Translations under genes and position numbers: made by a program
Shown here: positions 1 to 64,000 of the stretch, piece by piece
Numbering within the stretch: the first letter of the stretch is position 1
Layout of the letters: every line of letters begins with the position of its first letter
Notes under the pieces: model-generated
Told to the model about the DNA's origin: nothing
Seen by the model: only the letters and a program-made list of their open reading frames with translations
Databases searched by the model: none
Virus record (IMG/VR): IMGVR_UViG_3300025151_004231
Coordinates: 1 to 64,000 of that record
Source: a virus
Direction: 5' to 3' (one strand)
Length of the DNA: 64,000 nucleotides

Positions 1-41
1 TCGCACAGTACACCGTCGACATCAAATATATATTTTATCAT
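1..41 (-). CDS. HAD-superfamily phosphatase, N-terminus only (cut by window edge)
   Basis: Only the first 13 codons are in the window. They read MIKYIFDVDGVLC, the classic HAD motif I, in which the first Asp is the nucleophile and the second the general acid. The ATG overlaps the TGA of the upstream cupin gene as ATGA, so translation is probably coupled. Together with the cupin and nucleotidyltransferase upstream it suggests a small sugar-phosphate pathway. The substrate cannot be inferred from this fragment. Confidence 0.7.
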   Translation of the reverse strand, partial: MIKYIFDVDGVLC

Positions 42-358
42 ACAATATACTTATCCGTTGAGTCGCCTGGTACTTTAATGCAAACAATAGTACAATCTTC
101 ATAGAAGGTTGGATCAGCAACCTCATTAGGTTCAATAATAAATGTATCACCTGCTTCTAATTCAGTATCGCAAACATTCATTTTGCCTTTTATTAGTATA
201 TTGTATTCAGTGCCAAGTTTGTGATAGTGAGCAGGCCACTGCTCACCTTTGAGATGTGTTAAAATTCCTACTTCAAAATCTTTAGTCTTTAACAGACTAG
301 GTTCAAAATCACCAATGACCCAACCTCTCGTTGTGTCTGATAATTTACCTACGATCAC
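38..358 (-). CDS. cupin-domain protein, 106 aa
   Basis: A single small cupin barrel. The segment HYHKLGTEYNILIKGK carries the first cupin motif and AGDTFIIEPNEVADPTF the second, as in metal-binding sugar isomerases or small-molecule binding cupins. It is linked by 4-nt ATGA overlaps to the nucleotidyltransferase upstream and the HAD phosphatase downstream, so the three form one translationally coupled unit. A role in modified-sugar synthesis for capsule, LPS or virion glycans is inferred from these neighbours; no substrate-specific residue is recognised. Confidence 0.75.
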   Translation of the reverse strand: MIVGKLSDTTRGWVIGDFEPSLLKTKDFEVGILTHLKGEQWPAHYHKLGTEYNILIKGKMNVCDTELEAGDTFIIEPNEVADPTFYEDCTIVCIKVPGDSTDKYIV

Positions 359-1062
359 TTTTCTAAGTATTCTGCTAAATCTTTGGGGGTGCCTATAAAT
401 GAAATATCATCAGGCATAATTTGATAGAAGCCTGCGTCTCCTTGGAACCAGTTATAAACAGGGCCTATATAGTATTCGCCTTGAGACTTGATACCTGATT
501 GCATCATTAAACGAGTGCTTACTACAAAATCTTTACCTTTCTTAAAGTAATGCAATCCAGTCAGTGCCATGTTACCTGACTGTACTTCTTTTTCAAAGAT
601 CGTACCTGATACCATATCTAAATAACTGTGTTTCGGATCATCACTTTCAATTGTGATAATGCCTGCATCATGTTCTCTTAGTTTTTCAAATACTTCATCA
701 CGTAGTTTAGGATCCCAATGCATAATCTGATCACAGTTTGCAATTAACAATTCTTCATCATTCTCAATAAAGTTTACTGCTTGAATTGCAGTTTGTGCGG
801 CTCCCTCTGTATGACCTACGACAATGAGTACTGTACAACCAGGGAACTCATCTTGTAAACGAGTACCCAAATCTCTATGGGTATCATTTATCATATCCTC
901 TGGTAGTAAAAAGATGAACTTGTTGTCTGGGTGTTCTAGCCCTAGACTTCTAGCGGCAGCCACTAACATAGGCTCGCCCTTAACATCGATTAGATTTTTA
1001 GGTTGGTCATAGTGTCCCTTAAAACGAGACCCTCTTCCTGCGGCTGGTATTAATATGTTCAT
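355..1062 (-). CDS. sugar-phosphate nucleotidyltransferase-like protein, 235 aa
   Basis: The start is set at MNILIPAAGRGSRF because this is where the nucleotidyltransferase Rossmann fold begins; a longer frame to 1116 would run into the promoter of the divergent gene. The GxGxRF loop binds the NTP, and NCDQIMHWD fits the metal-binding Asp region. The family joins NTP and sugar-1-phosphate to an NDP-sugar. There is no Shine-Dalgarno sequence. Instead CTAAATA lies five bases before the ATG, where a T4-type late promoter would start transcription at the A of ATG. Confidence 0.75.
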   Translation of the reverse strand: MNILIPAAGRGSRFKGHYDQPKNLIDVKGEPMLVAAARSLGLEHPDNKFIFLLPEDMINDTHRDLGTRLQDEFPGCTVLIVVGHTEGAAQTAIQAVNFIENDEELLIANCDQIMHWDPKLRDEVFEKLREHDAGIITIESDDPKHSYLDMVSGTIFEKEVQSGNMALTGLHYFKKGKDFVVSTRLMMQSGIKSQGEYYIGPVYNWFQGDAGFYQIMPDDISFIGTPKDLAEYLEK

Positions 1063-1067
1063 GTATA

Positions 1068-1073
1068 TATTTA
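1068..1073 (-). promoter_or_regulatory. late-promoter-like TAAATA, five bases before ATG
   Basis: Reads CTAAATA on the minus strand, matching the core of the T4 late consensus TATAAATA. The spacing to the nucleotidyltransferase ATG is exactly five bases, so the predicted mRNA is leaderless. Confidence 0.5.
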
Positions 1074-1109
1074 GTAGGTTTTTAGACTGCAAAAAATTTT
1101 TAAAAAGGC

Positions 1110-1138
1110 TTGACATTTGGGTTAAAATGCCGTATAAT
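1110..1138 (+). promoter_or_regulatory. sigma70-type early promoter with GGGT element
   Basis: TTGACA, a 17-base spacer, then TATAAT: a perfect consensus promoter. It carries the extended upstream block AAAAGGC and TTTGGGT right after the -35 box, shared with other early promoters in the window. It drives the metallophosphoesterase gene. Confidence 0.9.
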
Positions 1139-1165
1139 GATATATAGATTAAAAAGGATAGAAAA

Positions 1166-1756
1166 ATGTCTCATTTCTTTACAGCAGACTTGCATTTTGG
1201 TCACAAAAATGTGATCAACTTCACTAATCCGGATGGCACAAGATGTCGTCCGTTCGATACCGTTGAGGATATGGAAGATGCTATAATTCAAATGCATAAT
1301 GAGATTGTAAAGCCCACAGATAAAGTCTACATGCTAGGCGATATTGCTTTCAATAACAGAGGACTTGAGAAAGTCAAGCAAATGAATGGCATCAAAATAC
1401 TTGTCAAGGGTAACCACGATCAGTTAAAACTGAGCAAGTACATAGATGTGTTTAAAGATATTAGAGGTTGTCACATTACTAATGGTTTAGTGTTTACTCA
1501 CATACCAATACATGTTGATCAACTAGGTAGATTTGGATGCAACGTACATGGTCACTTACATGGTGGTAAAGTGATGCAAGGTGATAAAATTGATCCAAGA
1601 TTCTTGTGTGTATCTGTAGAACATACAGACTTGAAGCCCATATCTTTTGATGATATGGTAGATAGGATCATAGCACAAGGTGGAAAGTTGGGCATGAAAA
1701 ATGGTAACGGTCCTCAAAAACAAGTTACCCAAAATGCTTTATCTTCCGATCAATAA
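1166..1756 (+). CDS. calcineurin-like metallophosphoesterase, 196 aa
   Basis: All blocks of the metallophosphatase fold are present in order: ADLHFGH (metal-binding DxH), LGDIAF (GD), KGNHDQ (GNHD), THIPIH and HGHLHG near the C-terminus. The family hydrolyses phosphomonoesters or diesters using two metal ions. The length fits small phage and bacterial single-domain members. AAAAAGGATAG is the ribosome-binding site. It is the first gene after a consensus promoter, so it is probably expressed early. The substrate is unknown. Confidence 0.88.
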   Translation: MSHFFTADLHFGHKNVINFTNPDGTRCRPFDTVEDMEDAIIQMHNEIVKPTDKVYMLGDIAFNNRGLEKVKQMNGIKILVKGNHDQLKLSKYIDVFKDIRGCHITNGLVFTHIPIHVDQLGRFGCNVHGHLHGGKVMQGDKIDPRFLCVSVEHTDLKPISFDDMVDRIIAQGGKLGMKNGNGPQKQVTQNALSSDQ

Positions 1757-1774
1757 GTCATATAATATCACACA

Positions 1775-1899
1775 TGACACAAAACGTTAAATTGCTATTG
1801 ATTGCTAAGGGTTGTGTCAAACAATTTGAGTCTCTTCAGGCGTCCGCCGAAGGGCTAGGCAAGTCTTAAGATTTGCACTGTTAGAGACTCTCTTTTTTT
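1775..1899 (+). ncRNA. structured RNA with three-way junction ending in a terminator
   Basis: TGACACAA (1775-1782) pairs perfectly with TTGTGTCA (1812-1819). GAGTCTCT (1828-1835) pairs over 8 bp with AGAGACTC (1883-1890), which is followed by a run of seven T. Inside lie two hairpins: GGC-GTCC-GCC extended by TTC/GAA, and GCAAGTC-TTAA-GATTTGC. The ribosome-binding site of the next gene follows immediately. It could be a stand-alone small RNA, a terminator of the upstream gene or an attenuator of the downstream small gene. It matches no RNA family I recognise. Confidence 0.55.
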
Positions 1900-1908
1900 A
1901 AGGAACAA

Positions 1909-2052
1909 ATGGAAGCAGTAAAAGAATCAAAGCCAACACAAAAAGGTAGATTTTGGTGTCATATCAGAAAGGACTTTTTTAGTTGGGACGAACTCATCGC
2001 ATATTACAGAATGTGCGATTTAATTGAAAAACAAAATCAAAGAAAGGGCTAA
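1909..2052 (+). CDS. small hypothetical protein, 47 aa
   Basis: Starts MEAVKESKPTQKGRFWCHIR and ends in a charged tail. AAGGA sits eight bases before the ATG and the next gene begins two bases after the stop. The protein is basic and aromatic-rich with no recognised domain. The poly-T of the structured RNA ends just before its ribosome-binding site, so expression may depend on read-through of that structure. Confidence 0.6.
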   Translation: MEAVKESKPTQKGRFWCHIRKDFFSWDELIAYYRMCDLIEKQNQRKG

Positions 2053-2054
2053 TT

Positions 2055-2369
2055 ATGACAATAATGACTCCGGATCAAAATTGGACTGATGAAGAATGGA
2101 ACAGTTTTAGATCACAAGTGAAAGATGTACTCGTTAAGGATATTGTAGAAGTTACTTTTACAAAAATCAACGGCGATGAACGTGTGATGACATGCACACT
2201 ACATCCTGACAATTTACCTAAGCCAGTTATCAAAGAAGGCGAAGACAAGAAAGAAAGGGTAATTAAGAATCCTGAAAACAGTCTTGCTGTATTTGATATG
2301 AAAGCAGAAGGTTGGAGAAGTTTTGTAATAAGGAATATCAAATCAGTCAATACAAGCCCGCGCCTGTAA
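2055..2369 (+). CDS. conserved phage protein, SH3-like beta-barrel type, 104 aa
   Basis: The segments WTDEEWNSF, VTFTKINGDERVMTCTL and GWRSFVIRNIKSV match the pattern of a small protein common in marine T4-like phages, predicted as an SH3-like barrel. Function is unknown. The last ten bases overlap the 5' end of the first tRNA, so tRNA processing would cut the message at its stop codon. Confidence 0.7.
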   Translation: MTIMTPDQNWTDEEWNSFRSQVKDVLVKDIVEVTFTKINGDERVMTCTLHPDNLPKPVIKEGEDKKERVIKNPENSLAVFDMKAEGWRSFVIRNIKSVNTSPRL

Positions 2370-2436
2370 CTCAGTTGGATAGAGTACCTGGCTACGAACC
2401 AGGAAGTCGGAGGTTCGAATCCTTCCAGGCGCGCCA
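2360..2436 (+). tRNA. tRNA-Arg (anticodon ACG)
   Basis: The acceptor GCGCCTG pairs with CAGGCGC, and discriminator G is followed by encoded CCA. The anticodon stem CCTGG/CCAGG encloses CTACGAA, giving ACG, and the T-loop is TTCGAAT. It reads CGN arginine codons after A-to-I editing. It overlaps the end of the upstream gene by ten bases. Confidence 0.95.
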
Positions 2437-2469
2437 AGTTCAATCAACGTAAGGAAACAAAAAGTTTAA

Positions 2470-2545
2470 CCGCTCTTAGTTCAGTGGATAGAACAACTGC
2501 CTTCTAAGCAGTAGGTCCCAGGTTCGAATCCTGGAGGGCGGGCCA
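2470..2545 (+). tRNA. tRNA-Arg (anticodon TCT)
   Basis: The acceptor CCGCTCT pairs with AGGGCGG (one G-T pair), followed by G and encoded CCA. The stem ACTGC/GCAGT encloses CTTCTAA, giving TCT, which reads AGA and AGG. These codons suit an AT-rich phage. Confidence 0.94.
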
Positions 2546-2549
2546 GTTT

Positions 2550-2622
2550 GGGGTACGGCTAGAACAACACTAGCCTCAACCGGATGCTTGAGACATGCAA
2601 ATCCTGTCACTCTGCCCCTCCC
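2550..2622 (+). ncRNA. tRNA-like cloverleaf or degenerate tRNA
   Basis: GGGGTA (2550-2555) pairs with TGCCCC (2613-2618) and encloses three consecutive hairpins: GGCTAG-AACAACA-CTAGCC, TCAA-CCGGATGC-TTGA and GACA-TGCAAATCC-TGTC. The order and size mimic a tRNA, and it sits between real tRNAs. It lacks the D-arm consensus, U33, the TTC T-loop start and a CCA end, so it is not a normal tRNA. It may be a decayed tRNA, a processing spacer or a tRNA mimic. Confidence 0.5.
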
Positions 2623-2629
2623 CATAAAT

Positions 2630-2706
2630 GGGCCTATAGCATAACTGGTTAATGCAACCGACTCATAATCGGTAGAGTCTAGGTTCAAGTCCTAGTGGGC
2701 CCACCA
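2630..2706 (+). tRNA. tRNA-Ile2 (CAT, probably lysidine-modified) or tRNA-Met
   Basis: The acceptor GGGCCTA pairs with TGGGCCC, then A and encoded CCA. The anticodon arm ACCGA-CTCATAA-TCGGT carries CAT. The GGGCCTATAGC start and GACTCATAATC region resemble bacterial tRNA-Ile2, which reads AUA after TilS converts C34 to lysidine. AUA would be a useful codon for this genome. A true Met elongator cannot be excluded. Confidence 0.88.
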
Positions 2707-2713
2707 AAAAAAT

Positions 2714-2787
2714 AGGCGACTAGTGTAACGGTAGCACGGGACTCTCCAAAAGTTCTAGTCGGGGTTCAAATCCCTGGTCGTCTGCCA
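2714..2787 (+). tRNA. tRNA-Trp (anticodon CCA)
   Basis: The acceptor AGGCGAC pairs with GTCGTCT, then G and encoded CCA. The anticodon stem GGACT/AGTTC encloses CTCCAAA, giving CCA. The overall pattern matches bacterial tRNA-Trp. Confidence 0.9.
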
Positions 2788-2803
2788 ACTTTAGGAGAAG
2801 AAA

Positions 2804-2968
2804 ATGAAAATATTCAAAAGAAGGGTGTATAAATTTAGCAATCAGTGGACGCACGAAAAAACTATTTACTTGCTTCCGTCAGTCTCTATCAGTATGCATG
2901 AGTATTGCTTAGACATTTCGTTTTTGTGTTTTAAGTTTTACACATTTGTGGAGTACAAATATGGCTAA
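2804..2968 (+). CDS. small hypothetical protein, 54 aa
   Basis: Starts MKIFKRRVYKFSNQW behind AGGAGAAG at good spacing, just after the tRNA cluster. Its end overlaps the start of the next gene by eight bases, suggesting coupling. The C-terminal half is aromatic and Cys-containing (LDISFLCFKFYTFVEY). No domain is recognised. Confidence 0.55.
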   Translation: MKIFKRRVYKFSNQWTHEKTIYLLPSVSISMHEYCLDISFLCFKFYTFVEYKYG

Positions 2969-3143
2969 GAAAAAAGAAAGGATCCCCTTGAAGGGAGGGG
3001 ACGAATTTGATGCTCTTACTACGGCTCGTAAGTATTATGTTTATCTAACTCGTTCCGGTGTTGCAAAAAAGATTAAACAGCAATACAACAAACGTTTTAG
3101 AAAGAAACAAAAACAAGACATCAAAAAAGATTTGGGCACATGA
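2961..3143 (+). CDS. small basic hypothetical protein, 60 aa
   Basis: The start is taken at MAKKKERIPL because GGAG lies just upstream; an earlier in-frame start would sit inside the previous gene without a ribosome-binding site. The C-terminus is very lysine-rich (KRFRKKQKQDIKKD), suggesting RNA or DNA binding. No family is recognised. Confidence 0.6.
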   Translation: MAKKKERIPLKGGDEFDALTTARKYYVYLTRSGVAKKIKQQYNKRFRKKQKQDIKKDLGT

Positions 3144-3168
3144 AAATGTGTAGGTCATTGAAATCCCA

Positions 3169-3175
3169 ATAAATA
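3169..3175 (+). promoter_or_regulatory. late-promoter-like ATAAATA before the polyamine operon
   Basis: AATAAATA is separated from the ATG of the deoxyhypusine-synthase-like gene by exactly five bases, and no Shine-Dalgarno sequence is visible. If it acts as a T4 late promoter, the transcript starts at the A of ATG. Confidence 0.55.
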
Positions 3176-3180
3176 TTAGT

Positions 3181-4116
3181 ATGCAAAAAGTAGAACATAT
3201 TGATATTACTAAATTGGATTTAACAGACTACGTTGAGTCGTTAAAGAACACATCTTTCTCGTCCAGAGAAATTTACAATGCTTGTCAAATCTATAAAGAT
3301 ATGATAGATGATCCTGACTGTACAATCATCTTAACGATTGCAGGATCAACGCAAGCCGCTGGTTGTCTTCAACTATACAGAGACCTAGTCAAATATAAAA
3401 TGGTTGACATTATAGTTGCAACTGGTGCTAGTGTTATTGATATGGATTTGTATGAAGCCTTAGGTTTTCATCATTACATCGGCACATCAAAAGTTGATGA
3501 CAATGAACTGAGAGAACAGGGTATTGATAGAATCTATGACACTTATATCTATGAAGAAGACTTAAAGAAAGTCGATCAATATATTTGCGACATTGCAACT
3601 GATTATGGTGAACCCAAGCCACAAAGTTCTAGTGAATTCTTGCATCTACTAGGAGAAAAGACTCCAAACAGTTTAGTAAATGAATGTTATAAAGCAAACG
3701 TACCTATCTTTTGTCCTGCTCTAAACGATAGTGCCGCAGGGTTCGGACTATTGAAACATAAAGTTGAAAATGAACGCCATGTTATTATAGATAGTGTACA
3801 AGACTTGAAAGAATTGACAGAGTTAAAGATTCAAGCAAAGAGTACAGGTCTGTTTATGATTGGCGGCGGAGTTCCAAAAAACTTTGCACAAGATATTGTA
3901 GTAGCGGCAGAAATGTTAGGGCATGACGTTCCGTTGCACAAATATGCCATACAGTTTACAGTAGCAGATGTAAGAGACGGTGCATGTAGCAGTAGTACAT
4001 TAGACGAAGCAAACAGTTGGGGTAAAGTTAGTGATCAAGCAACACAAATGGTATATGGAGAGGCCAGTAGTATCTTACCAATTGTCGCAAATTATGCATA
4101 CGTTAATAAAAAATGA
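3181..4116 (+). CDS. deoxyhypusine synthase-like / homospermidine synthase-like enzyme, 311 aa
   Basis: DHS-family enzymes use NAD+ to move the aminobutyl group of spermidine to a lysine (eukaryotic and archaeal eIF5A) or, in bacterial members, to putrescine or another amine. Visible here: NTSFSSREIYNA near the N-terminus, the nucleotide-binding region IILTIAGSTQAAG, IGGGVPKNF, and the catalytic-lysine block LDEANSWGKVS with Lys282. Bacteria lack hypusine, so making homospermidine or a related polyamine is the likely role. It opens an operon with agmatinase (ATGA overlap) and a SpeD-like protein. Substrate is inferred only. Confidence 0.85.
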   Translation: MQKVEHIDITKLDLTDYVESLKNTSFSSREIYNACQIYKDMIDDPDCTIILTIAGSTQAAGCLQLYRDLVKYKMVDIIVATGASVIDMDLYEALGFHHYIGTSKVDDNELREQGIDRIYDTYIYEEDLKKVDQYICDIATDYGEPKPQSSSEFLHLLGEKTPNSLVNECYKANVPIFCPALNDSAAGFGLLKHKVENERHVIIDSVQDLKELTELKIQAKSTGLFMIGGGVPKNFAQDIVVAAEMLGHDVPLHKYAIQFTVADVRDGACSSSTLDEANSWGKVSDQATQMVYGEASSILPIVANYAYVNKK

Positions 4117-4865
4117 ACTTCTTAGGAGTTGAATCTCACTCGTATGAAGACTGCAATGTACTTGTAGTCCCGTATGGCAATGAAGATAATGTATCTTATG
4201 GTACTGGTACTTTATATGGACCTCAAGCCATTATACGTGCTAGTCAAGAGGTAGAACTACATCCGTATCCTGATAATTTAAAAATACACACGTTATCGAA
4301 AACAAACGATCTCAGTCAAACTGTTAAACAAGCAAAACAAGACGGCAAGTTTGTAATGATATTAGGCGGAGATCATAGTCTAACATCACATGCTTACCAG
4401 CATTACAACACAGATATTATACAGTTTGATGCTCATTGCGATTTAAGAGATAGTTATTTAGGTAATCCACAAAGTCATGCTTGTGCAATGCGTAGATGTA
4501 TGGAACTAAATGAAGATACAAATCTTTATAGTTTTGGTATACGCAACATGAGCAAAAGTGAAGATAAGTATATTCAACAAAACATACACAGAATATACAG
4601 AGACGTTACACCAAAAGGAAAGGAACTATATCTAACGTTTGATGTTGATGCGTTTGACGTATCAATTATGCCTGCAACAGGGACTCCAGAACCGGGAGGA
4701 TTGTTATGGGAAGAAACGATAGAATTAATTAAGGCAGTCTGTAAACAAAACACGATTGTAGCAGTAGACATAGTTGAACTTGCACCGATTAAACATATGC
4801 CGGCATATGATTTTGTTGTCGCAAAACTATGTTACACCATTTTACAAGAACTATTTAAAAGGTAA
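4113..4865 (+). CDS. speB: agmatinase/arginase family ureohydrolase, 250 aa
   Basis: Binuclear manganese ureohydrolase. The ligand motifs GGDHS, FDAHCDLRD and TFDVDAFDVSIMPATGTP are all present, and EPGGL follows as in agmatinases. The most likely reaction is agmatine to putrescine plus urea. Arginase or guanidinobutyrase activity is possible. The start overlaps the TGA of the DHS-like gene (ATGA) and a SpeD-like gene follows four bases after the stop. The set implies polyamine production during infection. Confidence 0.88.
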   Translation: MNFLGVESHSYEDCNVLVVPYGNEDNVSYGTGTLYGPQAIIRASQEVELHPYPDNLKIHTLSKTNDLSQTVKQAKQDGKFVMILGGDHSLTSHAYQHYNTDIIQFDAHCDLRDSYLGNPQSHACAMRRCMELNEDTNLYSFGIRNMSKSEDKYIQQNIHRIYRDVTPKGKELYLTFDVDAFDVSIMPATGTPEPGGLLWEETIELIKAVCKQNTIVAVDIVELAPIKHMPAYDFVVAKLCYTILQELFKR

Positions 4866-4869
4866 AAAT

Positions 4870-5259
4870 ATGGAAAAAGTTGTTCCAGAACACAAGCACC
4901 TCATTATTCGTGCTGAAATTAAAAATGCTCCCAAAGATCCTGATTGGGTAAAAGAGTGGTTATCATCGTTAGTAGATAAAATTGATATGAAAATATGTAG
5001 TGGTCCACATACAGCATATGTAGATATTCCAGGTAACTCAGGCGTGACTGGCGTTGTAGTTATTGAAACAAGTCACATTGCAGTTCATGTATGGGACGAG
5101 CCCGACCCTGCACTATTTCAATTAGATGTTTATACATGTGGACCTTTTGATATGGATGTTATTTTTGATGACATTGATCAATTTAATCCATCTAAGGTAG
5201 AATGGAAATACTTAGATAGAGAACACGGACTGAACGAAGTGAGTAAATCTACCCAATAA
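4870..5259 (+). CDS. speD: SpeD-like pyruvoyl-dependent decarboxylase, 129 aa
   Basis: Family of S-adenosylmethionine decarboxylase, which self-cleaves before a Ser to form a pyruvoyl cofactor. The block VVIETSHIAVHVWDE followed by LDVYTCG matches the class, with candidate Ser68, His73 and Cys90. The residue before the Ser is Thr67 instead of the usual Glu, and the normal TWPE is VWDE. Start ATG 4870 is preceded by AAAAGG; a longer frame runs back into speB. It may make decarboxylated SAM, or be one of the SpeD-derived arginine or ornithine decarboxylases, which would feed the agmatinase. Confidence 0.85.
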   Translation: MEKVVPEHKHLIIRAEIKNAPKDPDWVKEWLSSLVDKIDMKICSGPHTAYVDIPGNSGVTGVVVIETSHIAVHVWDEPDPALFQLDVYTCGPFDMDVIFDDIDQFNPSKVEWKYLDREHGLNEVSKSTQ

Positions 5260-5308
5260 CTATTGAATGGCTTGAGCCTTTATAGTAAAATATTTGAAAC
5301 TGATGCGT

Positions 5309-5328
5309 AGAGTAAATAATATTACTCT
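5309..5328 (+). promoter_or_regulatory. hairpin containing late-promoter-like TAAATA
   Basis: AGAGTAA and TTACTCT form a 7-bp stem around a short AT loop, and the left arm contains AGTAAATAA. It lies just before the AAAGGAG ribosome-binding site of the hydrolase gene. It may be a late promoter, an operator or an mRNA hairpin. Confidence 0.35.
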
Positions 5329-5346
5329 AATGCAAAGGAGATAACT

Positions 5347-5964
5347 ATGAAGCAGACTCTAATAAAAGCCTGTGTGTTAGTTTTGATGGTATTTAGTATA
5401 TCAAAACTAATCGAACCCAACCCAGCACCTACACCCCAGGTGCAATATGTTCAACCCCAATGGTACAAAAAACCTGAAGTCGTCATTATCGAAGTTCCGG
5501 TACGTGAGTATAAGATAGTTGAAGAAGACATGAAACCTCAAGTTGTCGTTGTGGATAACTCTGAAATGGTGTATGAAGATATAGACGTATTCTGTCTAGC
5601 AAAAAATATCTTCCATGAAGCAGGTACTGAGCCAGATATTGGTAAGTATGCTGTTGCTCAAGTCACTCTTAATCGTGTAGCAAGTCGTAAATATCCCAAT
5701 ACTGTCTGTAAAGTAGTACTAGACAGATATCAGTTTTCATGGGCAAATCAAAGGAACCGACACTGGACACGCCCAAAAGGACCTAATTGGGATAGATCAT
5801 ACGAGATTGCTCAACAAGTCATGGGTGAAGGACATCGTGTAAAAGGACTAGAAAACTCCAGATATTATCACGCAGACTATGTAAATCCACATTGGAATCG
5901 CAAAATGAGGCAAGTGGCCACTGTAGGTAGGCATATTTTTTACACAAATGATGCAATCTATTGA
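5347..5964 (+). CDS. SleB/CwlJ-like cell-wall hydrolase (endolysin candidate), 205 aa
   Basis: The N-terminus MKQTLIKACVLVLMVFSIS is a signal or signal-anchor segment, followed by a Pro-rich linker. The C-terminal domain from about residue 77 (VFCLAKNIFHEAG, VAQVTLNRVASRKYP, YQFSW, YYHADYVNPHW) is the Hydrolase_2 fold of SleB and CwlJ, with Glu of FHEAG the catalytic candidate. It likely cuts peptidoglycan for lysis. The anchor suggests a SAR-type or secreted endolysin that needs no holin for export. AAAGGAG precedes the ATG. Confidence 0.85.
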   Translation: MKQTLIKACVLVLMVFSISKLIEPNPAPTPQVQYVQPQWYKKPEVVIIEVPVREYKIVEEDMKPQVVVVDNSEMVYEDIDVFCLAKNIFHEAGTEPDIGKYAVAQVTLNRVASRKYPNTVCKVVLDRYQFSWANQRNRHWTRPKGPNWDRSYEIAQQVMGEGHRVKGLENSRYYHADYVNPHWNRKMRQVATVGRHIFYTNDAIY

Positions 5965-6005
5965 TTTATAAGAGGAAATAATTTCACTTTTTTTGCAAAA
6001 AAGGC

Positions 6006-6034
6006 TTGACATTGGGTACCCATTCCAGTATAAT
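6006..6034 (+). promoter_or_regulatory. sigma70-type early promoter with palindromic GGGTACCC
   Basis: TTGACA, 17 bases, TATAAT. TGGGTACCCA (6013-6022) is a perfect palindrome in the spacer, ideally placed for a regulator that competes with RNA polymerase. The block AAAAGGC lies upstream of the -35 box. Confidence 0.92.
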
Positions 6035-6069
6035 ATGTATATATTAAACGATAAAGGAACGGGAAATCT

Positions 6070-6309
6070 ATGCAAATCAACACTCAACTAGCAAAAGCCT
6101 TCAACCGAGCAGTCACTACTGCTGAAAATATCAACGAAGATGGTTCTATTAACTGGAACTTTGTTGATGCTGACTGTTACATGGATCTCGCAGATAATTT
6201 CTACTTGGAAATTCCTGCTAACATCAATTACATTGAGCAATTCAACTATCTGGCTGATTGCTACACTGGCAAGATCACTCTTGCTGATCGTATTCAAATC
6301 CCTGCATAA
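6070..6309 (+). CDS. small hypothetical early protein, 79 aa
   Basis: First gene behind a consensus early promoter, with AAAGGAAC as ribosome-binding site. The protein is acidic and soluble (MQINTQLAKAFNRAV start, central DGSINWNFVDADCYMDL). No domain is recognised. The position suggests an early host-takeover protein. Confidence 0.7.
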   Translation: MQINTQLAKAFNRAVTTAENINEDGSINWNFVDADCYMDLADNFYLEIPANINYIEQFNYLADCYTGKITLADRIQIPA

Positions 6310-6318
6310 GGACTCTTT

Positions 6319-6582
6319 ATGTCATTCTATACGCACACCGTCAATCCTATTGGCGTTTTCACTGAAAAAGATTGTGGCAACTACTTTGAGTGGTCTGTCA
6401 ATGATGATCCAATGTCTTGGTGCGAGGACTTCCCTCACAAGATTTGGGTAGGTGACACAATAGGTTCCCCATACCGATATGGTTTGGTCAAAAAGACTGT
6501 TGCGTATGTCTGTGTCGATGAAGACGAATTTGGTCTTCCAGTAGTCGAAAAATGGGCACTAAAAAAATGTCAAAAATATTGA
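6319..6582 (+). CDS. small hypothetical early protein, 87 aa
   Basis: Follows the previous gene by nine bases with AAGGA upstream of the ATG. Trp- and Asp-rich (DCGNYFEWSVNDDPMSW, GDTIGSPYRYG). The KIWVGDTI part resembles a small beta-barrel, but no family is identified. Confidence 0.65.
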   Translation: MSFYTHTVNPIGVFTEKDCGNYFEWSVNDDPMSWCEDFPHKIWVGDTIGSPYRYGLVKKTVAYVCVDEDEFGLPVVEKWALKKCQKY

Positions 6583-6590
6583 AAAAAGGC

Positions 6591-6619
6591 TTGACATTGG
6601 GTACCCAATTTAGTATAAT
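6591..6619 (+). promoter_or_regulatory. sigma70-type early promoter with 14-bp palindrome
   Basis: TTGACA, 17 bases, TATAAT. The spacer holds ATTGGGTACCCAAT (6596-6609), a perfect palindrome sharing its core with the promoter near 6006. The same AAAAGGC block precedes the -35 box. Confidence 0.92.
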
Positions 6620-6649
6620 AGTTGTATAAATTAAATCAAAGGAGCGTTT

Positions 6650-6934
6650 ATGTCTATAGTTAGCAACAAAGAACTTGACAACATCAAGTCAGCAATTTCA
6701 AAAGGTCATTTTAATCTTGACCAACTGAATGATTTACGTCAGTTCATCGTTTCTGTTTCTGTTAGCAATGCTAAATCTCAAATCAAAGTTGGAGATTCAG
6801 TGTACGTTGTTCAGAAAACTAAAAAGACCCTTGGTGTTGTTACAGACATCAAAATCAAAAAGGCGATTGTCAGAATGAATGGTAGCATGTATAATGTACC
6901 TCTTTCAATGATAGAGCCGGTGGAGGAATTGTAA
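6650..6934 (+). CDS. KOW/SH3-like small phage protein, 94 aa
   Basis: An alpha-helical N-terminal half (NKELDNIKSAISKGHF) is followed by IKVGDSVYVVQKTKKTLGVVTDIKIKKAIVRM, a typical KOW or SH3-like strand pattern seen in small T4-like phage proteins. Strong early promoter and GGAGCG ribosome-binding site. A nucleic-acid-binding role is plausible but not shown. Confidence 0.7.
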   Translation: MSIVSNKELDNIKSAISKGHFNLDQLNDLRQFIVSVSVSNAKSQIKVGDSVYVVQKTKKTLGVVTDIKIKKAIVRMNGSMYNVPLSMIEPVEEL

Positions 6935-7107
6935 TGCAGGCAACAAGTAGTTATAGCAACGAGTTAGTTCAATGGTGGACTGTTGCGAACATCAACGGTT
7001 ACCCTCAAAGGGTTTACTGTACTGCGGCGAATGCGTTTGAAGCAAGTAACATCTTCAAATCACTGTACGGCAGTCAGTTAATCAACGAGTACGCCAGTAG
7101 GGTGTAA
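6934..7107 (+). CDS. small hypothetical protein, 57 aa
   Basis: The ATG overlaps the previous stop by one base (TAATG), and GGAGGAA is the ribosome-binding site. The protein MQATSSYSNELVQWWTVAN with ANAFEASNIFKSLYG resembles small phage proteins of unknown function. It ends just before a hairpin. Confidence 0.65.
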   Translation: MQATSSYSNELVQWWTVANINGYPQRVYCTAANAFEASNIFKSLYGSQLINEYASRV

Positions 7108-7115
7108 AGAATTTT

Positions 7116-7140
7116 GGTAGGGTTTCGGCCCTACCTTAAT
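7116..7140 (+). terminator. GC-rich hairpin, probable terminator
   Basis: GGTAGGG-TTTCGG-CCCTACC followed by TTAAT, right after a stop codon. The T tract is short, so termination may be partial. Confidence 0.55.
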
Positions 7141-7207
7141 AAGTGTGCAATGGGAGTTGCATGTATTTTAATGAGTTAAACTTAGTTTATATTTTAGGAG
7201 AAACATT

Positions 7208-7561
7208 ATGACAACTCAAACCTTTTCAGTAATCGGTATTACTGAGCATAACGGAAATTCAAAAGTCCGTTTCACAGATGACATGGTAAGGCGTGTCAAA
7301 CAGTTCAGCAAGGGCGGAGCGACTCGTTGTGAGTTTATCTCTCTTCCTGAAGCAATGACTAAACTAGATGGATTGGAATATATGCTTACGCATCCTTCTT
7401 TTCAATCACCTGAAGATCAGGCTACAATCTCTGATGCGATTGCTGATCGTTCTAAAACATCTGGTAAAGTAAAAGTGACCATGTCACTTGATGCTATCCG
7501 TGAACGCGGTAAGCAAGATGCTGATACACTAGAATCAGTGTTGAATGCTGTAGTTAGTTAA
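7208..7561 (+). CDS. hypothetical phage protein, 117 aa
   Basis: Begins MTTQTFSVIGITEHNG, with AGGAGAAAC upstream. A mixed alpha/beta soluble protein with no recognised motif. It is the last gene of the plus-strand block and is followed by a strong bidirectional terminator. Confidence 0.7.
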   Translation: MTTQTFSVIGITEHNGNSKVRFTDDMVRRVKQFSKGGATRCEFISLPEAMTKLDGLEYMLTHPSFQSPEDQATISDAIADRSKTSGKVKVTMSLDAIRERGKQDADTLESVLNAVVS

Positions 7562-7574
7562 TAACAACAGCCAC

Positions 7575-7601
7575 AAAAAAAGGGCTTTCGGGCCCTTTTT
7601 T
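7575..7601. terminator. bidirectional terminator
   Basis: GGGC and GCCC form the stem around a short loop, flanked by A7 on one side and a T run on the other, so it can stop both converging transcripts. Confidence 0.88.
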
Positions 7602-7613
7602 ATTGGATAAATT

Positions 7614-8420
7614 TTATACTGTTGGTGCGGCGTTTTTATATGGGTGACTTACTGGTAAATTACTTTGTAGTCCCCACTTCCATGCTAAGTAACCTTCTGC
7701 TTTCTCTACATTAGAGACATCAGTACCACCTGTACCTGTAGGTCCTGCTACCCAAAAGAATTCAGCGGCTTTACCTTGTAATTCAACAGAGGCTCTGTTA
7801 CGCATTAATCTAAAGTCTGCTGTAGAACTCATAGAGGTATTATATGGATCACCGGCTGTTGCAACTGCCCCGTTTATTCTACCAAAGATTTCATTACCTG
7901 TTTTATTAAAAGTTGTAGAAACTATAGTCCAAGTGTTTATTGAAACCGGTACTAAAAAGTCTTGTTTTGCCTTTCCTGTTACAATCGCATTTGATCCATC
8001 ATAATCAATTTCGCCTGGCCAACTGCTACTGGAATTACTACTGCTGACTGCATACGTTCTTGTTGCATCAGCACTCCAAAAACTATCTCTTGTACTAGTG
8101 GTCACGTTAAACTGAAAAATGCCTGCGGCATAATGATTTCCGCTACTTGCATAAGGACCGTTGCCAGTACTAATAATACTTTCATTACCGTCAAAAGTTC
8201 CCGTAGTCAAGCCGTTTAGTGTTGTAAGAACACTTGGCGTACCGTTAATTGATAGAGTAAAGTTACCTGCTTTATCTGTTAGAGCAGTGATGTTGCTCCC
8301 TGCTAGAGTGTATGAAGATGCATCACCGAAGTCAACCCAGACATCAGGGTTAAGATTTTCTGGTGTTAGTAGTTCAGCACTATGCCAGGCCATTTGCGCC
8401 ATCATCATTGCGCCAGCCAT
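7614..8420 (-). CDS. LamG/concanavalin-like virion appendage protein, 268 aa
   Basis: The pattern PDVWVDFGDASSYTL, FDGNESIISTGNGPY and the C-terminal AEGYLAWKWGLQSNLP plus HPYKNAAP is typical of lectin-like domains at the tips of marine phage fibres. Probable role: carbohydrate binding or fibre tip. It follows the repetitive fibre gene directly and ends at the shared terminator. Confidence 0.75.
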   Translation of the reverse strand: MAGAMMMAQMAWHSAELLTPENLNPDVWVDFGDASSYTLAGSNITALTDKAGNFTLSINGTPSVLTTLNGLTTGTFDGNESIISTGNGPYASSGNHYAAGIFQFNVTTSTRDSFWSADATRTYAVSSSNSSSSWPGEIDYDGSNAIVTGKAKQDFLVPVSINTWTIVSTTFNKTGNEIFGRINGAVATAGDPYNTSMSSTADFRLMRNRASVELQGKAAEFFWVAGPTGTGGTDVSNVEKAEGYLAWKWGLQSNLPVSHPYKNAAPTV

Positions 8421-10811
8421 TTAACTTACTCCAGTGCCGCTAATAAACCATGTATCAGTGTCAACTTTCATTAATGTAGCAACTCCATATGTTGAAATTA
8501 CTCTGTTTCCTGCAGTTGAATTACCTGCTTGATAAAGAGTTACACCAGAGATAGCATTAACTAGAATGTTACCTGCGGCTTGCTCAACAATACTGATTGC
8601 TGTTCCTGTTGGGAACGCAACAGTTGCGTTTGTAGGAATCGATAATGTAATGTTTCCTGCTGTTGTTGATCTGAAATGTTTACCTGAATCTTCAAGTGCG
8701 ATTGTATCATCTGCTGATAATACGACCGGGGGAATTTCTTTATAACCTATTGCAAATCCGTTTGTGTTTGCATTGATGTTTCCACCTGCAATGTTTCCTG
8801 TTACAGTTAAGTCTACTAAAGTACCGAGACTAGTAATGTTTGGCTGTGCGGCTGTTGTTACAGTACCTGCTGTTGTTGCAGTAGTTGCTGTAACTGGTCC
8901 CCATGAGCCTGTACCATCTAAATAGTTTGCTGTATTACCATCTAAGTTGACTGTTGCAATATTACCTGCACCAGATACATTTGCGATAGCAACACTATTA
9001 GCAACTGCGGCAAATCCAACTTCACCTGATACATTAGCACCGACTACGTTAGAAATGCTTCCACCGTCTCCAGCAAATACACCTGCAGAAACTGTGATGT
9101 CACCTGTGTTTGCTGTCAAGCCTACTGATACGATTGTGTTACTAACAAGTAGTTCTGATAAAGTACCAACAGATCCGATATTTGGTTGTGCTGAATTGAT
9201 TACTTCTTGTGCAAGAACTGCTGTATTAATTGTTCCAGTTACGTTAGCGCCTGCGATATTTGATAAACCGCCACCATCGCCTGTAATTAATCCAGTAGTT
9301 GTAATTGCATTTGAACCAAATGCATTTAATAAAGTAACAACGTTTGAATCACCGTATGAACCACCACCTGGTGCCGCGGCGAATACACCGTTACCATATA
9401 GTACGTTGCCGGCTGCTCCGTCAATATCGATTGACGCAATGTTACCTGCTCCTGATACGTTTGCTAAAGCAACTGAGTTAGCAACTGCGGCAAATCCGAC
9501 TTCACCACTTACGTTAGCACCTGTAATGTTTGATAATTGATAACCGTCTCCAGTTAATGCTGGACTCGTTGCGGCCGCAAACACTCCATTACCATATAAG
9601 ACATTAGCGGCATCACCGTCAATGTTAATTGTTGAAATATTACCTAAAGTAGGTGTACCTGAAACATTTGCATAAGCAACTGCGTTTGCTGTTGCGGCAA
9701 AAGTAACTTCACCAGAGACATTTGCTCCGGCTACTGAGTTAGAAACTGCTGAGAATCCGACTTCACCACTTACGTTAGCACCTGCTACTGCATTTGCTGT
9801 AGCGGCGTTTGTGACTTCTCCTGATACATTAGCACCAGCAACTGCGTTAGCAGTAGCCGCGAATGATACTTCGCCAGAGACATTAGCACCTGTAAGGTTT
9901 GCTATTTGATATCCGTCACCAGTTAATGCAGGAGATGCGGCTGCCGCAAATACTCCATTACCGTATAATACATTTGATGCCGATCCATCAATATCGAGTG
10001 TTGAAATGTTACCTAATGTAGGTGTACCTGTTACGTTTGCATATGGTACGTTTGATAGTCCGCCACCGTCAGCAGTGACTAGACCTGTTGTTGTAATTGT
10101 GTTTGATCCGAATGCATTTAATAGAGTAACAACATTGCTGTCTCCATATGCAGTATCTGAATCTGCGGCAAATGTTCCGTCTCCTCTTAGTACATTAGAG
10201 ACGTTACCGTCTAAGTTAAGAGGGGAAACATTACCTAGTGTAGGTGTACCAGTTATGTTTGCGTAAACAACGTTTGATATTCCACCTGCATCACCTGTAA
10301 TAATGCCTGTTGCATTTAATGTTCCAGTTACATTAGCACCAGTACTAGTTACGATTAATACATCTGCTGTGCCACCAACTCCTACAGTTACGTTACCATC
10401 TGTTGTGGGGATATCAACATTTGATGTACCGTCTGTAATACTTGTTGCGGCTCCTGCTGGAACGTTTGTTAAGTTTGCTCCGTCACCCGCAAAGTATGCG
10501 GCAGTAACTGCTGTAGTTGCATTGATGTTTCCTGCATCTAAGTTTCCTGTGACGTTTGCACTTGTCAGATTTCCTACTGAAGTAATGTTTGGTTGAGCGG
10601 CGTTTGTTACATCTCCTGCAAGAGTTGCAACTGCGGCTGGTACAAAGTTACTTCCACCTGCTTCTGATAGAATCAAATTTCCAAGTAATTGTACTGTTGA
10701 TTTCTTTGTTTCAGGTGTCCCATTCATGTCTACAACGGCTACTAAGTCATTGTAGGTCATGTTTGCACTTGTTATATCTGAAAGTGCTGTAATTTTGATG
10801 TTTGTTGCCAT
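8421..10811 (-). CDS. repetitive tail-fibre-like protein, 796 aa
   Basis: Built from many short beta-rich repeats: variants of GANVSGEVTNAATANAVA, ANVSGTPTLGNIS, and IDGxAxNVLYGNGVFAAA recur from about residue 100 to 650. These make a long trimeric fibre shaft in related phages. The C-terminal 100 residues are not repetitive. The DNA repeats are close enough for unequal recombination, so length variation is expected. The start MATNIKITALSD is supported by the late promoter at 10834. Shadow frames on the other strand are artefacts of the repeats. Confidence 0.8.
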   Translation of the reverse strand: MATNIKITALSDITSANMTYNDLVAVVDMNGTPETKKSTVQLLGNLILSEAGGSNFVPAAVATLAGDVTNAAQPNITSVGNLTSANVTGNLDAGNINATTAVTAAYFAGDGANLTNVPAGAATSITDGTSNVDIPTTDGNVTVGVGGTADVLIVTSTGANVTGTLNATGIITGDAGGISNVVYANITGTPTLGNVSPLNLDGNVSNVLRGDGTFAADSDTAYGDSNVVTLLNAFGSNTITTTGLVTADGGGLSNVPYANVTGTPTLGNISTLDIDGSASNVLYGNGVFAAAASPALTGDGYQIANLTGANVSGEVSFAATANAVAGANVSGEVTNAATANAVAGANVSGEVGFSAVSNSVAGANVSGEVTFAATANAVAYANVSGTPTLGNISTINIDGDAANVLYGNGVFAAATSPALTGDGYQLSNITGANVSGEVGFAAVANSVALANVSGAGNIASIDIDGAAGNVLYGNGVFAAAPGGGSYGDSNVVTLLNAFGSNAITTTGLITGDGGGLSNIAGANVTGTINTAVLAQEVINSAQPNIGSVGTLSELLVSNTIVSVGLTANTGDITVSAGVFAGDGGSISNVVGANVSGEVGFAAVANSVAIANVSGAGNIATVNLDGNTANYLDGTGSWGPVTATTATTAGTVTTAAQPNITSLGTLVDLTVTGNIAGGNINANTNGFAIGYKEIPPVVLSADDTIALEDSGKHFRSTTAGNITLSIPTNATVAFPTGTAISIVEQAAGNILVNAISGVTLYQAGNSTAGNRVISTYGVATLMKVDTDTWFISGTGVS

Positions 10812-10833
10812 GTTCTATTATCCCCTAATAGTA

Positions 10834-10842
10834 GTATTTATC
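10834..10842 (-). promoter_or_regulatory. T4-type late promoter (GATAAATAC)
   Basis: Reads GATAAATAC on the minus strand, about 23 bases before the 796-aa fibre gene. Confidence 0.65.
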
Positions 10843-10852
10843 TTTTCTCCAG

Positions 10853-11776
10853 TTAAACAGCACTATCATCACTAACATAAGACCAACGTGAGTTTGTTGT
10901 ATCCCAAAATGCCATCTTACCACCTGGTGTACTGTCACTAATTGCTATCATTTGTCCTACTACACCAGATGCTGGCTTAGTTGCTACTGTGTAGACAGGA
11001 ACTTTATTAAACTCTACATCGATTGAACCAATAGATGTGATAGGTCCACCTGTGACTGTTAATGTATCACTTGTAATACCTACACTTTGTACAGTTCCGT
11101 CTGATAGATTTGTTGAACTTACTGTAACGTTTCCGTTTGCACTACTAACTGCTATGCCTGTTCCGGCATTTAATCTTGTTACTCCAGTGTTTGTAACTGT
11201 AATGTTACCTGCACTAGTAATTGGTCCGCCTGATACTGAAATACCTGTACTTGGATCTAAGCCAACACTTGTAACCGTTCCACCAGCAGTACCATTTGCT
11301 ATAGATGTAATTCTGCCATATGCATCAACAGTAACGTTGGCTTGAGCATATGATCCTGGAACAACACCTGATGTTGCTAAGTCTAAAGCAATCGTGCCAG
11401 AAGACACTATAGGGCTTCCTGAAACAGTCAGTCTACTTGAACTAGTAGATATGCCTACACTTGTTACTGTGCCGCCACCGTTGCCCCCTCCGCCTGTAGC
11501 AGAGATCGTTATATTTCCTGTAGTGCCACTTAGTGTTACACCTGTACCTGCAATTAAACGTGCAACACCTGTATTAGTGATTGTTACTGTGCCTGTTGTC
11601 GCATTTGAAGTTACACCAATTGCATCACCTGCATTGAATGTATTGAAATTACTTGCATTAGCAAATAATGTATCAAAGTTTACGTTAGTTTTAGTCCATG
11701 CAGTATATAGTGAATCACTACCAACTGATTCGTTTGGTAGACCTACATTAATTGATTGTTTTCCTGTTATAGCCAT
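10853..11776 (-). CDS. tail-fibre-like protein, 307 aa
   Basis: Repeats of the type GTVTSVGISTSSSRLTVSG and ITSAGNITVTNTGV form a beta-rich shaft. SLYTAWTKTNVNFDTLF near the N-terminus is common in phage fibre adaptors, and AFWDTTNSRWSYVSD near the C-terminus is typical of fibre ends. AAGGAAC precedes the ATG and a late promoter lies upstream. It probably works with the next fibre gene in host recognition. Confidence 0.8.
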   Translation of the reverse strand: MAITGKQSINVGLPNESVGSDSLYTAWTKTNVNFDTLFANASNFNTFNAGDAIGVTSNATTGTVTITNTGVARLIAGTGVTLSGTTGNITISATGGGGNGGGTVTSVGISTSSSRLTVSGSPIVSSGTIALDLATSGVVPGSYAQANVTVDAYGRITSIANGTAGGTVTSVGLDPSTGISVSGGPITSAGNITVTNTGVTRLNAGTGIAVSSANGNVTVSSTNLSDGTVQSVGITSDTLTVTGGPITSIGSIDVEFNKVPVYTVATKPASGVVGQMIAISDSTPGGKMAFWDTTNSRWSYVSDDSAV

Positions 11777-11800
11777 ACTTGTGTAAGTTCCTTATATCTT

Positions 11801-11809
11801 GTATTTATC
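11801..11809 (-). promoter_or_regulatory. T4-type late promoter (GATAAATAC)
   Basis: Minus-strand GATAAATAC about 24 bases before the 307-aa fibre gene, which has its own ribosome-binding site. Confidence 0.7.
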
Positions 11810-11820
11810 AATAAGGAGAA

Positions 11821-12144
11821 TTAGTATGGTGAGAATGAACTACCGCAACCGCACGTTGTTTGTGCCATTGGATTGCTGATAGAAAAACGTGATCCTTGTA
11901 AATCATTTTTGAAGTCTACTACAGCATTTTCTAAGTACTGCATAGATAATGAGTCAACTCTGACGTTTGTTTCTCCTGCTGGGATCTCAAAATCGTCTTC
12001 GTTTTGTGTTTCTTCCATAGAGAAACCATACTGAAATCCAGAACAACCTCCACCTGTAACATACATTCTTAAAAAGGTTTCTGGACTTTCGTCTTCTAAT
12101 ACTTCTTTAATTTTTTCTTGTGCTGATTCTGTTATTTGTATCAT
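11821..12144 (-). CDS. iscA: IscA/ErpA-type A-type Fe-S carrier, 107 aa
   Basis: The conserved Cys pattern is complete: GGGCSGFQYGF and TTCGCGSSF near the end. The family receives [2Fe-2S] or [4Fe-4S] clusters from IscU and hands them to apoproteins. Start MIQITESAQ is chosen because it aligns with the family and its ATG overlaps the SOD stop (ATGA). An IscU scaffold and YggX are encoded elsewhere in the window, so the phage carries several parts of an Fe-S supply chain. Confidence 0.92.
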   Translation of the reverse strand: MIQITESAQEKIKEVLEDESPETFLRMYVTGGGCSGFQYGFSMEETQNEDDFEIPAGETNVRVDSLSMQYLENAVVDFKNDLQGSRFSISNPMAQTTCGCGSSFSPY

Positions 12145-12719
12145 TTTCTTACTGATTGTCCCCAACGTGTAGAAATTACATTCCAGTTAATAATTTTCCA
12201 TGTCTCTTTAAGATACTTTTTCTTGTCTGAACCGTAATCTAAAATAAAGGCATGTTCCCACCAATCGATTAATAGCAATATATCATCTCGTACTTCATGT
12301 TCTTCGATTGTTTTAATTTTACCGTCGGTTGCTAAGTAAACCCAACCTGATCCTTCGATAGCCATTGCTTTGAATTCAACTTCTTTTTGAAAAACTTCGT
12401 ATGTGCCGAAATGCTTTTCGATGAATCCTTTCATAGGACCGTTTGGTTTGTTATTGTCTCTAACTTCTCTGAACTGAGGGAAGTAAACATTATGTAAAAA
12501 AGCACCTGCATAATTAAACTCAGGATTGCCTTCGTTGTTATTGTAACGTTTAGCATATCCCTTTGCTAACTTATCGTAATGCAAGTCTAATGTATCTCTA
12601 CTCATCACAGGCTTAACTTGTTTTGCTTCAAAGTTAAGTGGAATGATTTCTATATCTGTAGGCCTCTTTACTTTTGCTTCAGTCAGAGGTTGCTGTCTAT
12701 ACATACGTTGAATACTCAT
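12141..12719 (-). CDS. sodB: Fe/Mn superoxide dismutase, 192 aa
   Basis: Converts superoxide to peroxide and oxygen. Metal ligands are visible as His47 (LDLHYDKL), His76 (AFLHNVYF), and Asp152 and His156 in IDWWEHAF; NWNVISTRW closes the fold. About 25 N-terminal residues extend beyond the usual start and look disordered, so a start at codon 6 is possible. No Shine-Dalgarno is seen, but GATAAATA lies five bases before the ATG. Coupled by ATGA to iscA, suggesting joint protection of Fe-S enzymes. Confidence 0.9.
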   Translation of the reverse strand: MSIQRMYRQQPLTEAKVKRPTDIEIIPLNFEAKQVKPVMSRDTLDLHYDKLAKGYAKRYNNNEGNPEFNYAGAFLHNVYFPQFREVRDNNKPNGPMKGFIEKHFGTYEVFQKEVEFKAMAIEGSGWVYLATDGKIKTIEEHEVRDDILLLIDWWEHAFILDYGSDKKKYLKETWKIINWNVISTRWGQSVRK

Positions 12720-12724
12720 ATAGA

Positions 12725-12731
12725 TATTTAT
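12725..12731 (-). promoter_or_regulatory. late-promoter-like ATAAATA, five bases before sod ATG
   Basis: GATAAATA on the minus strand with exactly five bases to the ATG and no ribosome-binding site. Predicts a leaderless late mRNA. Confidence 0.55.
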
Positions 12732-13342
12732 CGATCTAAGACGGCAAGTATATTTTCTGCGGTTTCTAAATGTGATTTGGGACCTGGATGACCACCGTCA
12801 GTGCCATAGTCTTTACATGAATGCCATATCATTAATGAATCCCAAGTTTGATCTACAATTTTACAATGCATCACATCTATAATTTCACCTGGTATTATTC
12901 TGTGTAGGTTATGATATGTCATTTCTCCCTTAACATATAATGCCTCATCAGCATGAACTAAAAATTCAGGGTTTGTCCAAGAACCGGCAGGACACAGATT
13001 CTTTTGTCCATGTATATCCTTCATATAACGTTGATAGATAGGCCATTCAACAACTAGACACTTAGGTTCTTTTTTAGTATGCATAAACCAAGCAAGTAGA
13101 TTATGTTCTACCGCATCGATGCCACCTCCACCTACTCCTAGATTAACTTCATCGCCCCTAAGAACTGCTGATACCAAAGTAGAGTATCGTTGATCTATGT
13201 TAACACCTACTCCTACTGTGTGACTGGACCCTAGAAACAAACAATAGTTGTCTAAATCTATCTCATCTAGTTCTTTGGGCATTCTAAACCCAGCACTATT
13301 GTATTCTGTGTTTCCTCTTTCTCCCGCTTCTACTAACTTCAT
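12728..13342 (-). CDS. SGNH/GDSL hydrolase-like protein, 204 aa
   Basis: CLFLGSSHTVGVGV resembles block I of SGNH hydrolases, with Ser as nucleophile, and VNLGVGGGGIDA resembles block II (Gly). HPGPKSH near the end could be the Asp/His block. It may remove acyl groups from host or virion glycans. It overlaps its upstream paralog by ATGA. Moderately sure of the fold, unsure of activity. Confidence 0.65.
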   Translation of the reverse strand: MKLVEAGERGNTEYNSAGFRMPKELDEIDLDNYCLFLGSSHTVGVGVNIDQRYSTLVSAVLRGDEVNLGVGGGGIDAVEHNLLAWFMHTKKEPKCLVVEWPIYQRYMKDIHGQKNLCPAGSWTNPEFLVHADEALYVKGEMTYHNLHRIIPGEIIDVMHCKIVDQTWDSLMIWHSCKDYGTDGGHPGPKSHLETAENILAVLDR

Positions 13343-13995
13343 GCTAATAGTGCCCTACGGGCTTCTAAGAAGCCCTCAGAGACGATCTGAGCAACGTTCT
13401 CGTCATCAGAGTGATCAAGTTCTAGCACGTTTATAGAGTCTGTACGGGCTGTATATTCATCATTAGGACCCAAAATTAAGTATATAGGCACATCAATTTG
13501 GTCTAGTAACATACTGAACATACGTCTTCTTCCTATCCAATATCCAGCCTCATCTGCACGTTTGGATGCTTCTTGCGTATCTCTTTTATCATAATCTACA
13601 CCCAAAAAACTGTTAGCCCATTCACAACTCATGTAGATCATTTTGGGTTTGCTGTATACATGCAACCAATTAAATAGATTGTATCTCACACACTCAAGTC
13701 CACCATGCATGACAGCAAGATTGTAATATTGATGATTTATTTTCTTTGATAAAAGATAAGGCCAAGTTTCTTCTATAGGTTTATGCATATGCAAACATGC
13801 ATTGTCTCCTAATACTAAAAAGTATTTAGAAAATGACAGATCATCTCCTAATACTTCTTCAATTTCTTTGCATCTGTGACCACGAGAATTGAGGTCTGTT
13901 CCTGTATCGTTGAACAGAAAGCCTTCTTTAGTAGTTTTGGGTATGTCAATCGGAGCCTCATCACTGCCGTCTAAGTGTGCCAGTAATTGTGACAT
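13339..13995 (-). CDS. SGNH-like protein, paralog of downstream gene, 218 aa
   Basis: Shares the layout of the next gene: YFLVLGDNACLHMHK replaces block I (Asp-Asn instead of Ser-Ser), YNLAVMHGGLECVRYNLFNW matches the second block, and PKMIYMSCEWANSF matches VVEWPIYQRY. The altered nucleophile position suggests an inactive or different enzyme. Its ATG overlaps the infA stop by one base (TAATG). Confidence 0.6.
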   Translation of the reverse strand: MSQLLAHLDGSDEAPIDIPKTTKEGFLFNDTGTDLNSRGHRCKEIEEVLGDDLSFSKYFLVLGDNACLHMHKPIEETWPYLLSKKINHQYYNLAVMHGGLECVRYNLFNWLHVYSKPKMIYMSCEWANSFLGVDYDKRDTQEASKRADEAGYWIGRRRMFSMLLDQIDVPIYLILGPNDEYTARTDSINVLELDHSDDENVAQIVSEGFLEARRALLA

Positions 13996-14210
13996 TAGTT
14001 TCTCCTTACTATACGGCCCTGTGTTAAATCATAAGGAGAAATTTCAACTTGTACTTCATCGCCCATAATAATTTTGATTTCAAACTTACGCATTTTACCA
14101 CCGACATAAGCATTAAGAGTGTGACCATTTTCTAACGTAACTTTAAATCTAGCATTAGGAAGTACTTGAACTACTTTCCCGGTCATTGTAATATGGTCAC
14201 CCTTGCTCAT
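13995..14210 (-). CDS. infA: translation initiation factor IF-1, 71 aa
   Basis: An OB-fold protein of nearly the standard 72 aa: [33 protein letters not shown] followed by [26 protein letters not shown] matches bacterial IF-1 throughout. It binds the ribosomal A site during initiation. The start MSKGDHITM is chosen by alignment and overlap with the upstream stop. With phage S21 and tRNAs it suggests re-tuning of host initiation, perhaps relevant to the many leaderless-type starts here. Confidence 0.93.
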
Positions 14211-14581
14211 TAATCTTTTAGGATATCCCACATCTTTGATTTTTCAGTCAACTCTTTTTCAAGTTCAACATAACGTTCTCTAAGTTCTTTTAATTCTGAC
14301 CACTGTTCTTCTAACTCGGGATTAGGTTGTAGAATTGCAAGTTTCTTGTTTACTTCTTCTTGCCACTCAAACAAACCTTCTAATCTTTTATCAGTATATG
14401 TTGTATCCCAATTGGAACTTAATGTAAACGAATCTGTAGTTAGACCGTCTAATATATTATTTGTACCATGCGGAGATGAAATTGTAATAGGGTCTGTGTT
14501 TACTGTAAAACTATCATTCATATCACCAAAGTCTAAAACATATTGATCATCGATAGTAATTGTATCTGAATAATTGCTCAT
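14210..14581 (-). CDS. hypothetical protein with C-terminal coiled coil, 123 aa
   Basis: The N-terminal half is acidic and beta-rich with Thr/Asp ([19 protein letters not shown]); the C-terminal half is a helix with heptads ([20 protein letters not shown]). This resembles small structural or assembly proteins of T4-like marine phages. Its stop overlaps the infA ATG. Confidence 0.65.
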
Positions 14582-14582
14582 T

Positions 14583-14768
14583 TTAGTCTGCCTTCTTTAA
14601 AAATATGGTGCCATTCTCATTAACACCGATAGCCAGTTCAGTTTCTTCTGACCAGCCCAATGTTTTAAGTAAAGGTGCAGGTAGTGGAATAATCAAGTCA
14701 CCTGTGCCGTCATCTGCTTCTTGTGTGATTACTTCGTACCGTGCTTTATCTGTCTCTTTAGGAGTCAT
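14583..14768 (-). CDS. AbrB/SpoVT-like small DNA-binding domain protein, 61 aa
   Basis: GDLIIPLPAPLLKTLGWSEETELAI is the swapped-hairpin pattern of the AbrB/SpoVT/MazE fold (strand, helix, strand). Such proteins are common in T4-like marine phages and may regulate transcription. No toxin gene adjoins it. CTAAATA lies five bases before the ATG and no ribosome-binding site is visible. Confidence 0.75.
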   Translation of the reverse strand: MTPKETDKARYEVITQEADDGTGDLIIPLPAPLLKTLGWSEETELAIGVNENGTIFLKKAD

Positions 14769-14773
14769 ACAGA

Positions 14774-14779
14774 TATTTA
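14774..14779 (-). promoter_or_regulatory. late-promoter-like TAAATA, five bases before ATG
   Basis: CTAAATA on the minus strand, five bases upstream of the AbrB-like gene, with no Shine-Dalgarno. Confidence 0.5.
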
Positions 14780-14804
14780 GTTAGAGAAGTGTGTTCAAAT
14801 ATAT

Positions 14805-15458
14805 TTACCAGGCTCTACAAGACCAGTAACGTGCTTTCCACTTAGGTCCTGGATTGTCACAGTTATGTCTTGCTCGGAAAGATTTACGTCTTCCTGGAAT
14901 ATTCTTTTTGATCTTCATGTTCTTGTCGCCAAAGTTAACTTTAACTACGTTACCTTTTGCATTCTTAACATAAACTTTAGATTTCTTAACATCACCTTTC
15001 ATTGGCTTGTTAAGTGTAACTTTGCGTCCTTGATATTCTGCTTCATGTACTTCTACTTCAGGATCTTTTCCGGTCACATTGTCTTGTGCCATCTTTTCTG
15101 TATCGTTATAGTTAATACTACCGATTGGAGATTTAGATGCTTGATTAAAGTCACCTGGATTAGGATTCTCTGTCAAACGCATAATGTCTGCAAGATCATC
15201 TTCATAAGGTGTGTACAATGGCTTTGCATCTTCTACTATAACATCAATTTCTTCAGTGGTAATTTCATTGATAGCAAGTAGTTCTAACATTTCATCATCA
15301 CCTTCGACAATAATGCCGTCGTCGGTATAACCTACTACTCCTGTCTCAATAACAAAGTCTTCTGATAACTCAATATCAAATGAGTCATATAATAAAATAG
15401 AATCTTCATCTTGTGCAAGACCGTCAATTGCTGAAATGTAATTCTTAATATCTGTCAT
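14805..15458 (-). CDS. phage protein with C-terminal RARHxC/ARYWxC module, 217 aa
   Basis: An acidic N-terminal half is followed by a basic C-terminal domain: KVYVKNAKGNVVKVNFGDKNM, then RRKSFRARHNCDNPG and KARYWSCRAW. This C-terminal module recurs in many tailed-phage proteins, often next to structural or head-maturation genes, with the Cys residues possibly binding metal. Function unknown. AGGAATATT is the ribosome-binding region, with a late promoter at 15483. Confidence 0.7.
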   Translation of the reverse strand: MTDIKNYISAIDGLAQDEDSILLYDSFDIELSEDFVIETGVVGYTDDGIIVEGDDEMLELLAINEITTEEIDVIVEDAKPLYTPYEDDLADIMRLTENPNPGDFNQASKSPIGSINYNDTEKMAQDNVTGKDPEVEVHEAEYQGRKVTLNKPMKGDVKKSKVYVKNAKGNVVKVNFGDKNMKIKKNIPGRRKSFRARHNCDNPGPKWKARYWSCRAW

Positions 15459-15468
15459 AATAATATTC

Positions 15469-16113
15469 CTAAAGTATACGTGTATTTATGTCCTTTGCAA
15501 CTATTTCATCAAAATGTTTATCAAAACTCAGTTGTATAAAGACTCTAGGTGGCGCCAAATCCATTACTCTTACGTTATGCCAATTCTGTACATTCATTAT
15601 TGTTGGATGATTTTCACTATATTGTCCTATCTGATTTGGCACGATTCCTAATGGTGTTTTTACGCCATTTGTTGGGTCTCTTAATGAGAGTGATGTAGTA
15701 GGATCTCCTGTATAACTTTTATGTTCTATTATTCTTTTTAGAATATCTTCGTCATTGTAGAAATGTACAGGTTCAAATTTATCATAATAAACAGGAATGT
15801 TTACACATGATGTTCTATATTCGTCTTTGTGTATTATGTTTAAATAAAATTTATCATTGTATTGAGTATCAGAGTATCCAGGTAAAGATCGATCATGTAA
15901 TTGTATAATATACTGTGTGGGTTCTTCACCTATTACATTTTGTATATCTAATAATAAGTGTTGAAAGTATGCAGTAAAAAAATCTAGTTCAACATAATTA
16001 CGTTTACCCCATTCATAATCATCTCCAACAAAGGCTACTTGTTCAGCCCATGCCGCACGTAAACTTTCTATGTTTATACTTACATCTAAGAGTTCTGCTA
16101 AATTATTTCTCAT
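15469..16113 (-). CDS. 2OG-oxygenase/cupin-like phage protein, 214 aa
   Basis: The start is set at MRNNLAELLD, overlapping the upstream stop by 11 bases; the longer frame would sit inside that gene. The C-terminal part (MNVQNWHNVRVMDLAPPRVFIQLSFD) resembles the distal-His and Arg strands of double-stranded beta-helix oxygenases, and FEPVHFYND may hold the first ligands. Weaker than its three neighbours; a non-catalytic partner is possible. Confidence 0.5.
   Translation of the reverse strand: MRNNLAELLDVSINIESLRAAWAEQVAFVGDDYEWGKRNYVELDFFTAYFQHLLLDIQNVIGEEPTQYIIQLHDRSLPGYSDTQYNDKFYLNIIHKDEYRTSCVNIPVYYDKFEPVHFYNDEDILKRIIEHKSYTGDPTTSLSLRDPTNGVKTPLGIVPNQIGQYSENHPTIMNVQNWHNVRVMDLAPPRVFIQLSFDKHFDEIVAKDINTRIL
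15483..15489 (-). promoter_or_regulatory. late-promoter-like ATAAATA
   Basis: Minus-strand ATAAATA 24 bases before the 217-aa gene; distance suits a normal leadered late transcript. Confidence 0.55.
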
Positions 16114-16714
16114 ACCAAGACATTCCCATAAACATTCTAGTTGGACAATCTTTGACAATAGGAGTCATCCAATGTGGATGATGACGATTCCAAATAATAA
16201 AACTATTTGGATCTGGATTTTGTATTGTTGTTTCTGTTCCGTCCATAGATTCTACGTTAAATATTCCGCCCCACTCATTATCCCATTTAGGATGAGTAAA
16301 GATCATTGAAGTAAAACAATTCTCATCAGTGGCGTTATGTATTGTGCCGTCACTGTGTCTGTGCATTTGAGTTTCACTGTCACCATATTGAAACCAAACG
16401 TTGCTCAGTTTAATATTTTCCCAGCCCTTATCAATCATATAGTATTTAACTTGTAATAATATTTTCCCAACATCTGGACCAAAGAAATCAGTTGTTTCTT
16501 CCATAACATCATCACCATTACAATAAAATCTAAATCTCATTGCTCGTTGATGTGATACATTTTTATCATATATGCCTCGATCAGGATCTATATCATCTCT
16601 CACAACTTCCATTGCAGTGTCTTCTAGTTTAGACATTTTATATAATCTTTCAGACTTCAATGAGACTATCTCAAACAAATCATCACTTAAAAAATTGCTT
16701 TCTCTAAAAATCAT
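16103..16714 (-). CDS. 2-oxoglutarate/Fe(II) oxygenase (prolyl-hydroxylase-like), 203 aa
   Basis: The first two iron ligands are visible as TQMHRHSDG (HxD), with a distal His in NRHHPHWMTP and a likely 2OG-binding Arg in PTRMFMGMSW. The fold spans WFQYGDSE to the C-terminus. These enzymes hydroxylate proteins or nucleotides using O2 and 2-oxoglutarate. It overlaps the next oxygenase by ATGA, forming part of a tandem array. Confidence 0.78.
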   Translation of the reverse strand: MIFRESNFLSDDLFEIVSLKSERLYKMSKLEDTAMEVVRDDIDPDRGIYDKNVSHQRAMRFRFYCNGDDVMEETTDFFGPDVGKILLQVKYYMIDKGWENIKLSNVWFQYGDSETQMHRHSDGTIHNATDENCFTSMIFTHPKWDNEWGGIFNVESMDGTETTIQNPDPNSFIIWNRHHPHWMTPIVKDCPTRMFMGMSWYEK

Positions 16715-17340
16715 CTAGCATCTCCTTTAAAAGATGCAAAATCATCTACTGAACTCCAGCCGGTAGCAAAGAAACTTCTAACATAATTTGGATCAGGGTG
16801 CGTAACTTTTTGTACAGCATGCCACTCATCTCTGCTCCATATTAACATTCTGTTTTGTTTAGGTTCTATTGTATGTGTAAGATTTTTTAATCCAACTGCT
16901 TTGGCTGAAACGTCTGGATTCCATATAGGCTCTCCTACAATAAATTCTCCTCCCCATCCTGGCTGCCATTCACTTGTATATAAGATAGCAGTGTATGTAT
17001 GTTCTTCACTGCTTTTACGCAAATTTGCATCTTTGTGTGCAGGCAGTGTCATAGAACTAATAATATATTGAAACCATACAGACCAGTTTTTTAAATCTTT
17101 TGCACCCATATCATGTTCTAAAGACTCAATCATTTTTTCAATTGCTGGACGACACTCATGTCCGAAAAAGTTTAATGCTTCTGTCCAATCACCACTTGAA
17201 TCGTGCCATGTTACTCGACAAGGCTCATCAGTGTCTGGTTGTAAGTCGTATCCATTACCGGTACCATATCTGCTGTCAACTCTTTTCTTCAAAGCATCAA
17301 ATTGATCTTGTGGTAAAAAATTGTCTACGTAATGTATCAT
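16711..17340 (-). CDS. 2-oxoglutarate/Fe(II) oxygenase, 209 aa
   Basis: A clear paralog of the upstream gene: shared MIHYVDNFLPQDQFDALKKRV start, WSVWFQYIISSMTLPAHKD (HxD iron ligands), YTAILYTSEWQPGWGGEF, WSRDEWHAVQKV (distal His) and PNYVRSFFATGWSS (Arg). Probably hydroxylates a protein or small molecule. Linked to both neighbours by 4-nt overlaps. Confidence 0.85.
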   Translation of the reverse strand: MIHYVDNFLPQDQFDALKKRVDSRYGTGNGYDLQPDTDEPCRVTWHDSSGDWTEALNFFGHECRPAIEKMIESLEHDMGAKDLKNWSVWFQYIISSMTLPAHKDANLRKSSEEHTYTAILYTSEWQPGWGGEFIVGEPIWNPDVSAKAVGLKNLTHTIEPKQNRMLIWSRDEWHAVQKVTHPDPNYVRSFFATGWSSVDDFASFKGDAR

Positions 17341-17993
17341 GTTTCTGCTGTAAAATAAAAACGTTGAAATGGATTTTGATCATGTTCTTTAGATTCTATA
17401 GAACTCCAACTAGTACCAAAAAATGATCTAACATAATTTGGATCATTGACTGTTAAAGCATTGACCATGTGCCATTCTTCCCTACTCCATACTACCATAC
17501 GATTTGGCTTAGGTTCTATTATATGCGTAAAGTCAGTTAAAGATTCGACAAACCCATCACTATTAAATACTGGTGAGCCTACTACAAATTCTCCTCCCCA
17601 ATTGGGTTTCCAATCACTAGTATAGATAACAGCAGTGTATGTGTCTTTAGGTAAACTTTTTCTTACTGCTTGATCTCTATGAGGTGGAAGTGACATAGTA
17701 TCGACTGAATATTGAAACCAAGAAGACCAATTCTTTAATTCTTGTACACCTTGATTAATTAATGTTTCTTCCATTTTCTTTAAAGCAGGAATGCATTGGG
17801 GTGCATTTGGAATGCAACTGTCAAGCCAGTCACCTGATCTTGCTATAGGAAGAATGTATTTGTCTGGTTCGTTTTTAAAATCGTAGTTGTCAAACAACTC
17901 TCTAGGTTCTATAGGACTATAGTGTGATTCGACTTTGTTTTTTAATGCTGTGAATTGTTCTTCTGTTAAAAAGTCATCTTCGATATAAATCAT
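17337..17993 (-). CDS. 2-oxoglutarate/Fe(II) oxygenase, 218 aa
   Basis: Paralog of the next gene with the same motif order: MSLPPHRDQ (HxD), WKPNWGGEF, WSREEWHMVNAL (distal His) and PNYVRSFFGTSWSS. All catalytic residues are intact. It begins at an ATGA overlap with the HAD-methyltransferase fusion. The duplication looks fairly old, as only motifs and framework are shared. Confidence 0.85.
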   Translation of the reverse strand: MIYIEDDFLTEEQFTALKNKVESHYSPIEPRELFDNYDFKNEPDKYILPIARSGDWLDSCIPNAPQCIPALKKMEETLINQGVQELKNWSSWFQYSVDTMSLPPHRDQAVRKSLPKDTYTAVIYTSDWKPNWGGEFVVGSPVFNSDGFVESLTDFTHIIEPKPNRMVVWSREEWHMVNALTVNDPNYVRSFFGTSWSSIESKEHDQNPFQRFYFTAET

Positions 17994-19093
17994 TTCACAC
18001 CTATTTTCATAAATCTTTCGTATTCAGTTTCTGGATCTTCCAACTCAACTTCATCTAAGAAATATGTTTTTCTAAGTGGATATGCTTTATCAAATTCTTC
18101 TAGTGTTCCATGTCTACCCTGCATTGCTACTAATGTACCTTTGGGTATATTTTTTAACCAATCATCTCCGTTGATGTCATTAGTTGATGTATTGATGACT
18201 AATCCAGGTTGTTTAAGTTGTCTGTAGTCTAAAGTATTGACATCTTTATTCATATGTTCTACTTTATCTGATATACCTAATTTGTCTAACAGTTTCTTTC
18301 CTGTTAATAAAGTATTTTTGTCTATATCTACATTAATTAATTTGTCAAAGCCTAGTTTGTTTGCAACTAAAAACAATCCCATATTGCTATACCAACTACC
18401 TAAGTTATAGATAGTATCTAGTTTTTTCAGTTTTGCTTTCTTTAGTATTTTCTGTACTTCATCTAGTAACCAAACTTTGCTGTACTGTAGATCAGGAGTA
18501 AAACTGCCCTGTAGAGTGTTTGGACTTGCTTCATCTATTTCGTCTTTTGGGAAGTAAATCTTTTCTAGTGCGGCTATTGTTGGGCCTTCGTCAAATGGGT
18601 CATGTTTGATTGCTATGCCCCCTGCGTTGTCCCAGGGTATCGTATTCTTGCCAAAATCATCGATTAGAACGTTCGGACGACCTTTGCTGTCAGTAGCATA
18701 CTTGGTCTTATTAGATGCGAATATGGCGCTCTGAGACGCTCCTACGTGGTGTTTATCTAGCCATTCTTTCTTACCCATGATGCTGGCCTGATGCTCATAT
18801 CTAAGCGGAGCAGACAGTATTGTGTAGGGTATATCATGCTCTTGTAGCCAGTCAATGACTCTTAGGCCGCCCCTGAGGGTGTCTAAATCGCGGAAAAAGC
18901 GGTATATGAACTCGGGTCCGTTAGATGCTAGTTTTTCGATAGAGGCCTCAGTGTCTTGTATGTCTTTATAGTCTGCGACACCGGCAAATTTAGCCCAAGA
19001 TTTGAAGAAATCCGCTTGGACGCCGTCCATATCTAGGTATAGATGTGGCTTGCGTTGAGAATCGTTCTCAGTTAGAAATTCCTTCGTTTTCAT
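17990..19093 (-). CDS. fusion of HAD 5'-nucleotidase-like and methyltransferase-like domains, 367 aa
   Basis: Residues about 15-185 are a HAD domain of the deoxynucleotidase type: LYLDMDGVQADF (motif I), ILSAPLRY (motif II region), VLIDDFGKN (motif IV). From about 200 on comes a Rossmann domain resembling SAM methyltransferases: TIYNLGSWYSNMGLF, LINVDIDKNTLL and LVINTSTNDI. The join is a single uninterrupted frame. Possible role: nucleotide or glycan processing plus methylation with the adjacent oxygenases. The combination is unusual. Confidence 0.75.
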   Translation of the reverse strand: MKTKEFLTENDSQRKPHLYLDMDGVQADFFKSWAKFAGVADYKDIQDTEASIEKLASNGPEFIYRFFRDLDTLRGGLRVIDWLQEHDIPYTILSAPLRYEHQASIMGKKEWLDKHHVGASQSAIFASNKTKYATDSKGRPNVLIDDFGKNTIPWDNAGGIAIKHDPFDEGPTIAALEKIYFPKDEIDEASPNTLQGSFTPDLQYSKVWLLDEVQKILKKAKLKKLDTIYNLGSWYSNMGLFLVANKLGFDKLINVDIDKNTLLTGKKLLDKLGISDKVEHMNKDVNTLDYRQLKQPGLVINTSTNDINGDDWLKNIPKGTLVAMQGRHGTLEEFDKAYPLRKTYFLDEVELEDPETEYERFMKIGVK

Positions 19094-19277
19094 AATTTGC
19101 TACATTCTTAAGTACCCAGTCATCTGCGTATAACTCTGCGGCACTCTCGTTTAATACCTCTTTAGCATGTGACAACTTATCGTCCTCAAATGCTTCAACG
19201 ACCCATTTATTAGGCCATATCGCAAAAACATCTGCTTTGCGATTTTCATGTTCAAATGTGTGATATTTCTCTTTCAT
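19068..19277 (-). CDS. small hypothetical protein, 69 aa
   Basis: Begins MKEKYHTFEHENRKADVFAIW. Acidic and Trp-containing, with no known domain. It overlaps the fusion gene by 26 bases. AATAAATACT lies immediately before the ATG, and a GGAGGAGGT sits 16 bases upstream, so the start could use either. Confidence 0.55.
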   Translation of the reverse strand: MKEKYHTFEHENRKADVFAIWPNKWVVEAFEDDKLSHAKEVLNESAAELYADDWVLKNVANYENEGISN

Positions 19278-19287
19278 AGTATTTATT

Positions 19288-19827
19288 TTAACCTCCTCCG
19301 GTTACTTGTTGAAATATTTTTATATAATGTTCTTCACCATCAGCAATATTTGCTAACCAGTCTAGGTCTGCTCCGTCATCTGCTTTATCACTTACATACT
19401 TAAAACATCTAAAGTCTACATGTTGATTAAGACATGCTTTGGCAATTGCATATGCTTCCATGTCAACAACATGTGCTGGGTCTTCTAAACTGTCAGGGTC
19501 TGTGACAAAGTTATCACCAGTAGAACATGTATATCCCATACCCCATGATATGGTCTTTGGATCAGTTGGTAACACAAGTTCCATAGACTCAGGGCATTTA
19601 CCTTTGTCACGTTCAACAAAGTTTTTCATTTCATGGCAACCTTCATGTAGTTTAATCCCACCTGCTGTACCAAAGTTCCATACAGTTCTTGGTTGATATC
19701 TTTCAATCAATTTTCCTGCTGTTAAAGCGGCATTCACTTTACCTACGCCTGAGAAGAATACATTCTCCCACTTAGACATCTTGGGTGCTTCGTGTTCTAA
19801 TGCCATAATAATTATATCTTTCATCAT
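19288..19827 (-). CDS. mtn: MTA/SAH nucleosidase-family protein, 179 aa
   Basis: Purine nucleosidase fold. Motifs align with E. coli MTA/SAH nucleosidase: ALEHEAP, SGVGKVNAAL, NFGTAGG, CSTGDNFV, VDMEAYAIA (catalytic Glu region) and YVSDKADD (catalytic Asp). It cleaves methylthioadenosine or SAH to adenine. Shorter than the 232-aa host enzyme, with a compact middle. Start MMKDIIIM has GGTGAAC upstream. With the adenine phosphoribosyltransferase two genes away it can return the adenine of SAM and polyamine metabolism to AMP. Confidence 0.82.
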   Translation of the reverse strand: MMKDIIIMALEHEAPKMSKWENVFFSGVGKVNAALTAGKLIERYQPRTVWNFGTAGGIKLHEGCHEMKNFVERDKGKCPESMELVLPTDPKTISWGMGYTCSTGDNFVTDPDSLEDPAHVVDMEAYAIAKACLNQHVDFRCFKYVSDKADDGADLDWLANIADGEEHYIKIFQQVTGGG

Positions 19828-19832
19828 ATTGT

Positions 19833-19991
19833 TCACCAGTTGTGTATGTTTCCTGCTATAATAAAGAAACAAGTGATAAAGTTTACGCCTACAATAACTG
19901 TTCTAATCATTGCTATCTTGTCTGCTTCTTTATCAGTTGTCCCCTCTTTTTCTCCTATTGCTTTGGCCCATAGTCGCCAATACTTTTTCAT
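19833..19991 (-). CDS. small single-span membrane protein, 52 aa
   Basis: MKKYWRLWAKAIGEKEGTTD, then KEADKIAMIRTVIVGVNFITCFFIIAGN as one membrane segment. The ATG overlaps the apt stop (TAATG). It resembles small membrane proteins seen in T4-like cyanophages. Function unknown. Confidence 0.65.
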   Translation of the reverse strand: MKKYWRLWAKAIGEKEGTTDKEADKIAMIRTVIVGVNFITCFFIIAGNIHNW

Positions 19992-20518
19992 TATTCACCC
20001 TCAAAATCTACTAATGTTTTTACATTATAGCCTTGTTCTTTTATTAAGTTACTTCCACCTAAGTCAGGCAAGTCTATAACGGCTAGAATTAAAATATCTT
20101 CTTTAGGGATATTCCAATTCTCATGTACTAAATCTGCACAGGCTAATGCTGTTCCACCTGTAGCAATCAAGTCATCAACGATCACAACTTTCCCTATGAT
20201 CGGAGAGATTTCTTGTAAGTGGATTTCAGTTTCACCATATTCTAATTTAAATGCTTTGCTTACTGTTTTGTTAGGAAGTTTGCCTGGCTTACGTGCCATT
20301 ATAAAAGGTACGTCTAAATCAAAGGCTATAGGAGAACCGAAGACAAAGCCTCTGCTTTCGACTCCTATAACACTTTGACCTTTAAACTGCAATGTTGCTG
20401 ACGTTAATTGAACGATAGCATCTTTAAATGCATTTGTATCTTCTAACAAGCCAGTGATATCTCTGAATTGTATACCCTCAATAGGGAAGTCTTTGACTGT
20501 TCTAATTGATAATTTCAC
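19991..20518 (-). CDS. apt: adenine phosphoribosyltransferase, 175 aa
   Basis: Makes AMP from adenine and PRPP. FRDITGLLED near the N-terminus, GVESRGFVFG and the PRPP loop VVIVDDLIATGGTA match Apt over its whole length (E. coli 183 aa). It sits one small gene upstream of the MTA/SAH nucleosidase in the same transcription direction, giving a two-step adenine salvage route. Confidence 0.92.
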   Translation of the reverse strand: MKLSIRTVKDFPIEGIQFRDITGLLEDTNAFKDAIVQLTSATLQFKGQSVIGVESRGFVFGSPIAFDLDVPFIMARKPGKLPNKTVSKAFKLEYGETEIHLQEISPIIGKVVIVDDLIATGGTALACADLVHENWNIPKEDILILAVIDLPDLGGSNLIKEQGYNVKTLVDFEGE

Positions 20519-20814
20519 GCCACTAATCCTTTTATTAGAGTTTGTAGCATAATAATTAGTCCAACACCATTTAACAATACTAAGGCTCTATCTTTCCATA
20601 GAATACCTACTGTTAACCAGCCAGTCACACCGATTATACTTAGCATCAAATCATAATTCTGTAAACCTTCTACACCTCTGATGCTCATACTTGCAAGAAT
20701 AAAAATACTTGCAGTCCATTTAATCCACCAACTAATATCATATTTTGGTGTAGCAGATTTATAAATTCTTTTAGAATTTTCTAATTCTTCTGGTGTAAAC
20801 TTTTTATCAGTCAT
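20515..20814 (-). CDS. small membrane protein, 99 aa
   Basis: A charged N-terminal 28 residues, then two to three hydrophobic segments: WIKWTASIFILASMS, LMLSIIGVTGWLTVGILW and LVLLNGVGLIIMLQTL. The order (K-W..., G-W/Y-x-VG-x-W-x-DRA) is shared with the protein at 25437-25865, so they are paralogs. Overlaps both neighbours by 4 nt. Function unknown. Confidence 0.7.
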   Translation of the reverse strand: MTDKKFTPEELENSKRIYKSATPKYDISWWIKWTASIFILASMSIRGVEGLQNYDLMLSIIGVTGWLTVGILWKDRALVLLNGVGLIIMLQTLIKGLVA

Positions 20815-21158
20815 GTTTTTATTCCTAAACTTTCTTTAATCAAATCTTCTTCTTTAATAAAAACTCCGTCTCTCATTTGTCCCTTACGATCTTTGATATC
20901 GTCCCATGCTTTGCGTACACATTCAGTAAGTGATAAACCATTGCGTTCTGCTATGTTAATCAGAACTACAATCATGTCTCCAATGTCATCTGAGATATCT
21001 TTATTCTTGCAGATGTTGTCTGACAATTCTCCTGCTTCTTGTATCAACTTAGCAAACTGTGACTTATCATCACTGCCATCAATTAAGTTGCGGTCATGAT
21101 GCCAACGTTTAATGTTATTGACATCTTCGATTAGAGATTGTGTTTCACCTACGTTCAT
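20811..21158 (-). CDS. mazG: MazG-like nucleotide pyrophosphohydrolase, 115 aa
   Basis: An all-alpha NTP-PPase fold: LIQEAGELSDNI supplies the ExxE metal site and ISDDIGDMIVVL the second acidic site. It may hydrolyse dNTPs or (p)ppGpp-like nucleotides, as phage MazG proteins are proposed to do. It sits among nucleotide genes (apt, dCMP deaminase). Confidence 0.85.
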   Translation of the reverse strand: MNVGETQSLIEDVNNIKRWHHDRNLIDGSDDKSQFAKLIQEAGELSDNICKNKDISDDIGDMIVVLINIAERNGLSLTECVRKAWDDIKDRKGQMRDGVFIKEEDLIKESLGIKT

Positions 21159-21303
21159 TTTCTTTTTCCTTAAGTTTTTGGTACCATTTTAAACTGCATT
21201 CTGCATCGCAGAAGACCGCAGTTCGTTCAGCATTATGATATTTTACATCATATGGATCAACATTGCAAGAGCAAACGGAACATTTTAATTCTGGTATGTT
21301 CAT
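21145..21303 (-). CDS. small zinc-ribbon-like protein, 52 aa
   Basis: MNIPELKCSVCSCNVDPYD with a second pair in FCDAECSLKWY gives a CxxC...CxxxC pattern typical of a treble-clef or zinc-ribbon. It overlaps mazG by 14 bases. Probably nucleic-acid or protein binding. Confidence 0.6.
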   Translation of the reverse strand: MNIPELKCSVCSCNVDPYDVKYHNAERTAVFCDAECSLKWYQKLKEKENERR

Positions 21304-21306
21304 TAA

Positions 21307-21468
21307 TTATAATAATATTCTAGTAAGATGTGGCTCATAACCTTTCTTTATCATACCACATTGAAAAAGAATGGCTTCAGATATTTTATCAAAAGTGTAT
21401 TCAATGACTTTGACATTTTTATCTTGGAATGTTACTTTATAAGCCGCTTTCTTTTCAGTATCACTCAT
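21307..21468 (-). CDS. small hypothetical protein, 53 aa
   Basis: MSDTEKKAAYKVTFQDKNVK; a small beta-rich basic protein. It starts at an ATGA overlap with the dCMP deaminase stop and ends just before the zinc-ribbon gene, so it belongs to the same unit. No family is recognised. Confidence 0.6.
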   Translation of the reverse strand: MSDTEKKAAYKVTFQDKNVKVIEYTFDKISEAILFQCGMIKKGYEPHLTRILL

Positions 21469-21887
21469 AGAGGTACCTTACCAGTATCATAGTGATGTAC
21501 ATTAACACCACCTAGTTTTAAAAATTTAACTCCAGCATCGGATCTGTAATCATTGCGATAATACATAGTTTCTATCCCTGATTGATAGATTAGTTTTGCA
21601 CAATCAATACAAGGAGCATGTGTACAAAATAAAGTTGCACCTTTAGATGATTCTGTGCTTTGTGCTACCTTTGCAATAGCATTTGTTTCTGCATGTAAAA
21701 CTTCAGGTTTTGTTACACCATCAACTTCACATTCATTATCCCAATCTGTAGGCATACCATTATAACCTGTACCTATAATACGATTGCCTTGAACAATTAG
21801 TGCACCTACTTGTAAACGATTTGCATAACTAAGTGAAGCAGTTAGTTCTGCTACTTCCATAAAGTAATCAATGAATTTCTTCTTCAT
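21465..21887 (-). CDS. dCMP deaminase, 140 aa
   Basis: Zinc-dependent deaminase of the T4 Cd type: VLHAETNAIAK (HAE, ligand plus catalytic Glu) and THAPCIDCAKLI (PCxxC). It makes dUMP from dCMP for dTTP synthesis. It overlaps the alternative oxidase gene by ATGA. Confidence 0.92.
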   Translation of the reverse strand: MKKKFIDYFMEVAELTASLSYANRLQVGALIVQGNRIIGTGYNGMPTDWDNECEVDGVTKPEVLHAETNAIAKVAQSTESSKGATLFCTHAPCIDCAKLIYQSGIETMYYRNDYRSDAGVKFLKLGGVNVHHYDTGKVPL

Positions 21888-22459
21888 ACTCTATCCGCAT
21901 ACTTGTGATTAACTTGACTGTGATGCAATTCATCTGCTCTCACGCATTTAATAAGATCAGTTAACCTTGCAGTTTTTTCTAAATTGTAATATTCGATTGC
22001 TAGTTCAGGTGCAGGAACATTTGGAACTTCTCCGTTCTCTACCATAGCAAGATAATCGGTATAACTTCTAACTGCTTCTTCTTCAAAGTAAGCAATCATT
22101 CTATGTGCTAGTCTATAACTAACCACGTAGATGATAAAGTAAAAGATCATAAAAATAAACTGTGCTACTAAAACTAAAAATCTTTCAAACCAATTAGGCT
22201 TTGCAATTTCTATAAAAAACATTAAATGCATTCTTTCGTTTTCTGCTTCTGCTAACATTTCTCTGATATCAGGACCGTATCCTGTTTTCATTTTGCGTAG
22301 ACTTTTAAAGTGTAGCCACATACCTGCTACCATACCCGGCACACCAGCAACAGTTTCTAATACTACTGCTCTGTGTCCGTAACGTTTTGCAAAGAATGTG
22401 TCTGCAAAGAATCTAAAGAATTTAGTCATAGCCATTGCTATAGCATTTCTGATTTTCAA
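21884..22459 (-). CDS. alternative oxidase (AOX/PTOX family quinol oxidase), 191 aa
   Basis: A membrane-bound di-iron quinol oxidase that reduces O2 to water without pumping protons. All six iron ligands are visible: Glu35 (VLETVAG), a Glu plus ExxH in AENERMH (Glu75, His78), a Glu in FEEEAV (about 127), and ExxH in DELHH (Glu177, His180). A hydrophobic stretch at about 93-117 matches the membrane-binding helices. Shorter than plant AOX but near bacterial and cyanophage PTOX cores. It sits with SOD and ferredoxin genes in the same region, suggesting control of quinone over-reduction during infection. Confidence 0.92.
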   Translation of the reverse strand: MKIRNAIAMAMTKFFRFFADTFFAKRYGHRAVVLETVAGVPGMVAGMWLHFKSLRKMKTGYGPDIREMLAEAENERMHLMFFIEIAKPNWFERFLVLVAQFIFMIFYFIIYVVSYRLAHRMIAYFEEEAVRSYTDYLAMVENGEVPNVPAPELAIEYYNLEKTARLTDLIKCVRADELHHSQVNHKYADRV

Positions 22460-22881
22460 ACTGTAGAGAGCCTCTGTCTAGTTGAACGTGCAAGATCAAA
22501 CATACTTACATAAAGTAGTGTTCCTGCGAGATATTTTAGGTCCCATAACAATGCGGGTGCAGAGAAGGGAGGGAAGTCAAGTCCCCAGTTAACTAATACA
22601 TGCCATGTTAAAAAGCCTGTGAATGTAGCAACATACATGTTTAGTTTAGTTGCTAAGAATGTGTTAAACATCAAACAACCATATACCATTGGAAACAACA
22701 TACTCGACATATAAAAGTCAGTAATGAACATAATAGATGCAGGTAATAGATAACCTATGTATCTATTTGTAGTAATAGAAGGCATTAAGATTGCAAGAGC
22801 AAAAAAAGGTGTCCAAATAGGATCGATGCCAATTAGTCTACTTCCTACTAAGACTGATATTAATATAATTAATTCTTTCAT
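22456..22881 (-). CDS. integral membrane protein, DUF6580-like, 141 aa
   Basis: Four or five membrane segments, starting [16 protein letters not shown], with WTPFFALAILMP, GYLLPASIMFITDFY and FLTWHVLVNWG. The layout resembles ECF-transporter S-component-like DUF6580 proteins found in marine phages. Start MKELII is used because the ATG overlaps the previous stop (ATGA). A transported ligand cannot be inferred. Confidence 0.7.
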   Translation of the reverse strand: MKELIILISVLVGSRLIGIDPIWTPFFALAILMPSITTNRYIGYLLPASIMFITDFYMSSMLFPMVYGCLMFNTFLATKLNMYVATFTGFLTWHVLVNWGLDFPPFSAPALLWDLKYLAGTLLYVSMFDLARSTRQRLSTV

Positions 22882-23105
22882 TTGATTGTTACCTCTGCTT
22901 CTGTTTCTATTACTACTCTTGCTCCGCAAGGTAGAAGTGGCTTATCATTGCCACCGTATAATACTTTACTTGGTCCATGTATTTCTACTTCGTGACCATA
23001 TGTGTTTTTTCTGCCTTCTTTAACTGTAATGACTGCTTCGTTTGTCCCATGCTTTTTGTTTGCTCTAATCTTGTGCATGTTTACGTGGATAAACTTTTTA
23101 CTCAT
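22878..23105 (-). CDS. conserved T4-like phage protein, 75 aa
   Basis: [43 protein letters not shown] and [11 protein letters not shown] match a small beta-rich protein repeatedly found in T4-like marine phages. Function unknown. Linked to both neighbours by ATGA overlaps. Confidence 0.75.
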
Positions 23106-23458
23106 TCTATCTCCAACAATGGTATCTTTTCACCAATTGGTTTGTTTTGCCATTCAGCATAATCTTCGGGAGGGTCTTTCTTATCTGTAATGACATTATC
23201 TTCCCACTTTTCAGCAAGACGACCGTTGAGTTCTACCCAGAACTCCATGTCTTTACCTGTCTTCTCTACTATTTTCTTTTCTGTATCAGCAAAGATAGCA
23301 TCTTCAGGACATTCAGGAATACATACTCCGCAATCAATACATTCATCTGGATTGATTGTAAGAAAGTTTGGTCCTTCGTAGAAACAATCTACTGGACAGA
23401 CAATCACGCAATCAGTGTGTTTACATTTTATACATGCTTCAGTTACTACGTGTGTCAA
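23102..23458 (-). CDS. fdxA: 7Fe ferredoxin (FdxA type), 118 aa
   Basis: [19 protein letters not shown] followed by [14 protein letters not shown] is the 3Fe-4S/4Fe-4S arrangement of FdxA. The C-terminal [10 protein letters not shown] and DKKDPP segments are characteristic of proteobacterial, especially gammaproteobacterial, FdxA. It is an electron carrier and a client of Fe-S assembly, which the phage also encodes. It probably came from a host. Confidence 0.9.
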
Positions 23459-23480
23459 TCAAGTCTCCCTTATATACGTA

Positions 23481-23487
23481 TATTTAT
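23481..23487 (-). promoter_or_regulatory. late-promoter-like ATAAATA
   Basis: Minus-strand AATAAATATA about 23 bases before fdxA. Confidence 0.5.
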
Positions 23488-23510
23488 TTTTATTTTTGAT
23501 ATGCAATAAT

Positions 23511-24167
23511 TTAAATGCTAGGTTTACACAAAGTACACCAACCTTCATACTCTGAATCTTCCAGATCAGTTTTACTCACATAGGGTTCTACTTGTTCAAC
23601 AATAAATCCTTGTGTAGCAGTGTCCCAATGAAGTTCCATGTTGTAAAATTCGCCATCAATTGTTATTTTCTGTAGCAACAAGGCATTCTTCGCCATATGA
23701 AAAAGATCCATAGTTTTAAAGTTTATTTTGCTAGAGTCAGAAATAAAGTTGCCCCCGGGCACTTTCTCTACACAAAACTTACCTGTTACTGAGTTATATC
23801 TACCTGCTGTAGTGTATGCTACCACTTCTAAAGTATGATATCCTTCAGCAAAGTCTTTAAAGTTAATAGTTTGTGCCCACCCAGAGTATTCAGAGTTTAA
23901 TGCAGTAGGATATGCATTGTACACATCAGTTCTCTTACCACCAACTGGCACTTCTGACCATAGTTCACCGTCAATATAAATTTCAACAACATCCATATAC
24001 TGAGTAGGGTGGAATGCCCAGCCACGAACTGAACCAATCTGTCCAATATGATGATCGTATTGAGGCGATTCTAAAGTAATCTTAATTCTTTCGTCAAGTA
24101 TTTGTGCATTACTAGAGACTGAAAAAACTAAACTGCCTGCAATTAAGAATGTTCTAAAGATATTCAT
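23511..24167 (-). CDS. secreted protein, 218 aa
   Basis: Signal peptide MNIFRTFLIAGSLVFSVSSNA, then a beta-sandwich-like region (GSVRGWAFHPTQYMDVVEIYID, FAEGYHTLEVVAYTTAG) as in Ig-like or cell-surface domains, ending CTLC. It may act in the periplasm or at the outer membrane in lysis or superinfection exclusion. No enzyme motif is seen. Confidence 0.65.
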   Translation of the reverse strand: MNIFRTFLIAGSLVFSVSSNAQILDERIKITLESPQYDHHIGQIGSVRGWAFHPTQYMDVVEIYIDGELWSEVPVGGKRTDVYNAYPTALNSEYSGWAQTINFKDFAEGYHTLEVVAYTTAGRYNSVTGKFCVEKVPGGNFISDSSKINFKTMDLFHMAKNALLLQKITIDGEFYNMELHWDTATQGFIVEQVEPYVSKTDLEDSEYEGWCTLCKPSI

Positions 24168-24536
24168 TTATTCCGTAATCTCCTTTACCTTGCCATCTGC
24201 AAACCACATGGCTTTGTCTTTGGCTTTGACTAAAACTGTGTCAAAACGATCTTTGCATAGTTCTGCGAGTTCTTCATATGAACTGCCCTGACATACAAAT
24301 TCTTCTGTGTCTCTATTGTATAGAAGATAATCAGTTTCATCATGTTTTTCAACATAACAGATAGGTAAACGGAGATGAACTTCATCAACAATCTTTTGAT
24401 TAATGCGTTCTTCTTCTAACTCAACCTTTTCGATAATCATCTTTACTGTTTGTTGATCTCGGTAGTTACGATAGAGACGTTGTGCTTCCCAACCGATCCA
24501 TATCAACATTCCCATTTCCAGATTACTTAGTTCCAT
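24168..24536 (-). CDS. hypothetical protein, 122 aa
   Basis: Start MELSNLEMGMLIWIGW is favoured by AAGGAG directly upstream. A short hydrophobic N-terminus is followed by a charged helix (KMIIEKVELEEERINQ). No known domain. It adjoins the secreted protein gene by one base. Confidence 0.6.
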   Translation of the reverse strand: MELSNLEMGMLIWIGWEAQRLYRNYRDQQTVKMIIEKVELEEERINQKIVDEVHLRLPICYVEKHDETDYLLYNRDTEEFVCQGSSYEELAELCKDRFDTVLVKAKDKAMWFADGKVKEITE

Positions 24537-24948
24537 ATAAAAACTCCTTGTAATGTATCCATTCTCCATTACTATTTAAAAAACCCCACTCTCTTTTTTG
24601 TGGGCCCATAAAAAACAACGTGGTGACAGGCTTCTCATCATCTAATTCTAACCAATGAAAGTCCTGAGCACCACGTCTAATTACACTCCCAGGACCTTTC
24701 CAAGTCCTCCCCTTGGGAGTGTTTTCCCAGTAACCACCCTTTAGAATTATGGTCATGTATGGCCACGGGTGATCATGTAAAAACGGTTCATCACTTTTAA
24801 CTATTTTGTGAAGTGTGACATTGAAGGGAAATTTTGTTCTATCTTTAAGAAAGAGATAGTAACGATGCATGTAGTCTGCACCTGTCAAACGATCAGGTAT
24901 CAATCTGTACCTGTCTAGTTTGTTCATTAAACTGTGAAATAGTTTCAT
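24523..24948 (-). CDS. cupin-like phage protein, 141 aa
   Basis: YMHRYYLFLKDR, FLHDHPWPYMTIILKGGYWE and RRGAQDFHWLEL form a cupin barrel with the HDH metal motif. Similar proteins occur in many marine phages with no known reaction. Possibly a dioxygenase or sugar isomerase. Confidence 0.72.
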   Translation of the reverse strand: MKLFHSLMNKLDRYRLIPDRLTGADYMHRYYLFLKDRTKFPFNVTLHKIVKSDEPFLHDHPWPYMTIILKGGYWENTPKGRTWKGPGSVIRRGAQDFHWLELDDEKPVTTLFFMGPQKREWGFLNSNGEWIHYKEFLYGTK

Positions 24949-24973
24949 AAAGTATTACCGGGGAAAGTAAAGT

Positions 24974-24993
24974 GGGGGAATTTAGGCTCCCCC
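24974..24993. terminator. strong hairpin, possible terminator
   Basis: GGGGGA-ATTTAGGC-TCCCCC just after the stop of the 86-aa HTH gene. There is no T run on either side, so it could stabilise the mRNA end rather than terminate. Confidence 0.4.
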
Positions 24994-25009
24994 GAACCTG
25001 ATACCTAAG

Positions 25010-25270
25010 TTAGGATGCTTTGTTGGCAGCCATTGCTCTGTAGCCTGCGGCTACTACTGCTCTAGTTGGCGTACCTAAACGATATCTTGTAACACCTGTT
25101 TTAGTAGGGTTAGCATAGATAGCATATCCGCCTCTTAGACGTAGATCACTAACTGTTGCAGTTGGGTTACCAATGCCGAAACGTGCGGCAATTTGCTTTG
25201 CTGTGAGTTCTTCACCTGCTTGTAAAGCGGCTAAGAATTTCGCAGACTTTGATGCTGTTGCATTTGTCAT
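25010..25270 (-). CDS. winged-helix DNA-binding protein, 86 aa
   Basis: LTAKQIAARFGIGNPTATVSDLRLRGG is a clear helix-turn-helix followed by a wing (YAIYANPTKTGVTRYRL). It is transcribed alone from its own early promoter and followed by a hairpin, as expected for a regulator. It is a candidate for the factor acting on the GGGT promoters, but nothing in the sequence proves this. Confidence 0.8.
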   Translation of the reverse strand: MTNATASKSAKFLAALQAGEELTAKQIAARFGIGNPTATVSDLRLRGGYAIYANPTKTGVTRYRLGTPTRAVVAAGYRAMAANKAS

Positions 25271-25330
25271 ATATTTTTCCTCTTAGATTATATATTCACT
25301 GGGCAATACCATATTGCTCAATGTATTACT

Positions 25331-25359
25331 ATAATACAACAATACAGGATTGTATGCAA
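25331..25359 (-). promoter_or_regulatory. early promoter of the winged-helix gene
   Basis: Minus strand TTGCAT, 17 bases, TATTAT. Weaker than consensus, without the GGGT element. Confidence 0.65.
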
Positions 25360-25436
25360 TGTAAATGGGCAAATACGAAACCTATCGCATTTGGGAGATC
25401 CTATAAACATTTGTCGTATCATGTAATTCTTTGTAG

Positions 25437-25865
25437 TCAAGTACCTATTAATACTTCAACTAAATTCATTAAAACAGAAGTTCCAGTAATTGCACTACCA
25501 ATCATAATGGCTTTGTCATTCCAACAATGACCTACATAGATCCATGCTATTGCTGAAATTGCATATGCAATTTGTCCTTCTGTTGTTAGCCCTGCACTCA
25601 TTATGAATACTCCAACTACAGCAAATGTAGTTGCTACCCACTTAATATAACTATCAATAGTTCCTGTTGGAGTTGCAGGTCTTAAATCTTCTACTTCAAT
25701 TTGCAGTTCGTCCATTTCTTGTTTTAGACGTTTTCGTTCTGCATTTAACTCCATAGCAAGTTTAGCACCCTTGCTCATAGTGGAGTCTTTGTACTGTTCT
25801 TGTACTTCCTGACTTAGTTTTGCTTCAACTCTGTCAGCATTAAAATCTGTTTCAGTCTGTGTCAA
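25437..25865 (-). CDS. membrane protein with coiled coil, 142 aa
   Basis: The start is probably a TTG (protein beginning with the TQTETDFNAD segment) behind GAGGAGGA; an ATG-only start would be near codon 30. Residues about 35-65 form a coiled coil (AERKRLKQEMDELQIEVEDL), then two to three membrane segments with IAWIYVGHCWNDKA, matching the paralog at 20515-20814. It overlaps the rubredoxin-like gene by 14 bases. Confidence 0.65.
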   Translation of the reverse strand: MTQTETDFNADRVEAKLSQEVQEQYKDSTMSKGAKLAMELNAERKRLKQEMDELQIEVEDLRPATPTGTIDSYIKWVATTFAVVGVFIMSAGLTTEGQIAYAISAIAWIYVGHCWNDKAIMIGSAITGTSVLMNLVEVLIGT

Positions 25866-26028
25866 AGAAATAATCCTCCTCAAGTTTTTTTACCATATCT
25901 ATACAACTTGAGAAACAAGTGGGACAAAAAGCAACAGGGAGAATACCGAAGTGTCCTTCGATACCTCCCTCTGATTCAGTGTAGATGCAATTGCAGATGC
26001 TACACTTATGCCCCCTCTCCTGACTCAT
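25852..26028 (-). CDS. rubredoxin-like zinc/iron ribbon protein, 58 aa
   Basis: GHKCSICNCIYTESEGGIEG and LPVAFCPTCFSSC give the two CxxC knuckles of rubredoxin in about the right spacing. It could bind iron for electron transfer or zinc for structure. The linker is shorter than in true rubredoxins and key aromatics are missing, so a zinc ribbon is equally likely. ATGA overlap with the upstream gene. Confidence 0.65.
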   Translation of the reverse strand: MSQERGHKCSICNCIYTESEGGIEGHFGILPVAFCPTCFSSCIDMVKKLEEDYFFDTD

Positions 26029-26249
26029 CTATAAGATCCTACTGTTTTTGGACCTTTAGAAATAAACTCTAAACCTCCCATAGAACCGACGTATATTTTA
26101 CCCAAGTCCTGATACTGCAAACTAACTTTTACAGTATTCATAACAACCGAAAGATACTTACCGGGTTGAAAACTGTCTACGTCAGCAGTTATTGATTTAC
26201 CATTGTCAGTACATTCTACTAACGTTTCTTGGGCATATACTTCTTTCAT
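26025..26249 (-). CDS. hypothetical phage protein, 74 aa
   Basis: MKEVYAQETLVECTDNGK, KYLSVVMNTVKVSLQYQD; a small beta-rich protein of a type common in T4-like marine phages. AAGGAGACC precedes the ATG. Coupled to both neighbours by ATGA. Confidence 0.65.
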   Translation of the reverse strand: MKEVYAQETLVECTDNGKSITADVDSFQPGKYLSVVMNTVKVSLQYQDLGKIYVGSMGGLEFISKGPKTVGSYR

Positions 26250-26335
26250 AAGGTCTCCTTTATAGTATAATACATTGCTAAATTAATAAGTCCTAACCAG
26301 AAAAAATAAGGAAGAGCAAGTAAAATGTCAGTCAT
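26246..26335 (-). CDS. micro membrane protein, 29 aa
   Basis: MTDILLALPYFFWLGLINLA plus a short tail: one transmembrane helix. It is held between neighbours by TAATG and ATGA overlaps, which argues that it is translated. Confidence 0.55.
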   Translation of the reverse strand: MTDILLALPYFFWLGLINLAMYYTIKETL

Positions 26336-26814
26336 TATCTACGCATCCTTGCAATATCTTTTGCTTGATCAGTGCCTTTCATAACTGGTACTGCGTTTGA
26401 CTTGTGCATTGTAGCAATGCCAGTAATAAGATCGCCTGTGTACTTCTGAGGCTCTTGCTTAGTGCCACCGCCCTTACCACCTTTCATAAAGGAACCATCT
26501 TTCATACCCTCTTCCATAGCAGAAGGATACTTCTGACGATGTTCTGCATCTAACTCAGCACGCCAGTTACGTTGTTGCTTGATCGGCTTGAATGTAGAAC
26601 GATCACGTGGGTCAGCCTTTTTCTTAAGACCATAACAATAATCGATGTAAGCCTCTAGTGTGTCATAGCGGAACTGATGCATATGATTGCGTTTCATAGT
26701 CCTGTTATGCTCACGCCATCTGAGTTCTAGTTCTTTGAGTTTACCCTTAGTCAATTTTAACTTGCGTTTGCGAGTATTGAGTGAGGACAAACGGACATCT
26801 AAGTGCATAGTCAT
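26335..26814 (-). CDS. hypothetical basic phage protein, 159 aa
   Basis: Highly basic helical N-terminus (NTRKRKLKLTKGKLKELELRW) and a Gly/Lys-rich segment (GGKGGGTKQEP). Probably nucleic-acid binding. No known domain. A likely early promoter lies just upstream. Confidence 0.65.
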   Translation of the reverse strand: MTMHLDVRLSSLNTRKRKLKLTKGKLKELELRWREHNRTMKRNHMHQFRYDTLEAYIDYCYGLKKKADPRDRSTFKPIKQQRNWRAELDAEHRQKYPSAMEEGMKDGSFMKGGKGGGTKQEPQKYTGDLITGIATMHKSNAVPVMKGTDQAKDIARMRR

Positions 26815-26820
26815 AAGATG

Positions 26821-26848
26821 ATTATACTCCCTTGAATATGAAAAGCAA
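26821..26848 (-). promoter_or_regulatory. early promoter
   Basis: Minus strand TTGCTT, 16 bases, TATAAT, very close to the ATG of the 159-aa gene, so the leader would be short. Confidence 0.5.
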
Positions 26849-26858
26849 ACAAATTGGG

Positions 26859-27173
26859 TTAAGCAACGGCCTTAACATGTTTGCAAGTACCACGATATGT
26901 GAAGCCTGGGCATGAACATTTGCCATCTTCGATTGTGTAAGTGTTACCCTTAGACCCTTGGACTATGATAACATTAGAAGTTTTGGGCAGAGACAAATCT
27001 TCATACTGATCAATCTTGTTGAATTTGCGACCACGTTTGTCAAAGCCTTTGATTGGAGACTTGAATTTCTTGTCATTGTGCTGAACCAAATGACCTGATG
27101 CATTGACATGATAGATGCCGTTTGCAACAGGAGCATCGCCCCAATCAGTTGTTTCTTGCAATACTTCAATCAT
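26859..27173 (-). CDS. SWIM zinc-finger protein, 104 aa
   Basis: The C-terminus GKCSCPGFTYRGTCKHVKAV is a SWIM finger (CxC...CxH). The N-terminal part (GIYHVNASGHLVQHNDKKF) is a small beta domain. SWIM domains bind DNA or proteins. It has its own early promoter. Confidence 0.82.
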   Translation of the reverse strand: MIEVLQETTDWGDAPVANGIYHVNASGHLVQHNDKKFKSPIKGFDKRGRKFNKIDQYEDLSLPKTSNVIIVQGSKGNTYTIEDGKCSCPGFTYRGTCKHVKAVA

Positions 27174-27197
27174 AACAAATCTCCTAAATATGCGTAT

Positions 27198-27226
27198 ATT
27201 ATACTACCAATGACAAGTGATGTCAA
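27198..27226 (-). promoter_or_regulatory. sigma70-type early promoter
   Basis: Minus strand TTGACA, 17 bases, TATAAT; drives the SWIM protein gene. No GGGT element. Confidence 0.85.
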
Positions 27227-27669
27227 CCGATTTTTTGCAGATATTTGTCTGGGTCATGGTCTAAATTAACTTTAGTTATATCAGACTTAGAGTAATAGTT
27301 CTTAAATGGGGCATAGATATCAGCAAGTTTTCTGACATCTGGCATTGGGTGTCCTTTGATTTTGTCATCGATTAGTTGTTCTAATGCTTGACATGACTTT
27401 TTATGCTTTGGGTCAAACCATTCTAGTTTCCAACTACCATTTATGTCCAATCTATATGGCATCCATTCGTTTTTGATGTATGTCTCTAAGGCATCGATGT
27501 CAGACTTAGGACCGTAGTACAGTTGATAGAACTCTTGCTTAGCCGCACTATGTGCCACATAGTCTTGTAAACGTCTCTGAGGGTTCGTAGCAACACCAAA
27601 TCCTAACGTGTTGCTATGTGACGTTTGAATGATGTAAAGAAATCTAGTACTATGCTGAATCTTTTCCAT
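27223..27669 (-). CDS. GIY-YIG-like nuclease-fold protein, 148 aa
   Basis: FLYIIQTSHSNTLGFGVATNPQRRLQDYV fits the GIY-YIG core (YII...GFG...RR), with an Arg-rich helix and a Glu in ALETYIKNEW. It may be a nuclease, but it could also be an inactive relative. It overlaps the ParB-like gene by 20 bases. Confidence 0.65.
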   Translation of the reverse strand: MEKIQHSTRFLYIIQTSHSNTLGFGVATNPQRRLQDYVAHSAAKQEFYQLYYGPKSDIDALETYIKNEWMPYRLDINGSWKLEWFDPKHKKSCQALEQLIDDKIKGHPMPDVRKLADIYAPFKNYYSKSDITKVNLDHDPDKYLQKIG

Positions 27670-28831
27670 CTTTGATTACCTTGTTGATTTTCTTTTTGAT
27701 GCTAGGGCTAATGTAGTTGTACAAGTCCTTACCATTGTCTTTATGAGACAATACGATATCAGGGACAGAGAACGTACCACCCAACTTCTGATAGACTTTA
27801 AGAACGATATTCAGAGCGGCTGTGTCATGTACAGACTTAGAAGCACCAAACACATCTTTAGAGTATCCAGAGTAGGCATCACTAGCAATTGTTCTTAACT
27901 GAGCAGGATTAGTAAAGAATGTCTTAATGATTGCATTGATATGATCTAAGAATTCTTCATACTCAGGAGTATCAGTTGGAGTGTTTGCTTTCTGATATAA
28001 CAATCGGCTTATACCCATTTCACCAGCATCGACAACTTCTGACTTCCAATACTTGTCGTGGAAGTTAACCATGAACGTCAGACATTCGGGCTTGATAGTT
28101 TTGATTGCGTTCAAATGAGTCAATGTACCTGGGATGCCTGAGTTTTGTTGATCATCTGCTTTGATAGGATATACACCTGCATCTTCACAGATTGTCTGCT
28201 TATCAGCGGCCAGTGCATACTCTTGCTTGTTGTTATTGTCTAAACGATAACTCAACACACGTTGTTTGTGGTTGTCGTATTCGTCTATTTTCTTCTTACC
28301 AACGCCGTTGATAAACGCAAAGTGTTCACGTGCAAACGACCTATCATCTGTTTCAACATAAAGAACATCAACTTCCATTTCGTCCCAGTCTTCATGTTCT
28401 ACTTCATCAATCAAATCTGCTTGTGCTAGTTTGGCTAGAGTCACTACAGTATGCTGACCGTCAGTACAATGATAAACTTCTTCATTGGGCTCTTTAACTG
28501 CAAAGATTGGATTGACTCGTCTTGGGTCAAATCCTTTTACAATGTTAGTGATATGCATGGTATCCATTTCACGTTGGATATCTTCGTCAATTAAGATGTT
28601 CTTAATTGGAACCATTTTATGCTGGGGCAATTGCTTGATAGAAAAACTAGTACCCAACTTGTAATAGTCTTCGACTGCATCATGTATGCCTTGATTATTA
28701 GGCTTGTTGACTTCTTCAAGTCGATCTGCAATCGTTTTGACATAGAACTCGTTTGGATCTCTGTCTAACTGATTAACAACTTTCCTAGTCTGTTTAGTTG
28801 TACTAGGTACCCATTCAATTGGAAAATTCAT
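27650..28831 (-). CDS. ParB/sulfiredoxin-fold protein (DGQHT), 393 aa
   Basis: IKNILIDEDIQREMD and VYHCTDGQHTVVTLAKL form the ParB/DndB-like nucleotide-binding fold, followed by a helical C-terminal domain. Relatives (DGQHR family) occur in phage defence and in phages. It might bind DNA or a nucleotide. It has its own early promoter. Confidence 0.7.
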   Translation of the reverse strand: MNFPIEWVPSTTKQTRKVVNQLDRDPNEFYVKTIADRLEEVNKPNNQGIHDAVEDYYKLGTSFSIKQLPQHKMVPIKNILIDEDIQREMDTMHITNIVKGFDPRRVNPIFAVKEPNEEVYHCTDGQHTVVTLAKLAQADLIDEVEHEDWDEMEVDVLYVETDDRSFAREHFAFINGVGKKKIDEYDNHKQRVLSYRLDNNNKQEYALAADKQTICEDAGVYPIKADDQQNSGIPGTLTHLNAIKTIKPECLTFMVNFHDKYWKSEVVDAGEMGISRLLYQKANTPTDTPEYEEFLDHINAIIKTFFTNPAQLRTIASDAYSGYSKDVFGASKSVHDTAALNIVLKVYQKLGGTFSVPDIVLSHKDNGKDLYNYISPSIKKKINKVIKDGKDSA

Positions 28832-28857
28832 TTTCGCTCCTGTGTGTGTATTCTTTT

Positions 28858-28885
28858 ATTATACTGCCTTTGGTTTCTTTGTCAA
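28858..28885 (-). promoter_or_regulatory. sigma70-type early promoter
   Basis: Minus strand TTGACA, 16 bases, TATAAT, inside the 3' end of the upstream gene. Confidence 0.8.
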
Positions 28886-29116
28886 GTCTTTTTTCTTATT
28901 CTTTTTATCAAAATAGACTCTAACATAATATTTTCTTGTAACTGCAATCCAAAACAGAATGAAAGTATTAGTGATTGATACCCCAAAAGGACCAAACAAA
29001 AATACAGTCATTGTCAAATAATTAAGTGCCCAAATCAACGGAAAGTTGATCAAAGTAGCAAGTATAGTGTCCCCAATTGATTCTTTGAGGGCTTGATGAT
29101 TGAGACCTAATCGCAT
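28859..29116 (-). CDS. small membrane protein, 85 aa
   Basis: Two membrane segments (DTILATLINFPLIWALNYLTM and FGVSITNTFILFWIAV) and a basic C-terminal tail (FDKKNKKKDLTKKPK). Resembles small phage membrane proteins of unknown role. The ATG overlaps the previous stop by one base. Confidence 0.65.
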   Translation of the reverse strand: MRLGLNHQALKESIGDTILATLINFPLIWALNYLTMTVFLFGPFGVSITNTFILFWIAVTRKYYVRVYFDKKNKKKDLTKKPKAV

Positions 29117-29442
29117 TACTTGTCAGCACCAACAGGACTTTCCCCAGCAACAAATGCCGCTAACTCGTCATAAGGTGGAAGACTTTCTGCATACACCATT
29201 AACTTAAGAACTTCAGAGGGAGACATGTAACCTTGTACATCATCACCTTGATATTGAACAAACCCGTCTTTAGTCATCAAAGCCGTTTCTGCTGTATCAC
29301 TTGCTGGTACAGCCTGACCCCAATCCTCAAAAGGTAAGTCTCGGTTCGTGCAATAGTTGCCACCACCAAACTGAACGGATACTGTGTACCCGTTCTTGTA
29401 AGTGATTTTAAAACCTTTTTGGTTATCGATTTGAAAACTCAT
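29116..29442 (-). CDS. conserved phage protein, 108 aa
   Basis: FKITYKNGYTVSVQFGGGNYC and DTAETALMTKDGFVQYQG belong to a small protein type seen in phages and bacteria, probably beta-rich. Function unknown. Single-base overlaps with both neighbours. Confidence 0.68.
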   Translation of the reverse strand: MSFQIDNQKGFKITYKNGYTVSVQFGGGNYCTNRDLPFEDWGQAVPASDTAETALMTKDGFVQYQGDDVQGYMSPSEVLKLMVYAESLPPYDELAAFVAGESPVGADK

Positions 29443-29858
29443 TAAACAGCCTCTGCAATTTTAGCAAGCCTTTCGTCTCTGTAATCCAGAGCACCTTCGC
29501 CTAAGTAGATGTTACCATCTTCTGCTCTGTAAAGATTATCCAATGATGCTGAATCATCTTTTTGTCTTTGAAGAACAGAGAACTCAGCCTGTTCAAAAGT
29601 GATAGCACCAATTTGAACAAAGTCCAACAGCATGTCTGCAAAAGGAATAGCACCGTTTGATTTCCAAACAGTTAGACCATCTACTTGAGCAGTATCTTCA
29701 AACTTCTCCTCGATGCTTTTTGAGAAGTTGTTACCTTTCTGTGATGTGAAAAGAACATCGCCTGTAAAAGTTTTGTTCTCATCGTTTATAGATGCAAGTC
29801 CAAAACGTTCTTTTCTTACTGTTTCGCCTGCGATTTCTACTGTGTTTTCTAATATCAT
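29442..29858 (-). CDS. hypothetical early protein, 138 aa
   Basis: MILENTVEIAGETVRKERFG with no known domain. It is first in a three-gene unit behind one of the strongest GGGT promoters, with AACAGGT as weak ribosome-binding site. Confidence 0.65.
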   Translation of the reverse strand: MILENTVEIAGETVRKERFGLASINDENKTFTGDVLFTSQKGNNFSKSIEEKFEDTAQVDGLTVWKSNGAIPFADMLLDFVQIGAITFEQAEFSVLQRQKDDSASLDNLYRAEDGNIYLGEGALDYRDERLAKIAEAV

Positions 29859-29896
29859 AAAATTACCTGTTGTTAATTGTTCAAAGTATACATACT

Positions 29897-29925
29897 ATTA
29901 TACGGTATTTCGACCCAAATGTCAA
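29897..29925 (-). promoter_or_regulatory. sigma70-type early promoter with GGGT element
   Basis: Minus strand TTGACA, 17 bases, TATAAT, with AAAAGGC upstream and TTTGGGT after the -35, the same block as at 1110, 6006 and 6591. Confidence 0.92.
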
Positions 29926-30155
29926 GCCTTTTTACCCATTATTTCGCCTAATAAAATCAATAACTTAGAAAAAAGTTTTACAAGGTGTAACAGGGCATAA
30001 GTAATATTGTATGCGATAGTCTTCAAAAGTGCTTGGCTATGTGCCTTGTGTACAAGTGAGACAGTAGCAGAGAAAAATTATCTGCATAAGATACAACCCG
30101 GACAGCACGGGCTATCCCATACACTTTACACATACATACACAAAAGGAGAATATT

Positions 30156-30368
30156 ATGTCTAAATCAGGATTTGAAATCAGAGCGGATTTGCTCAACCAA
30201 GCACAAGGTATCTTAGAGTGCAATCTACAAAGAAAAATACAATCAGCCCAAGAGTGGAATGCCTATCATCAGGATGATCAACGAGAGGTTCCTAGTGATG
30301 AAATTAGCACTGCTGATGTTATTAAGGCTGCCAAAGAACTTTACGAGTTCGTAAACGACAAACAGTAA
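30156..30368 (+). CDS. conserved T4-like phage protein, 70 aa
   Basis: MSKSGFEIRADLLNQAQGIL and TADVIKAAKELYEFVND match a small helical protein frequent in T4-like marine phages. AAAGGAGAA precedes the ATG. The 290 bases between it and the divergent early promoter hold only a weak CCCG/CGGG hairpin and no clear promoter for it. Confidence 0.72.
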   Translation: MSKSGFEIRADLLNQAQGILECNLQRKIQSAQEWNAYHQDDQREVPSDEISTADVIKAAKELYEFVNDKQ

Positions 30369-30383
30369 CAATTAGTACAAAAG

Positions 30384-30410
30384 AAAAAAGGGACTTAAGT
30401 CCCTTTTTTT
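30384..30410. terminator. strong terminator, bidirectional
   Basis: GGGACTT/AAGTCCC stem with A6 before and T7 after; ends the 70-aa gene. Confidence 0.9.
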
Positions 30411-30413
30411 ATA

Positions 30414-30510
30414 CACATGAGTATAAATACTTATGTGTTGCATATTGCAATATGTAACGAAATAATCGAAAGTTCAATCGCACTAGGGATCGACCATTGA
30501 TCCCTTTTTA
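30414..30510 (+). ncRNA. candidate late small RNA (about 75 nt)
   Basis: An exact T4 late promoter TATAAATA (30422-30429) sits in an imperfect palindrome (CACAT to ATGTG, 30414-30437). Downstream come a perfect 14-bp palindrome (CATATTG/CAATATG, 30441-30454) and a proper terminator (GGGATC/GATCCC, T5, 30486-30509). There is no convincing ORF between. Isolated from the upstream gene by a terminator, so it looks like an independent small RNA gene running up to the end of clpP. Confidence 0.5.
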
Positions 30511-30512
30511 TT

Positions 30513-31109
30513 TTAACTGTCGTCTCTGTTCTTAACAATCTCGTCAACTAGCCCATACTCTAATGCTTCTTGGGCATTCATAAATCTATCTCTTTCCATA
30601 TCAGCAGATAGTTCTTCAAATGTTTTGCCTTTAGAGTTATGCTCAACATAAATCTCAGTTAGATACTTCTTCATTTCTAAGATTTCTTTAACTTGGATTT
30701 CCATATCAGTTGCTTGACCTCTTGCACCACCTGAAGGTTGATGAATCATGTGTCTAGCCCTAGGAAGCATTTTACGTTTGCCGGCAGTACCTGCTTGTGC
30801 TAACAGACTGCCCATAGACGCGGCTTGTCCCATAACAATTGTATTAATGTCTGGCTTGATAAATTGCATTGTATCATAGATAGCCATACCTGCTGTAACA
30901 CTACCGCCTGGAGAATTAATATAGACATTAATATCTGCTTCACTATTCTCACTTTCTAAGTAGAGTAATTGTGCTACAATTAAGTTAGCCATAGTATCAT
31001 GTACTTCACCTTCTAACAGAATAACACGATCACGTAGTAATCTACTATAAATGTCGTAACTACGTTCACCACGACTTGTTTGTTCTAAAACCATTGGTAC
31101 TAATGCCAT
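30513..31109 (-). CDS. clpP: ClpP protease subunit, 198 aa
   Basis: Full-length ClpP with Ser98 in [10 protein letters not shown], His123 in [10 protein letters not shown] and Asp in [14 protein letters not shown] forms the oxyanion region. The propeptide is short. It forms a tetradecameric chamber fed by ClpX. The same window encodes ClpX and ClpS, so the phage could assemble its own ClpXP or mixed complexes with host subunits. It has its own early promoter. Confidence 0.96.
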
Positions 31110-31141
31110 AAAATTTCCTCTAATTGTTTCGTAAAGTATGC

Positions 31142-31170
31142 ATTATACTTGTTTTGTATATTATATGCAA
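31142..31170 (-). promoter_or_regulatory. early promoter of clpP
   Basis: Minus strand TTGCAT, 17 bases, TATAAT, about 33 bases before the clpP ATG. Confidence 0.75.
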
Positions 31171-31179
31171 CACTTTTGG

Positions 31180-32085
31180 CTATGTTAATGTTACCGAACT
31201 TACAAATTGTCTCTTTTGTATTTCAGTTACTACTTGTTCAGGCGACAAATGTGTTTGCAGTTTTGCTAACGGAATGTTTCCTGGTCTATTGTATATATGA
31301 CCGTAATCATATCTACTATCATAAAATTCTTTATTTTCATCGTAATGTTTTTTGTACATCTTACGAAAGTTATTGACAGTTTCAGTTTTTGTGCCAAAGT
31401 ATCTGATAACAAAATCACTTGCGTAATGTCTAAAGGGTTTGTATGCTTCGTCACCGATATGATGATCGTCATCAATGGCCATGTCTTGTAAGGTCTTTCC
31501 TATCTCTACATATAACAAATATACAGTTCCAAATTCAACATGATCTGTAAAGTGTTCATAGTCATCATCTTCTAATGTTCTAATGCCTGGACCTCTTGGT
31601 TGATCATAATAAGTTACTAAATGCGTTGGCATCATTTTTCTAACAGTTCCCTCAGCCATTGCTTCACATCTATGTACTTCTAAATTTAATTGTCCTAATG
31701 CTCGTTGAACATTTACTGGTGCTGAGATAAAGAACTCATGCGGCTCATTAAGCATTCCGTGATAGACTTCAAAGATATGATGTAAGTAATTAAGGTCGTC
31801 TTGTATCAACTCAGGCGTCATTCTGCGTTCTACAAAGCCCGGTCTATACTCGTTAATAGTATCTACGCATTGATTGATTGCATTGACTGCTTTTATGCGT
31901 TCTATTTCTAATGTATCAAACCCATACATTCTTTCAGGATTATCTATTGTATATTTTTTACTAGCCTCATCTAACAATTTAGCCCATCGTTGTGCAATAG
32001 GAGTCTCATTGATATTGTAATCTAATGTGAGATCGTGTCGCCAAGATTTTGATTGTGAGTATGTTACATGTAATTTTTTATACAT
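31180..32085 (-). CDS. hypothetical phage protein, 301 aa
   Basis: MYKKLHVTYSQSKSWRHDLTL; rich in His, Asp and Tyr (DDYEHFTDHVEFGTVYLLYVE, AIDDDHHIGDEAYKPFRHY), mostly helical. Similar sequences occur in marine T4-like phages without known function. No ribosome-binding site; TTAAATA is five bases before the ATG. Confidence 0.65.
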   Translation of the reverse strand: MYKKLHVTYSQSKSWRHDLTLDYNINETPIAQRWAKLLDEASKKYTIDNPERMYGFDTLEIERIKAVNAINQCVDTINEYRPGFVERRMTPELIQDDLNYLHHIFEVYHGMLNEPHEFFISAPVNVQRALGQLNLEVHRCEAMAEGTVRKMMPTHLVTYYDQPRGPGIRTLEDDDYEHFTDHVEFGTVYLLYVEIGKTLQDMAIDDDHHIGDEAYKPFRHYASDFVIRYFGTKTETVNNFRKMYKKHYDENKEFYDSRYDYGHIYNRPGNIPLAKLQTHLSPEQVVTEIQKRQFVSSVTLT

Positions 32086-32090
32086 GCATA

Positions 32091-32096
32091 TATTTA
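32091..32096 (-). promoter_or_regulatory. late-promoter-like TAAATA, five bases before ATG
   Basis: TTAAATA on the minus strand, exactly five bases before the ATG of the 301-aa gene. Confidence 0.5.
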
Positions 32097-32108
32097 ATTG
32101 CTGTCAGG

Positions 32109-32522
32109 CTATAGAGAATCTTTTGGCAGTTCCCAAGGACCATATGTGCCTTGATCCAATGAGATGTCAACCATATCTTTAAAACTATATGTCTTGTATT
32201 CGTCTGAATTACTAGGATCAACATTGCCAACAGCATAATAGATTTGTTTGGGCATTTCAATAGTACGACCATTTGAATAGTCTAAGACAGTATCTCCTAT
32301 CTCTACCCATGCATGACCATGTTGTACTCCCTTGATCGGCCCCTGACCTGTTACAATTGCATGTACAAGTTTGGCTTCAGGATGCTCTTTAAAAACTTCA
32401 TAGAGTTTCTTATACGCCGCTTCAAAACAGTCACCAACAGGTGCTTCAAACTGATCATCAACTTCTAATAGTTGCCAGTTATCTCCGGTGTATTTTTCTG
32501 TCAGAAACTCTACTGCTCTCAT
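32109..32522 (-). CDS. papain/transglutaminase-like fold protein, 137 aa
   Basis: GDCFEAAYKKLYE, GVQHGHAWVEIGDTVLDYSNG show a Cys...His...Asp arrangement suggestive of a transglutaminase-like or NlpC-like fold. Start MRAVEFLTE lies just after the thermonuclease stop. Similar small proteins occur in many phages. Enzyme activity is unproven. Confidence 0.6.
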   Translation of the reverse strand: MRAVEFLTEKYTGDNWQLLEVDDQFEAPVGDCFEAAYKKLYEVFKEHPEAKLVHAIVTGQGPIKGVQHGHAWVEIGDTVLDYSNGRTIEMPKQIYYAVGNVDPSNSDEYKTYSFKDMVDISLDQGTYGPWELPKDSL

Positions 32523-32523
32523 C

Positions 32524-32940
32524 TTATGTCCAAGACTTCTTTTTGCCTCCGTCATACTCTCTTGCATGACCTTCTTCCATTAGCATTTGACATATATCTC
32601 TACCGTCAAACGTATATGGAATGCCTAAGATTCTACCATATTTGCCTTTACCTAATGATTGTATCTTAAACTTTTTGTTTTCTTCGCAGATTTCTTTCAG
32701 TCTTGCTTTAGCGGCGAGACCTAAAACTTTTTCTTCTTTGTTTCTAGTTCTGCTTTCTGGTGTATCGATTCCTGCTAATCTAACTCTTTGGTTATATAAT
32801 AGTACATTGAATCCTAGGTCCAATGTTACATCGATTGTGTCTCCGTCTACTACCTTAACAAGTGTACATTCATACACAAATGGTTCGACTTGTTTATTCT
32901 GTACATTGATAGGCGTTTTTGATTTTTTTGCTTTTGCCAT
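32524..32940 (-). CDS. staphylococcal-nuclease-like thermonuclease, 138 aa
   Basis: LVKVVDGDTIDVTLDLG, RVRLAGIDTPESR (catalytic Arg and Glu region) and GKGKYGRILG (second Arg) are the SNase motifs. There is no signal peptide, so it acts in the cytoplasm, perhaps degrading host DNA or RNA. Overlaps the 527-aa gene end by one base. Confidence 0.88.
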   Translation of the reverse strand: MAKAKKSKTPINVQNKQVEPFVYECTLVKVVDGDTIDVTLDLGFNVLLYNQRVRLAGIDTPESRTRNKEEKVLGLAAKARLKEICEENKKFKIQSLGKGKYGRILGIPYTFDGRDICQMLMEEGHAREYDGGKKKSWT

Positions 32941-34493
32941 TATCTTTTATTCCTTCCGACACCTTTAGTTGGTTGTCGTTTCTTAAATATATCAGTAACA
33001 TCTTTGCTACCGCCCTTTGTTATTGCTTTAGTATCTTTTGCAAAGTCTTTTGGTGTGTCATTCATTTTAACTTCTTCACCATCACCTTCACTTGGTTCGT
33101 CAATGACAGTTTTAGGTGGTGTGTTTGCTAGTTTAAATGAGAATCCACCCTTAGTAGGATCAGTTGCACCTGACTTAGATTCTAATGATACTTTACCTTC
33201 TAGTTTTGCAGGCCACTGAGTAGCAAATGTCATAACTTTAGGACCCTTTTTAGTACTTACATCAGCATATTGCTGAATAAAGTTCATATCTAAAATCTCA
33301 AGTATCACTTGCTGAAACTCTGGGAATGCTCCTCCCTCGTTTACTGCTTCCATGACTGCTTTCTTAACTACATAAGTAAGTTTACCTCCATCAGAGGAAG
33401 GCTTTTTAAATTCTGTATCTGCCCATAGACTTTCATATTCTTCCATTTCAATTGGATTCTGTGTCTTAAATGCTTTAACACTTTCTGATGCTTCATCAAT
33501 CGTTTGATCATTGAAAGGCAAGAAAGGTTTGAATTTATCTGGTATTGCATCAGGTTTATATCTTGCTAGTACGTTCATAGCATAGAATACTGAAGAAACT
33601 GTCTTAGGCGTTGGTATAGGGGCATCTGATTGACATATTTCAATGAACTTCATCGATGCTTCAAATGCAGGATTTTCTTTTATACTGTCTGGTATCTTTA
33701 ATCCGCTGATACTAGGTGGTGCACCTCCCCCTTTGCCTTTACTAGAAATATTAATTGTGTGATTTGTAGTTGCGTTTTTAATCGCCGCAAAACTGTCAGC
33801 AATATTTGTGTTAGCCGCACTCGGAAAGTTAATAATTAAATCACTAACACTACCACCTAACCATTCTTCAAAACTTCTACGTCTTGGAAAACGTGATGTA
33901 CCTTCAATTAATGCTAGTACTCCCAAATACTCTCCTGCATAATCATGTATAGATGCTCTAATCTTAGGAGGAACGTCATCAGGTATAATTGGATTCTTGC
34001 CTTCCATAATATCAATAGCCATCTGTACTACAACTTTACCGTACTCAGTAGAGTTTAGTGAGTCATTAGTAACGATTTCTTGACCTAATTTATTTGCTGG
34101 AATATCTTTATCTGTAATACCAATCTGAGATGGTTTGAGTACTGCTGTTTCTTTACCTACTTCTGTAGTAGATTCACCTTCATCTTGTCCAACGATTGCT
34201 TGTCCACCTAAGTCTGGTGTCTTTAATAATTTGCTAATAGGTAACTCTTCACCAGTTTCTAGTTTAAGTTTAATCGCACCTTTAAACTGATCTTCGTCTT
34301 TTAATCCTTGCAATCTATCTGCTTCACTAGGTTCTGCAATTACTGCTTCTCTATCTACAGTATAAAAGGCCATACCCGTACGAATCATCTCAATAAATTT
34401 GTCAAATCTTTCCTGATACTTATTGATTTGACTGGCACTGAGAGTTACATCTTCGTTGATTAAATCTAATGTGTTAAGTAATGAGTCATGCAT
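32940..34493 (-). CDS. large hypothetical phage protein, 517 aa
   Basis: Start taken at MHDSLLNTLDLINED, five bases after GATAAATA; a longer frame (to 34523) would run through that motif. Contains a Gly-rich link (SSKGKGGGAPPSISGLKIP) and a basic C-terminus (KKRQPTKGVGRNKR). Related proteins occur in T4-like cyanophages without known role; a virion-internal or DNA-binding protein is possible. Confidence 0.65.
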   Translation of the reverse strand: MHDSLLNTLDLINEDVTLSASQINKYQERFDKFIEMIRTGMAFYTVDREAVIAEPSEADRLQGLKDEDQFKGAIKLKLETGEELPISKLLKTPDLGGQAIVGQDEGESTTEVGKETAVLKPSQIGITDKDIPANKLGQEIVTNDSLNSTEYGKVVVQMAIDIMEGKNPIIPDDVPPKIRASIHDYAGEYLGVLALIEGTSRFPRRRSFEEWLGGSVSDLIINFPSAANTNIADSFAAIKNATTNHTINISSKGKGGGAPPSISGLKIPDSIKENPAFEASMKFIEICQSDAPIPTPKTVSSVFYAMNVLARYKPDAIPDKFKPFLPFNDQTIDEASESVKAFKTQNPIEMEEYESLWADTEFKKPSSDGGKLTYVVKKAVMEAVNEGGAFPEFQQVILEILDMNFIQQYADVSTKKGPKVMTFATQWPAKLEGKVSLESKSGATDPTKGGFSFKLANTPPKTVIDEPSEGDGEEVKMNDTPKDFAKDTKAITKGGSKDVTDIFKKRQPTKGVGRNKR

Positions 34494-34498
34494 GATAG

Positions 34499-34505
34499 TA
34501 TTTAT
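34499..34505 (-). promoter_or_regulatory. late-promoter-like ATAAATA, five bases before ATG
   Basis: GATAAATA on the minus strand, exactly five bases before the predicted ATG at 34493, overlapping the end of the SprT-like gene. Confidence 0.55.
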
Positions 34506-35008
34506 CAGCATTTCTTTAAACACTGATGCTCAAACCATTTGGCTTGCTTATGTACAGTTTTTAATGACAAGCCATAACTGTTGATTTTTTCTCTGTGTTT
34601 AAAAAATGAAGGTCCGTGAGACATAATAGGCTCCCAACCTTTTTTGACTCGTTTGACTCCATCGATGTCCCATTGATATTGATGTGCCATTTCATGTGCA
34701 AGTGTATCGATAAACCACAGTCTACAAAACCACTTATCACTAAGTTGTATTTCGCAACATGATGTAGTCTTTAATGGACGAGGTCTTCCTGCGTCACTAC
34801 AACACATTGCCCACCATGACTGTCTAGCATGAAATGAAAACTTTGGCATGTTAAGTTCGTTATTAAAACATGTAGCATTTAATACTCTCCATGTTTTACG
34901 TGCTACCCATTGATTAGGTCTGAAAGGCAATCTCTTTTGCTGAGAGATTGTAGGTAGTTTTTCGTTTATCCAAAAGTTAAGAAGACGTTCTGCTTTTTCC
35001 TTTTGCAT
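34505..35008 (-). CDS. SprT-like zinc metalloprotease, 167 aa
   Basis: DTLAHEMAHQYQWD is the HExxH zinc site, with a third ligand likely in MSHGPSFFKH. The family (SprT/Spartan) cuts protein off DNA or acts as a small protease. GAGGAGC is the ribosome-binding site and an exact late promoter precedes it. Confidence 0.85.
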   Translation of the reverse strand: MQKEKAERLLNFWINEKLPTISQQKRLPFRPNQWVARKTWRVLNATCFNNELNMPKFSFHARQSWWAMCCSDAGRPRPLKTTSCCEIQLSDKWFCRLWFIDTLAHEMAHQYQWDIDGVKRVKKGWEPIMSHGPSFFKHREKINSYGLSLKTVHKQAKWFEHQCLKKC

Positions 35009-35034
35009 ATCTGTTGCTCCTCTGTGTATTAAAT

Positions 35035-35042
35035 TATTTATA
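35035..35042 (-). promoter_or_regulatory. exact T4 late promoter TATAAATA
   Basis: Minus-strand TATAAATA about 26 bases before the SprT-like gene. Confidence 0.75.
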
Positions 35043-35075
35043 AATTTGTTAGGGTAAAATAAAAAACATACGGTG

Positions 35076-35104
35076 TTGACTTACTCATAAATACAATGTA
35101 GAAT
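35076..35104 (+). promoter_or_regulatory. overlapping early and late promoters
   Basis: TTGACT, 17 bases, TAGAAT, with CATAAATA (35086-35093) inside the spacer. The H1-like gene could be read in both phases. Confidence 0.55.
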
Positions 35105-35125
35105 GTAATCCAAAAGGAGATAAAA

Positions 35126-35425
35126 ATGGAAAATGAAATTTCAGTCCTATTAGGCGTAGCAGTTGTTGCCGCTGTCTTTTATTTTTATAGTAAAAGAGAT
35201 AAAAAGTCTGGTACTACACCGACTACAGTAACAACTCCTAAGACTCCTGCTAAACCAAGAGCAAAAGCGGCTCCTAGAAAAAAGGCTCCTGCTAAAACTG
35301 CTCCTAAGAAAGCGGCACCTAAGAAGACTACTGCTAAGAAAGCGGCACCTAAGAAGGCAGCACCTAAGAAGGCTGGCCCGAAAAGAGGTTCTGCAAAAGC
35401 AAAGCCTAACTTGCAAGTAAAGTAA
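35126..35425 (+). CDS. membrane-anchored histone-H1-like tail protein, 99 aa
   Basis: Residues 7-22 (VLLGVAVVAAVFYFYS) form one membrane helix; from 36 on come Lys/Ala/Pro repeats (KKAAPKKTTAKKAAPKKAAPK) like histone H1 tails. This would tether DNA or RNA to the membrane or condense it there. AAAGGAG is the ribosome-binding site. The repeat DNA may be unstable. Confidence 0.72.
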   Translation: MENEISVLLGVAVVAAVFYFYSKRDKKSGTTPTTVTTPKTPAKPRAKAAPRKKAPAKTAPKKAAPKKTTAKKAAPKKAAPKKAGPKRGSAKAKPNLQVK

Positions 35426-35435
35426 GGCATAGTAC

Positions 35436-36167
35436 ATGATCGATATCGGGTTTGATGTAATCAGTGATCTGAATTTAGAACCTAATGACTCTTTTAATTG
35501 GCATGATAAGCCTACAAGTTTATATTGCATATTAACAGGAAACATTAGTTCTGACATGAGAACAGTAACACAAACCCTGGTGCACCTAAGCCAGCAATAT
35601 CAAGGTGTCTTTTATACACCCGGCATGCTGGAATATGATGAGTGCGATGGTGATATAAATCATAGAACTTCTCAATTAGTAACAATAGCACAAAAGGTCC
35701 CTAATATTGTTATCTTACATCACAACATAGTGATTATAGATGGCGTTGCTGTTATTGGTAGTAACTGTTGGGAAACTGCACATGAGCCCGGTAAATCTAT
35801 ATCAATCGATGATTTAAAGTATAATCAATATCGTTTAGATGATATGGGCTTTTTGCACAAAACTATAGAAAAACTTCAACGTCATTTAGATGTTAAAAAG
35901 ATTGTAATTGTAACGAACGGTGTCCCTAATGAAAACTGTTACTTTGGTCAAGTGCCTGAGTATGTTGAAACTCAAACACCACTAGATACTATTTTAAATG
36001 CAGATAGTGAAAGTAAAGTTACTCATTGGATCTATGGATCATATGATAAACCTGTTGAAGCAACTTTAATACTTCCCCGTAAATCTGATATTCAGTGCGT
36101 GAGCAATCCCCTAGAAGGGAAGAATGTCAAACAATTCAACCCTAAAAGAATTTCTGTTTTAGTTTAA
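35436..36167 (+). CDS. metallophosphoesterase-like phage protein, 243 aa
   Basis: DIGFDVISDLNLEPND, CILTGNISSD, TPGMLEYDECD, LHHNIVIIDGVAVIGSNCW follow the strand order of calcineurin-like phosphoesterases, but the GD and GNHD motifs are altered (TGNISSD, PGMLEYDE). Common in marine T4-like phages. Possibly inactive. Its end overlaps the clpS end by four bases, tail to tail. Confidence 0.68.
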   Translation: MIDIGFDVISDLNLEPNDSFNWHDKPTSLYCILTGNISSDMRTVTQTLVHLSQQYQGVFYTPGMLEYDECDGDINHRTSQLVTIAQKVPNIVILHHNIVIIDGVAVIGSNCWETAHEPGKSISIDDLKYNQYRLDDMGFLHKTIEKLQRHLDVKKIVIVTNGVPNENCYFGQVPEYVETQTPLDTILNADSESKVTHWIYGSYDKPVEATLILPRKSDIQCVSNPLEGKNVKQFNPKRISVLV

Positions 36168-36478
36168 GATTCTGCTTCTACTTTGATTTGAAGTGGGTAA
36201 CCCTTTGAACGTGCTTCCAGTGTGACTTCGATGCCTTTTTGTTCTGCAATTTCATAAGGTAAAACTGCTACCGTTGCCGCGCCGTCTCTATGAATGTCGG
36301 CTGTGATATTAGATGCGGTATCTGGATTGTAAGAAAAATAGTCAACTAATGTGTCAACAACAAACTCCATTGTAGTTACTTCATCATTGATGTAAATAAC
36401 TTTAAACAAAGGTGGTTCCTGCAAAGCATGATTTGGCTTAATTTTGCTTTCTGTCGTTGTATCAAATTCTTGTGTCAT
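36164..36478 (-). CDS. clpS: ClpS adaptor protein, 104 aa
   Basis: PPLFKVIYINDEVTTMEFVVDTLVDYF and the helical IHRDGAATVAVLPYEIAEQKG segment match ClpS. Host ClpS delivers N-degron substrates to ClpA and blocks others. The phage encodes ClpX but no ClpA here, so this adaptor may redirect host ClpAP. It has an early promoter inside the hsp20 gene. Confidence 0.92.
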   Translation of the reverse strand: MTQEFDTTTESKIKPNHALQEPPLFKVIYINDEVTTMEFVVDTLVDYFSYNPDTASNITADIHRDGAATVAVLPYEIAEQKGIEVTLEARSKGYPLQIKVEAES

Positions 36479-36540
36479 AATCGTTCCTTGGTCTTAGAGT
36501 TAAATGTGTGCGTAGCCGAAACTACGCACAACATACCTCT

Positions 36541-36569
36541 ATTATATTATTTATCAGAGGAGATGTCAA
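36541..36569 (-). promoter_or_regulatory. sigma70-type early promoter of clpS
   Basis: Minus strand TTGACA, 17 bases, TATAAT, lying in the last codons of hsp20. Confidence 0.85.
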
Positions 36570-37005
36570 TAGTTCTGGGTTTGAGTTCCTCAGGTAATTG
36601 ACGTTCTAAGATAACTTTTAAGATTCCATCTGTCATCTTAGCATCTTTCACGTAAACGTGATCTGCTAATGTAAATGATCTCTCAAAGTGTCTTGCACTG
36701 ATTCCTCTGTGCAAATACTCCAGTTCATCATCGACATCTTCTTTTACTTTAGATGCGATTTTTAACTGATTTTGATCTACTTCAATAGAAATACTGTCTT
36801 TACTAAACCCTGCGACTGCAAGTTCGATAACATAATTGTCATCGTCATGCTTAACTACATTGTAGGGTGGATAGTTATCCTTCCCAGCAACTGCGGCTAG
36901 TCTATTAAGGTCATTAAAGATCGAATCGAAACCGATTCCAAATTTATGTATTGAGGGTATATCTAAAGATTTTAGATGTAGGGCGGTTGGTATATTGCTT
37001 GTCAT
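36547..37005 (-). CDS. hsp20: small heat-shock protein (Hsp20/IbpA family), 152 aa
   Basis: The alpha-crystallin domain runs from about residue 45 (YNVVKHDDDNYVIELAVAG) to DGILKVILERQLP, with FSKDSISIEVDQNQLKI and GISARHFERSFTLADHVYV. It holds unfolded proteins for refolding or degradation. It may protect virion or Clp clients. Its leader carries a ROSE-like RNA thermometer candidate. Confidence 0.92.
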   Translation of the reverse strand: MTSNIPTALHLKSLDIPSIHKFGIGFDSIFNDLNRLAAVAGKDNYPPYNVVKHDDDNYVIELAVAGFSKDSISIEVDQNQLKIASKVKEDVDDELEYLHRGISARHFERSFTLADHVYVKDAKMTDGILKVILERQLPEELKPRTIDISSDK

Positions 37006-37085
37006 AATATTCTCCTTTTTAAAGCAAGATTAAAGTTTGGACCCTTTCGGCATCCATGTGAATAAGAAACCTATCTTTTTCACAT
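37006..37085 (-). promoter_or_regulatory. ROSE-like RNA thermometer candidate in the hsp20 leader
   Basis: Three hairpins on the minus strand: ATGTGAA...TTCACAT (37085-37056), GGAU-CC-GAAA-GG-GUCC with a GNRA loop (37055-37039), and TTGCT (37027-37023) facing AAGGAG (37017-37012). In the last, U-A, a G-G mismatch, C-G and U-A pair as in the ROSE core that hides the Shine-Dalgarno of small heat-shock genes at low temperature. Confidence 0.6.
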
Positions 37086-37087
37086 AT

Positions 37088-37096
37088 GTATTTATC
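37088..37096 (-). promoter_or_regulatory. T4-type late promoter of hsp20 (GATAAATAC)
   Basis: Minus strand GATAAATAC; transcription would begin near 37082, so the first thermometer hairpin lies at the very 5' end. Confidence 0.65.
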
Positions 37097-37137
37097 ATTA
37101 TATAATGATAAAAAAGTATTTTTCAAGTAATTTTGGG

Positions 37138-37434
37138 TTAATATTTTCGACTTCTAGGACCACGTGATCCTAACTCAGTGGCTTGTCTTTTCTTTTCACG
37201 TTTGATAGCCATTGCCTTTTTGATTTTTCTTTTGTTTGTTGGCTTTTCATAAAACTCATTCTTTTTTATGTCATCTATTAAGCCAGAGTTTGAAACTTTC
37301 TTTTTGAATTTACGTAATGCTTGATCTACGTTGCCGTCTACAACAATAACTTTATTGCCTAGAGGTTGTTGAACGAATTTCTTCTTATCGTTAAATCTTT
37401 TTCCTTTATGTTTATTATTTCTATTATATGTCAT
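37138..37434 (-). CDS. rpsU: ribosomal protein S21-like, 98 aa
   Basis: The S21 core VIVVDGNVDQALRKFKKKV, IKKNEFYEKPTNKRKIKKAMA is intact; N- and C-terminal extensions are basic. S21 sits near the anti-Shine-Dalgarno in the 30S subunit and affects initiation. Phage S21 may bias host ribosomes towards phage mRNAs. The ATG overlaps the clpX stop (ATGA). Confidence 0.9.
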   Translation of the reverse strand: MTYNRNNKHKGKRFNDKKKFVQQPLGNKVIVVDGNVDQALRKFKKKVSNSGLIDDIKKNEFYEKPTNKRKIKKAMAIKREKKRQATELGSRGPRSRKY

Positions 37435-38636
37435 TTAATTGGTTGTGGGTTGATTATTAATTCCTTGTCTATATTTAGTTCAGTTATACCTTTCTTTTTA
37501 TATTTTCCTGAATTGAACATATGAGGTCTTAAAACTCTTTCTACTTCTGTTTGTAAGCCACGTGCACCTGTTTTTTGTTGCATACAATTAATTACTATTT
37601 CTTCAATCGCATCGTCAGTAAAAGACAGATCAATCTCATCAATTGAAAAAAGATAGGTATATTGATCAATAAAGTTATTCTTAACTGTAGTCAATACTTT
37701 GATTAGTTCTTGTTTAGATAATTCTTCTACATTAATTGTTGTAGGGAATCTTCCAATAAATTCAGGAATCATTCCAAACTTCATTAAGTCATCTGCTTTT
37801 ACATCTTTAAAATGTCCAGACTTCACTTCGTCTTTTAATTCACTACCGAAACCTATATTTGTACCAGTCGTTCTAGCCTTCACAACGTCTAGTAGACCAT
37901 CGAAGGCGCCACCTGCGATAAAAAGTATGTCTTTAGTATTAACTTCAATGAGGGGCTCCTGTGGGTGCTTACGTTTGCCGTGTTGAGCAACACGACATGT
38001 TGTACCCTCTACTATCTTTAAAAGTGCTTGTTGAACGCCCTCTCCGCTTACGTCACGTGTGATAGAAACGTTCTCACTCTTACGTGCTATTTTATCTATC
38101 TCGTCAATAAAGATAATACCACGTTCTGCTTTTTCTACGTCACCGTCGGCTCTGGCTAACAACACACTTATCATGCTGTCTACGTCTTCACCTACATACC
38201 CTGCTTCTGTCAAGTTAGTTGCATCAGCAACAATAAATGGAACGTTAAGATATTTTGCTACTGTTTGAGCAAGTAAAGTTTTACCGCACCCTGTTGGTCC
38301 TAATAATAAAACATTACCTTTAGCAATTTCTAAACCTTTTGGTGGAGGATTGAATACACGTTTGTAATGATTTGTGATTGCTACTGCTAATACTTCTTTG
38401 GCAGATTGTTGACCGACTACCCACTTATTCAAATGTCTTAAAATAGCATATGGTTCAACTTTTTCAATAACATCTGACTGTTCATTTTTGTTCTCGACCT
38501 TTTCTTCTTCTATTAAAGTTTGGCACAGTACAACACAATCCGAACATATGGCAACACTTTCTCCTACAATTAATTTTTGGACACTGTCCTTGTGAGTGCC
38601 ACAAAAAGAACAATGAAACTCTGCTTTATCAGTCAT
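37431..38636 (-). CDS. clpX: ClpX ATPase, 401 aa
   Basis: N-terminal zinc finger (FHCSFCGTHKD, ICSDC), Walker A GPTGCGKT, pore loop GYVGED, Walker B IIFIDEIDK, sensor region and the ClpP-docking loop NIGFGSEL are all present. It unfolds tagged proteins and feeds them to ClpP. Full length and apparently functional. Co-transcribed with S21. Confidence 0.96.
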   Translation of the reverse strand: MTDKAEFHCSFCGTHKDSVQKLIVGESVAICSDCVVLCQTLIEEEKVENKNEQSDVIEKVEPYAILRHLNKWVVGQQSAKEVLAVAITNHYKRVFNPPPKGLEIAKGNVLLLGPTGCGKTLLAQTVAKYLNVPFIVADATNLTEAGYVGEDVDSMISVLLARADGDVEKAERGIIFIDEIDKIARKSENVSITRDVSGEGVQQALLKIVEGTTCRVAQHGKRKHPQEPLIEVNTKDILFIAGGAFDGLLDVVKARTTGTNIGFGSELKDEVKSGHFKDVKADDLMKFGMIPEFIGRFPTTINVEELSKQELIKVLTTVKNNFIDQYTYLFSIDEIDLSFTDDAIEEIVINCMQQKTGARGLQTEVERVLRPHMFNSGKYKKKGITELNIDKELIINPQPIK

Positions 38637-38645
38637 ATATTCTAC

Positions 38646-39611
38646 TTATCTTATTGAATTTTCTGGACAATTCTTTGCTGAGGACACTGCCAAAGTAAGT
38701 TCAGTTGTTCCCTGAAAATTATGTAAATCTTGTTCATTTATAGGGTGCATTATAAAACTGCTAGTTTCTTTATCAGTGTGAAATGTCAAACCCCCGCCTG
38801 TGTACGTATATAATGCTCTTCCACTATCCCAAGATTTACCAGGGGTATACCTTATACTTTGTACACATGTATTTATAGAAGGGTCTCCAAGTAATGAATT
38901 AATACTTAATGACACATAATCGTTTCGTCCAAACACTTTGCGTAGTTTTCTGTACAACATTTGGTCAGTAATGTAGACACGTTCATCACCAAATGTGATA
39001 TATGTACGACCTCCCCTGTCACCCTCAAATAAAGTTAAAAGTTCTTGTAGTGCTACCAAATATTTTTGGTTCCATGATACCGTAAAAGGAACATGTAAAT
39101 AATGTTTGTTAGGATTATGATAATCAGCAACCACATTGAAATCGTGAGGTGTTATATTGATAGCCTCACTAGGAAAATACTTTAGAGTATTGTCAAGTAA
39201 CTTTTGTCCATCTACATAACCTTCTTTGTATAATCGTATTTGGGCTTTGATGTTATCAACATTAAAACTTAATGGATTGTGATTGCTACTCAATAGAAAG
39301 TTCTTTAACTTAGAACTGGCTACAGAAACATTCACTACAACTTTATGTAAGTTTAAGTCTCTAATGTAGATATGATGTTGAATTTGATATGTATTAATGT
39401 ATCCTGCACTATATGATAAGATTTGATTATGCACTATCTCACCATTCTGCAAGTGACGTTCAGTATCTAATATGACACCTACTTCGTTGTCAATTGCTAC
39501 TTTAAATGCATTATTAAGTGCTATCTCTAATGTGGGACCTTCTCCCTCGACTTGCATTGCATATGCCGCGGGAGAAGTAAGTATGAATAAGACCGCGAGA
39601 ACTAGTCTCAT
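38646..39611 (-). CDS. secreted FlgT/LPP20-like envelope protein, 321 aa
   Basis: Signal peptide MRLVLAVLFILTSPAAYA, then VEGEGPTLEIALNNAFKVAID, typical of the N-terminal domain of FlgT and LPP20-like lipoproteins. The C-terminal half (ITDQMLYRKLRKVFGRNDYV) is unknown. Adjacent to a lipoprotein gene, so both may act at the cell envelope. Confidence 0.65.
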   Translation of the reverse strand: MRLVLAVLFILTSPAAYAMQVEGEGPTLEIALNNAFKVAIDNEVGVILDTERHLQNGEIVHNQILSYSAGYINTYQIQHHIYIRDLNLHKVVVNVSVASSKLKNFLLSSNHNPLSFNVDNIKAQIRLYKEGYVDGQKLLDNTLKYFPSEAINITPHDFNVVADYHNPNKHYLHVPFTVSWNQKYLVALQELLTLFEGDRGGRTYITFGDERVYITDQMLYRKLRKVFGRNDYVSLSINSLLGDPSINTCVQSIRYTPGKSWDSGRALYTYTGGGLTFHTDKETSSFIMHPINEQDLHNFQGTTELTLAVSSAKNCPENSIR

Positions 39612-39621
39612 ATAATAACTC

Positions 39622-40350
39622 CTAGTTGAAATAAGGTGCTATATCGTTTTGAATTGTTTCTGCTCGTTCTCTATGCCATGTTGCAGTGATTTGAATCAAT
39701 TGATCATCTTTCTGATCAACTTCAAAAACTGTTCCTCGCATGATTGCTTGTGCGTTCCCTCTGACTACTGTGTTGAGTTCCCTCACAGTGTCGTTAATAT
39801 TAGAACGAACAGCAAAGTTCATGTTTGGAGAATTAGGATCTCTTGGTGCCATCGGCTCACTGCTCGTAATGCCAACAACTGCTGGTAGTCTTGGAGCATT
39901 TACATTGTTTTGCCCTGTACCTTTGATTGGATTACGATAAGTGTCATCTGCTTTTTCAACATTTTGAGCCATAAGAGTTACTACTCTTTCAGTAGTAATA
40001 TCTTCGTTGATGAATCTAGCAATCATTGCCATTGATTCAAGTTGACCTATCTGATTTGCAGACTGACCATTAAAATTAGTGCCACCGTTTGATGGAATAG
40101 TAATGGTTGCTTCAATCGATTTGATCTCGGATTCTTTACATGTAAGATTAAGAGTCCAACCGTTTCTGTCAATACATTCCCAGTTGACTCTGATACCATC
40201 GTCTTCAAAGAATGTGCTGAGTTTTTGCTGAGTGACTGCTGTAGTCTTAGGGACTTCAACGTTGTCTGCTTTTTTGCCACCGAACATTGAACAACCCGTT
40301 GTGGTTACAATCAATGCTGATAACAATACTACATTTGAAATGTTTTTCAT
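39622..40350 (-). CDS. lipoprotein, 242 aa
   Basis: MKNISNVVLLSALIVTTTGCS is a lipoprotein signal with Cys at residue 20. The mature part is mixed, with CIDRNGWTLNLTCKESE and a possible disulfide. Its early promoter and position suggest superinfection exclusion or envelope change, but no family is recognised. Confidence 0.7.
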   Translation of the reverse strand: MKNISNVVLLSALIVTTTGCSMFGGKKADNVEVPKTTAVTQQKLSTFFEDDGIRVNWECIDRNGWTLNLTCKESEIKSIEATITIPSNGGTNFNGQSANQIGQLESMAMIARFINEDITTERVVTLMAQNVEKADDTYRNPIKGTGQNNVNAPRLPAVVGITSSEPMAPRDPNSPNMNFAVRSNINDTVRELNTVVRGNAQAIMRGTVFEVDQKDDQLIQITATWHRERAETIQNDIAPYFN

Positions 40351-40394
40351 ACTTACCCTCCTAACTTGGGCGTTATTAATTTAACTTACTTTCT

Positions 40395-40423
40395 ATTATA
40401 TGAAATTGAAAAGGATTATGCAA
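40395..40423 (-). promoter_or_regulatory. early promoter with upstream TGGGTAA inverted repeat
   Basis: Minus strand TTGCAT, 17 bases, TATAAT. The inverted repeat TGGGTAA/TTACCCA (40430-40448) lies just upstream of the -35. Confidence 0.75.
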
Positions 40424-40441
40424 TACTTTTGGGTAATTGAT

Positions 40442-42475
40442 TTACCCAGAATTTTTTGTAAGATAAATCTCTACTTGGACACGTTCTGCTTCTGATAATA
40501 AATCAATGTCATACTCGCCTGTTTTAATTTGAGCAATTATGTATTTGATATATTCTTCATCAAACGTATATGAATCTGTCGAATCTTTATCGATCTCCAT
40601 CCAATCCTTGCCTTCAAACTTAAAGACACGATTTGGCATCTGATCAACTCTTACAAAGATATCGCCTTTGACTGCGATAATTGGGAATGTGGTTCCGAAA
40701 CTAGTTCCTGCTTGTCTTGCGCCACTGTCTTCTTGTAATTGCAATTCAGGGTGCATTTCTTTAATAGCATTCTCATGTATTTGTTTGCCTTCAGGGTCAA
40801 TATAATACTCACTGTCTCTTACTTTTTCATATGTGACACCTTGTGAAACTCTAGGACCACCGTCTTCAGTTGGTGTTTCTACTACCTTGTTGCCTTCATA
40901 CTCTTTAAATGCTTGTTTTGTTTCGTCTATCTTTGCTTGTAACTCTGGGTCTTCTGTTATCACTTCAGGTTCTTCTAAGACAGGCTCGGGTACAGGCTCA
41001 CTCACCTGATCGTTTTCAACCGAGACTTCTTCTTCTAACTTTTTGTGAAATCGACTGAGTTCCCAGTTATCAAAAGCCTCTTTTGCTTCTTCAACACTGG
41101 GTTCTAGTTTTGTGAAATCTAAATCAAACCCTGACATGACATTTGCGGCATCTTCTACAGCACTAGGCGGACTGCTTGCCTTAGAATGCATATCTTCTTG
41201 CATTTTGTCATAGTCTTCTAGGGCATCTTTTGGAAAATCATTTTTGCTTTTTAACATATGCTGACGCCCATGTTCCGAACCAAAAGGTTCCATATCAAAC
41301 CCGCTTCCTAAGGGTTCAGGATCTGGATCATCGGAGGGTTCAGGCTTTTCCAGGCTTTCTTTTTCCTTCCTGCGTTGTTCAAATGTGTATTGTGATGCAA
41401 TCAACAATAGAACTGCTAAAGGATCAAATACAAAAATGATAACCATAATCAACCACGATACTGCGGTTTCTAATAGATTATTATCTGCTTCTTCTGTGCC
41501 AGTAAAAAACTCTGCGATATATCGAATAGGTCCTACTTCACTTTCTACTAATCTAACTGCTTGTTCAGACTCAAACTTTTCGTCTTTTAGTTGGTCGATT
41601 ACATCGTAGATATTATCTATATCTGCATTCCATTCATCAATCTGATTCAAATCATCGTCCTGTGATGATGTAGATTGATCTCTTAAACGATTAATTTCTG
41701 CGTTAGCATCGTTTATTGTCGTCTGTGCTTGTGCCCTGTATCTGTCGATGTTTGCTTGTTGTGTTGCAATATCATCTGCAATTGACTCACGTTGTGGTGT
41801 TTGCTGTACATAGAGGGCTTCTGCTTGAGCCACATAGTCGATTGTTTCAGTCTCTGCTCGTCTAAACGTTCCACCTTCGTCTGTAGTAATTACTTCTACA
41901 CCTCTGTTTCTGAGGTCATTTACTGCTTCATCTAATACTGCTAATTGATCTCTAAGTCTGTCTATCTGACCCTGTGCATAATCAATGTCACCTTGTACTC
42001 GTTCCCATGCACCGTCTCTGATTGTTTCTTGTTGGGCAACAGATGCAGACACATCAAACCCTTCTCCAGATTGCAGACTTGCAATACGTTCTTCTAATAT
42101 TGTAATTCTGTTTTCTTCTCTTGCAATCTGTCCGTCAATACGTTCTACAGTTGCAATGGCTTCTGTTGCGTTTCCAGATGCAGTATCATGTGCTTTAGAC
42201 AAGAATCCAAAAATACCGATTGATGTAATCAACATCAAAACCAGTACGGCAATACTGAGGTAAGTCTTTAACCACCACGTGGCTAGGCCCCAATATCTAT
42301 GTAACCAAACTGCTGTAACGAGTTTGCTTACTTCTAATACCCCTCCCATAATTATAATAGGGATAACTGCCGCAGAGAAAATAGCGGCAAGACCTGACAC
42401 TGAATAATAAATTGCAACACCACTGATAGTAAGTGCTGTAAATAAAGTCAGCCAGGCTATAAAGATGCTTGTCTT
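40442..42475 (-). CDS. large membrane-anchored coiled-coil protein, 677 aa
   Basis: Start MKTSIFIAWLTLFTAL has AAAGGACAC upstream; a start 33 bases earlier is possible. Three N-terminal membrane segments, a long coiled coil (about 115-290: RIDGQIAREENRITILEERI and similar), a fourth segment (SWLIMVIIFVFDPLAVLLLI) and a long acidic C-terminus. Similar proteins are found in T4-like cyanophages. Probably spans the inner membrane; role unknown. Confidence 0.72.
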   Translation of the reverse strand, partial: KTSIFIAWLTLFTALTISGVAIYYSVSGLAAIFSAAVIPIIIMGGVLEVSKLVTAVWLHRYWGLATWWLKTYLSIAVLVLMLITSIGIFGFLSKAHDTASGNATEAIATVERIDGQIAREENRITILEERIASLQSGEGFDVSASVAQQETIRDGAWERVQGDIDYAQGQIDRLRDQLAVLDEAVNDLRNRGVEVITTDEGGTFRRAETETIDYVAQAEALYVQQTPQRESIADDIATQQANIDRYRAQAQTTINDANAEINRLRDQSTSSQDDDLNQIDEWNADIDNIYDVIDQLKDEKFESEQAVRLVESEVGPIRYIAEFFTGTEEADNNLLETAVSWLIMVIIFVFDPLAVLLLIASQYTFEQRRKEKESLEKPEPSDDPDPEPLGSGFDMEPFGSEHGRQHMLKSKNDFPKDALEDYDKMQEDMHSKASSPPSAVEDAANVMSGFDLDFTKLEPSVEEAKEAFDNWELSRFHKKLEEEVSVENDQVSEPVPEPVLEEPEVITEDPELQAKIDETKQAFKEYEGNKVVETPTEDGGPRVSQGVTYEKVRDSEYYIDPEGKQIHENAIKEMHPELQLQEDSGARQAGTSFGTTFPIIAVKGDIFVRVDQMPNRVFKFEGKDWMEIDKDSTDSYTFDEEYIKYIIAQIKTGEYDIDLLSEAERVQVEIYLTKNSG

Positions 42476-42535
42476 CATATAATAGGTGTCCTTTGCGTTA
42501 TCGTACATAGTATTTAGTACGATTTTGCACGTTTT

Positions 42536-42835
42536 TTAATTAGTATTTTCTCTTCCAAGTTCTTTTGCAAATAAATGACCATATGTGTCAATAAATTCTT
42601 GGTAAAACATAGTCAACTGTCTAGGAATGCCTGGACCTTGTTGTATGTGATATTTGATACAAGGTGCGATGCCATCTTCTCCTTTACCTTCGATACCCTT
42701 ATCTCTAAGTTTAACTTCAACGATTTGTAAATAGTCACCGTCTGGAAAGGTATATTTTGCGCCAACTAGTTTATGTAGTTTTAACTTTATAATATCTTCG
42801 GGCCAATCTTGAGGCGTTTGATTAATGTCAGACAT
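42536..42835 (-). CDS. hypothetical phage protein, 99 aa
   Basis: MSDINQTPQDWPEDIIKLKL. Start is the ATG overlapping the upstream gene by eight bases; GGAGG lies 13 bases before. Soluble, with IKYHIQQGPGIPRQLTMFY in the centre. No known domain. Confidence 0.62.
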   Translation of the reverse strand: MSDINQTPQDWPEDIIKLKLHKLVGAKYTFPDGDYLQIVEVKLRDKGIEGKGEDGIAPCIKYHIQQGPGIPRQLTMFYQEFIDTYGHLFAKELGRENTN

Positions 42836-43142
42836 CCTTTTCAATTACCTCCATGTCGTAAGTGACATCGAATCCGCCCTTTCTCATAGTCCACCAATCG
42901 TCTTCATCTAGGTAGTCCCAATCGATTCCGTAAAACTTGTCATAACCATTTTCCTCGTAACCCATTTCTTCTAGGTCATCAACAAGTAAATCTCCTGATA
43001 TAAGATCATCAAAAATTTGTTGAACTTCTTTATCAGACTTATCTGGAAAAATATCTTTAAGATATGCTATATCAATTTCTAATTGATATTTTCGTTGGAC
43101 TTGATGCCACTCAGACATCGTTGCTACAATTACTTTTGACAT
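42828..43142 (-). CDS. acidic hypothetical phage protein, 104 aa
   Basis: MSKVIVATMSEWHQVQRKYQ and an acidic C-terminal half (IDWDYLDEDDWWTMRKGG). No domain recognised. It directly follows the Cys-rich small gene (stop to ATG adjoining). Confidence 0.62.
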   Translation of the reverse strand: MSKVIVATMSEWHQVQRKYQLEIDIAYLKDIFPDKSDKEVQQIFDDLISGDLLVDDLEEMGYEENGYDKFYGIDWDYLDEDDWWTMRKGGFDVTYDMEVIEKDV

Positions 43143-43343
43143 TTAATAACCTGATGTCCAGTGAGCATATTCTTGGTCACAATTGTACTCACCACAGCAA
43201 CATTGACCGTTATCACTATCGATGTAATCATCATCACCTGGTTGTGCTGGAAGCATATCTGCTAATGTATGCAAGTTGCCTTCAGTGTCTGTAAACTCAT
43301 ACTTAGTATGAGATTGCGGCGCTTTTATTTTTTCTATTGCCAT
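43143..43343 (-). CDS. small Cys-rich protein, 66 aa
   Basis: GQCCCGEYNCDQEYAHWTSG holds four cysteines and a His, a possible metal site. AGGAGAAAG is the ribosome-binding site. Unknown function. Confidence 0.6.
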   Translation of the reverse strand: MAIEKIKAPQSHTKYEFTDTEGNLHTLADMLPAQPGDDDYIDSDNGQCCCGEYNCDQEYAHWTSGY

Positions 43344-43352
43344 ATCTTTCTC

Positions 43353-44789
43353 CTATTTGTCGTCCCTAAATCTGACAAATCTAGGGAATCTTAAACTGTA
43401 TGAACCGTCCTGATTTTGAGATACTGCATCACATAATATTTCAGCAGTCTCACCTATAACGTCATCCGATGCTGACCAGAACTCGTCTCGTTGTTCGTCT
43501 GAAAATCCAGACCCAACATTTACTTTGATAAGTTTGCCATCGTCTGTACCCTGACAAACTAATGCACCCAGTCTACCTTCATTACGACCAGTACCCTGTT
43601 CTAATTCGATGACTTCTAAGTCTACAGTAATAGTAGGCTTCCATTTCATCCAGAAGAGGTTACGTTTACATTCGTAAGGAGCCTCTAATTCTTTGATCAT
43701 AATGCCCTCAAATCCTGCATTGACCATATCGTTAGAGTATGTCTTAAGTTCTTGCTTACCTTCATCGGTGTCTAAGTCAACAATGATGTGCGACATAGTT
43801 TCTAGTGAACTAAGATCAGCAAACAAGGGTGCTAAGTTATTCATTGCAGTAACACGTTTTCTAAATTGTGCGTTGCAATGTCCACGTTGAAAGTCTGCTA
43901 GTGGCATGACATCAAATACATGAAATACTGTATCATCAGCCTTAGCATCAGTTTTTCTACGTGCTTGTGTCATCAATTCATTGAATGATGCACCAACTAC
44001 TTCACCATCGAACACAAATCCATTTCTGCAATTCCCGATATCCTTGCCTAACAAGGTAATTATTTTTCTTACATTACTAATTACTTGTGCTTCAATGTGA
44101 GTGAAGTTCTCAAATACTTTTCCGTTACGACTGTAACATGTTGCAATCGGCTCAGGATGATCATACATGCCTGGCTCAAATGATACTACCATCAGAACTC
44201 TGACACCATCTAATTTTGGTTCCAGTCTTTTAGTGCCTGACATTTCAGGGCGACCTTCTGAGTTAGTAGCAAGTTGACATTTGAAAACTGGTACTTCGTA
44301 GTCAGTTTTTTTGCAAACTTTGTTAATTGTAGCAACAGAAAATCCTGCACGTAAATCTCTGCGAATGACTGGAGCACAAAAGTTATTCCATTCATCATCA
44401 GTAAATCGTACAGCCATTTCTTCTACTGCTTCGACAGCGGCATTACCAGTTAACTTGCGTTCTTTAAGTTCTTCTAGTAATGCAATAAAGTCTTCCCAAG
44501 GATTCTCCTCAGCAAAACAATTATCTTCTGCTTCAGTAGGACGTTGAATTGAGACTTGTCGTTGACCTGTCTCAGGATCTTCGATTACTTCAGTAGTAGT
44601 TGAAGTCTTAGAAGGAACCTTACGCACACCAAATGTAACGTAAGGATTGTAGCACATGCCTGCAAGTTTTAGAAACGTATCTGCATTGTCACTACCTAAT
44701 ACGGCGGCCTCTAATGCTTGTTTCAAAACATCCTGTTTATGAAGTTTTGAATTAGATTCGTTAAGTTTATGTATCCAACTTGCACTCAT
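43353..44789 (-). CDS. ATP-dependent DNA ligase (T4 gp30 type), 478 aa
   Basis: Adenylation motif KRLEPKLDGVRV (nucleophilic Lys), NGFVFDGEVV (III/IIIa), FEGIMIKE (IV) and FWMKWKP (V) are in order; the N-terminal helical domain is DNA-binding. Joins nicks in phage DNA replication and repair. Own consensus early promoter. Confidence 0.95.
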   Translation of the reverse strand: MSASWIHKLNESNSKLHKQDVLKQALEAAVLGSDNADTFLKLAGMCYNPYVTFGVRKVPSKTSTTTEVIEDPETGQRQVSIQRPTEAEDNCFAEENPWEDFIALLEELKERKLTGNAAVEAVEEMAVRFTDDEWNNFCAPVIRRDLRAGFSVATINKVCKKTDYEVPVFKCQLATNSEGRPEMSGTKRLEPKLDGVRVLMVVSFEPGMYDHPEPIATCYSRNGKVFENFTHIEAQVISNVRKIITLLGKDIGNCRNGFVFDGEVVGASFNELMTQARRKTDAKADDTVFHVFDVMPLADFQRGHCNAQFRKRVTAMNNLAPLFADLSSLETMSHIIVDLDTDEGKQELKTYSNDMVNAGFEGIMIKELEAPYECKRNLFWMKWKPTITVDLEVIELEQGTGRNEGRLGALVCQGTDDGKLIKVNVGSGFSDEQRDEFWSASDDVIGETAEILCDAVSQNQDGSYSLRFPRFVRFRDDK

Positions 44790-44821
44790 ATGCTTCTCCT
44801 AATTATTGATAATATGCTACT

Positions 44822-44850
44822 ATTATACATCCAAACTGTTTGAATGTCAA
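44822..44850 (-). promoter_or_regulatory. sigma70-type early promoter of the ligase
   Basis: Minus strand TTGACA, 17 bases, TATAAT. No GGGT. The -35 box overlaps the stop codon of the small membrane gene upstream. Confidence 0.88.
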
Positions 44851-45005
44851 CCCCTAGGTTGATTAAAAGCGGCAACTGCTTGGTCCCACCATATGGATAG
44901 TTGAGTGACTCCTGCGGTCACAACGTCTCCAACGGCACCTGCTCCGCCGTACATAAATGTACAAAGTAGATATCCTACGACAAAGCCTATTGCTAGATTT
45001 TTCAT
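44847..45005 (-). CDS. small membrane protein, 52 aa
   Basis: MKNLAIGFVVGYLLCTFMYG is a single membrane segment, then a small amphipathic tail (TQLSIWWDQAVAAF). GGAGGAAA precedes the ATG, which overlaps the previous stop (ATGA). Confidence 0.6.
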   Translation of the reverse strand: MKNLAIGFVVGYLLCTFMYGGAGAVGDVVTAGVTQLSIWWDQAVAAFNQPRG

Positions 45006-45679
45006 TTTTCCTCCATTACTTTAACACGATTCAACTGGGTGGTCACTAGTCCATCATCGTCAGTGCGATGACCTTTGACTGTGCCCTTAATTCTAAGTTC
45101 AGTGTCTACTGCTGGATGCAAAGTAGAAGAGGCAAAAAATACTACGTCACCAGTGCTAGTCTTAGCAGTGATAAAGTAGCAATTATACCTGTGTGACAGA
45201 ATGGTTCTAAGGATAGTAACATCCAACTCTATTCTGTCTTTGATTTTACCGATAGCAGTAGAAGTCTTAGACTCCTCAGCAATTCGGTCCTCTTGACCTT
45301 TTTTAACAATAGCACGGTCATATGCTTTTGGAAGACTTGCGATCATACCGAAATCACTTGAATTGGTGATCGTGTCTTTATCTGCTAATGCCATAGCAGA
45401 CTTATCAAAATCTGACATCCAACCACCTTGCAACATTTTAAATGTCAAGGCTTTGTAATGTTGACGAACTTGAACACCAAGATTCTTGGTAGTAGCATCA
45501 ACACCCTTAAGGTTGTTCTCCAAAAGGTCGAACATGATATCACGGTTGGATTTTACTTTGTCAGAGCCCTCATGTGCCTTCACATAAGTCTTGCCGTTAA
45601 GCAAGTATGCTTTCGCAGAAGCGGCCCAAACATCGTTGGCTGAATATTCGATTCTGTTTTTACGCATAGTCTTATACAT
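45002..45679 (-). CDS. hypothetical phage protein, 225 aa
   Basis: MYKTMRKNRIEYSANDVWAA; a start at the second Met (45667) has better spacing from AAGGA. Mixed alpha/beta, with an OB-like C-terminal part (ELRIKGTVKGHRTDDDGL). Similar proteins are seen in marine T4-like phages. Function unknown. Confidence 0.65.
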   Translation of the reverse strand: MYKTMRKNRIEYSANDVWAASAKAYLLNGKTYVKAHEGSDKVKSNRDIMFDLLENNLKGVDATTKNLGVQVRQHYKALTFKMLQGGWMSDFDKSAMALADKDTITNSSDFGMIASLPKAYDRAIVKKGQEDRIAEESKTSTAIGKIKDRIELDVTILRTILSHRYNCYFITAKTSTGDVVFFASSTLHPAVDTELRIKGTVKGHRTDDDGLVTTQLNRVKVMEEK

Positions 45680-45682
45680 TCC

Positions 45683-46096
45683 TTACATACTCCAGTATGT
45701 TTCAGTTAAAGGGTCAGTGCAACCACCTACTTGACTTTGAGGTAGAGTGATTGTTATTTTCTTACCAGTGCCAGGAGCAACTCCTGTTCTAGTGATCATT
45801 GGCTCAACATAATCTTCGACTGCGACAATTGAATAAGACGATGCAAACTGTTTGTGAACACGACCCAATTGTTGCTCAGTAGCATCACGGTATGCGTTGT
45901 ACATCGGAGCATAATACTCAGGGTCACCATTAGCAACACATTCAGCAACTTGCTGATATGCTTTTTCGTAATACTTTACAGTACGAGTGATACCTGCTTT
46001 AGCGGCACCTTGAGTCTTGTATTCCTTACTTGAATAAGAACGTCTAGTTGGCTCTTTGTGAATTGAATTGTCAGAATTGTCGATGATTAAATACAT
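45683..46096 (-). CDS. hypothetical early protein, 137 aa
   Basis: Start MYLIIDNSDNSIHKEP has AAGGAGAAGG directly before it, better than two Met codons upstream. Soluble; PMITRTGVAPGTGKKITITL near the end. First gene behind a GGGT early promoter. Confidence 0.65.
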   Translation of the reverse strand: MYLIIDNSDNSIHKEPTRRSYSSKEYKTQGAAKAGITRTVKYYEKAYQQVAECVANGDPEYYAPMYNAYRDATEQQLGRVHKQFASSYSIVAVEDYVEPMITRTGVAPGTGKKITITLPQSQVGGCTDPLTETYWSM

Positions 46097-46128
46097 ACCT
46101 TCTCCTTGATTTTTCATAATATACATAT

Positions 46129-46157
46129 ATTATACGCAAAATATTACCCAAAGTCAA
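46129..46157 (-). promoter_or_regulatory. sigma70-type early promoter with GGGT element
   Basis: Minus strand TTGACT, 17 bases, TATAAT, with AAAAGGC upstream and TTTGGGTAA after the -35. Confidence 0.9.
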
Positions 46158-46206
46158 GCCTTTTATCCAATTATTTTCACTTTTTTCTTGTAATATAATC
46201 AATAAC

Positions 46207-46491
46207 TTACTCAGTTTCATCGTCTCTAACGATACGTAAGAACGGTTTTTGACGGATAACTGGTCCTTGAACTGGCTTAGGTTCCGCATATTCAGCACCC
46301 TCAACTTTGGGTTCAATTGTCTTGCTCAAATGCTGAGTCATTTGTGCTAACATAAGAACGATATCGTCCTTGTCCTCTTGCTCATCTAGTGTGTTTAACC
46401 AGTTTTCTAGTTCTTTAACTCCACCGTTAAAGAGTAACTGTGCTACCCATTTTATATTAGTAGCATATCTACCTTCATTCCAAATACTCAT
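46207..46491 (-). CDS. hypothetical phage protein, 94 aa
   Basis: MSIWNEGRYATNIKWVAQLL, mostly helical with a Pro-rich tail. Single-base overlap with the cupin gene. No family. Confidence 0.6.
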   Translation of the reverse strand: MSIWNEGRYATNIKWVAQLLFNGGVKELENWLNTLDEQEDKDDIVLMLAQMTQHLSKTIEPKVEGAEYAEPKPVQGPVIRQKPFLRIVRDDETE

Positions 46492-46823
46492 TAGTGATTT
46501 CTTCCTCCGTCAAATACACAAACAAAATACAAACCGAAGACTCCTGTGTTGAAGACTCTGTGAAACTCTCCATCATTGATGCAAACTACATCTCCTTCTT
46601 TAACGGGAAATCGTTCGCCGTCTATTTCCATTTCACCTTTACCTTTGTGAAAGAAATAAACTTCTTCTTGACCTGCATGTGTATGGCCATTTGTACTTTG
46701 ATTTGCTCTCAGCATTGTACTACTAAGTATTAAGTTATCACCAAATGCATTATCTTTTAATACATATTGGGCATTATCTTTAATTACCTTTCCACCAATG
46801 TCTTCCATTTTTACTTTTTTCAT
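46491..46823 (-). CDS. cupin-domain protein, 110 aa
   Basis: NGHTHAGQEEVYFFHKGKGEME and KEGDVVCINDGEFHRVF are both cupin motifs with metal-binding His/Glu. A small cupin such as sugar isomerase or regulator; substrate unknown. Single-base overlap with the lipoprotein gene upstream. Confidence 0.78.
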   Translation of the reverse strand: MKKVKMEDIGGKVIKDNAQYVLKDNAFGDNLILSSTMLRANQSTNGHTHAGQEEVYFFHKGKGEMEIDGERFPVKEGDVVCINDGEFHRVFNTGVFGLYFVCVFDGGRNH

Positions 46824-48529
46824 TAATCGTACTCCGGGGTATATGGTTCATATTCGCCTGTATACCAATGTTTAATAATTTTTTCTGCTGGCTTGCCCCT
46901 CACTGATTGAGAGATATTTGGGAAGCCTTCTATTCCGTCACCAAGTCTTTCACCACTGTTAGGAATTAGTGTATCTGACAACCAGTACGCAGTACTTGCC
47001 GTAGTTCCTTTTGTATTGAACCAAGGTTGTTTATCAACTGCTCTTAACATACCTTCTATATACATTGCTTGTGCTGAGAAATCAGTTGGGATAGACCATT
47101 GCATACATCGACCTTCATATGATACGCCATCATATGTGCCTTCAGTACAGAAGCCGTCTTCATACCAACCTCTACTTAAAAACATTTTATGACTTTGAGC
47201 AAACAGATTCCAAATTACTGGGGGAATATCATATGTAGTATATTCCCCACACGGGTGACCATCATTACAAGTCCATTCATTATACCTATCAGAAATATAA
47301 GTTGCTATTCGTTCTTCTACTTGCTCTACAGTAGCACTATCTTCTTCGCCAGGAAAGAACAGAGTAGGTAAAGAAAAGGTCCACGCATCTATCTGGTCCA
47401 TTACACGTGAATCATTCCACACCATGCCCTCACCCATGAACACTTCGCCATCAAATCGGACTTTAATTTCAGATATGATACTAGCCATTCTTTCCATATA
47501 ATAATTTTCGAGGTATACTCTTTCTTCCTGTGATGCTTCATTTTGTAGACCACAGAAGCATATCCACATAGCACTCCAATCTGCTGACATAGATGATGCT
47601 CCCACTGATTGCAGTCTCTCTGCTTCCCAAATCATGTGTTTTTCATGGGTATCCATAATTCTTTTTAATAATGCTCGGTCAACATAAGCCATGCCATCAA
47701 AGGGAAACAGCATTGTATTAGTATCATCCAATACTAAAAACTGCCATGCATAGTGCATTTTCATTCCTAACTCTTTGGCAGTTTCGGCGATGAATTCTAT
47801 TTGCGAATCAGTTATATGTTTACGACCGTGATTGATAGTCCATGTTTCTTCTGTGTGATCGTTCCAGTAACCAAAGTTATATACCCATGCAGTTTCTACA
47901 CCGTGTTCTTTTAGTCGGCGTAATGTCGTTCTATACATTAATTTGATATACTGATCTTTAGTACAATGGTTTACTAAATTGGTTTTGTTTTTATAGTTTT
48001 CATAAACCCATTGAACACCGTAATCTTTAAAGCCGATTGCTTTAAAATGTCCTTCTCCGAATGAATTCTGCGGCATAGGTATATCAAATTCACCTAAGTA
48101 TTCTTCTTTGATTTTTGAACTGTGTGGGTTTGTACAAGAGCCTTCACTGTCTTCGTCATTAACGGTAACATCTACACTTGCAGTACCACCTGAACAATTG
48201 ATAGAGAACGTGTGATCACCATAACTATCCATTGTAAAATTCTCACTGCCACTCAATGACTTGCTACCTGACCAATAACCAGATGCTGTACATGAGGATG
48301 CATTTGAACTAGACCAAGTTATTGTAATAGGGTCACCAACTACAACACTTGTTTTACTTGCAGTCATTGATACGGATGCATTAGAATTGTTGCCACCGCT
48401 ACTACTATTACCACCACTGATTGTGCCACCGATGATTGCTCCTGCAGTGTCTCCTCCACCTCCACCGCCACCACATGCAGTGATGATTGCTAGTAAAGGG
48501 ACGATAGTAATATGTCTATAAAATGTCAT
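46823..48529 (-). CDS. large lipoprotein with TIM-barrel-like glycosidase domain, 568 aa
   Basis: MTFYRHITIVPLLAIITACG is a lipobox (Cys19) followed by a Gly-rich linker of the kind found in bacterial surface lipoproteins, then an Ig-like domain (about 50-125), then a barrel-like domain with KDYGVQWVYENYK, ELGMKMHYAWQF, VFMGEGMVWNDS and ADWSAMWICF, resembling glycoside hydrolases of the GTA/GH113 type. Probably host-derived. It might degrade surface glycans. Own promoter, insulated by a terminator. Confidence 0.65.
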   Translation of the reverse strand: MTFYRHITIVPLLAIITACGGGGGGGDTAGAIIGGTISGGNSSSGGNNSNASVSMTASKTSVVVGDPITITWSSSNASSCTASGYWSGSKSLSGSENFTMDSYGDHTFSINCSGGTASVDVTVNDEDSEGSCTNPHSSKIKEEYLGEFDIPMPQNSFGEGHFKAIGFKDYGVQWVYENYKNKTNLVNHCTKDQYIKLMYRTTLRRLKEHGVETAWVYNFGYWNDHTEETWTINHGRKHITDSQIEFIAETAKELGMKMHYAWQFLVLDDTNTMLFPFDGMAYVDRALLKRIMDTHEKHMIWEAERLQSVGASSMSADWSAMWICFCGLQNEASQEERVYLENYYMERMASIISEIKVRFDGEVFMGEGMVWNDSRVMDQIDAWTFSLPTLFFPGEEDSATVEQVEERIATYISDRYNEWTCNDGHPCGEYTTYDIPPVIWNLFAQSHKMFLSRGWYEDGFCTEGTYDGVSYEGRCMQWSIPTDFSAQAMYIEGMLRAVDKQPWFNTKGTTASTAYWLSDTLIPNSGERLGDGIEGFPNISQSVRGKPAEKIIKHWYTGEYEPYTPEYD

Positions 48530-48561
48530 TCTGTGTACCTATATGTGTCAAGTGTTTATAC

Positions 48562-48590
48562 AGTATACATAAAATGGTGACCAAAGTCAA
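48562..48590 (-). promoter_or_regulatory. sigma70-type promoter of the lipoprotein
   Basis: Minus strand TTGACT, 17 bases, TATACT, 33 bases before the ATG. Confidence 0.8.
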
Positions 48591-48593
48591 TAG

Positions 48594-48627
48594 AAAAATG
48601 CCCAAATCTTGCGAAATGGGCATTTTT
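48594..48627. terminator. bidirectional terminator
   Basis: AAAAATGCCCA/TGGGCATTTTT, an 11-bp stem with A and T runs. It isolates the lipoprotein promoter from upstream transcription. Confidence 0.85.
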
Positions 48628-48673
48628 GTTTTTTAAGTCTTTCTTTGAGGAACTGATATTAGATTTTTAAATG

Positions 48674-48835
48674 CTAATTTGCCCAATTGAGTGAATCATA
48701 ATCCAAGTCGTTGTTATAAATAACATGACTTCTCCTACTACTTCGCCTCTGGGCATCCAGTGTTGCGTTGTGCAAAAGAATTTCTTCAATGTCGTCTCCG
48801 TGTGTGTAATGCAAAGGAGTAGTTTTTTCTAACAT
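48674..48835 (-). CDS. possible small protein, 53 aa
   Basis: MLEKTTPLHYTHGDDIEEIL then a basic patch (QRRSSRRSHV) and acidic end. No ribosome-binding site. Composition fits a real phage protein, but the support is weak. Confidence 0.4.
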   Translation of the reverse strand: MLEKTTPLHYTHGDDIEEILLHNATLDAQRRSSRRSHVIYNNDLDYDSLNWAN

Positions 48836-48895
48836 CTAAAAACGGTTTTTTCAAATGTGTAAAAAATGCTACTATGTAGGACCCTCCTACAATTC

Positions 48896-48903
48896 TATTT
48901 ATA
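48896..48903 (-). promoter_or_regulatory. exact T4 late promoter TATAAATA
   Basis: Minus strand TATAAATA, pointing to the 53-aa ORF about 60 bases away. A GTAGGA/TCCTAC hairpin follows it. Confidence 0.5.
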
Positions 48904-48936
48904 CCTAATGTTCGATAATGCTACTTTTCGTAGCAA

Positions 48937-49019
48937 GTGTCATAAAGTGTCATACCGCGGAAGCAATATGGGGTACAGATAATTTTAGTTACCTTCTAAA
49001 GTGTCATAGAGTGTCATAC
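48937..49019. repeat. four GTGTCATA iterons in two pairs
   Basis: GTGTCATA at 48937, 48947, 49001 and 49011, each pair with 10-base period, pairs 64 bases apart. Next to a GCTAC/GTAGC hairpin (48920-48934). Possible binding sites of a replication or regulatory protein. Confidence 0.7.
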
Positions 49020-49433
49020 TTTAGAGTCTAAATATTCTTTTAAGTTGCCATGCAATGTAATCATCATAGCAGTTTTATGTTCGTAAACCCTGATAAAAGG
49101 TTGTCCTTTCTTGCCCCTTAGTTTATGTACGCCGAGGTAATATGGACATTTAATCTTTTTTATAATTTCTTGGATAAATGCCTCTGGAGCAACAATTCTT
49201 CTCTTGTGCATTCCTTTAGGGTCAAGTCCTAACTCAAAATCATAATGTTCAAGTTTTGCTAATTTGAATAATCTGAGCCCTTCTTCACTGAGTCTTAGAC
49301 CTTGTCCGCCTCGACCTGTCAACCACATTTTGAATATGACATCGCCTAAAGGCATATTGGGAGGTATAATACCTTCGGGTATCTCCTTTAGTATTGCTTC
49401 TGTGATTTTTTCTTTGCTTCTAGGAAATTTCAT
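49014..49433 (-). CDS. conserved phage protein, 139 aa
   Basis: KMWLTGRGGQGLRLSEEGLRLF and KAMMITLHGNLKEYL resemble a small protein type in T4-like marine phages, mostly helical and likely DNA-associated. Function unknown. The stop lies inside the iterons. Confidence 0.68.
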   Translation of the reverse strand: MKFPRSKEKITEAILKEIPEGIIPPNMPLGDVIFKMWLTGRGGQGLRLSEEGLRLFKLAKLEHYDFELGLDPKGMHKRRIVAPEAFIQEIIKKIKCPYYLGVHKLRGKKGQPFIRVYEHKTAMMITLHGNLKEYLDSKV

Positions 49434-49719
49434 CCGGGTAAACTGTGCGTCCTGAGTTTAGGAATACGACAGTAAACTTGTCAGTTTTAAATTGTGCATT
49501 TAATTTTCTACACAGATTTCTAGCATGTCCTGGATTAGAGAAACTAGTTTTTTTGTACTTTGGAGCCGCATCGCCGTTTAGATAATGTGATGATTTTAGA
49601 TTGATAGGTTGATCATCATAGTAGACAGCCCAAATACCGGACGCCTCAATGATTTGGTCACACTTGTATGTGTCTTTATCAACATACTCTAAAATTACAT
49701 GTGGCTGATTTCTACTCAC
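49420..49719 (-). CDS. hypothetical phage protein, 99 aa
   Basis: MSRNQPHVILEYVDKDTYKCD, GIWAVYYDDQPIN and NPGHARNLCRKLNAQF; a small alpha/beta protein common in T4-like marine phages. Overlaps downstream gene by 14 bases. Confidence 0.68.
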   Translation of the reverse strand: MSRNQPHVILEYVDKDTYKCDQIIEASGIWAVYYDDQPINLKSSHYLNGDAAPKYKKTSFSNPGHARNLCRKLNAQFKTDKFTVVFLNSGRTVYPDEIS

Positions 49720-49916
49720 TTGAACGAGCCGCCTTTAACTTGTACATCAATTGTTTCTTCATTATCTTTTTCCTTTTTCAACTCATTCAATTCTGCTAAC
49801 AACATAACTAAATCGTCTCGCAAACCTCTGGCTTGATCAATTGGGAGAACAACAGTTGTACTTCTCTTGCTCTCTCCTAATGATACTTTGTTCACAAAAT
49901 CTTTTATGTGTAACAT
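49716..49916 (-). CDS. small hypothetical protein, 66 aa
   Basis: MLHIKDFVNKVSLGESKRST; helical with a coiled-coil region (DLVMLLAELNELKKEKDNEE). ATGA overlap with the next gene. A late-type GATAAATATA lies 12 bases upstream of the ATG. Confidence 0.6.
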   Translation of the reverse strand: MLHIKDFVNKVSLGESKRSTTVVLPIDQARGLRDDLVMLLAELNELKKEKDNEETIDVQVKGGSFK

Positions 49917-49923
49917 AATATGC

Positions 49924-50442
49924 TTATATATTTATCAGATTTTTTGCTTCTTCCCTTGTTTTAAAAGGACCTTGATAAGGATATCTTTGAATAAAGATGT
50001 ATTTTGGGCAAAATATAACTTGGTCGATTCCGTTATGTTGCACTACAAAGTAGCCTGCGGCATGAAAGCATTTTGATTTTTTAGTCTTAGTAAAAACATG
50101 AAGACCGCGTTTGACATCATAAACAGAATTATATGTCCTAGCAGTTGTAGGAAATTCCGGGTACGGAGTATCTACATTTGCCTTCGATTCTTTGGGTGCT
50201 ACAAACTTAATTTTAGTATTTTTTTGAATCTTTTTGATAGACTCAAATTCAAATACTTCGTCTTGTAAAGTAACGTTAAATGTTCCTACATTGTTTGCAC
50301 AAACATTACCGACTTTTCTTTCGCCGTCTTTTAAAATCCAAAACTCATCATCTTTGATGGGCTTTGCAGTCAATTCTACATCTAATATCATCTTTTCTCC
50401 ATTAAGTTCGTAAACGTAAATTTTGCTTTCAGTTTTAACCAT
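49924..50442 (-). CDS. conserved phage protein, 172 aa
   Basis: KIYVYELNGEKMILDVEL, FHAAGYFVVQHNGIDQVIFCPKYIFIQRYPYQ matches a protein type found in T4-like marine phages beside the exonuclease. Role unknown. Overlaps the exonuclease by eight bases. Confidence 0.68.
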   Translation of the reverse strand: MVKTESKIYVYELNGEKMILDVELTAKPIKDDEFWILKDGERKVGNVCANNVGTFNVTLQDEVFEFESIKKIQKNTKIKFVAPKESKANVDTPYPEFPTTARTYNSVYDVKRGLHVFTKTKKSKCFHAAGYFVVQHNGIDQVIFCPKYIFIQRYPYQGPFKTREEAKNLINI

Positions 50443-51442
50443 CTACTAGTTTCCCTGAATATGGTGAGTTCAACCATTTAGAATAACTATCTGCTTGATC
50501 ACTGATTCTGTTAAGTTCATACTTACCACAAAAACGCATAAAGTGTACACCTACTTGAGGGACTTCTTTCTTTTCACTTACGCCATTTTTGATATTAGTA
50601 TCAACTTGATTTCTGATAGCCTCGGGTTGTGCTGTCAAGTCAATCAAAACACGATTACGTTCATAATCATCACGCACTCTGTGTTCTACATCATTATGAT
50701 CAGTCCAACGTTGCAACATGATGTTATTCCAGTTGAATCCGCCCTTGTCTTTATCTGCATATGCTTCTAGCAAACCTGTTTTGTTTTTAGTACCCTTCTT
50801 ACGTACACCTGGATATGCACTAAACACATTGTCAGTAGTGTCACCACGCATACATTTTTCAAAGAGTAGATAAGCAGGGTCTTCAAGTAACTTGGGCTCA
50901 CCTGTCTTTTTGTCTTTGATTGGACGATCCTTGTCATCAAAGTAACCATCTAAACAGATAAACTGATTTGACACACCGTTGTACTGATGTACATTCTCTG
51001 CGATAAGTTGAACATAATCTGAGTCACTAGATATAATGACATGCTCATCATCAGGATGTAATGCAATGAAACGAGCAATCAAATCGTCAGCCTCAGCATT
51101 GGGATCTCGTAAGACACTACAGTTAGTCTTGTCTTTGAGATACGTTGTAAATGTTTCATAAGTCTCCCAGAACATTTCATTTTCTTCTTGCTCTGCTTCA
51201 GTCAATGACTGAGCCGCAACCTTACGATTTGCTTTGTAAGGTGTGTAAAACTCTTTACGCCATGAACGACCCTCTAAACAGAATACGACATGATCGATAC
51301 CGAATCTACGCACAGCCTGATTGGCAGATGCTAACTGTAGATGCAGTGCCATGCCTATCTTTTCCCAAGTATTTGAGTTACGACTTGCGACATGACGGGC
51401 ACGAAAGAACGTGTTTGCTGTGTCTATAAGGGCATATTTCAT
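50435..51442 (-). CDS. 5'-3' exonuclease / T4 RNase H-like, 335 aa
   Basis: Metal-binding acidic motifs of the FEN/PIN fold: ALIDTANTFFRARH, WRKEFYTPYKANR, AEADDLIAR, SSDSDYVQL, and RGDTTDNVFSAYPGVRKKGT. Removes RNA primers and flaps. Own early promoter with tandem TGGGTAAA upstream. Confidence 0.93.
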   Translation of the reverse strand: MKYALIDTANTFFRARHVASRNSNTWEKIGMALHLQLASANQAVRRFGIDHVVFCLEGRSWRKEFYTPYKANRKVAAQSLTEAEQEENEMFWETYETFTTYLKDKTNCSVLRDPNAEADDLIARFIALHPDDEHVIISSDSDYVQLIAENVHQYNGVSNQFICLDGYFDDKDRPIKDKKTGEPKLLEDPAYLLFEKCMRGDTTDNVFSAYPGVRKKGTKNKTGLLEAYADKDKGGFNWNNIMLQRWTDHNDVEHRVRDDYERNRVLIDLTAQPEAIRNQVDTNIKNGVSEKKEVPQVGVHFMRFCGKYELNRISDQADSYSKWLNSPYSGKLVDG

Positions 51443-51475
51443 ACGAGTCTCTTATTTATCATTTAATAATATACT

Positions 51476-51504
51476 ATTATACGCAAAATATACGCATATT
51501 GCAA
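51476..51504 (-). promoter_or_regulatory. early promoter of the exonuclease
   Basis: Minus strand TTGCAA, 17 bases, TATAAT, with AAAGGC before the -35 and two TTTACCCAT repeats just upstream. Confidence 0.78.
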
Positions 51505-51528
51505 GCCTTTATGGGTAAAATGGGTAAA

Positions 51529-53004
51529 TTAATCTGCGTTGTGATCGCCGATCATAAATCGGAAACTTTGCGAACATCTTCCGTTCTGGGCAATAAGATA
51601 ATTAAAGTTGTGTTCTAGTCTAGGAAGAAGTTCTTTTTGGGCTTCTAACCACCATTCATCAGTCTGACTACATAACCTTTCGATTTCTTCAGCAATTGCA
51701 ACTGCTCTATCTTCGTCATTTTCGATCAAGTCATATGCTTCATTAATCCATGGCGAAAAGGTCTTATATCCTGTTTCTCTTAACACTGCTAAAGAACCGG
51801 GCATACCACACAAAACAAAAGGAACTTTTGCTAAGATAAATTTATATGTTTTTTCGGTAAATGTAATACAGTCTATAAAGTTAGTATCTATATTGATTGG
51901 AAATTCATACTCTAACTCACTAAATTTATAATCCTTATCATATATTTCAGGGTGAGTTTTATTAGTTATATCTTGCAAGTATTTCGTTTCAGTAATAATA
52001 GCAAAATAACATTTACTAACATGATCTATAGTATCTTCACCTAAAGATATCCATTGATCTTGGTCCATAAAAAAATTATTTAAATCAAAATTCTGAGCAG
52101 TATCACCTTGGTAATCTCTGCTTCCTAGACCTTTTAAACTTAAAGTTAAGTCTTTATTGTTAACTAATGCTTGAAAAATTTCTTGTCCCGTTTCAGGATA
52201 ATGGGTCTGGGTAAAAGGATTATTAGGATCAGCAAACTGTTCAACAGAACCACTCCAATCTTCTTCTTTAAGGTTCAACGACATTAGTCCATGTGGATGC
52301 AAATCTCGTCTGATTATTTGTCCTACAAAATAAACTCTGTTTATTTTAGGATGATTGTTGTAGAATAAAAATTTATAGGGTTTAATTTTTGGTTTACTGT
52401 TTAGTTTTCTTAATGCTTTTTGTTCCCCTTCATCGGCCCTAGACCATTGACTATTAAGGGTGTCTTCTAATCCATTGGAACATATCTGAGACATCCACAT
52501 CATTAATTTATATTTTTTGGTGTGTTCTATCATATATCGATAGTTTTTAGTATGAGGAGCACATGCCCAAATCATCGCAAAATGATTGGGAGTTACTACA
52601 GGATTATCCGGGTCTGATAAGTAACCATGATTTATGTAATTAAACACATCAGACCAAAATTTCAAATCTAAAAAGGTATAACCTTCTGAGGCTTGTTTTA
52701 AAACAAACTTGTTTTTACCTCTTTCTTGTGCTTTTTCCCATATATAATCGCCTATAGTGGTAACTAGGTGAGTGTATTGTGCATCTCCTTCCCAAATTCT
52801 ACCAGGTCCCAATGATGGTATATGCGAAAATTCATATCCTAGAATTACAAAATAATCCTCATATGCGTCTGCACCGAGTAGTATTGAAGTATGCATAGTT
52901 TTTTCAAAGGATCGTTCTTCATCTAGTTCTGTAGACAAAGGCTTAGTGATGTGGTCTAAAGGAATAGTCCACCTGTTTTTATTTTCAGGATTATGCTCAG
53001 ACAT
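51529..53004 (-). CDS. glycosyltransferase-like protein, 491 aa
   Basis: Start MSEHNPENKNRW, six bases after GATAAATA. The C-terminal half (CITFTEKTYKFILAKVPFVLCGMPGSLAVLRETGYKTF) matches the donor-binding region of exostosin-like and phage glycosyltransferases. The N-terminal half is unknown. Probably decorates virion proteins or DNA. Confidence 0.7.
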   Translation of the reverse strand: MSEHNPENKNRWTIPLDHITKPLSTELDEERSFEKTMHTSILLGADAYEDYFVILGYEFSHIPSLGPGRIWEGDAQYTHLVTTIGDYIWEKAQERGKNKFVLKQASEGYTFLDLKFWSDVFNYINHGYLSDPDNPVVTPNHFAMIWACAPHTKNYRYMIEHTKKYKLMMWMSQICSNGLEDTLNSQWSRADEGEQKALRKLNSKPKIKPYKFLFYNNHPKINRVYFVGQIIRRDLHPHGLMSLNLKEEDWSGSVEQFADPNNPFTQTHYPETGQEIFQALVNNKDLTLSLKGLGSRDYQGDTAQNFDLNNFFMDQDQWISLGEDTIDHVSKCYFAIITETKYLQDITNKTHPEIYDKDYKFSELEYEFPINIDTNFIDCITFTEKTYKFILAKVPFVLCGMPGSLAVLRETGYKTFSPWINEAYDLIENDEDRAVAIAEEIERLCSQTDEWWLEAQKELLPRLEHNFNYLIAQNGRCSQSFRFMIGDHNAD

Positions 53005-53010
53005 GCACAA

Positions 53011-53017
53011 TATTTAT
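53011..53017 (-). promoter_or_regulatory. late-promoter-like ATAAATA, six bases before ATG
   Basis: GATAAATA on the minus strand, upstream of the glycosyltransferase-like gene. Confidence 0.5.
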
Positions 53018-53341
53018 CTAGTCAGATAAAGGGGGAGGGGGTTGATAAGACTGGACTGCATTATCAAGTGTTTTGCTTGGCTCTACAAAACCTTCTGCTT
53101 GTGCTACTTCTTTATTATCAAAAAACTTGTGCATTTCTTCAATAAGGAATGTTCTGTTTTCAGCAACAGATAAGTCTAATCTGCGTTCATTAATAAGAGT
53201 AGTCTGATGAAGTTTCCATGCATCAAAGGCTTTTTGAGATACAGTTGCCATTAAATCTTTACCGGCTTGACCTGGTAAAGGTGGAAACGACATTGCTGGA
53301 AGTTCCTCTTGATATTTCTTACAAAATACAACTGCTTCCAT
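53018..53341 (-). CDS. yggX: YggX-type Fe(2+)-trafficking protein, 107 aa
   Basis: VVFCKKYQEELPAM, PPLPGQAGKDLMATVSQKAFDAW and HQTTLINERRLDLSVAENR follow YggX over its whole length, including the single conserved Cys. YggX protects Fe-S clusters from oxidation and helps iron supply in gamma- and betaproteobacteria. The C-terminus has a short extension. It starts directly after the previous stop. Confidence 0.9.
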   Translation of the reverse strand: MEAVVFCKKYQEELPAMSFPPLPGQAGKDLMATVSQKAFDAWKLHQTTLINERRLDLSVAENRTFLIEEMHKFFDNKEVAQAEGFVEPSKTLDNAVQSYQPPPPLSD

Positions 53342-53752
53342 TTAACTTACCTCTGATCTTCCGTCACCTATGTCTTTACTACTGACAACTCTCATGTCTG
53401 CACCAGTGATAGGATCTTTATCTTTTCTATTATAAGGGTCTGCTTGATCTTGCTCATATACTTCTAGTGCAATATTACGACAAACTTGTTGAAACCATCT
53501 GTCTACGATTTCTTCATCGGTGTCATCATCTGCTTGTTTGTAACCTGCTTTGATAAGGTTCAATACGAACTTATCATTCCAATCCATTTCAAACGCACCG
53601 TTATTGATATCCATTTCATCTATGTCTACGTTTAAAATAGATACCCAAGGTTCGCCGGCTCTAGTTGCTTTTTCTTTTTCACTGAGTTTCGGTGATGCTT
53701 TCTTTTTAGGTTCGGGCTTTTTACCGAACATGTTTTTAATCTTGTCTAACAT
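53342..53752 (-). CDS. conserved T4-like phage protein, 136 aa
   Basis: A Lys-rich N-terminus (NMFGKKPEPKKKASPK), then FEMDWNDKFVLNLIKAGY and VDRWFQQVCRNIALEVYEQ. This protein type is widespread in T4-like marine phages. Function unknown. Confidence 0.72.
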   Translation of the reverse strand: MLDKIKNMFGKKPEPKKKASPKLSEKEKATRAGEPWVSILNVDIDEMDINNGAFEMDWNDKFVLNLIKAGYKQADDDTDEEIVDRWFQQVCRNIALEVYEQDQADPYNRKDKDPITGADMRVVSSKDIGDGRSEVS

Positions 53753-54775
53753 TTAAGTCCTCTCTATATACTTATCATGCAATTGGAAGGACGCAAGATT
53801 TTTTGCTTTAGACTCACACATAATGTCAGCCCATGATAGATGTTCGATAGCCCAGTCGTTGACAGCATTGTTCCAGTAGTAGTCAGAATGTGCCCTGAGT
53901 TTTTGTTTCTTGTGCCCTGACTCTAGTAGAGTGTCTAAGTCGGGTAATTGATCAATATTGTGACCTACAAGATAATCCTCACGTGATACAGAGTAATGAA
54001 TCACAGGACGCACACCTCGCCAAGAATCAATTATACGTTTACATCGATCATCTGTTGGTAGAATATATTCTCCTTCTTTGACCCAGTGATGGTGTATGTC
54101 CAATACGAGTGCAAGATGATCGGCGAGTTCGAGGCTGGCGTCGAGTCCCCATGACATTTCATCGTTTTCGATTGTGATTGTGTTTCGTGCCTCGGGTGAG
54201 AGTCTGGGTAAGATATCGATGATACCTTGGGGACCGCGACGTCCTGAGATGTGTACGTTGATTTTGAAATCCTGAAAGGACTTACCGTAACCCATTGCCC
54301 TTGCCATATCCACATGATATTCAAACTCCTCTATACTATTATCGACAATACTGTCAGTTTCTGAAGCAAGAACAGTAAACTGACCTGGATGAAATGATAG
54401 TCTGACATTGTTTGCACGTGCAACGTCACCGATTGGCGAACATAGTTGCTCCATGCGATTGATGACATCAGCACGTTTGTAGAAGTATGAGAACTCCGGA
54501 TGTGTGTAACCAGTCATCATATCACTAGTTAGACGTACCATACGTAATGATTGGGGCAATGTAGCAACTTTAGATACAAGATTGTATGTATTAGTCAAGT
54601 TGCGTTCCATAACTTCCCACATCTTGTCTTCTGCTTTGTCAGGATTATTACGCAACCACGTTAGTGTAGTGCCACCTGTATTGAGTCCCTCAGTAGAAAC
54701 TAGTTGATCTTTGTCATTGATCTCAGACCATTTGCAGGCGAAACCTATACGTTTAATATTATTATCTGTAAACAT
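53753..54775 (-). CDS. uvsE: UV damage endonuclease (UvsE/UvdE), 340 aa
   Basis: TIM-barrel fold with metal ligands in SFHPGQFTVL, TIENDEMSWG, LVLDIHHHWVKEG and PVIHYSVSRE. It nicks DNA next to UV photoproducts, useful in sunlit water. The length is that of bacterial UvsE plus a short tail. Confidence 0.93.
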   Translation of the reverse strand: MFTDNNIKRIGFACKWSEINDKDQLVSTEGLNTGGTTLTWLRNNPDKAEDKMWEVMERNLTNTYNLVSKVATLPQSLRMVRLTSDMMTGYTHPEFSYFYKRADVINRMEQLCSPIGDVARANNVRLSFHPGQFTVLASETDSIVDNSIEEFEYHVDMARAMGYGKSFQDFKINVHISGRRGPQGIIDILPRLSPEARNTITIENDEMSWGLDASLELADHLALVLDIHHHWVKEGEYILPTDDRCKRIIDSWRGVRPVIHYSVSREDYLVGHNIDQLPDLDTLLESGHKKQKLRAHSDYYWNNAVNDWAIEHLSWADIMCESKAKNLASFQLHDKYIERT

Positions 54776-54776
54776 T

Positions 54777-54785
54777 GATAAATAC
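54777..54785 (+). promoter_or_regulatory. T4-type late promoter (GATAAATAC)
   Basis: Plus-strand GATAAATAC, 28 bases before the GP88-like gene. Confidence 0.65.
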
Positions 54786-54813
54786 TCTTATAAAGTGATG
54801 GAAAAATGAACCT

Positions 54814-56721
54814 ATGAGTGATATACGAAACATACTAGATATGATACAGGAAAATGAGAAGGATGTCAAGCCTCATTTACCCGAATCTAATCCTGGAGAA
54901 ACGTCAGATTTCGTCAAAAATAATGCAAGATTTGCCGCTCACGCCGAAGAAACATTAGAAGCAATGGTCGATAAATTCGAGGTAGAAACTTTACCCGAAT
55001 TTTTACGTGACGAAGGTGTTGCAGTTCCAAATAGAGAAGTAGACGAAAATATCTCTGACAACAAATTACCAACTATCGACCAAGAAATGGATTCATATTT
55101 TGGATCTAAGCCAGGTGAATTAGAAGAAGACGAATTAAACGAGTATAAATGGCAACCACGTGCTGATGGTAGCACTAGAATAGAAGTTGCTAAAGTATAT
55201 CAATGTAATCAATGTGATGGAGACGGTACAGTAGTTGATGAAACTGAAGACGATGCCGAAGTTGTTACATGTAGACAATGTTTAGGTACAGGTCACGTTG
55301 ATGCTGAAGGTAATCCAGTAAGAATTGGATTTGGTCCTAGAGAAGATGAAGTCGTTACAGGTAGAGAAGAAGAATTAGAAACTGACGACACTATGTTTGA
55401 AGAACTAGGTAAAGATGGTAAAAAACCAGCAGTACCTTACAGCAAATCTACAGAAAAAGATTTAGCAGATAGAATGCTAAAAGCAACTCCCCCTAAGACA
55501 GACTCCAGAGATCATAATAAATCAGACGAAGGTGAATGGGCTAGAGAACTTAGACATATCAAACAGTTAGGTGGACAGACTGGAAAACATGTTGCTGATG
55601 CAGATAAAGAAGTCGATGAAGCAATTGATGCACCTACAAGAGTCATTAAAGATAAAGAATTAAACGACTACTTAGACAGAGTTCTATCAAAAGATAAGAA
55701 GAAAACTGACAAGTACAAGTTGCCTTATGTGCATAGATCAAACGTTAAGAACTATATTCCGATTGTAGATCCAGAAGGAAAACGATTTGATTTAGATAAG
55801 TTGGCCGCAGATATTACTGAAAGGCCTAAAACGTTACTTAAACAAAACGAAAAAATGCAACATAGTGACGGCACAACTAGTATCTTCTATAACATAGGTC
55901 TTCCTGCTTTAACAGGATTGGGTTATGATGAAGAAAAGAAAGAGTTTGTAATCATTAATACATGCCCGGGAGCAGGCGAATGTAAGACATTCTGCTATGC
56001 ATTAAAAGGTGGTTATGTACAATGGGCTCCAGTATCACTTAGTCAAACAAGAATTTTAAACTATTTGTATAATGATCCAAGTGGTTTCTTTGATCAATTA
56101 AATGCAGAAATTGATGAACAAAAACGTAAAGGTGATGCTAAACAAGAAAAACATAAAGTTACTGTACGTTGGCATGATGCAGGAGACTTCTTTTCTGACG
56201 AATACTTAGATTTAGCATACAAACTAGCCGCTACACATCCTACTGTAGACTTCTACGCATACACTAAAAGAGCAGATGTATCGGGTGCTACTCAAAATAG
56301 ACCGCCCAACTTTATGATTAACTTCTCAATGGGTGCTAGAAAAGCAGAAGAAAAACGTGTAGACTTCGGTATTACTAAACATTCGACTGTTGTACCAAAA
56401 GACTTGTTTGGTGATCTACTCAAAAAAGATGGAAACAGATTAGTAAAAGGTCCTGATGGTGAATGGCAATGGAACAGTCCTAAAGACTATGAAACATTCA
56501 AAGAACGTATGGCTGCCAAATATTCTATCGATCCTAAGTCAATCATCACTTATGATGAAATGATGAAAACACCATACGGTGGTGGTGGAGTAGGTGGCGG
56601 TGTAGCAGACGGAGATAGATCATTCAAAAGAGGAATTTATAACGTTATTGTCAAACCGGGAGACGGTGATGACTCAGCCAATCGTGCTGACGTTTTAGGT
56701 ACTTACTTGTTAATGCACTAA
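54814..56721 (+). CDS. GP88-like protein with DnaJ-type zinc finger, 635 aa
   Basis: Residues about 130-165 (YQCNQCDGDGT, VVTCRQCLGTGH) form one CxxCxGxG pair set like DnaJ. The C-terminal half has NTCPGAGECKTFCYA, VRWHDAGDFFSDEYL and FYAYTKRADVS, as in the phage gene-product-88 family, whose Cys residues suggest a metal or Fe-S site. The acidic N-terminus may be a structural tail. Unknown function; tail-to-tail with the epimerase. Confidence 0.68.
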   Translation: MSDIRNILDMIQENEKDVKPHLPESNPGETSDFVKNNARFAAHAEETLEAMVDKFEVETLPEFLRDEGVAVPNREVDENISDNKLPTIDQEMDSYFGSKPGELEEDELNEYKWQPRADGSTRIEVAKVYQCNQCDGDGTVVDETEDDAEVVTCRQCLGTGHVDAEGNPVRIGFGPREDEVVTGREEELETDDTMFEELGKDGKKPAVPYSKSTEKDLADRMLKATPPKTDSRDHNKSDEGEWARELRHIKQLGGQTGKHVADADKEVDEAIDAPTRVIKDKELNDYLDRVLSKDKKKTDKYKLPYVHRSNVKNYIPIVDPEGKRFDLDKLAADITERPKTLLKQNEKMQHSDGTTSIFYNIGLPALTGLGYDEEKKEFVIINTCPGAGECKTFCYALKGGYVQWAPVSLSQTRILNYLYNDPSGFFDQLNAEIDEQKRKGDAKQEKHKVTVRWHDAGDFFSDEYLDLAYKLAATHPTVDFYAYTKRADVSGATQNRPPNFMINFSMGARKAEEKRVDFGITKHSTVVPKDLFGDLLKKDGNRLVKGPDGEWQWNSPKDYETFKERMAAKYSIDPKSIITYDEMMKTPYGGGGVGGGVADGDRSFKRGIYNVIVKPGDGDDSANRADVLGTYLLMH

Positions 56722-57557
56722 TCCTTTACTACTTTAAGTAATTCTTCTAAACTGTACAATTCTTGCATATAATCTGACTTATCTTTCAACACAGTTTTAG
56801 GTAAGTCACCTTCTCTACGTGTTGAGTATACAACGTTAAAGTCTATATTATTGACTTGTTTAAATGTTTCGACCATTTCTTTAACACTGTGTCCTTTACC
56901 ATGACCTAAACATTCAATCTTGTTTGTTGGCCTTTCGATTGCTGTTTTAAGTCCTGCACAAACTTCATTAACGTGTATATAATCTCTTACGCATGTGCCG
57001 TCGGGTGTGTCATAATCATCACCGAATATAGTAAACTGTCCTTTACCTGGAGCCATTAGCAGATTTGCCATTAGTCCGTCTGGATTAGTCGGAGTAAATC
57101 CGTCGACCCCTGCTACATTGTAAAATCTAAAAATAGTAAAGTCTTTTTTGCTCTGCGTAGTACAATACTCAGTTATGACATCTTCTGCCGCTTTCTTAGA
57201 TGTGCCATATGGATCATAACAGAACTCAGCAACACCTGTCGATGCAAATATAAAGTTGTTAGTTTTGATCTTTGCCAATACATTCATCGTACCATTAAGG
57301 TTAGTGATGTAATATTGAATTGGTACTTGTTTACTCTCGTTAACTCTGACTCTAGCCGCTAAATGTATCACTGCATCAAATTCTTCTGGAAACTCTCCGA
57401 AAGGATGATTGATGTCATGTTGTATAAACTGATTCTCTTTAATCTCTGCTTTAGGAGGAAGTATATCTAGTCCCCATATATCGTAATCATGTTTTAAATA
57501 ATTAACTAAATGCGAACCTATGTAACCCGAACATCCTGTTATTAATACTTTTTTCAT
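56718..57557 (-). CDS. galE: UDP-glucose 4-epimerase-like NAD-dependent epimerase, 279 aa
   Basis: GxxGxxG NAD site (TGCSGYIGSH), catalytic YxxxK in YDPYGTSKKAAED, and CVRDYIHVNEV as in GalE. It makes UDP-galactose or a similar sugar nucleotide for the following glycosyltransferase. Shorter than GalE (338 aa) but with key motifs intact. ATGA overlap with the upstream gene. Confidence 0.85.
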   Translation of the reverse strand: MKKVLITGCSGYIGSHLVNYLKHDYDIWGLDILPPKAEIKENQFIQHDINHPFGEFPEEFDAVIHLAARVRVNESKQVPIQYYITNLNGTMNVLAKIKTNNFIFASTGVAEFCYDPYGTSKKAAEDVITEYCTTQSKKDFTIFRFYNVAGVDGFTPTNPDGLMANLLMAPGKGQFTIFGDDYDTPDGTCVRDYIHVNEVCAGLKTAIERPTNKIECLGHGKGHSVKEMVETFKQVNNIDFNVVYSTRREGDLPKTVLKDKSDYMQELYSLEELLKVVKD

Positions 57558-57781
57558 AATTTTATTGCCAATAATGTTAGTATTGAAATTAACAATACGT
57601 TAGTAAGAAAGATGCCTATGGCTAATATTGTGTGATACCATATCCATCTAGTTTTATATGCGTTTTCAATCGTTATTTCATCAGGATCTACATCATCCTT
57701 CATCATGTCTATAACGACTGTTTCTTTTTTAATCTCTATTGGTTCTGGCTTCTTCCAGAATTTTGTAAACCATTCGCCCAT
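57554..57781 (-). CDS. small C-terminal-anchored membrane protein, 75 aa
   Basis: An acidic soluble half then WYHTILAIGIFLTNVLLISI as a membrane anchor. Single-base overlap with the glycosyltransferase stop. Unknown. Confidence 0.65.
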   Translation of the reverse strand: MGEWFTKFWKKPEPIEIKKETVVIDMMKDDVDPDEITIENAYKTRWIWYHTILAIGIFLTNVLLISILTLLAIKL

Positions 57782-59133
57782 TATAATCCTTCAAATAATT
57801 GTGCTGATTGTGTACTTGATACAGTTTCAGGTGGTTGAAAATACGGATCAGTTGTCAACCAAGTGTCAGTATCTGTGTAACATACTATAAACTTATGCCT
57901 ATTAGTCAATACACTTCGTACATCATCAATACATATTGTACTTCTGTTCAGACTACTAATGTAATCTGCGTGACTTGTTGTGGTATGCTGTAATATACCT
58001 GCAGTCGAATTATTAGACTTTTTGCTAACAAAACTGTTAAAACAGTTTATCCACTTCTGAGCAATCAGTTGTTCTTGTGTATTATAATGTTCTAATGCAC
58101 CTAACTTATAATAAGACTCTGCTGTAGGATATTCTTCATAAAGCACGGAGATAATATCTGCTACGTTACTTTTGTCTCCTACATAATAATACTTATCATC
58201 GAAATTCTTTAGCCAACGTTTTCCTTCATATGCCACAGTTGGCAACTGAATGTGTTGTTCTAAAAATGCAATACCATAACTCTCAACAGTGCTTGGATTG
58301 AATGCTACCCTTGCACCAGTAATAAAGTTAACCTTTTCTTGTCCTATAATACCTGACTTAATTTCATAGTCTACGCCTAACTCTTTTAATCGTGCTTCAA
58401 ACTTCTTAGCACCATTTGCGTTAGTCATAACTTTAGCAGGCAATTTAGTCTGCTCAATAACTTTCAAAAAGTCTTCAGGACCTTTTCCTTCTTCCCATCT
58501 ACCTATATAAAGTACACCTGTTCTTTCTTTGTGATGTTCTTCTAATAGACTAGGTTCGGGTAATGGTATAGGTAAATGTACTCCTTTAAGTGTACCAAGT
58601 ATCTGAGCATTAAACTCACTTTGCGTACCGATAGTTGTATTAGAGATTTGCATTTGTAATCTCATTGAATGATTCACGTTGTCTAAGAAAGGATTCTTTG
58701 TATTCTCAAATAACTGACTTTCTAAATGTGTGTAGTTGATAATCTGAATACAATCTTCTAATCCGATCTCAGACATTAAACGTGAAGTTTCGTAAGTATT
58801 ACAAACAATAGAATCATACAGATTAGACTCTAAGGCTTTGATCACTGAGTTTCTAAAGTTAATCATACGTTCTAAACAGTAACTATCGCCATACATGAAG
58901 ATACCTTGATGTTTAGAATAAGACAAAGGATTGTCTGTGTAGATAAATCTAGCACCGTCGTTCTGCAAAGTCTTAGTAAACTCTGTATGCTTGTCAAACT
59001 TGTCTGTAATGATATCAACCTTGATATTATTATCCTTCATTTGCTTTACGAAACTTAAAGCAAACTGTCCTATGCCCCCATGGGGAATAAGATGTTGATA
59101 TGACATTAAGAATGCTATGCGTTTATTGTACAT
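57781..59133 (-). CDS. GT-B glycosyltransferase (GT4-like), 450 aa
   Basis: Start MYNKRIAFLMSYQ has GGGAGAGAA before it; a longer frame is not supported. PHGGIGQFALSFV (acceptor side), GVLYIGRWEEGKGPEDFL and FNPSTVESYGIAFLE (donor side, E-x7-E) are GT4 signatures. With galE it probably makes a glycan on the virion or cell surface. Confidence 0.82.
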   Translation of the reverse strand: MYNKRIAFLMSYQHLIPHGGIGQFALSFVKQMKDNNIKVDIITDKFDKHTEFTKTLQNDGARFIYTDNPLSYSKHQGIFMYGDSYCLERMINFRNSVIKALESNLYDSIVCNTYETSRLMSEIGLEDCIQIINYTHLESQLFENTKNPFLDNVNHSMRLQMQISNTTIGTQSEFNAQILGTLKGVHLPIPLPEPSLLEEHHKERTGVLYIGRWEEGKGPEDFLKVIEQTKLPAKVMTNANGAKKFEARLKELGVDYEIKSGIIGQEKVNFITGARVAFNPSTVESYGIAFLEQHIQLPTVAYEGKRWLKNFDDKYYYVGDKSNVADIISVLYEEYPTAESYYKLGALEHYNTQEQLIAQKWINCFNSFVSKKSNNSTAGILQHTTTSHADYISSLNRSTICIDDVRSVLTNRHKFIVCYTDTDTWLTTDPYFQPPETVSSTQSAQLFEGL

Positions 59134-59413
59134 TTCTCTCCCACAACCAAGCACCGGCACCAAGATACTTAACCTTTTTGCCACCTGCTTTTTCTGTGTA
59201 TTCGTCTTGTACGTCTACACCTATTCTGAAAAAGTCTCTGTCTGTTTTGCTAGGATTATCTGCAAGCCATAATTGCTTTGCATCTAGCATTAAGTAATAT
59301 CCATCATTAGCATTCATGTAACTATTATACTTCCTCTTAAAATCAATGTCAACATCTTTTATACCCAAAAAGGAAGGACCTTTCGATCCTTCGTGTTTTT
59401 CATTAATCATCAT
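59123..59413 (-). CDS. hypothetical phage protein, 96 aa
   Basis: MMINEKHEGSKGPSFLGIKDV, then YYLMLDAKQLWLADNPSKTDRDFF. No clear ribosome-binding site, and a 16-aa leader ORF lies upstream. Overlaps the glycosyltransferase start by 11 bases. Confidence 0.6.
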   Translation of the reverse strand: MMINEKHEGSKGPSFLGIKDVDIDFKRKYNSYMNANDGYYLMLDAKQLWLADNPSKTDRDFFRIGVDVQDEYTEKAGGKKVKYLGAGAWLWERNVQ

Positions 59414-59449
59414 ATATTGTTTAGTATTGTTCGGCCCATATTTTTTATT

Positions 59450-59500
59450 CTAAATGTCCTGTACTCGGCTGGGAATTCCCGTCAGGTGTGTAGTCACCAT
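59450..59500 (-). CDS. candidate 16-aa leader peptide
   Basis: MVTTHLTGIPSRVQDI with GAGGAG ten bases before the ATG. It sits in the leader between the early promoter and the 96-aa gene, over a GGGAATTCCC palindrome flanked by CCTG/CAGG. Translation could control the downstream gene. Confidence 0.4.
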   Translation of the reverse strand: MVTTHLTGIPSRVQDI

Positions 59501-59535
59501 GTCACTTAGTCTCCTCTAAATCAATCGTTACAGTA

Positions 59536-59565
59536 ATTATATTACTTTTCACTATCTAATGTCAA
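59536..59565 (-). promoter_or_regulatory. sigma70-type early promoter
   Basis: Minus strand TTGACA, 18 bases, TATAAT, at the end of the SET gene. Confidence 0.78.
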
Positions 59566-60078
59566 GGGATTTTTAATTTTATTTTCCCAAATCTTTTTGA
59601 CAATAAAAGACATTACTACATTCTTTGTAAGATAGTATTTTTGTTTAGATTTGGATAGATGTTTAAAGTCTCCTATTGTCTTTCTGCATGTTTTGTCTTC
59701 ACAATTACACATCATCATAAATTCAGAGCCGTCTTCTTCAAAATCTTCACTGATCGTAGTAGAATAATCGTAGAAGATTTCTTCTCCTTCTTCGATATCT
59801 CTCAATGCTACTATGTAAACATCACTGCGTATTCCGCAATTCGGATTGCAATGATGATTGATTAGTAGTCCAGGTTCTTCTAAGTCTACATATACCTCAT
59901 CGGCTATTTGCAATGGGTTACATTGCTTGTCGCCTTTGAGATATACATCTTGTAGTGATATAACAGGTCCAGTAAGATTTAATATTACTTCGCCTTCGGA
60001 GATTGCTTGAGTAGCAAAAACTCCTTTACCAAACTTCGATTCGTCTATACGATACTGTTCGGTTCTTTCGTTGTCCAA
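59542..60078 (-). CDS. SET-domain protein methyltransferase, 178 aa
   Basis: SKFGKGVFATQAISEGEVI (SAM site), GLLINHHCNPNCGIR (NHxCxPN motif) and EEGEEIFYDYST (catalytic Tyr region), followed by a post-SET Cys cluster MCNCEDKTCRKTIGDF. SET enzymes methylate lysines. A host or phage protein target, perhaps ribosomal or H1-like tails, is only a guess. Overlaps the upstream gene by 34 bases. Confidence 0.85.
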   Translation of the reverse strand: MDNERTEQYRIDESKFGKGVFATQAISEGEVILNLTGPVISLQDVYLKGDKQCNPLQIADEVYVDLEEPGLLINHHCNPNCGIRSDVYIVALRDIEEGEEIFYDYSTTISEDFEEDGSEFMMMCNCEDKTCRKTIGDFKHLSKSKQKYYLTKNVVMSFIVKKIWENKIKNPLTLDSEK

Positions 60079-60266
60079 ACTATTTTAACTCCTCTACGAT
60101 CAAGTTCATTTCTGCATTTTTGCTTGATTTTAGGCCTACCATTACTGCTATTGATATAATCAATAAGTTCTTGTTTAGGAGTATTTTTAATATAGTAGTG
60201 AGTTGTAGTTACTACTTTAGTACCTCTTTGTACTGTTTTTTGTGATGGTTTAAATTTAATTGGCAT
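60045..60266 (-). CDS. conserved T4-like phage protein, 73 aa
   Basis: MPIKFKPSQKTVQRGTKVVT, YYIKNTPKQELIDYI and KCRNELDRRGVKIVW match a small conserved protein of T4-like cyanophages, probably nucleic-acid binding. The ATG overlaps the previous stop (TAATG). Confidence 0.75.
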   Translation of the reverse strand: MPIKFKPSQKTVQRGTKVVTTTHYYIKNTPKQELIDYINSSNGRPKIKQKCRNELDRRGVKIVWTTKEPNSIV

Positions 60267-60433
60267 TATCCTTGACCTCTATTAATAGACATTGAACGTT
60301 TCTTTGCCTTATTCATTGTACTCATCGCAATCTTTACTCTGCGACCCCTTCCACCAACACCCGTTGATGTGCATTTTTTACCTGAACCGTTAATTAACGA
60401 CTTGTGTTTTATTTTTCTACTTGCTTTAGCCAT
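60266..60433 (-). CDS. small highly basic conserved protein, 55 aa
   Basis: MAKASRKIKHKSLINGSGKK, then GVGGRGRRVKIAMSTMNKAK: about one-third Lys/Arg. It resembles small basic proteins in T4-like cyanophages found beside the 73-aa gene. AAAGGAAC plus an exact late promoter precede it. Probably DNA- or RNA-binding. Confidence 0.72.
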   Translation of the reverse strand: MAKASRKIKHKSLINGSGKKCTSTGVGGRGRRVKIAMSTMNKAKKRSMSINRGQG

Positions 60434-60451
60434 TGTTCCTTTTAGTTTGTA

Positions 60452-60459
60452 TATTTATA
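60452..60459 (-). promoter_or_regulatory. exact T4 late promoter TATAAATA
   Basis: Minus-strand TATAAATA, 18 bases before the ATG of the basic protein gene. Confidence 0.78.
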
Positions 60460-60476
60460 ATTAAATATGGGTTGTA

Positions 60477-60968
60477 TTAAATTTCTACTGTGGTAGTAGG
60501 TTCTTCTATTTGAAGTAATCCAGAAGGGGGATTGTTATGTCCCATCATACTATCACTACTTCCAATAAATTCTTCTCGTTTCTCGTCCCAGTTTTTAAGG
60601 GCGTCTTTAATACTTGCTTCGGCTAATACACTACAATGCAATTTAATAGGGGGCAATTCTAATGCGGCGGCTATGTCTCTGTCTTTAATTTCTTGTGCTT
60701 CTTCGACTGTCTTTCCCATTAGCATTTCAACAAACATAGTTGAACTTGCTATTGCTGAACCACAGCCATAAGTTTTAAACTTTACATCGATGATCTTTTC
60801 ATTCTCATCTAGTTTGAGTTGCAATTTCATTACATCTCCACATGCAGGTGCCCCTGTCATTCCAGTTGCTACATCAGGATCGTTTGGATCAAATCTTCCT
60901 ACTGCATGTTTTTGAGGATTGTTAAGGACATCCTCGAACCTTTTTACTACTTTATCTGAATATGCCAT
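60477..60968 (-). CDS. iscU: IscU-type Fe-S scaffold protein, 163 aa
   Basis: TGAPACGDVMKLQ (Cys43, Asp45), KTYGCGSAIASS (Cys69) and IKLHCSVLAEASI (His111, Cys112) are the complete IscU ligand set. It assembles [2Fe-2S] clusters with a host IscS. About 35 extra C-terminal residues follow the usual 128. It lacks the LPPVK-type HscA site (LPPIK is seen), so host HscA could still bind. Confidence 0.94.
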   Translation of the reverse strand: MAYSDKVVKRFEDVLNNPQKHAVGRFDPNDPDVATGMTGAPACGDVMKLQLKLDENEKIIDVKFKTYGCGSAIASSTMFVEMLMGKTVEEAQEIKDRDIAAALELPPIKLHCSVLAEASIKDALKNWDEKREEFIGSSDSMMGHNNPPSGLLQIEEPTTTVEI

Positions 60969-60974
60969 ACTACT

Positions 60975-61169
60975 TTAAAAATGTTTGCGAATTGTTTCTA
61001 TCTTCTCCTCTGCGTTTGCTATTGCTTCAATCTGTGATTCAACTGCTTGGACAACATCAGGATGCTCTCCGATACCAGCAGGGTTATTAATGTAAACTTC
61101 AATATTGGCTTTTGCCATTGCAATCTCGCCTTCAAGTTTTTTAATTAATGCTTCTAATAGATAATTCAT
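60975..61169 (-). CDS. conserved small helical protein, 64 aa
   Basis: AKANIEVYINNPAGIGEHPDVV is a well-conserved stretch in T4-like marine phages; the rest is helical. Function unknown. Follows a late promoter. Confidence 0.72.
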   Translation of the reverse strand: MNYLLEALIKKLEGEIAMAKANIEVYINNPAGIGEHPDVVQAVESQIEAIANAEEKIETIRKHF

Positions 61170-61196
61170 TGTTGTTTCCTTAGGGTTTATACATCA

Positions 61197-61205
61197 GTAT
61201 TTATC
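61197..61205 (-). promoter_or_regulatory. T4-type late promoter (GATAAATAC)
   Basis: Minus strand GATAAATAC, 28 bases before the 64-aa gene. Confidence 0.65.
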
Positions 61206-61240
61206 ACGTAATTCATTGATTTGCAAGAAATTAATGATTC

Positions 61241-62125
61241 TCATTTGCCTATTGCATTACCATAGATATGTACATGGACTCTGCTTGTATAATAATAACC
61301 TCGTCTGATTGCTTCATCTGCAATACTTGCTTCAGTTTGTACTAAGCCTTCAAACGTTCCACCTACACCCATAATCCATACAGGATAATTACACCCTGCT
61401 TCTCTGAATAGTTTAGTGTTTTCTTCTACTTCACGCCAACTCTCGTCTGTGCCATTGACAACATACTTTAGTTGACCTACAGGACTAACTTCAGCATATC
61501 TACCTACTACTTCAGGTTTGATTGCTTTCTTAGATTGTTCACCTGCTGTTGACCATAGTTTAGGACTGATCGACCAATACCACTCTTTTTCATTCCAAGT
61601 ATATTCTCGTTTTATCCATTCAGCAAATTCATCTGTAATCGGCTTAGTCCCATTTGTTTCTACAGTTACATTTGAAGGTTGATTATTTCTGCGTTTAAAT
61701 TCTTCTATAACTTCAATCATGCCGGGCTGTGTGTTTTTCAACATCGGCTCGCCGCCTGTAAACACCATGTGTATTTCTTGTTGTGTTTGTGGGTGTATAA
61801 ACTTACCATGCGGTAGAAGTGCTGTAAGTTCGTCTACTGCTTCTGTCACAGTCTTATCTGTGATAAGATGTTTAAACTTCTTACTCCATGTGTATGAACT
61901 GTCACAACCTTTATCAAATACAGGAAGATCAAATACACTATCGATATTTGTAAGGTCAATCTTTTCATAAGGCAAGTCGTATGTACTAGGATCAGTTGGA
62001 TCCTTCTGACCAAAGCCATTACATTGTAAATTACATAAAAAGAAACGCATCCATAATGACGGGATGCCTACGTATTGACCTTCACCTTGTGCTGAAAAGA
62101 ATGTTTCACTATACTTTAGTGTCAT
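61241..62125 (-). CDS. queE: 7-carboxy-7-deazaguanine synthase-like radical SAM enzyme (QueE), 294 aa
   Basis: FFSAQGEGQYVGIPSLW and FFLCNLQCNGFGQ followed by DKGCDSSYTW give the phage-type QueE radical-SAM cysteines; MVFTGGEPML is the GGEP motif. It makes the deazaguanine ring from carboxytetrahydropterin. No queC, queD or DpdA homologue is in the window, so it may serve host queuosine or DNA modification with genes elsewhere. Confidence 0.86.
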   Translation of the reverse strand: MTLKYSETFFSAQGEGQYVGIPSLWMRFFLCNLQCNGFGQKDPTDPSTYDLPYEKIDLTNIDSVFDLPVFDKGCDSSYTWSKKFKHLITDKTVTEAVDELTALLPHGKFIHPQTQQEIHMVFTGGEPMLKNTQPGMIEVIEEFKRRNNQPSNVTVETNGTKPITDEFAEWIKREYTWNEKEWYWSISPKLWSTAGEQSKKAIKPEVVGRYAEVSPVGQLKYVVNGTDESWREVEENTKLFREAGCNYPVWIMGVGGTFEGLVQTEASIADEAIRRGYYYTSRVHVHIYGNAIGK

Positions 62126-62273
62126 CTACGTCCTCAATAGGGTTATCATAATAGTCATGTGTACCTGCTCTATACCTTGCTTTCTTTTCTGATACCATTA
62201 CACTACTCATGTAGGCAAAGTAGCCTGCAATTACTGTAACTAAAAGTGCAATCATAAAATTTAGTATTTCCAT
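62109..62273 (-). CDS. small membrane protein, 54 aa
   Basis: MEILNFMIALLVTVIAGYFAYM is one membrane helix, followed by a short charged tail ending DVDDTKV. It overlaps the queE start by 17 bases. Confidence 0.6.
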   Translation of the reverse strand: MEILNFMIALLVTVIAGYFAYMSSVMVSEKKARYRAGTHDYYDNPIEDVDDTKV

Positions 62274-62279
62274 TATCAT

Positions 62280-62308
62280 ATTATATCACCTATTGATAGT
62301 AAAGTCAA
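62280..62308 (-). promoter_or_regulatory. sigma70-type early promoter
   Basis: Minus strand TTGACT, 17 bases, TATAAT, reading into the small membrane gene and queE. Confidence 0.85.
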
Positions 62309-62310
62309 CA

Positions 62311-62868
62311 CTAATCTAACCACCAACTTTCCCAGGGAAAGTCTAGCCAAAGATCGGGTGTTTCTAATCGATTAATCGATTCATATTGATAGTCAACTCC
62401 ATCGAATTGACTTGCTTCATTGTTTACGAGTACAGCAAACTTAATGTTTTGCTTCCAAACAACGTCCCATGTATTTCTTTCTTGAGGAAAACAAGATTGT
62501 TCCCAATCTTCTTTGATCCAATTAAGAGTTGCACCAGAATCATTGATGTCTTCTACAATGAGAATATTTTTACGTTTAGTTGCGTCCCATCTGTTTTTAA
62601 ATACTGGAACATCATCTGGATTGACTACGCCAAATGCTTCACAAGGCATCCATAGATTACTCTCTGGTCCTCCTTGAACATTATCACGTAATGATATGTC
62701 TAAAGTATGCATGGGAACTTTAAGATAATGTGATATCATCTTAGCAGGCAGTAAACCACCTCTTGTTATTCCAACTACGTAGTCAGGTCTAAAATTATCT
62801 AAGTGCATCTGCCTTAGGATTTCTTGTACGGCGTTCTTTACGTCACCGATACTAAGCCGTTTGTTCAT
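62311..62868 (-). CDS. phosphoribosyltransferase-fold protein, 185 aa
   Basis: PRPP loop NILIVEDINDSGATL and GITRGGLLPA identify a type-I phosphoribosyltransferase of the hypoxanthine/xanthine type, often in T4-like phages. It may salvage purines, or regulate. Overlaps the upstream gene by 17 bases. Confidence 0.85.
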   Translation of the reverse strand: MNKRLSIGDVKNAVQEILRQMHLDNFRPDYVVGITRGGLLPAKMISHYLKVPMHTLDISLRDNVQGGPESNLWMPCEAFGVVNPDDVPVFKNRWDATKRKNILIVEDINDSGATLNWIKEDWEQSCFPQERNTWDVVWKQNIKFAVLVNNEASQFDGVDYQYESINRLETPDLWLDFPWESWWLD

Positions 62869-63022
62869 TTGCTTCCTTTATAACGCCATTGGTCCAATTT
62901 TTAGCACAGTCTTCTGCATAAAACTTTGACTTGCCAGGAAGGTACCTTCTTTCCTTTACTACGCCATCTTCGATAAGTTCAACTACGTAAACTTCTTCAG
63001 TGACTACTTTTGATTCTCTCAT
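62852..63022 (-). CDS. small hypothetical protein, 56 aa
   Basis: MRESKVVTEEVYVVELIEDG; start chosen at the ATGA overlap with the upstream stop. Basic and beta-rich. No family. Confidence 0.58.
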   Translation of the reverse strand: MRESKVVTEEVYVVELIEDGVVKERRYLPGKSKFYAEDCAKNWTNGVIKEANEQTA

Positions 63023-63204
63023 ATTTTCTCCCTTATTACTGGTCTTTGACAAGGCTCTAGTTCGCCTGCCAATGTTTCATGTGGTATATAATCAGTATCA
63101 GCAATAATCTGCTTTAACTTTTTATTAAATTTGCTACCATCATTTAAGAGTTCGTTACTATAAGGAACCTCTACTGTGATTGTTGCTCTTATTAATTTAT
63201 CCAC
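63019..63204 (-). CDS. small hypothetical protein, 61 aa
   Basis: MDKLIRATITVEVPYSNELLN; a short alpha/beta protein with no recognised domain. Overlaps the upstream gene by eight bases. Confidence 0.58.
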   Translation of the reverse strand: MDKLIRATITVEVPYSNELLNDGSKFNKKLKQIIADTDYIPHETLAGELEPCQRPVIREKI

Positions 63205-63550
63205 TAATCTTTTTGTTAATTGCTTTTAGAATCTTATCTGCGTGTTTGTTACCGTCAAGTTCTTTTTCATCTACATGACCATCACCGTCTACGTCATAAT
63301 TGACTTTAGCCCAGTTACCATACGCAATAGTTATACATCTTTCACGTTCGGCTTGATCTTTCTCAAATGAATAATCACTGATAAGTTGTTGCATTTTATG
63401 TGCAACTACTTCATCCTTTTTACAAATCTTCAATAATTCATCAAAAGGAAAAGTATCTAAAGTTAATTTTTTAGATTTTTTAGCAACAGTTTTTTTAGCA
63501 ACCGGCTTTTTAGCAGGTGCTTTCTTTTTTGTTGTTTTTTTCTCTGCCAT
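63197..63550 (-). CDS. H1-like tail fused to an EF-hand domain, 117 aa
   Basis: The first 27 residues (KKTTKKKAPAKKPVAKKTVA) are a histone-H1-like Lys/Ala/Pro tail; residues about 92-105 (YDVDGDGHVDEKELDG) are a complete EF-hand calcium loop. The middle is helical. It may link DNA binding to calcium. AGGAGAAG is the ribosome-binding site. Confidence 0.75.
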   Translation of the reverse strand: MAEKKTTKKKAPAKKPVAKKTVAKKSKKLTLDTFPFDELLKICKKDEVVAHKMQQLISDYSFEKDQAERERCITIAYGNWAKVNYDVDGDGHVDEKELDGNKHADKILKAINKKISG

Positions 63551-63585
63551 TTTTCTTCTCCTATAATATGCTACTATTATATTTA

Positions 63586-63729
63586 TTAGTTAAAAAGCAA
63601 GGCCATCAAAATTAAAAAGAATGATAAGCCTATTATAATAACTGAAAATTTAAATACTGCTTCAAGTATCTCTGGAAAGAACTTGATAACAAGATATGCT
63701 ATAGTAAAAAAGCCTATAATTTCTAACAT
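63586..63729 (-). CDS. small membrane protein, 47 aa
   Basis: MLEIIGFFTIAYLVIKFFPE and FKFSVIIIGLSFFLILMALL: two membrane helices. The ATG overlaps the previous stop (TAATG). Confidence 0.6.
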   Translation of the reverse strand: MLEIIGFFTIAYLVIKFFPEILEAVFKFSVIIIGLSFFLILMALLFN

Positions 63730-63983
63730 TATAAACCTAAAATACCTATCGCACTAGACAATCCTGCATTATGCAGTTCAATATAATCGTCTAAATCTTT
63801 TAAAATTCTTTGTGTATCATCAATACCTTGATCTGTCAATCGTTCTATAAGGCGCTCTCTGGAGATCTGAGGGTGTGTTCTTAAGATATCTTCAAATACA
63901 TCTGCTTTGTTTGAACTCTGACAGATAGATACAAGTCTATCTCTGGGTATAGTAGCAAATGACATTGTTTGTCCTATTGCCAT
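63729..63983 (-). CDS. hypothetical protein, 84 aa
   Basis: MAIGQTMSFATIPRDRLVSI; helical with a winged-helix-like pattern (RERLIERLTDQGIDDTQRIL). GAGGT lies seven bases before the ATG; a second Met at 63965 is possible. Function unknown. Confidence 0.55.
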   Translation of the reverse strand: MAIGQTMSFATIPRDRLVSICQSSNKADVFEDILRTHPQISRERLIERLTDQGIDDTQRILKDLDDYIELHNAGLSSAIGILGL

Positions 63984-64000
63984 ATTAAAACCTCGGCCTG

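Follow-up and report, generated by a model that had tools for sequence, protein, structure and literature searches.

A phage-borne polyamine cassette proposed to convert arginine to homospermidine by way of caldomycin

Layout of the cassette and its surroundings

The window analysed here is a stretch of 64,000 nucleotides that forms the first half of a virus record of 128,446 bases (IMG/VR IMGVR_UViG_3300025151_004231). At positions 3181 to 5259 of its plus strand lie three abutting or overlapping genes encoding a deoxyhypusine synthase (DHS)-family enzyme, an arginase-family ureohydrolase, and a small pyruvoyl decarboxylase, a total of 690 residues in about 2 kb. The first gene (3181–4116, +) encodes a CdmS-like protein of 311 residues that covers the entire DS domain (PF01916, E = 1e-88), the second (4113–4865, +) an agmatinase-like ureohydrolase of 250 residues (PF00491, Arginase, E = 8e-47), and the third (4870–5259, +) a SpeD-fold, pyruvoyl-dependent decarboxylase of 129 residues and proposed SpeDA type (PF02675, AdoMet_dc, E = 3e-15). 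The first two genes share 4 bases (ATGA), whereas the third, preceded by AAAGG, begins 4 bases past the agmatinase-like stop. For the third gene, the ATG at 4870 was preferred over the mechanical TTG start at 4774 because its relatives start there. The alignments, proposed earlier as a check for the loss of catalytic residues, revealed that none had been lost: the metal, catalytic, and pyruvoyl-forming residues were all present across the three enzymes.

Most genes of the window are on the minus strand, and the cassette belongs to a plus-strand block (about 1.1–7.6 kb) that also contains a phosphoesterase gene, a WYL_2 protein gene, four tRNA genes upstream of the cassette (Arg, Arg, Met, and Trp; 2360–2787, +), and a cell wall hydrolase gene. 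The block is headed by a perfect sigma-70-type promoter, TTGACA-N17-TATAAT (1110–1138, +), and no plus-strand terminator-like site was found between this promoter and the end of the cassette. Sigma-70-type sites with at most one mismatch were enriched in the window (13 seen versus 1.2 expected), and the 1110–1138 site was found also in the relative L002 and, with a different spacer, in the relative L004. Early transcription of the cassette block by the host polymerase is a reasonable inference. Two near-identical perfect sigma-70 promoters (TTGACATTGGGTACCCA...) at 6006–6034 and 6591–6619 head small genes after the cassette and are kept in relatives. A T4-type late promoter (TATAAATA) near the cassette was considered and rejected, as the six sites in the window against about 10 expected gave no signal.

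The replication genes are of the T4 type (family B DNA polymerase, DNA ligase, and an SbcC-like subunit), and the polymerase is closest to those of Sinorhizobium phage Phosso and Agrobacterium phage Atu_ph07 (46–50%). A megablast search for the closest DNA-level phage relative returned a tRNA as its sole match. A weak pointer to an alphaproteobacterial host comes from the polymerase and from the origin of the gene pair described below. Genes for NAD salvage, suspected by eye in the second half of the record, had no Pfam support and were dropped.

Family placement and active-site residues

Among the NCBIfam models, the DHS-like protein scored best with NF002699 (caldomycin synthase) at 455 bits, while the next model gave 280 bits. 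Because this score lies below the curated equivalog cut-off of 500 bits, we call the protein CdmS-like rather than CdmS. With the same model, phage relatives scored 446 and 479 bits, Thermus 537 bits, and alphaproteobacterial operon copies 577 to 583 bits. The phage protein is about 53% identical to the Thermus orthologues. Previously, Thermus CdmS was found to accept agmatine alone, and an agmatinase-family enzyme to convert its product, caldomycin, to homospermidine by hydrolysis (PMC10981699).

We mapped the CdmS residues proposed in that study, whose roles come from a docking model of the one CdmS characterised and not from a crystal structure, onto 109 sequences. Six of the seven were identical in the DHS-like protein (Ser67, Glu136, Asp143, Phe204, Glu293, and Lys299 in CdmS numbering); in its own numbering, Ser56, Glu125, Asp132, Phe188, and Glu276 correspond to the modelled substrate contacts and Lys282 to the catalytic lysine. 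At the seventh position, Leu286 of CdmS is replaced with a cysteine that is common to a subclade with Alphaproteobacteria and Syntrophaceae. Position 204 is Ile in the DHS proteins of a second phage group (see below). The 19 cyanobacterial SpeY-type proteins had Ala67, Met204, and mostly Tyr at 136, while human DHS has Asn, Asp, and Asp at positions 67, 204, and 286, respectively. This residue signature separates the DHS-family classes, and judged by it the phage enzyme probably falls with the agmatine-coupling class. With the caldomycin synthases (Thermus CdmS) as its nearest family, the DHS-like protein is proposed to join two agmatines, not two putrescines.

For the ureohydrolase, all six metal ligands (His88, Asp106, His108, Asp110, Asp177, and Asp179) were conserved in the alignment, in agreement with the intact metal motifs described earlier. 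Its score of 160 bits against PF00491 (cut-off 22) places it in the superfamily, and TIGR01230 (agmatinase) was its best model, although the 154.5 bits obtained are under the curated 174.3. The enzyme would probably act mainly after the coupling step, removing the two guanidino groups from caldomycin, and it may also convert agmatine to putrescine.

The SpeD-like protein has Ser68 (pyruvoyl), His73, and Cys90, with Asp76 where the proline diagnostic of AdoMet decarboxylase (AdoMetDC) stands. It thus has the residues of a SpeDA protein, namely the Ser, His, and Cys for self-processing and catalysis without the AdoMetDC proline. This proline is conserved in every bona fide AdoMetDC and is not conserved in the arginine-specific SpeDA proteins (PMC10407285); we equate it with the proline in motifs of the HTWPE type. 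The motif reads HVWDE in the window protein, HSWDE in pelagiphage HTVC201P, and HTWPE in the AdoMetDC-like copy of phage MaAM05. The best phage relatives were all pelagiphage proteins, HTVC201P included, together with one marine fosmid phage (41–50% identity). The HTVC201P enzyme accepts arginine, with a Km of 0.87 mM, but neither ornithine nor lysine as a substrate for decarboxylation, and it failed to restore spermidine (PMC9992855). Since one of the nearest relatives is proven to act on arginine and the diagnostic proline is an Asp, the protein is most likely an arginine decarboxylase of the SpeDA type, not an AdoMetDC. The original prediction of a pyruvoyl decarboxylase held, while its SpeD identity most likely has to change, given the absent proline and the pelagiphage relatives. 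The related SpeDC, a SpeD-derived ornithine decarboxylase, has four diagnostic residues (Gln, Thr, Phe, and Tyr).

Recurrence, selection, and origin of the genes

Two scans of 2.9 million IMG/VR contigs with short exact peptide patterns, which miss distant relatives, found the DHS gene in 17 other viral contigs. A SpeD-like gene was present in all 17, and the agmatinase gene followed the DHS gene in 15 of the 15 contigs that reach far enough (L006 and L014 end inside or just after the DHS gene). Among 50,697 phage records, a protein search returned nothing related to the window DHS. The view that a full cassette is unusual in a phage was thus upheld, and the 17 contigs, the Pfam domains, and the intact residues bear out a phage-borne polyamine cassette of three abutting plus-strand genes.

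The contigs fall into two groups. In the first (L002–L005, n = 4), the whole neighbourhood of the window is kept and the order is DHS-agmatinase-SpeD, while in the second, also T4-like (n = 13), the order is SpeD-DHS-agmatinase. Neighbours in the second group, recognised by eye, were sliding clamp, clamp loader, and RegA-like genes, and the one polymerase read was 43–45% like cyanophage gp43. An NTP-transferase-like gene (355–1116, −) and a cupin-like gene (38–358, −) (phrog_3980 and phrog_24762) adjoin the cassette block in all first-group relatives. In L002, the nearest relative (98% identical DHS), the DHS start codon is lost with a deletion of about 28 bases just upstream (L002:5990–6010), which may be genuine or an artefact of assembly. 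In all seven second-group loci examined, a perfect TTGACA-N17-TATAAT lies within the speD frame about 90 bases before the DHS gene (e.g., L010:5890–5918) and is either an internal promoter or a coding coincidence.

Comparison of the window with its relatives gave dN/dS values of 0.10–0.12 for the DHS gene, 0.09–0.17 for the agmatinase gene, and 0.07–0.09 for the decarboxylase gene, indicating that all three evolve under purifying selection and are kept as working proteins. The recurrence of the DHS gene and its partners in 17 other contigs and the strong bias of substitutions to silent sites show that the cassette did not arise by chance or through faulty assembly.

In the DHS tree, the two phage groups together made up one clade (support 100), nested in a larger clade (100) that also held 13 alphaproteobacterial copies and six other sequences. 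Likewise, the agmatinase tree had one phage clade (100) among alphaproteobacterial agmatinases that adjoin a DHS gene (100). In the SpeD tree, the second group was placed with the pelagiphages, apart from the first group (98/100), and near relatives (68–70%) of the window's SpeD in other phages had no DHS or agmatinase gene in the flanks read (up to 3 kb). Together, the three trees and the lone SpeD relatives suggest that the DHS-agmatinase pair most likely entered these phages in a single event, its source being an operon like those of Alphaproteobacteria, and that a decarboxylase was recruited separately in each group.

An agmatinase gene followed the DHS gene in 8 of the 13 alphaproteobacterial loci. 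In two alphaproteobacterial genomes (L120 and L121; 1.2 Mb, 30% GC at the locus), the pair comes directly after a gene of the PLP ornithine/arginine decarboxylase family, and the phage pair nests with pairs of this type in both the DHS and the agmatinase trees. This decarboxylase-DHS-agmatinase layout is the one reported for Ca. Pelagibacter (PMC9992855), and from their size and GC we infer that both genomes are SAR11; SAR11 strains are reported to carry a DHS homologue, dys2 (PMC8437039).

Other viral contigs contained related genes. L175:3995–6105 and L176 (IMG/VR 3300042352_001346 and 3300042306_001966) carry a second, unrelated agmatinase-DHS pair, adjoined by helicase- and primase-like genes, whose DHS belongs to a different subfamily (signature AKYNFEK) nearer the alphaproteobacterial L118. 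DHS-agmatinase pairs in viruses may have more than one origin. The 107-kb viral contig L174 has a SpeD-like gene (motif HTWDE) separated by about 3 kb from an agmatinase gene (L174:257–4621), and L173:2838–4921, filed as viral but possibly bacterial contamination, has divergent DHS-like and agmatinase-like genes.

The proposed route from arginine and its alternatives

We hypothesize that the cassette is a compact arginine to agmatine to caldomycin to homospermidine route expressed by the phage in the infected cell, a reading that we consider likely from the families, residues, and gene orders described above. The SpeD-fold protein would cleave itself, form its pyruvoyl group, and decarboxylate arginine to agmatine. 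The DHS-family enzyme would then use NAD to couple two agmatines, one of which passes its guanidinobutyl unit to the other through an imine at Lys282, giving caldomycin (bis-guanidino homospermidine). Finally, the ureohydrolase would strip both guanidino groups as urea to yield homospermidine, while some putrescine may form from free agmatine. Homospermidine, a polyamine that binds DNA and RNA, could serve as a polycation for phage DNA and translation. Since the protein match is to the CdmS-like family rather than to SpeY, putrescine is probably not the main intermediate; of the two products expected originally, homospermidine thus stays the probable one and putrescine probably falls away as the main intermediate. 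An arginine decarboxylase would supply the first step of the pathway, so that speE is not a missing partner. Indeed, the proposed pathway does not need SpeE, and the search for a spermidine synthase elsewhere in the genome, suggested earlier as a check, found none in the 128-kb record.

Some points weigh against this reading. The NF002699 and TIGR01230 scores lie below their cut-offs, Cys286 stands in place of the Thermus Leu286 and we found no assayed enzyme with this cysteine, and the DHS homologue of the similarly arranged Pelagibacter cluster has been named SpeY and regarded as a homospermidine synthase (PMC9992855). A possible, though doubtful, alternative is the classical order, in which the agmatinase would convert agmatine to putrescine and the DHS-like enzyme would act as SpeY, joining two putrescines. 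The presence of the agmatinase gene fits this order, as do the DHS homologues named SpeY in Pelagibacter and in speDA-speB-speY clusters (PMC10407285), and putrescine is the accepted substrate of the cyanobacterial SpeY-type proteins (Anabaena work, as cited in PMC9992855). However, those cyanobacterial proteins have Ala67 and Met204 where the phage protein has Ser67 and Phe204, and PRK00770 (homospermidine biosynthesis protein, SpeY) gave the phage protein only 173 bits of a required 450, compared to 455 bits with NF002699.

Because its fold is that of AdoMet_dc and several phages have true AdoMetDCs (PMC9992855), the SpeD-like protein could instead be an AdoMetDC or an ornithine decarboxylase that feeds host enzymes, with the other two genes separate in purpose. 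We regard this as unlikely: the AdoMetDC equivalog model TIGR03330 gave 51.4 bits (cut-off 75.65), the diagnostic proline is missing, the nearest relatives are proven or agmatine-raising arginine decarboxylases, the gene lies 4 bases from the agmatinase gene, and the record lacks speE. A genuine deoxyhypusine synthase acting on a translation factor would also be a DHS-family sequence with a catalytic lysine, but this is highly improbable, as no eIF5A gene was found in the 128-kb record, the acidic Asp243 and Asp316 of human DHS are Phe and Cys in the phage protein, TIGR00321 (deoxyhypusine synthase) gave 224 bits against a cut-off of 304, and every DHS model scored at least 175 bits under NF002699.

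The proposed caldomycin route most resembles that of Thermus thermophilus, where a DHS-family enzyme (CdmS, TTHA1570) is likewise paired with an arginase-family ureohydrolase, the aminopropylagmatine ureohydrolase (PMC10981699). The phage differs in having Cys286 for Leu286, a ureohydrolase only about 25% identical to a Thermus one, agmatine probably supplied by a SpeD-fold decarboxylase, and all genes in one compact operon. In Marinimicrobia, marine group II archaea, and other organisms, speDA-speB-speY clusters contain the same three enzyme classes leading from arginine to homospermidine (PMC10407285), but they are cellular, their SpeDA proteins belong to other clades than the pelagiphage type of the window, and their coupling enzyme is described as putrescine-using. 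The Ca. Pelagibacter ODC/ADC–DHS/SpeY–arginase/agmatinase cluster (PMC9992855, Fig. 2) has the layout of the operons that carry phage-clade DHS and agmatinase (L120 and L121), while its arginine decarboxylase is a 400-residue PLP enzyme and the one proposed for the phage a 129-residue pyruvoyl enzyme. Pelagiphage SpeDA (HTVC201P and relatives) is 45–50% identical to the window decarboxylase with the same active-site motif, but stands alone beside replication and ribonucleotide reductase genes rather than in a cassette.

Among viruses, chlorovirus PBCV-1, as cited in PMC9992855, also has all steps from arginine to homospermidine (ADC, AIH, NCPAH, and HSS), but it is a eukaryotic virus that uses four unrelated enzymes and the putrescine route. 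The 2023 virosphere survey detected neither a SpeY homologue nor a DHS-type enzyme among viruses, and among phages it detected no arginase-family protein; the polyamine genes seen in phages were mostly lone ones, chiefly SpeD, and one phage had both AdoMetDC and spermidine synthase (PMC9992855). In Microcystis phage MaAM05 (MW495066), we observed AdoMetDC, SpeDA-like, spermidine synthase, and agmatinase genes in a row (L102:2041–4819), apparently a whole arginine-to-spermidine route in one phage; used as bait for more phage cassettes, its agmatinase had no relatives in IMG/VR. An arginine-to-homospermidine route by enzymes such as those of the window is known from bacteria, and so far we have found no report of it in a phage in the open-licence literature.

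Taken more broadly, two T4-like phage groups would carry a complete, putrescine-free pathway from arginine through agmatine and caldomycin to homospermidine in about 2 kb, and agmatine coupling, proven so far only in Thermus, would be how the small-genome Alphaproteobacteria with an operon resembling the phage pair normally make homospermidine; we hold this combined proposal to be evenly poised. Through the cassette it can be tested directly whether agmatine, and not putrescine, is what the proteins named "SpeY" in marine bacteria couple. That three genes would cover every step from arginine suggests that a supply of homospermidine is important enough in the infected cell for the phage to carry the entire route itself.
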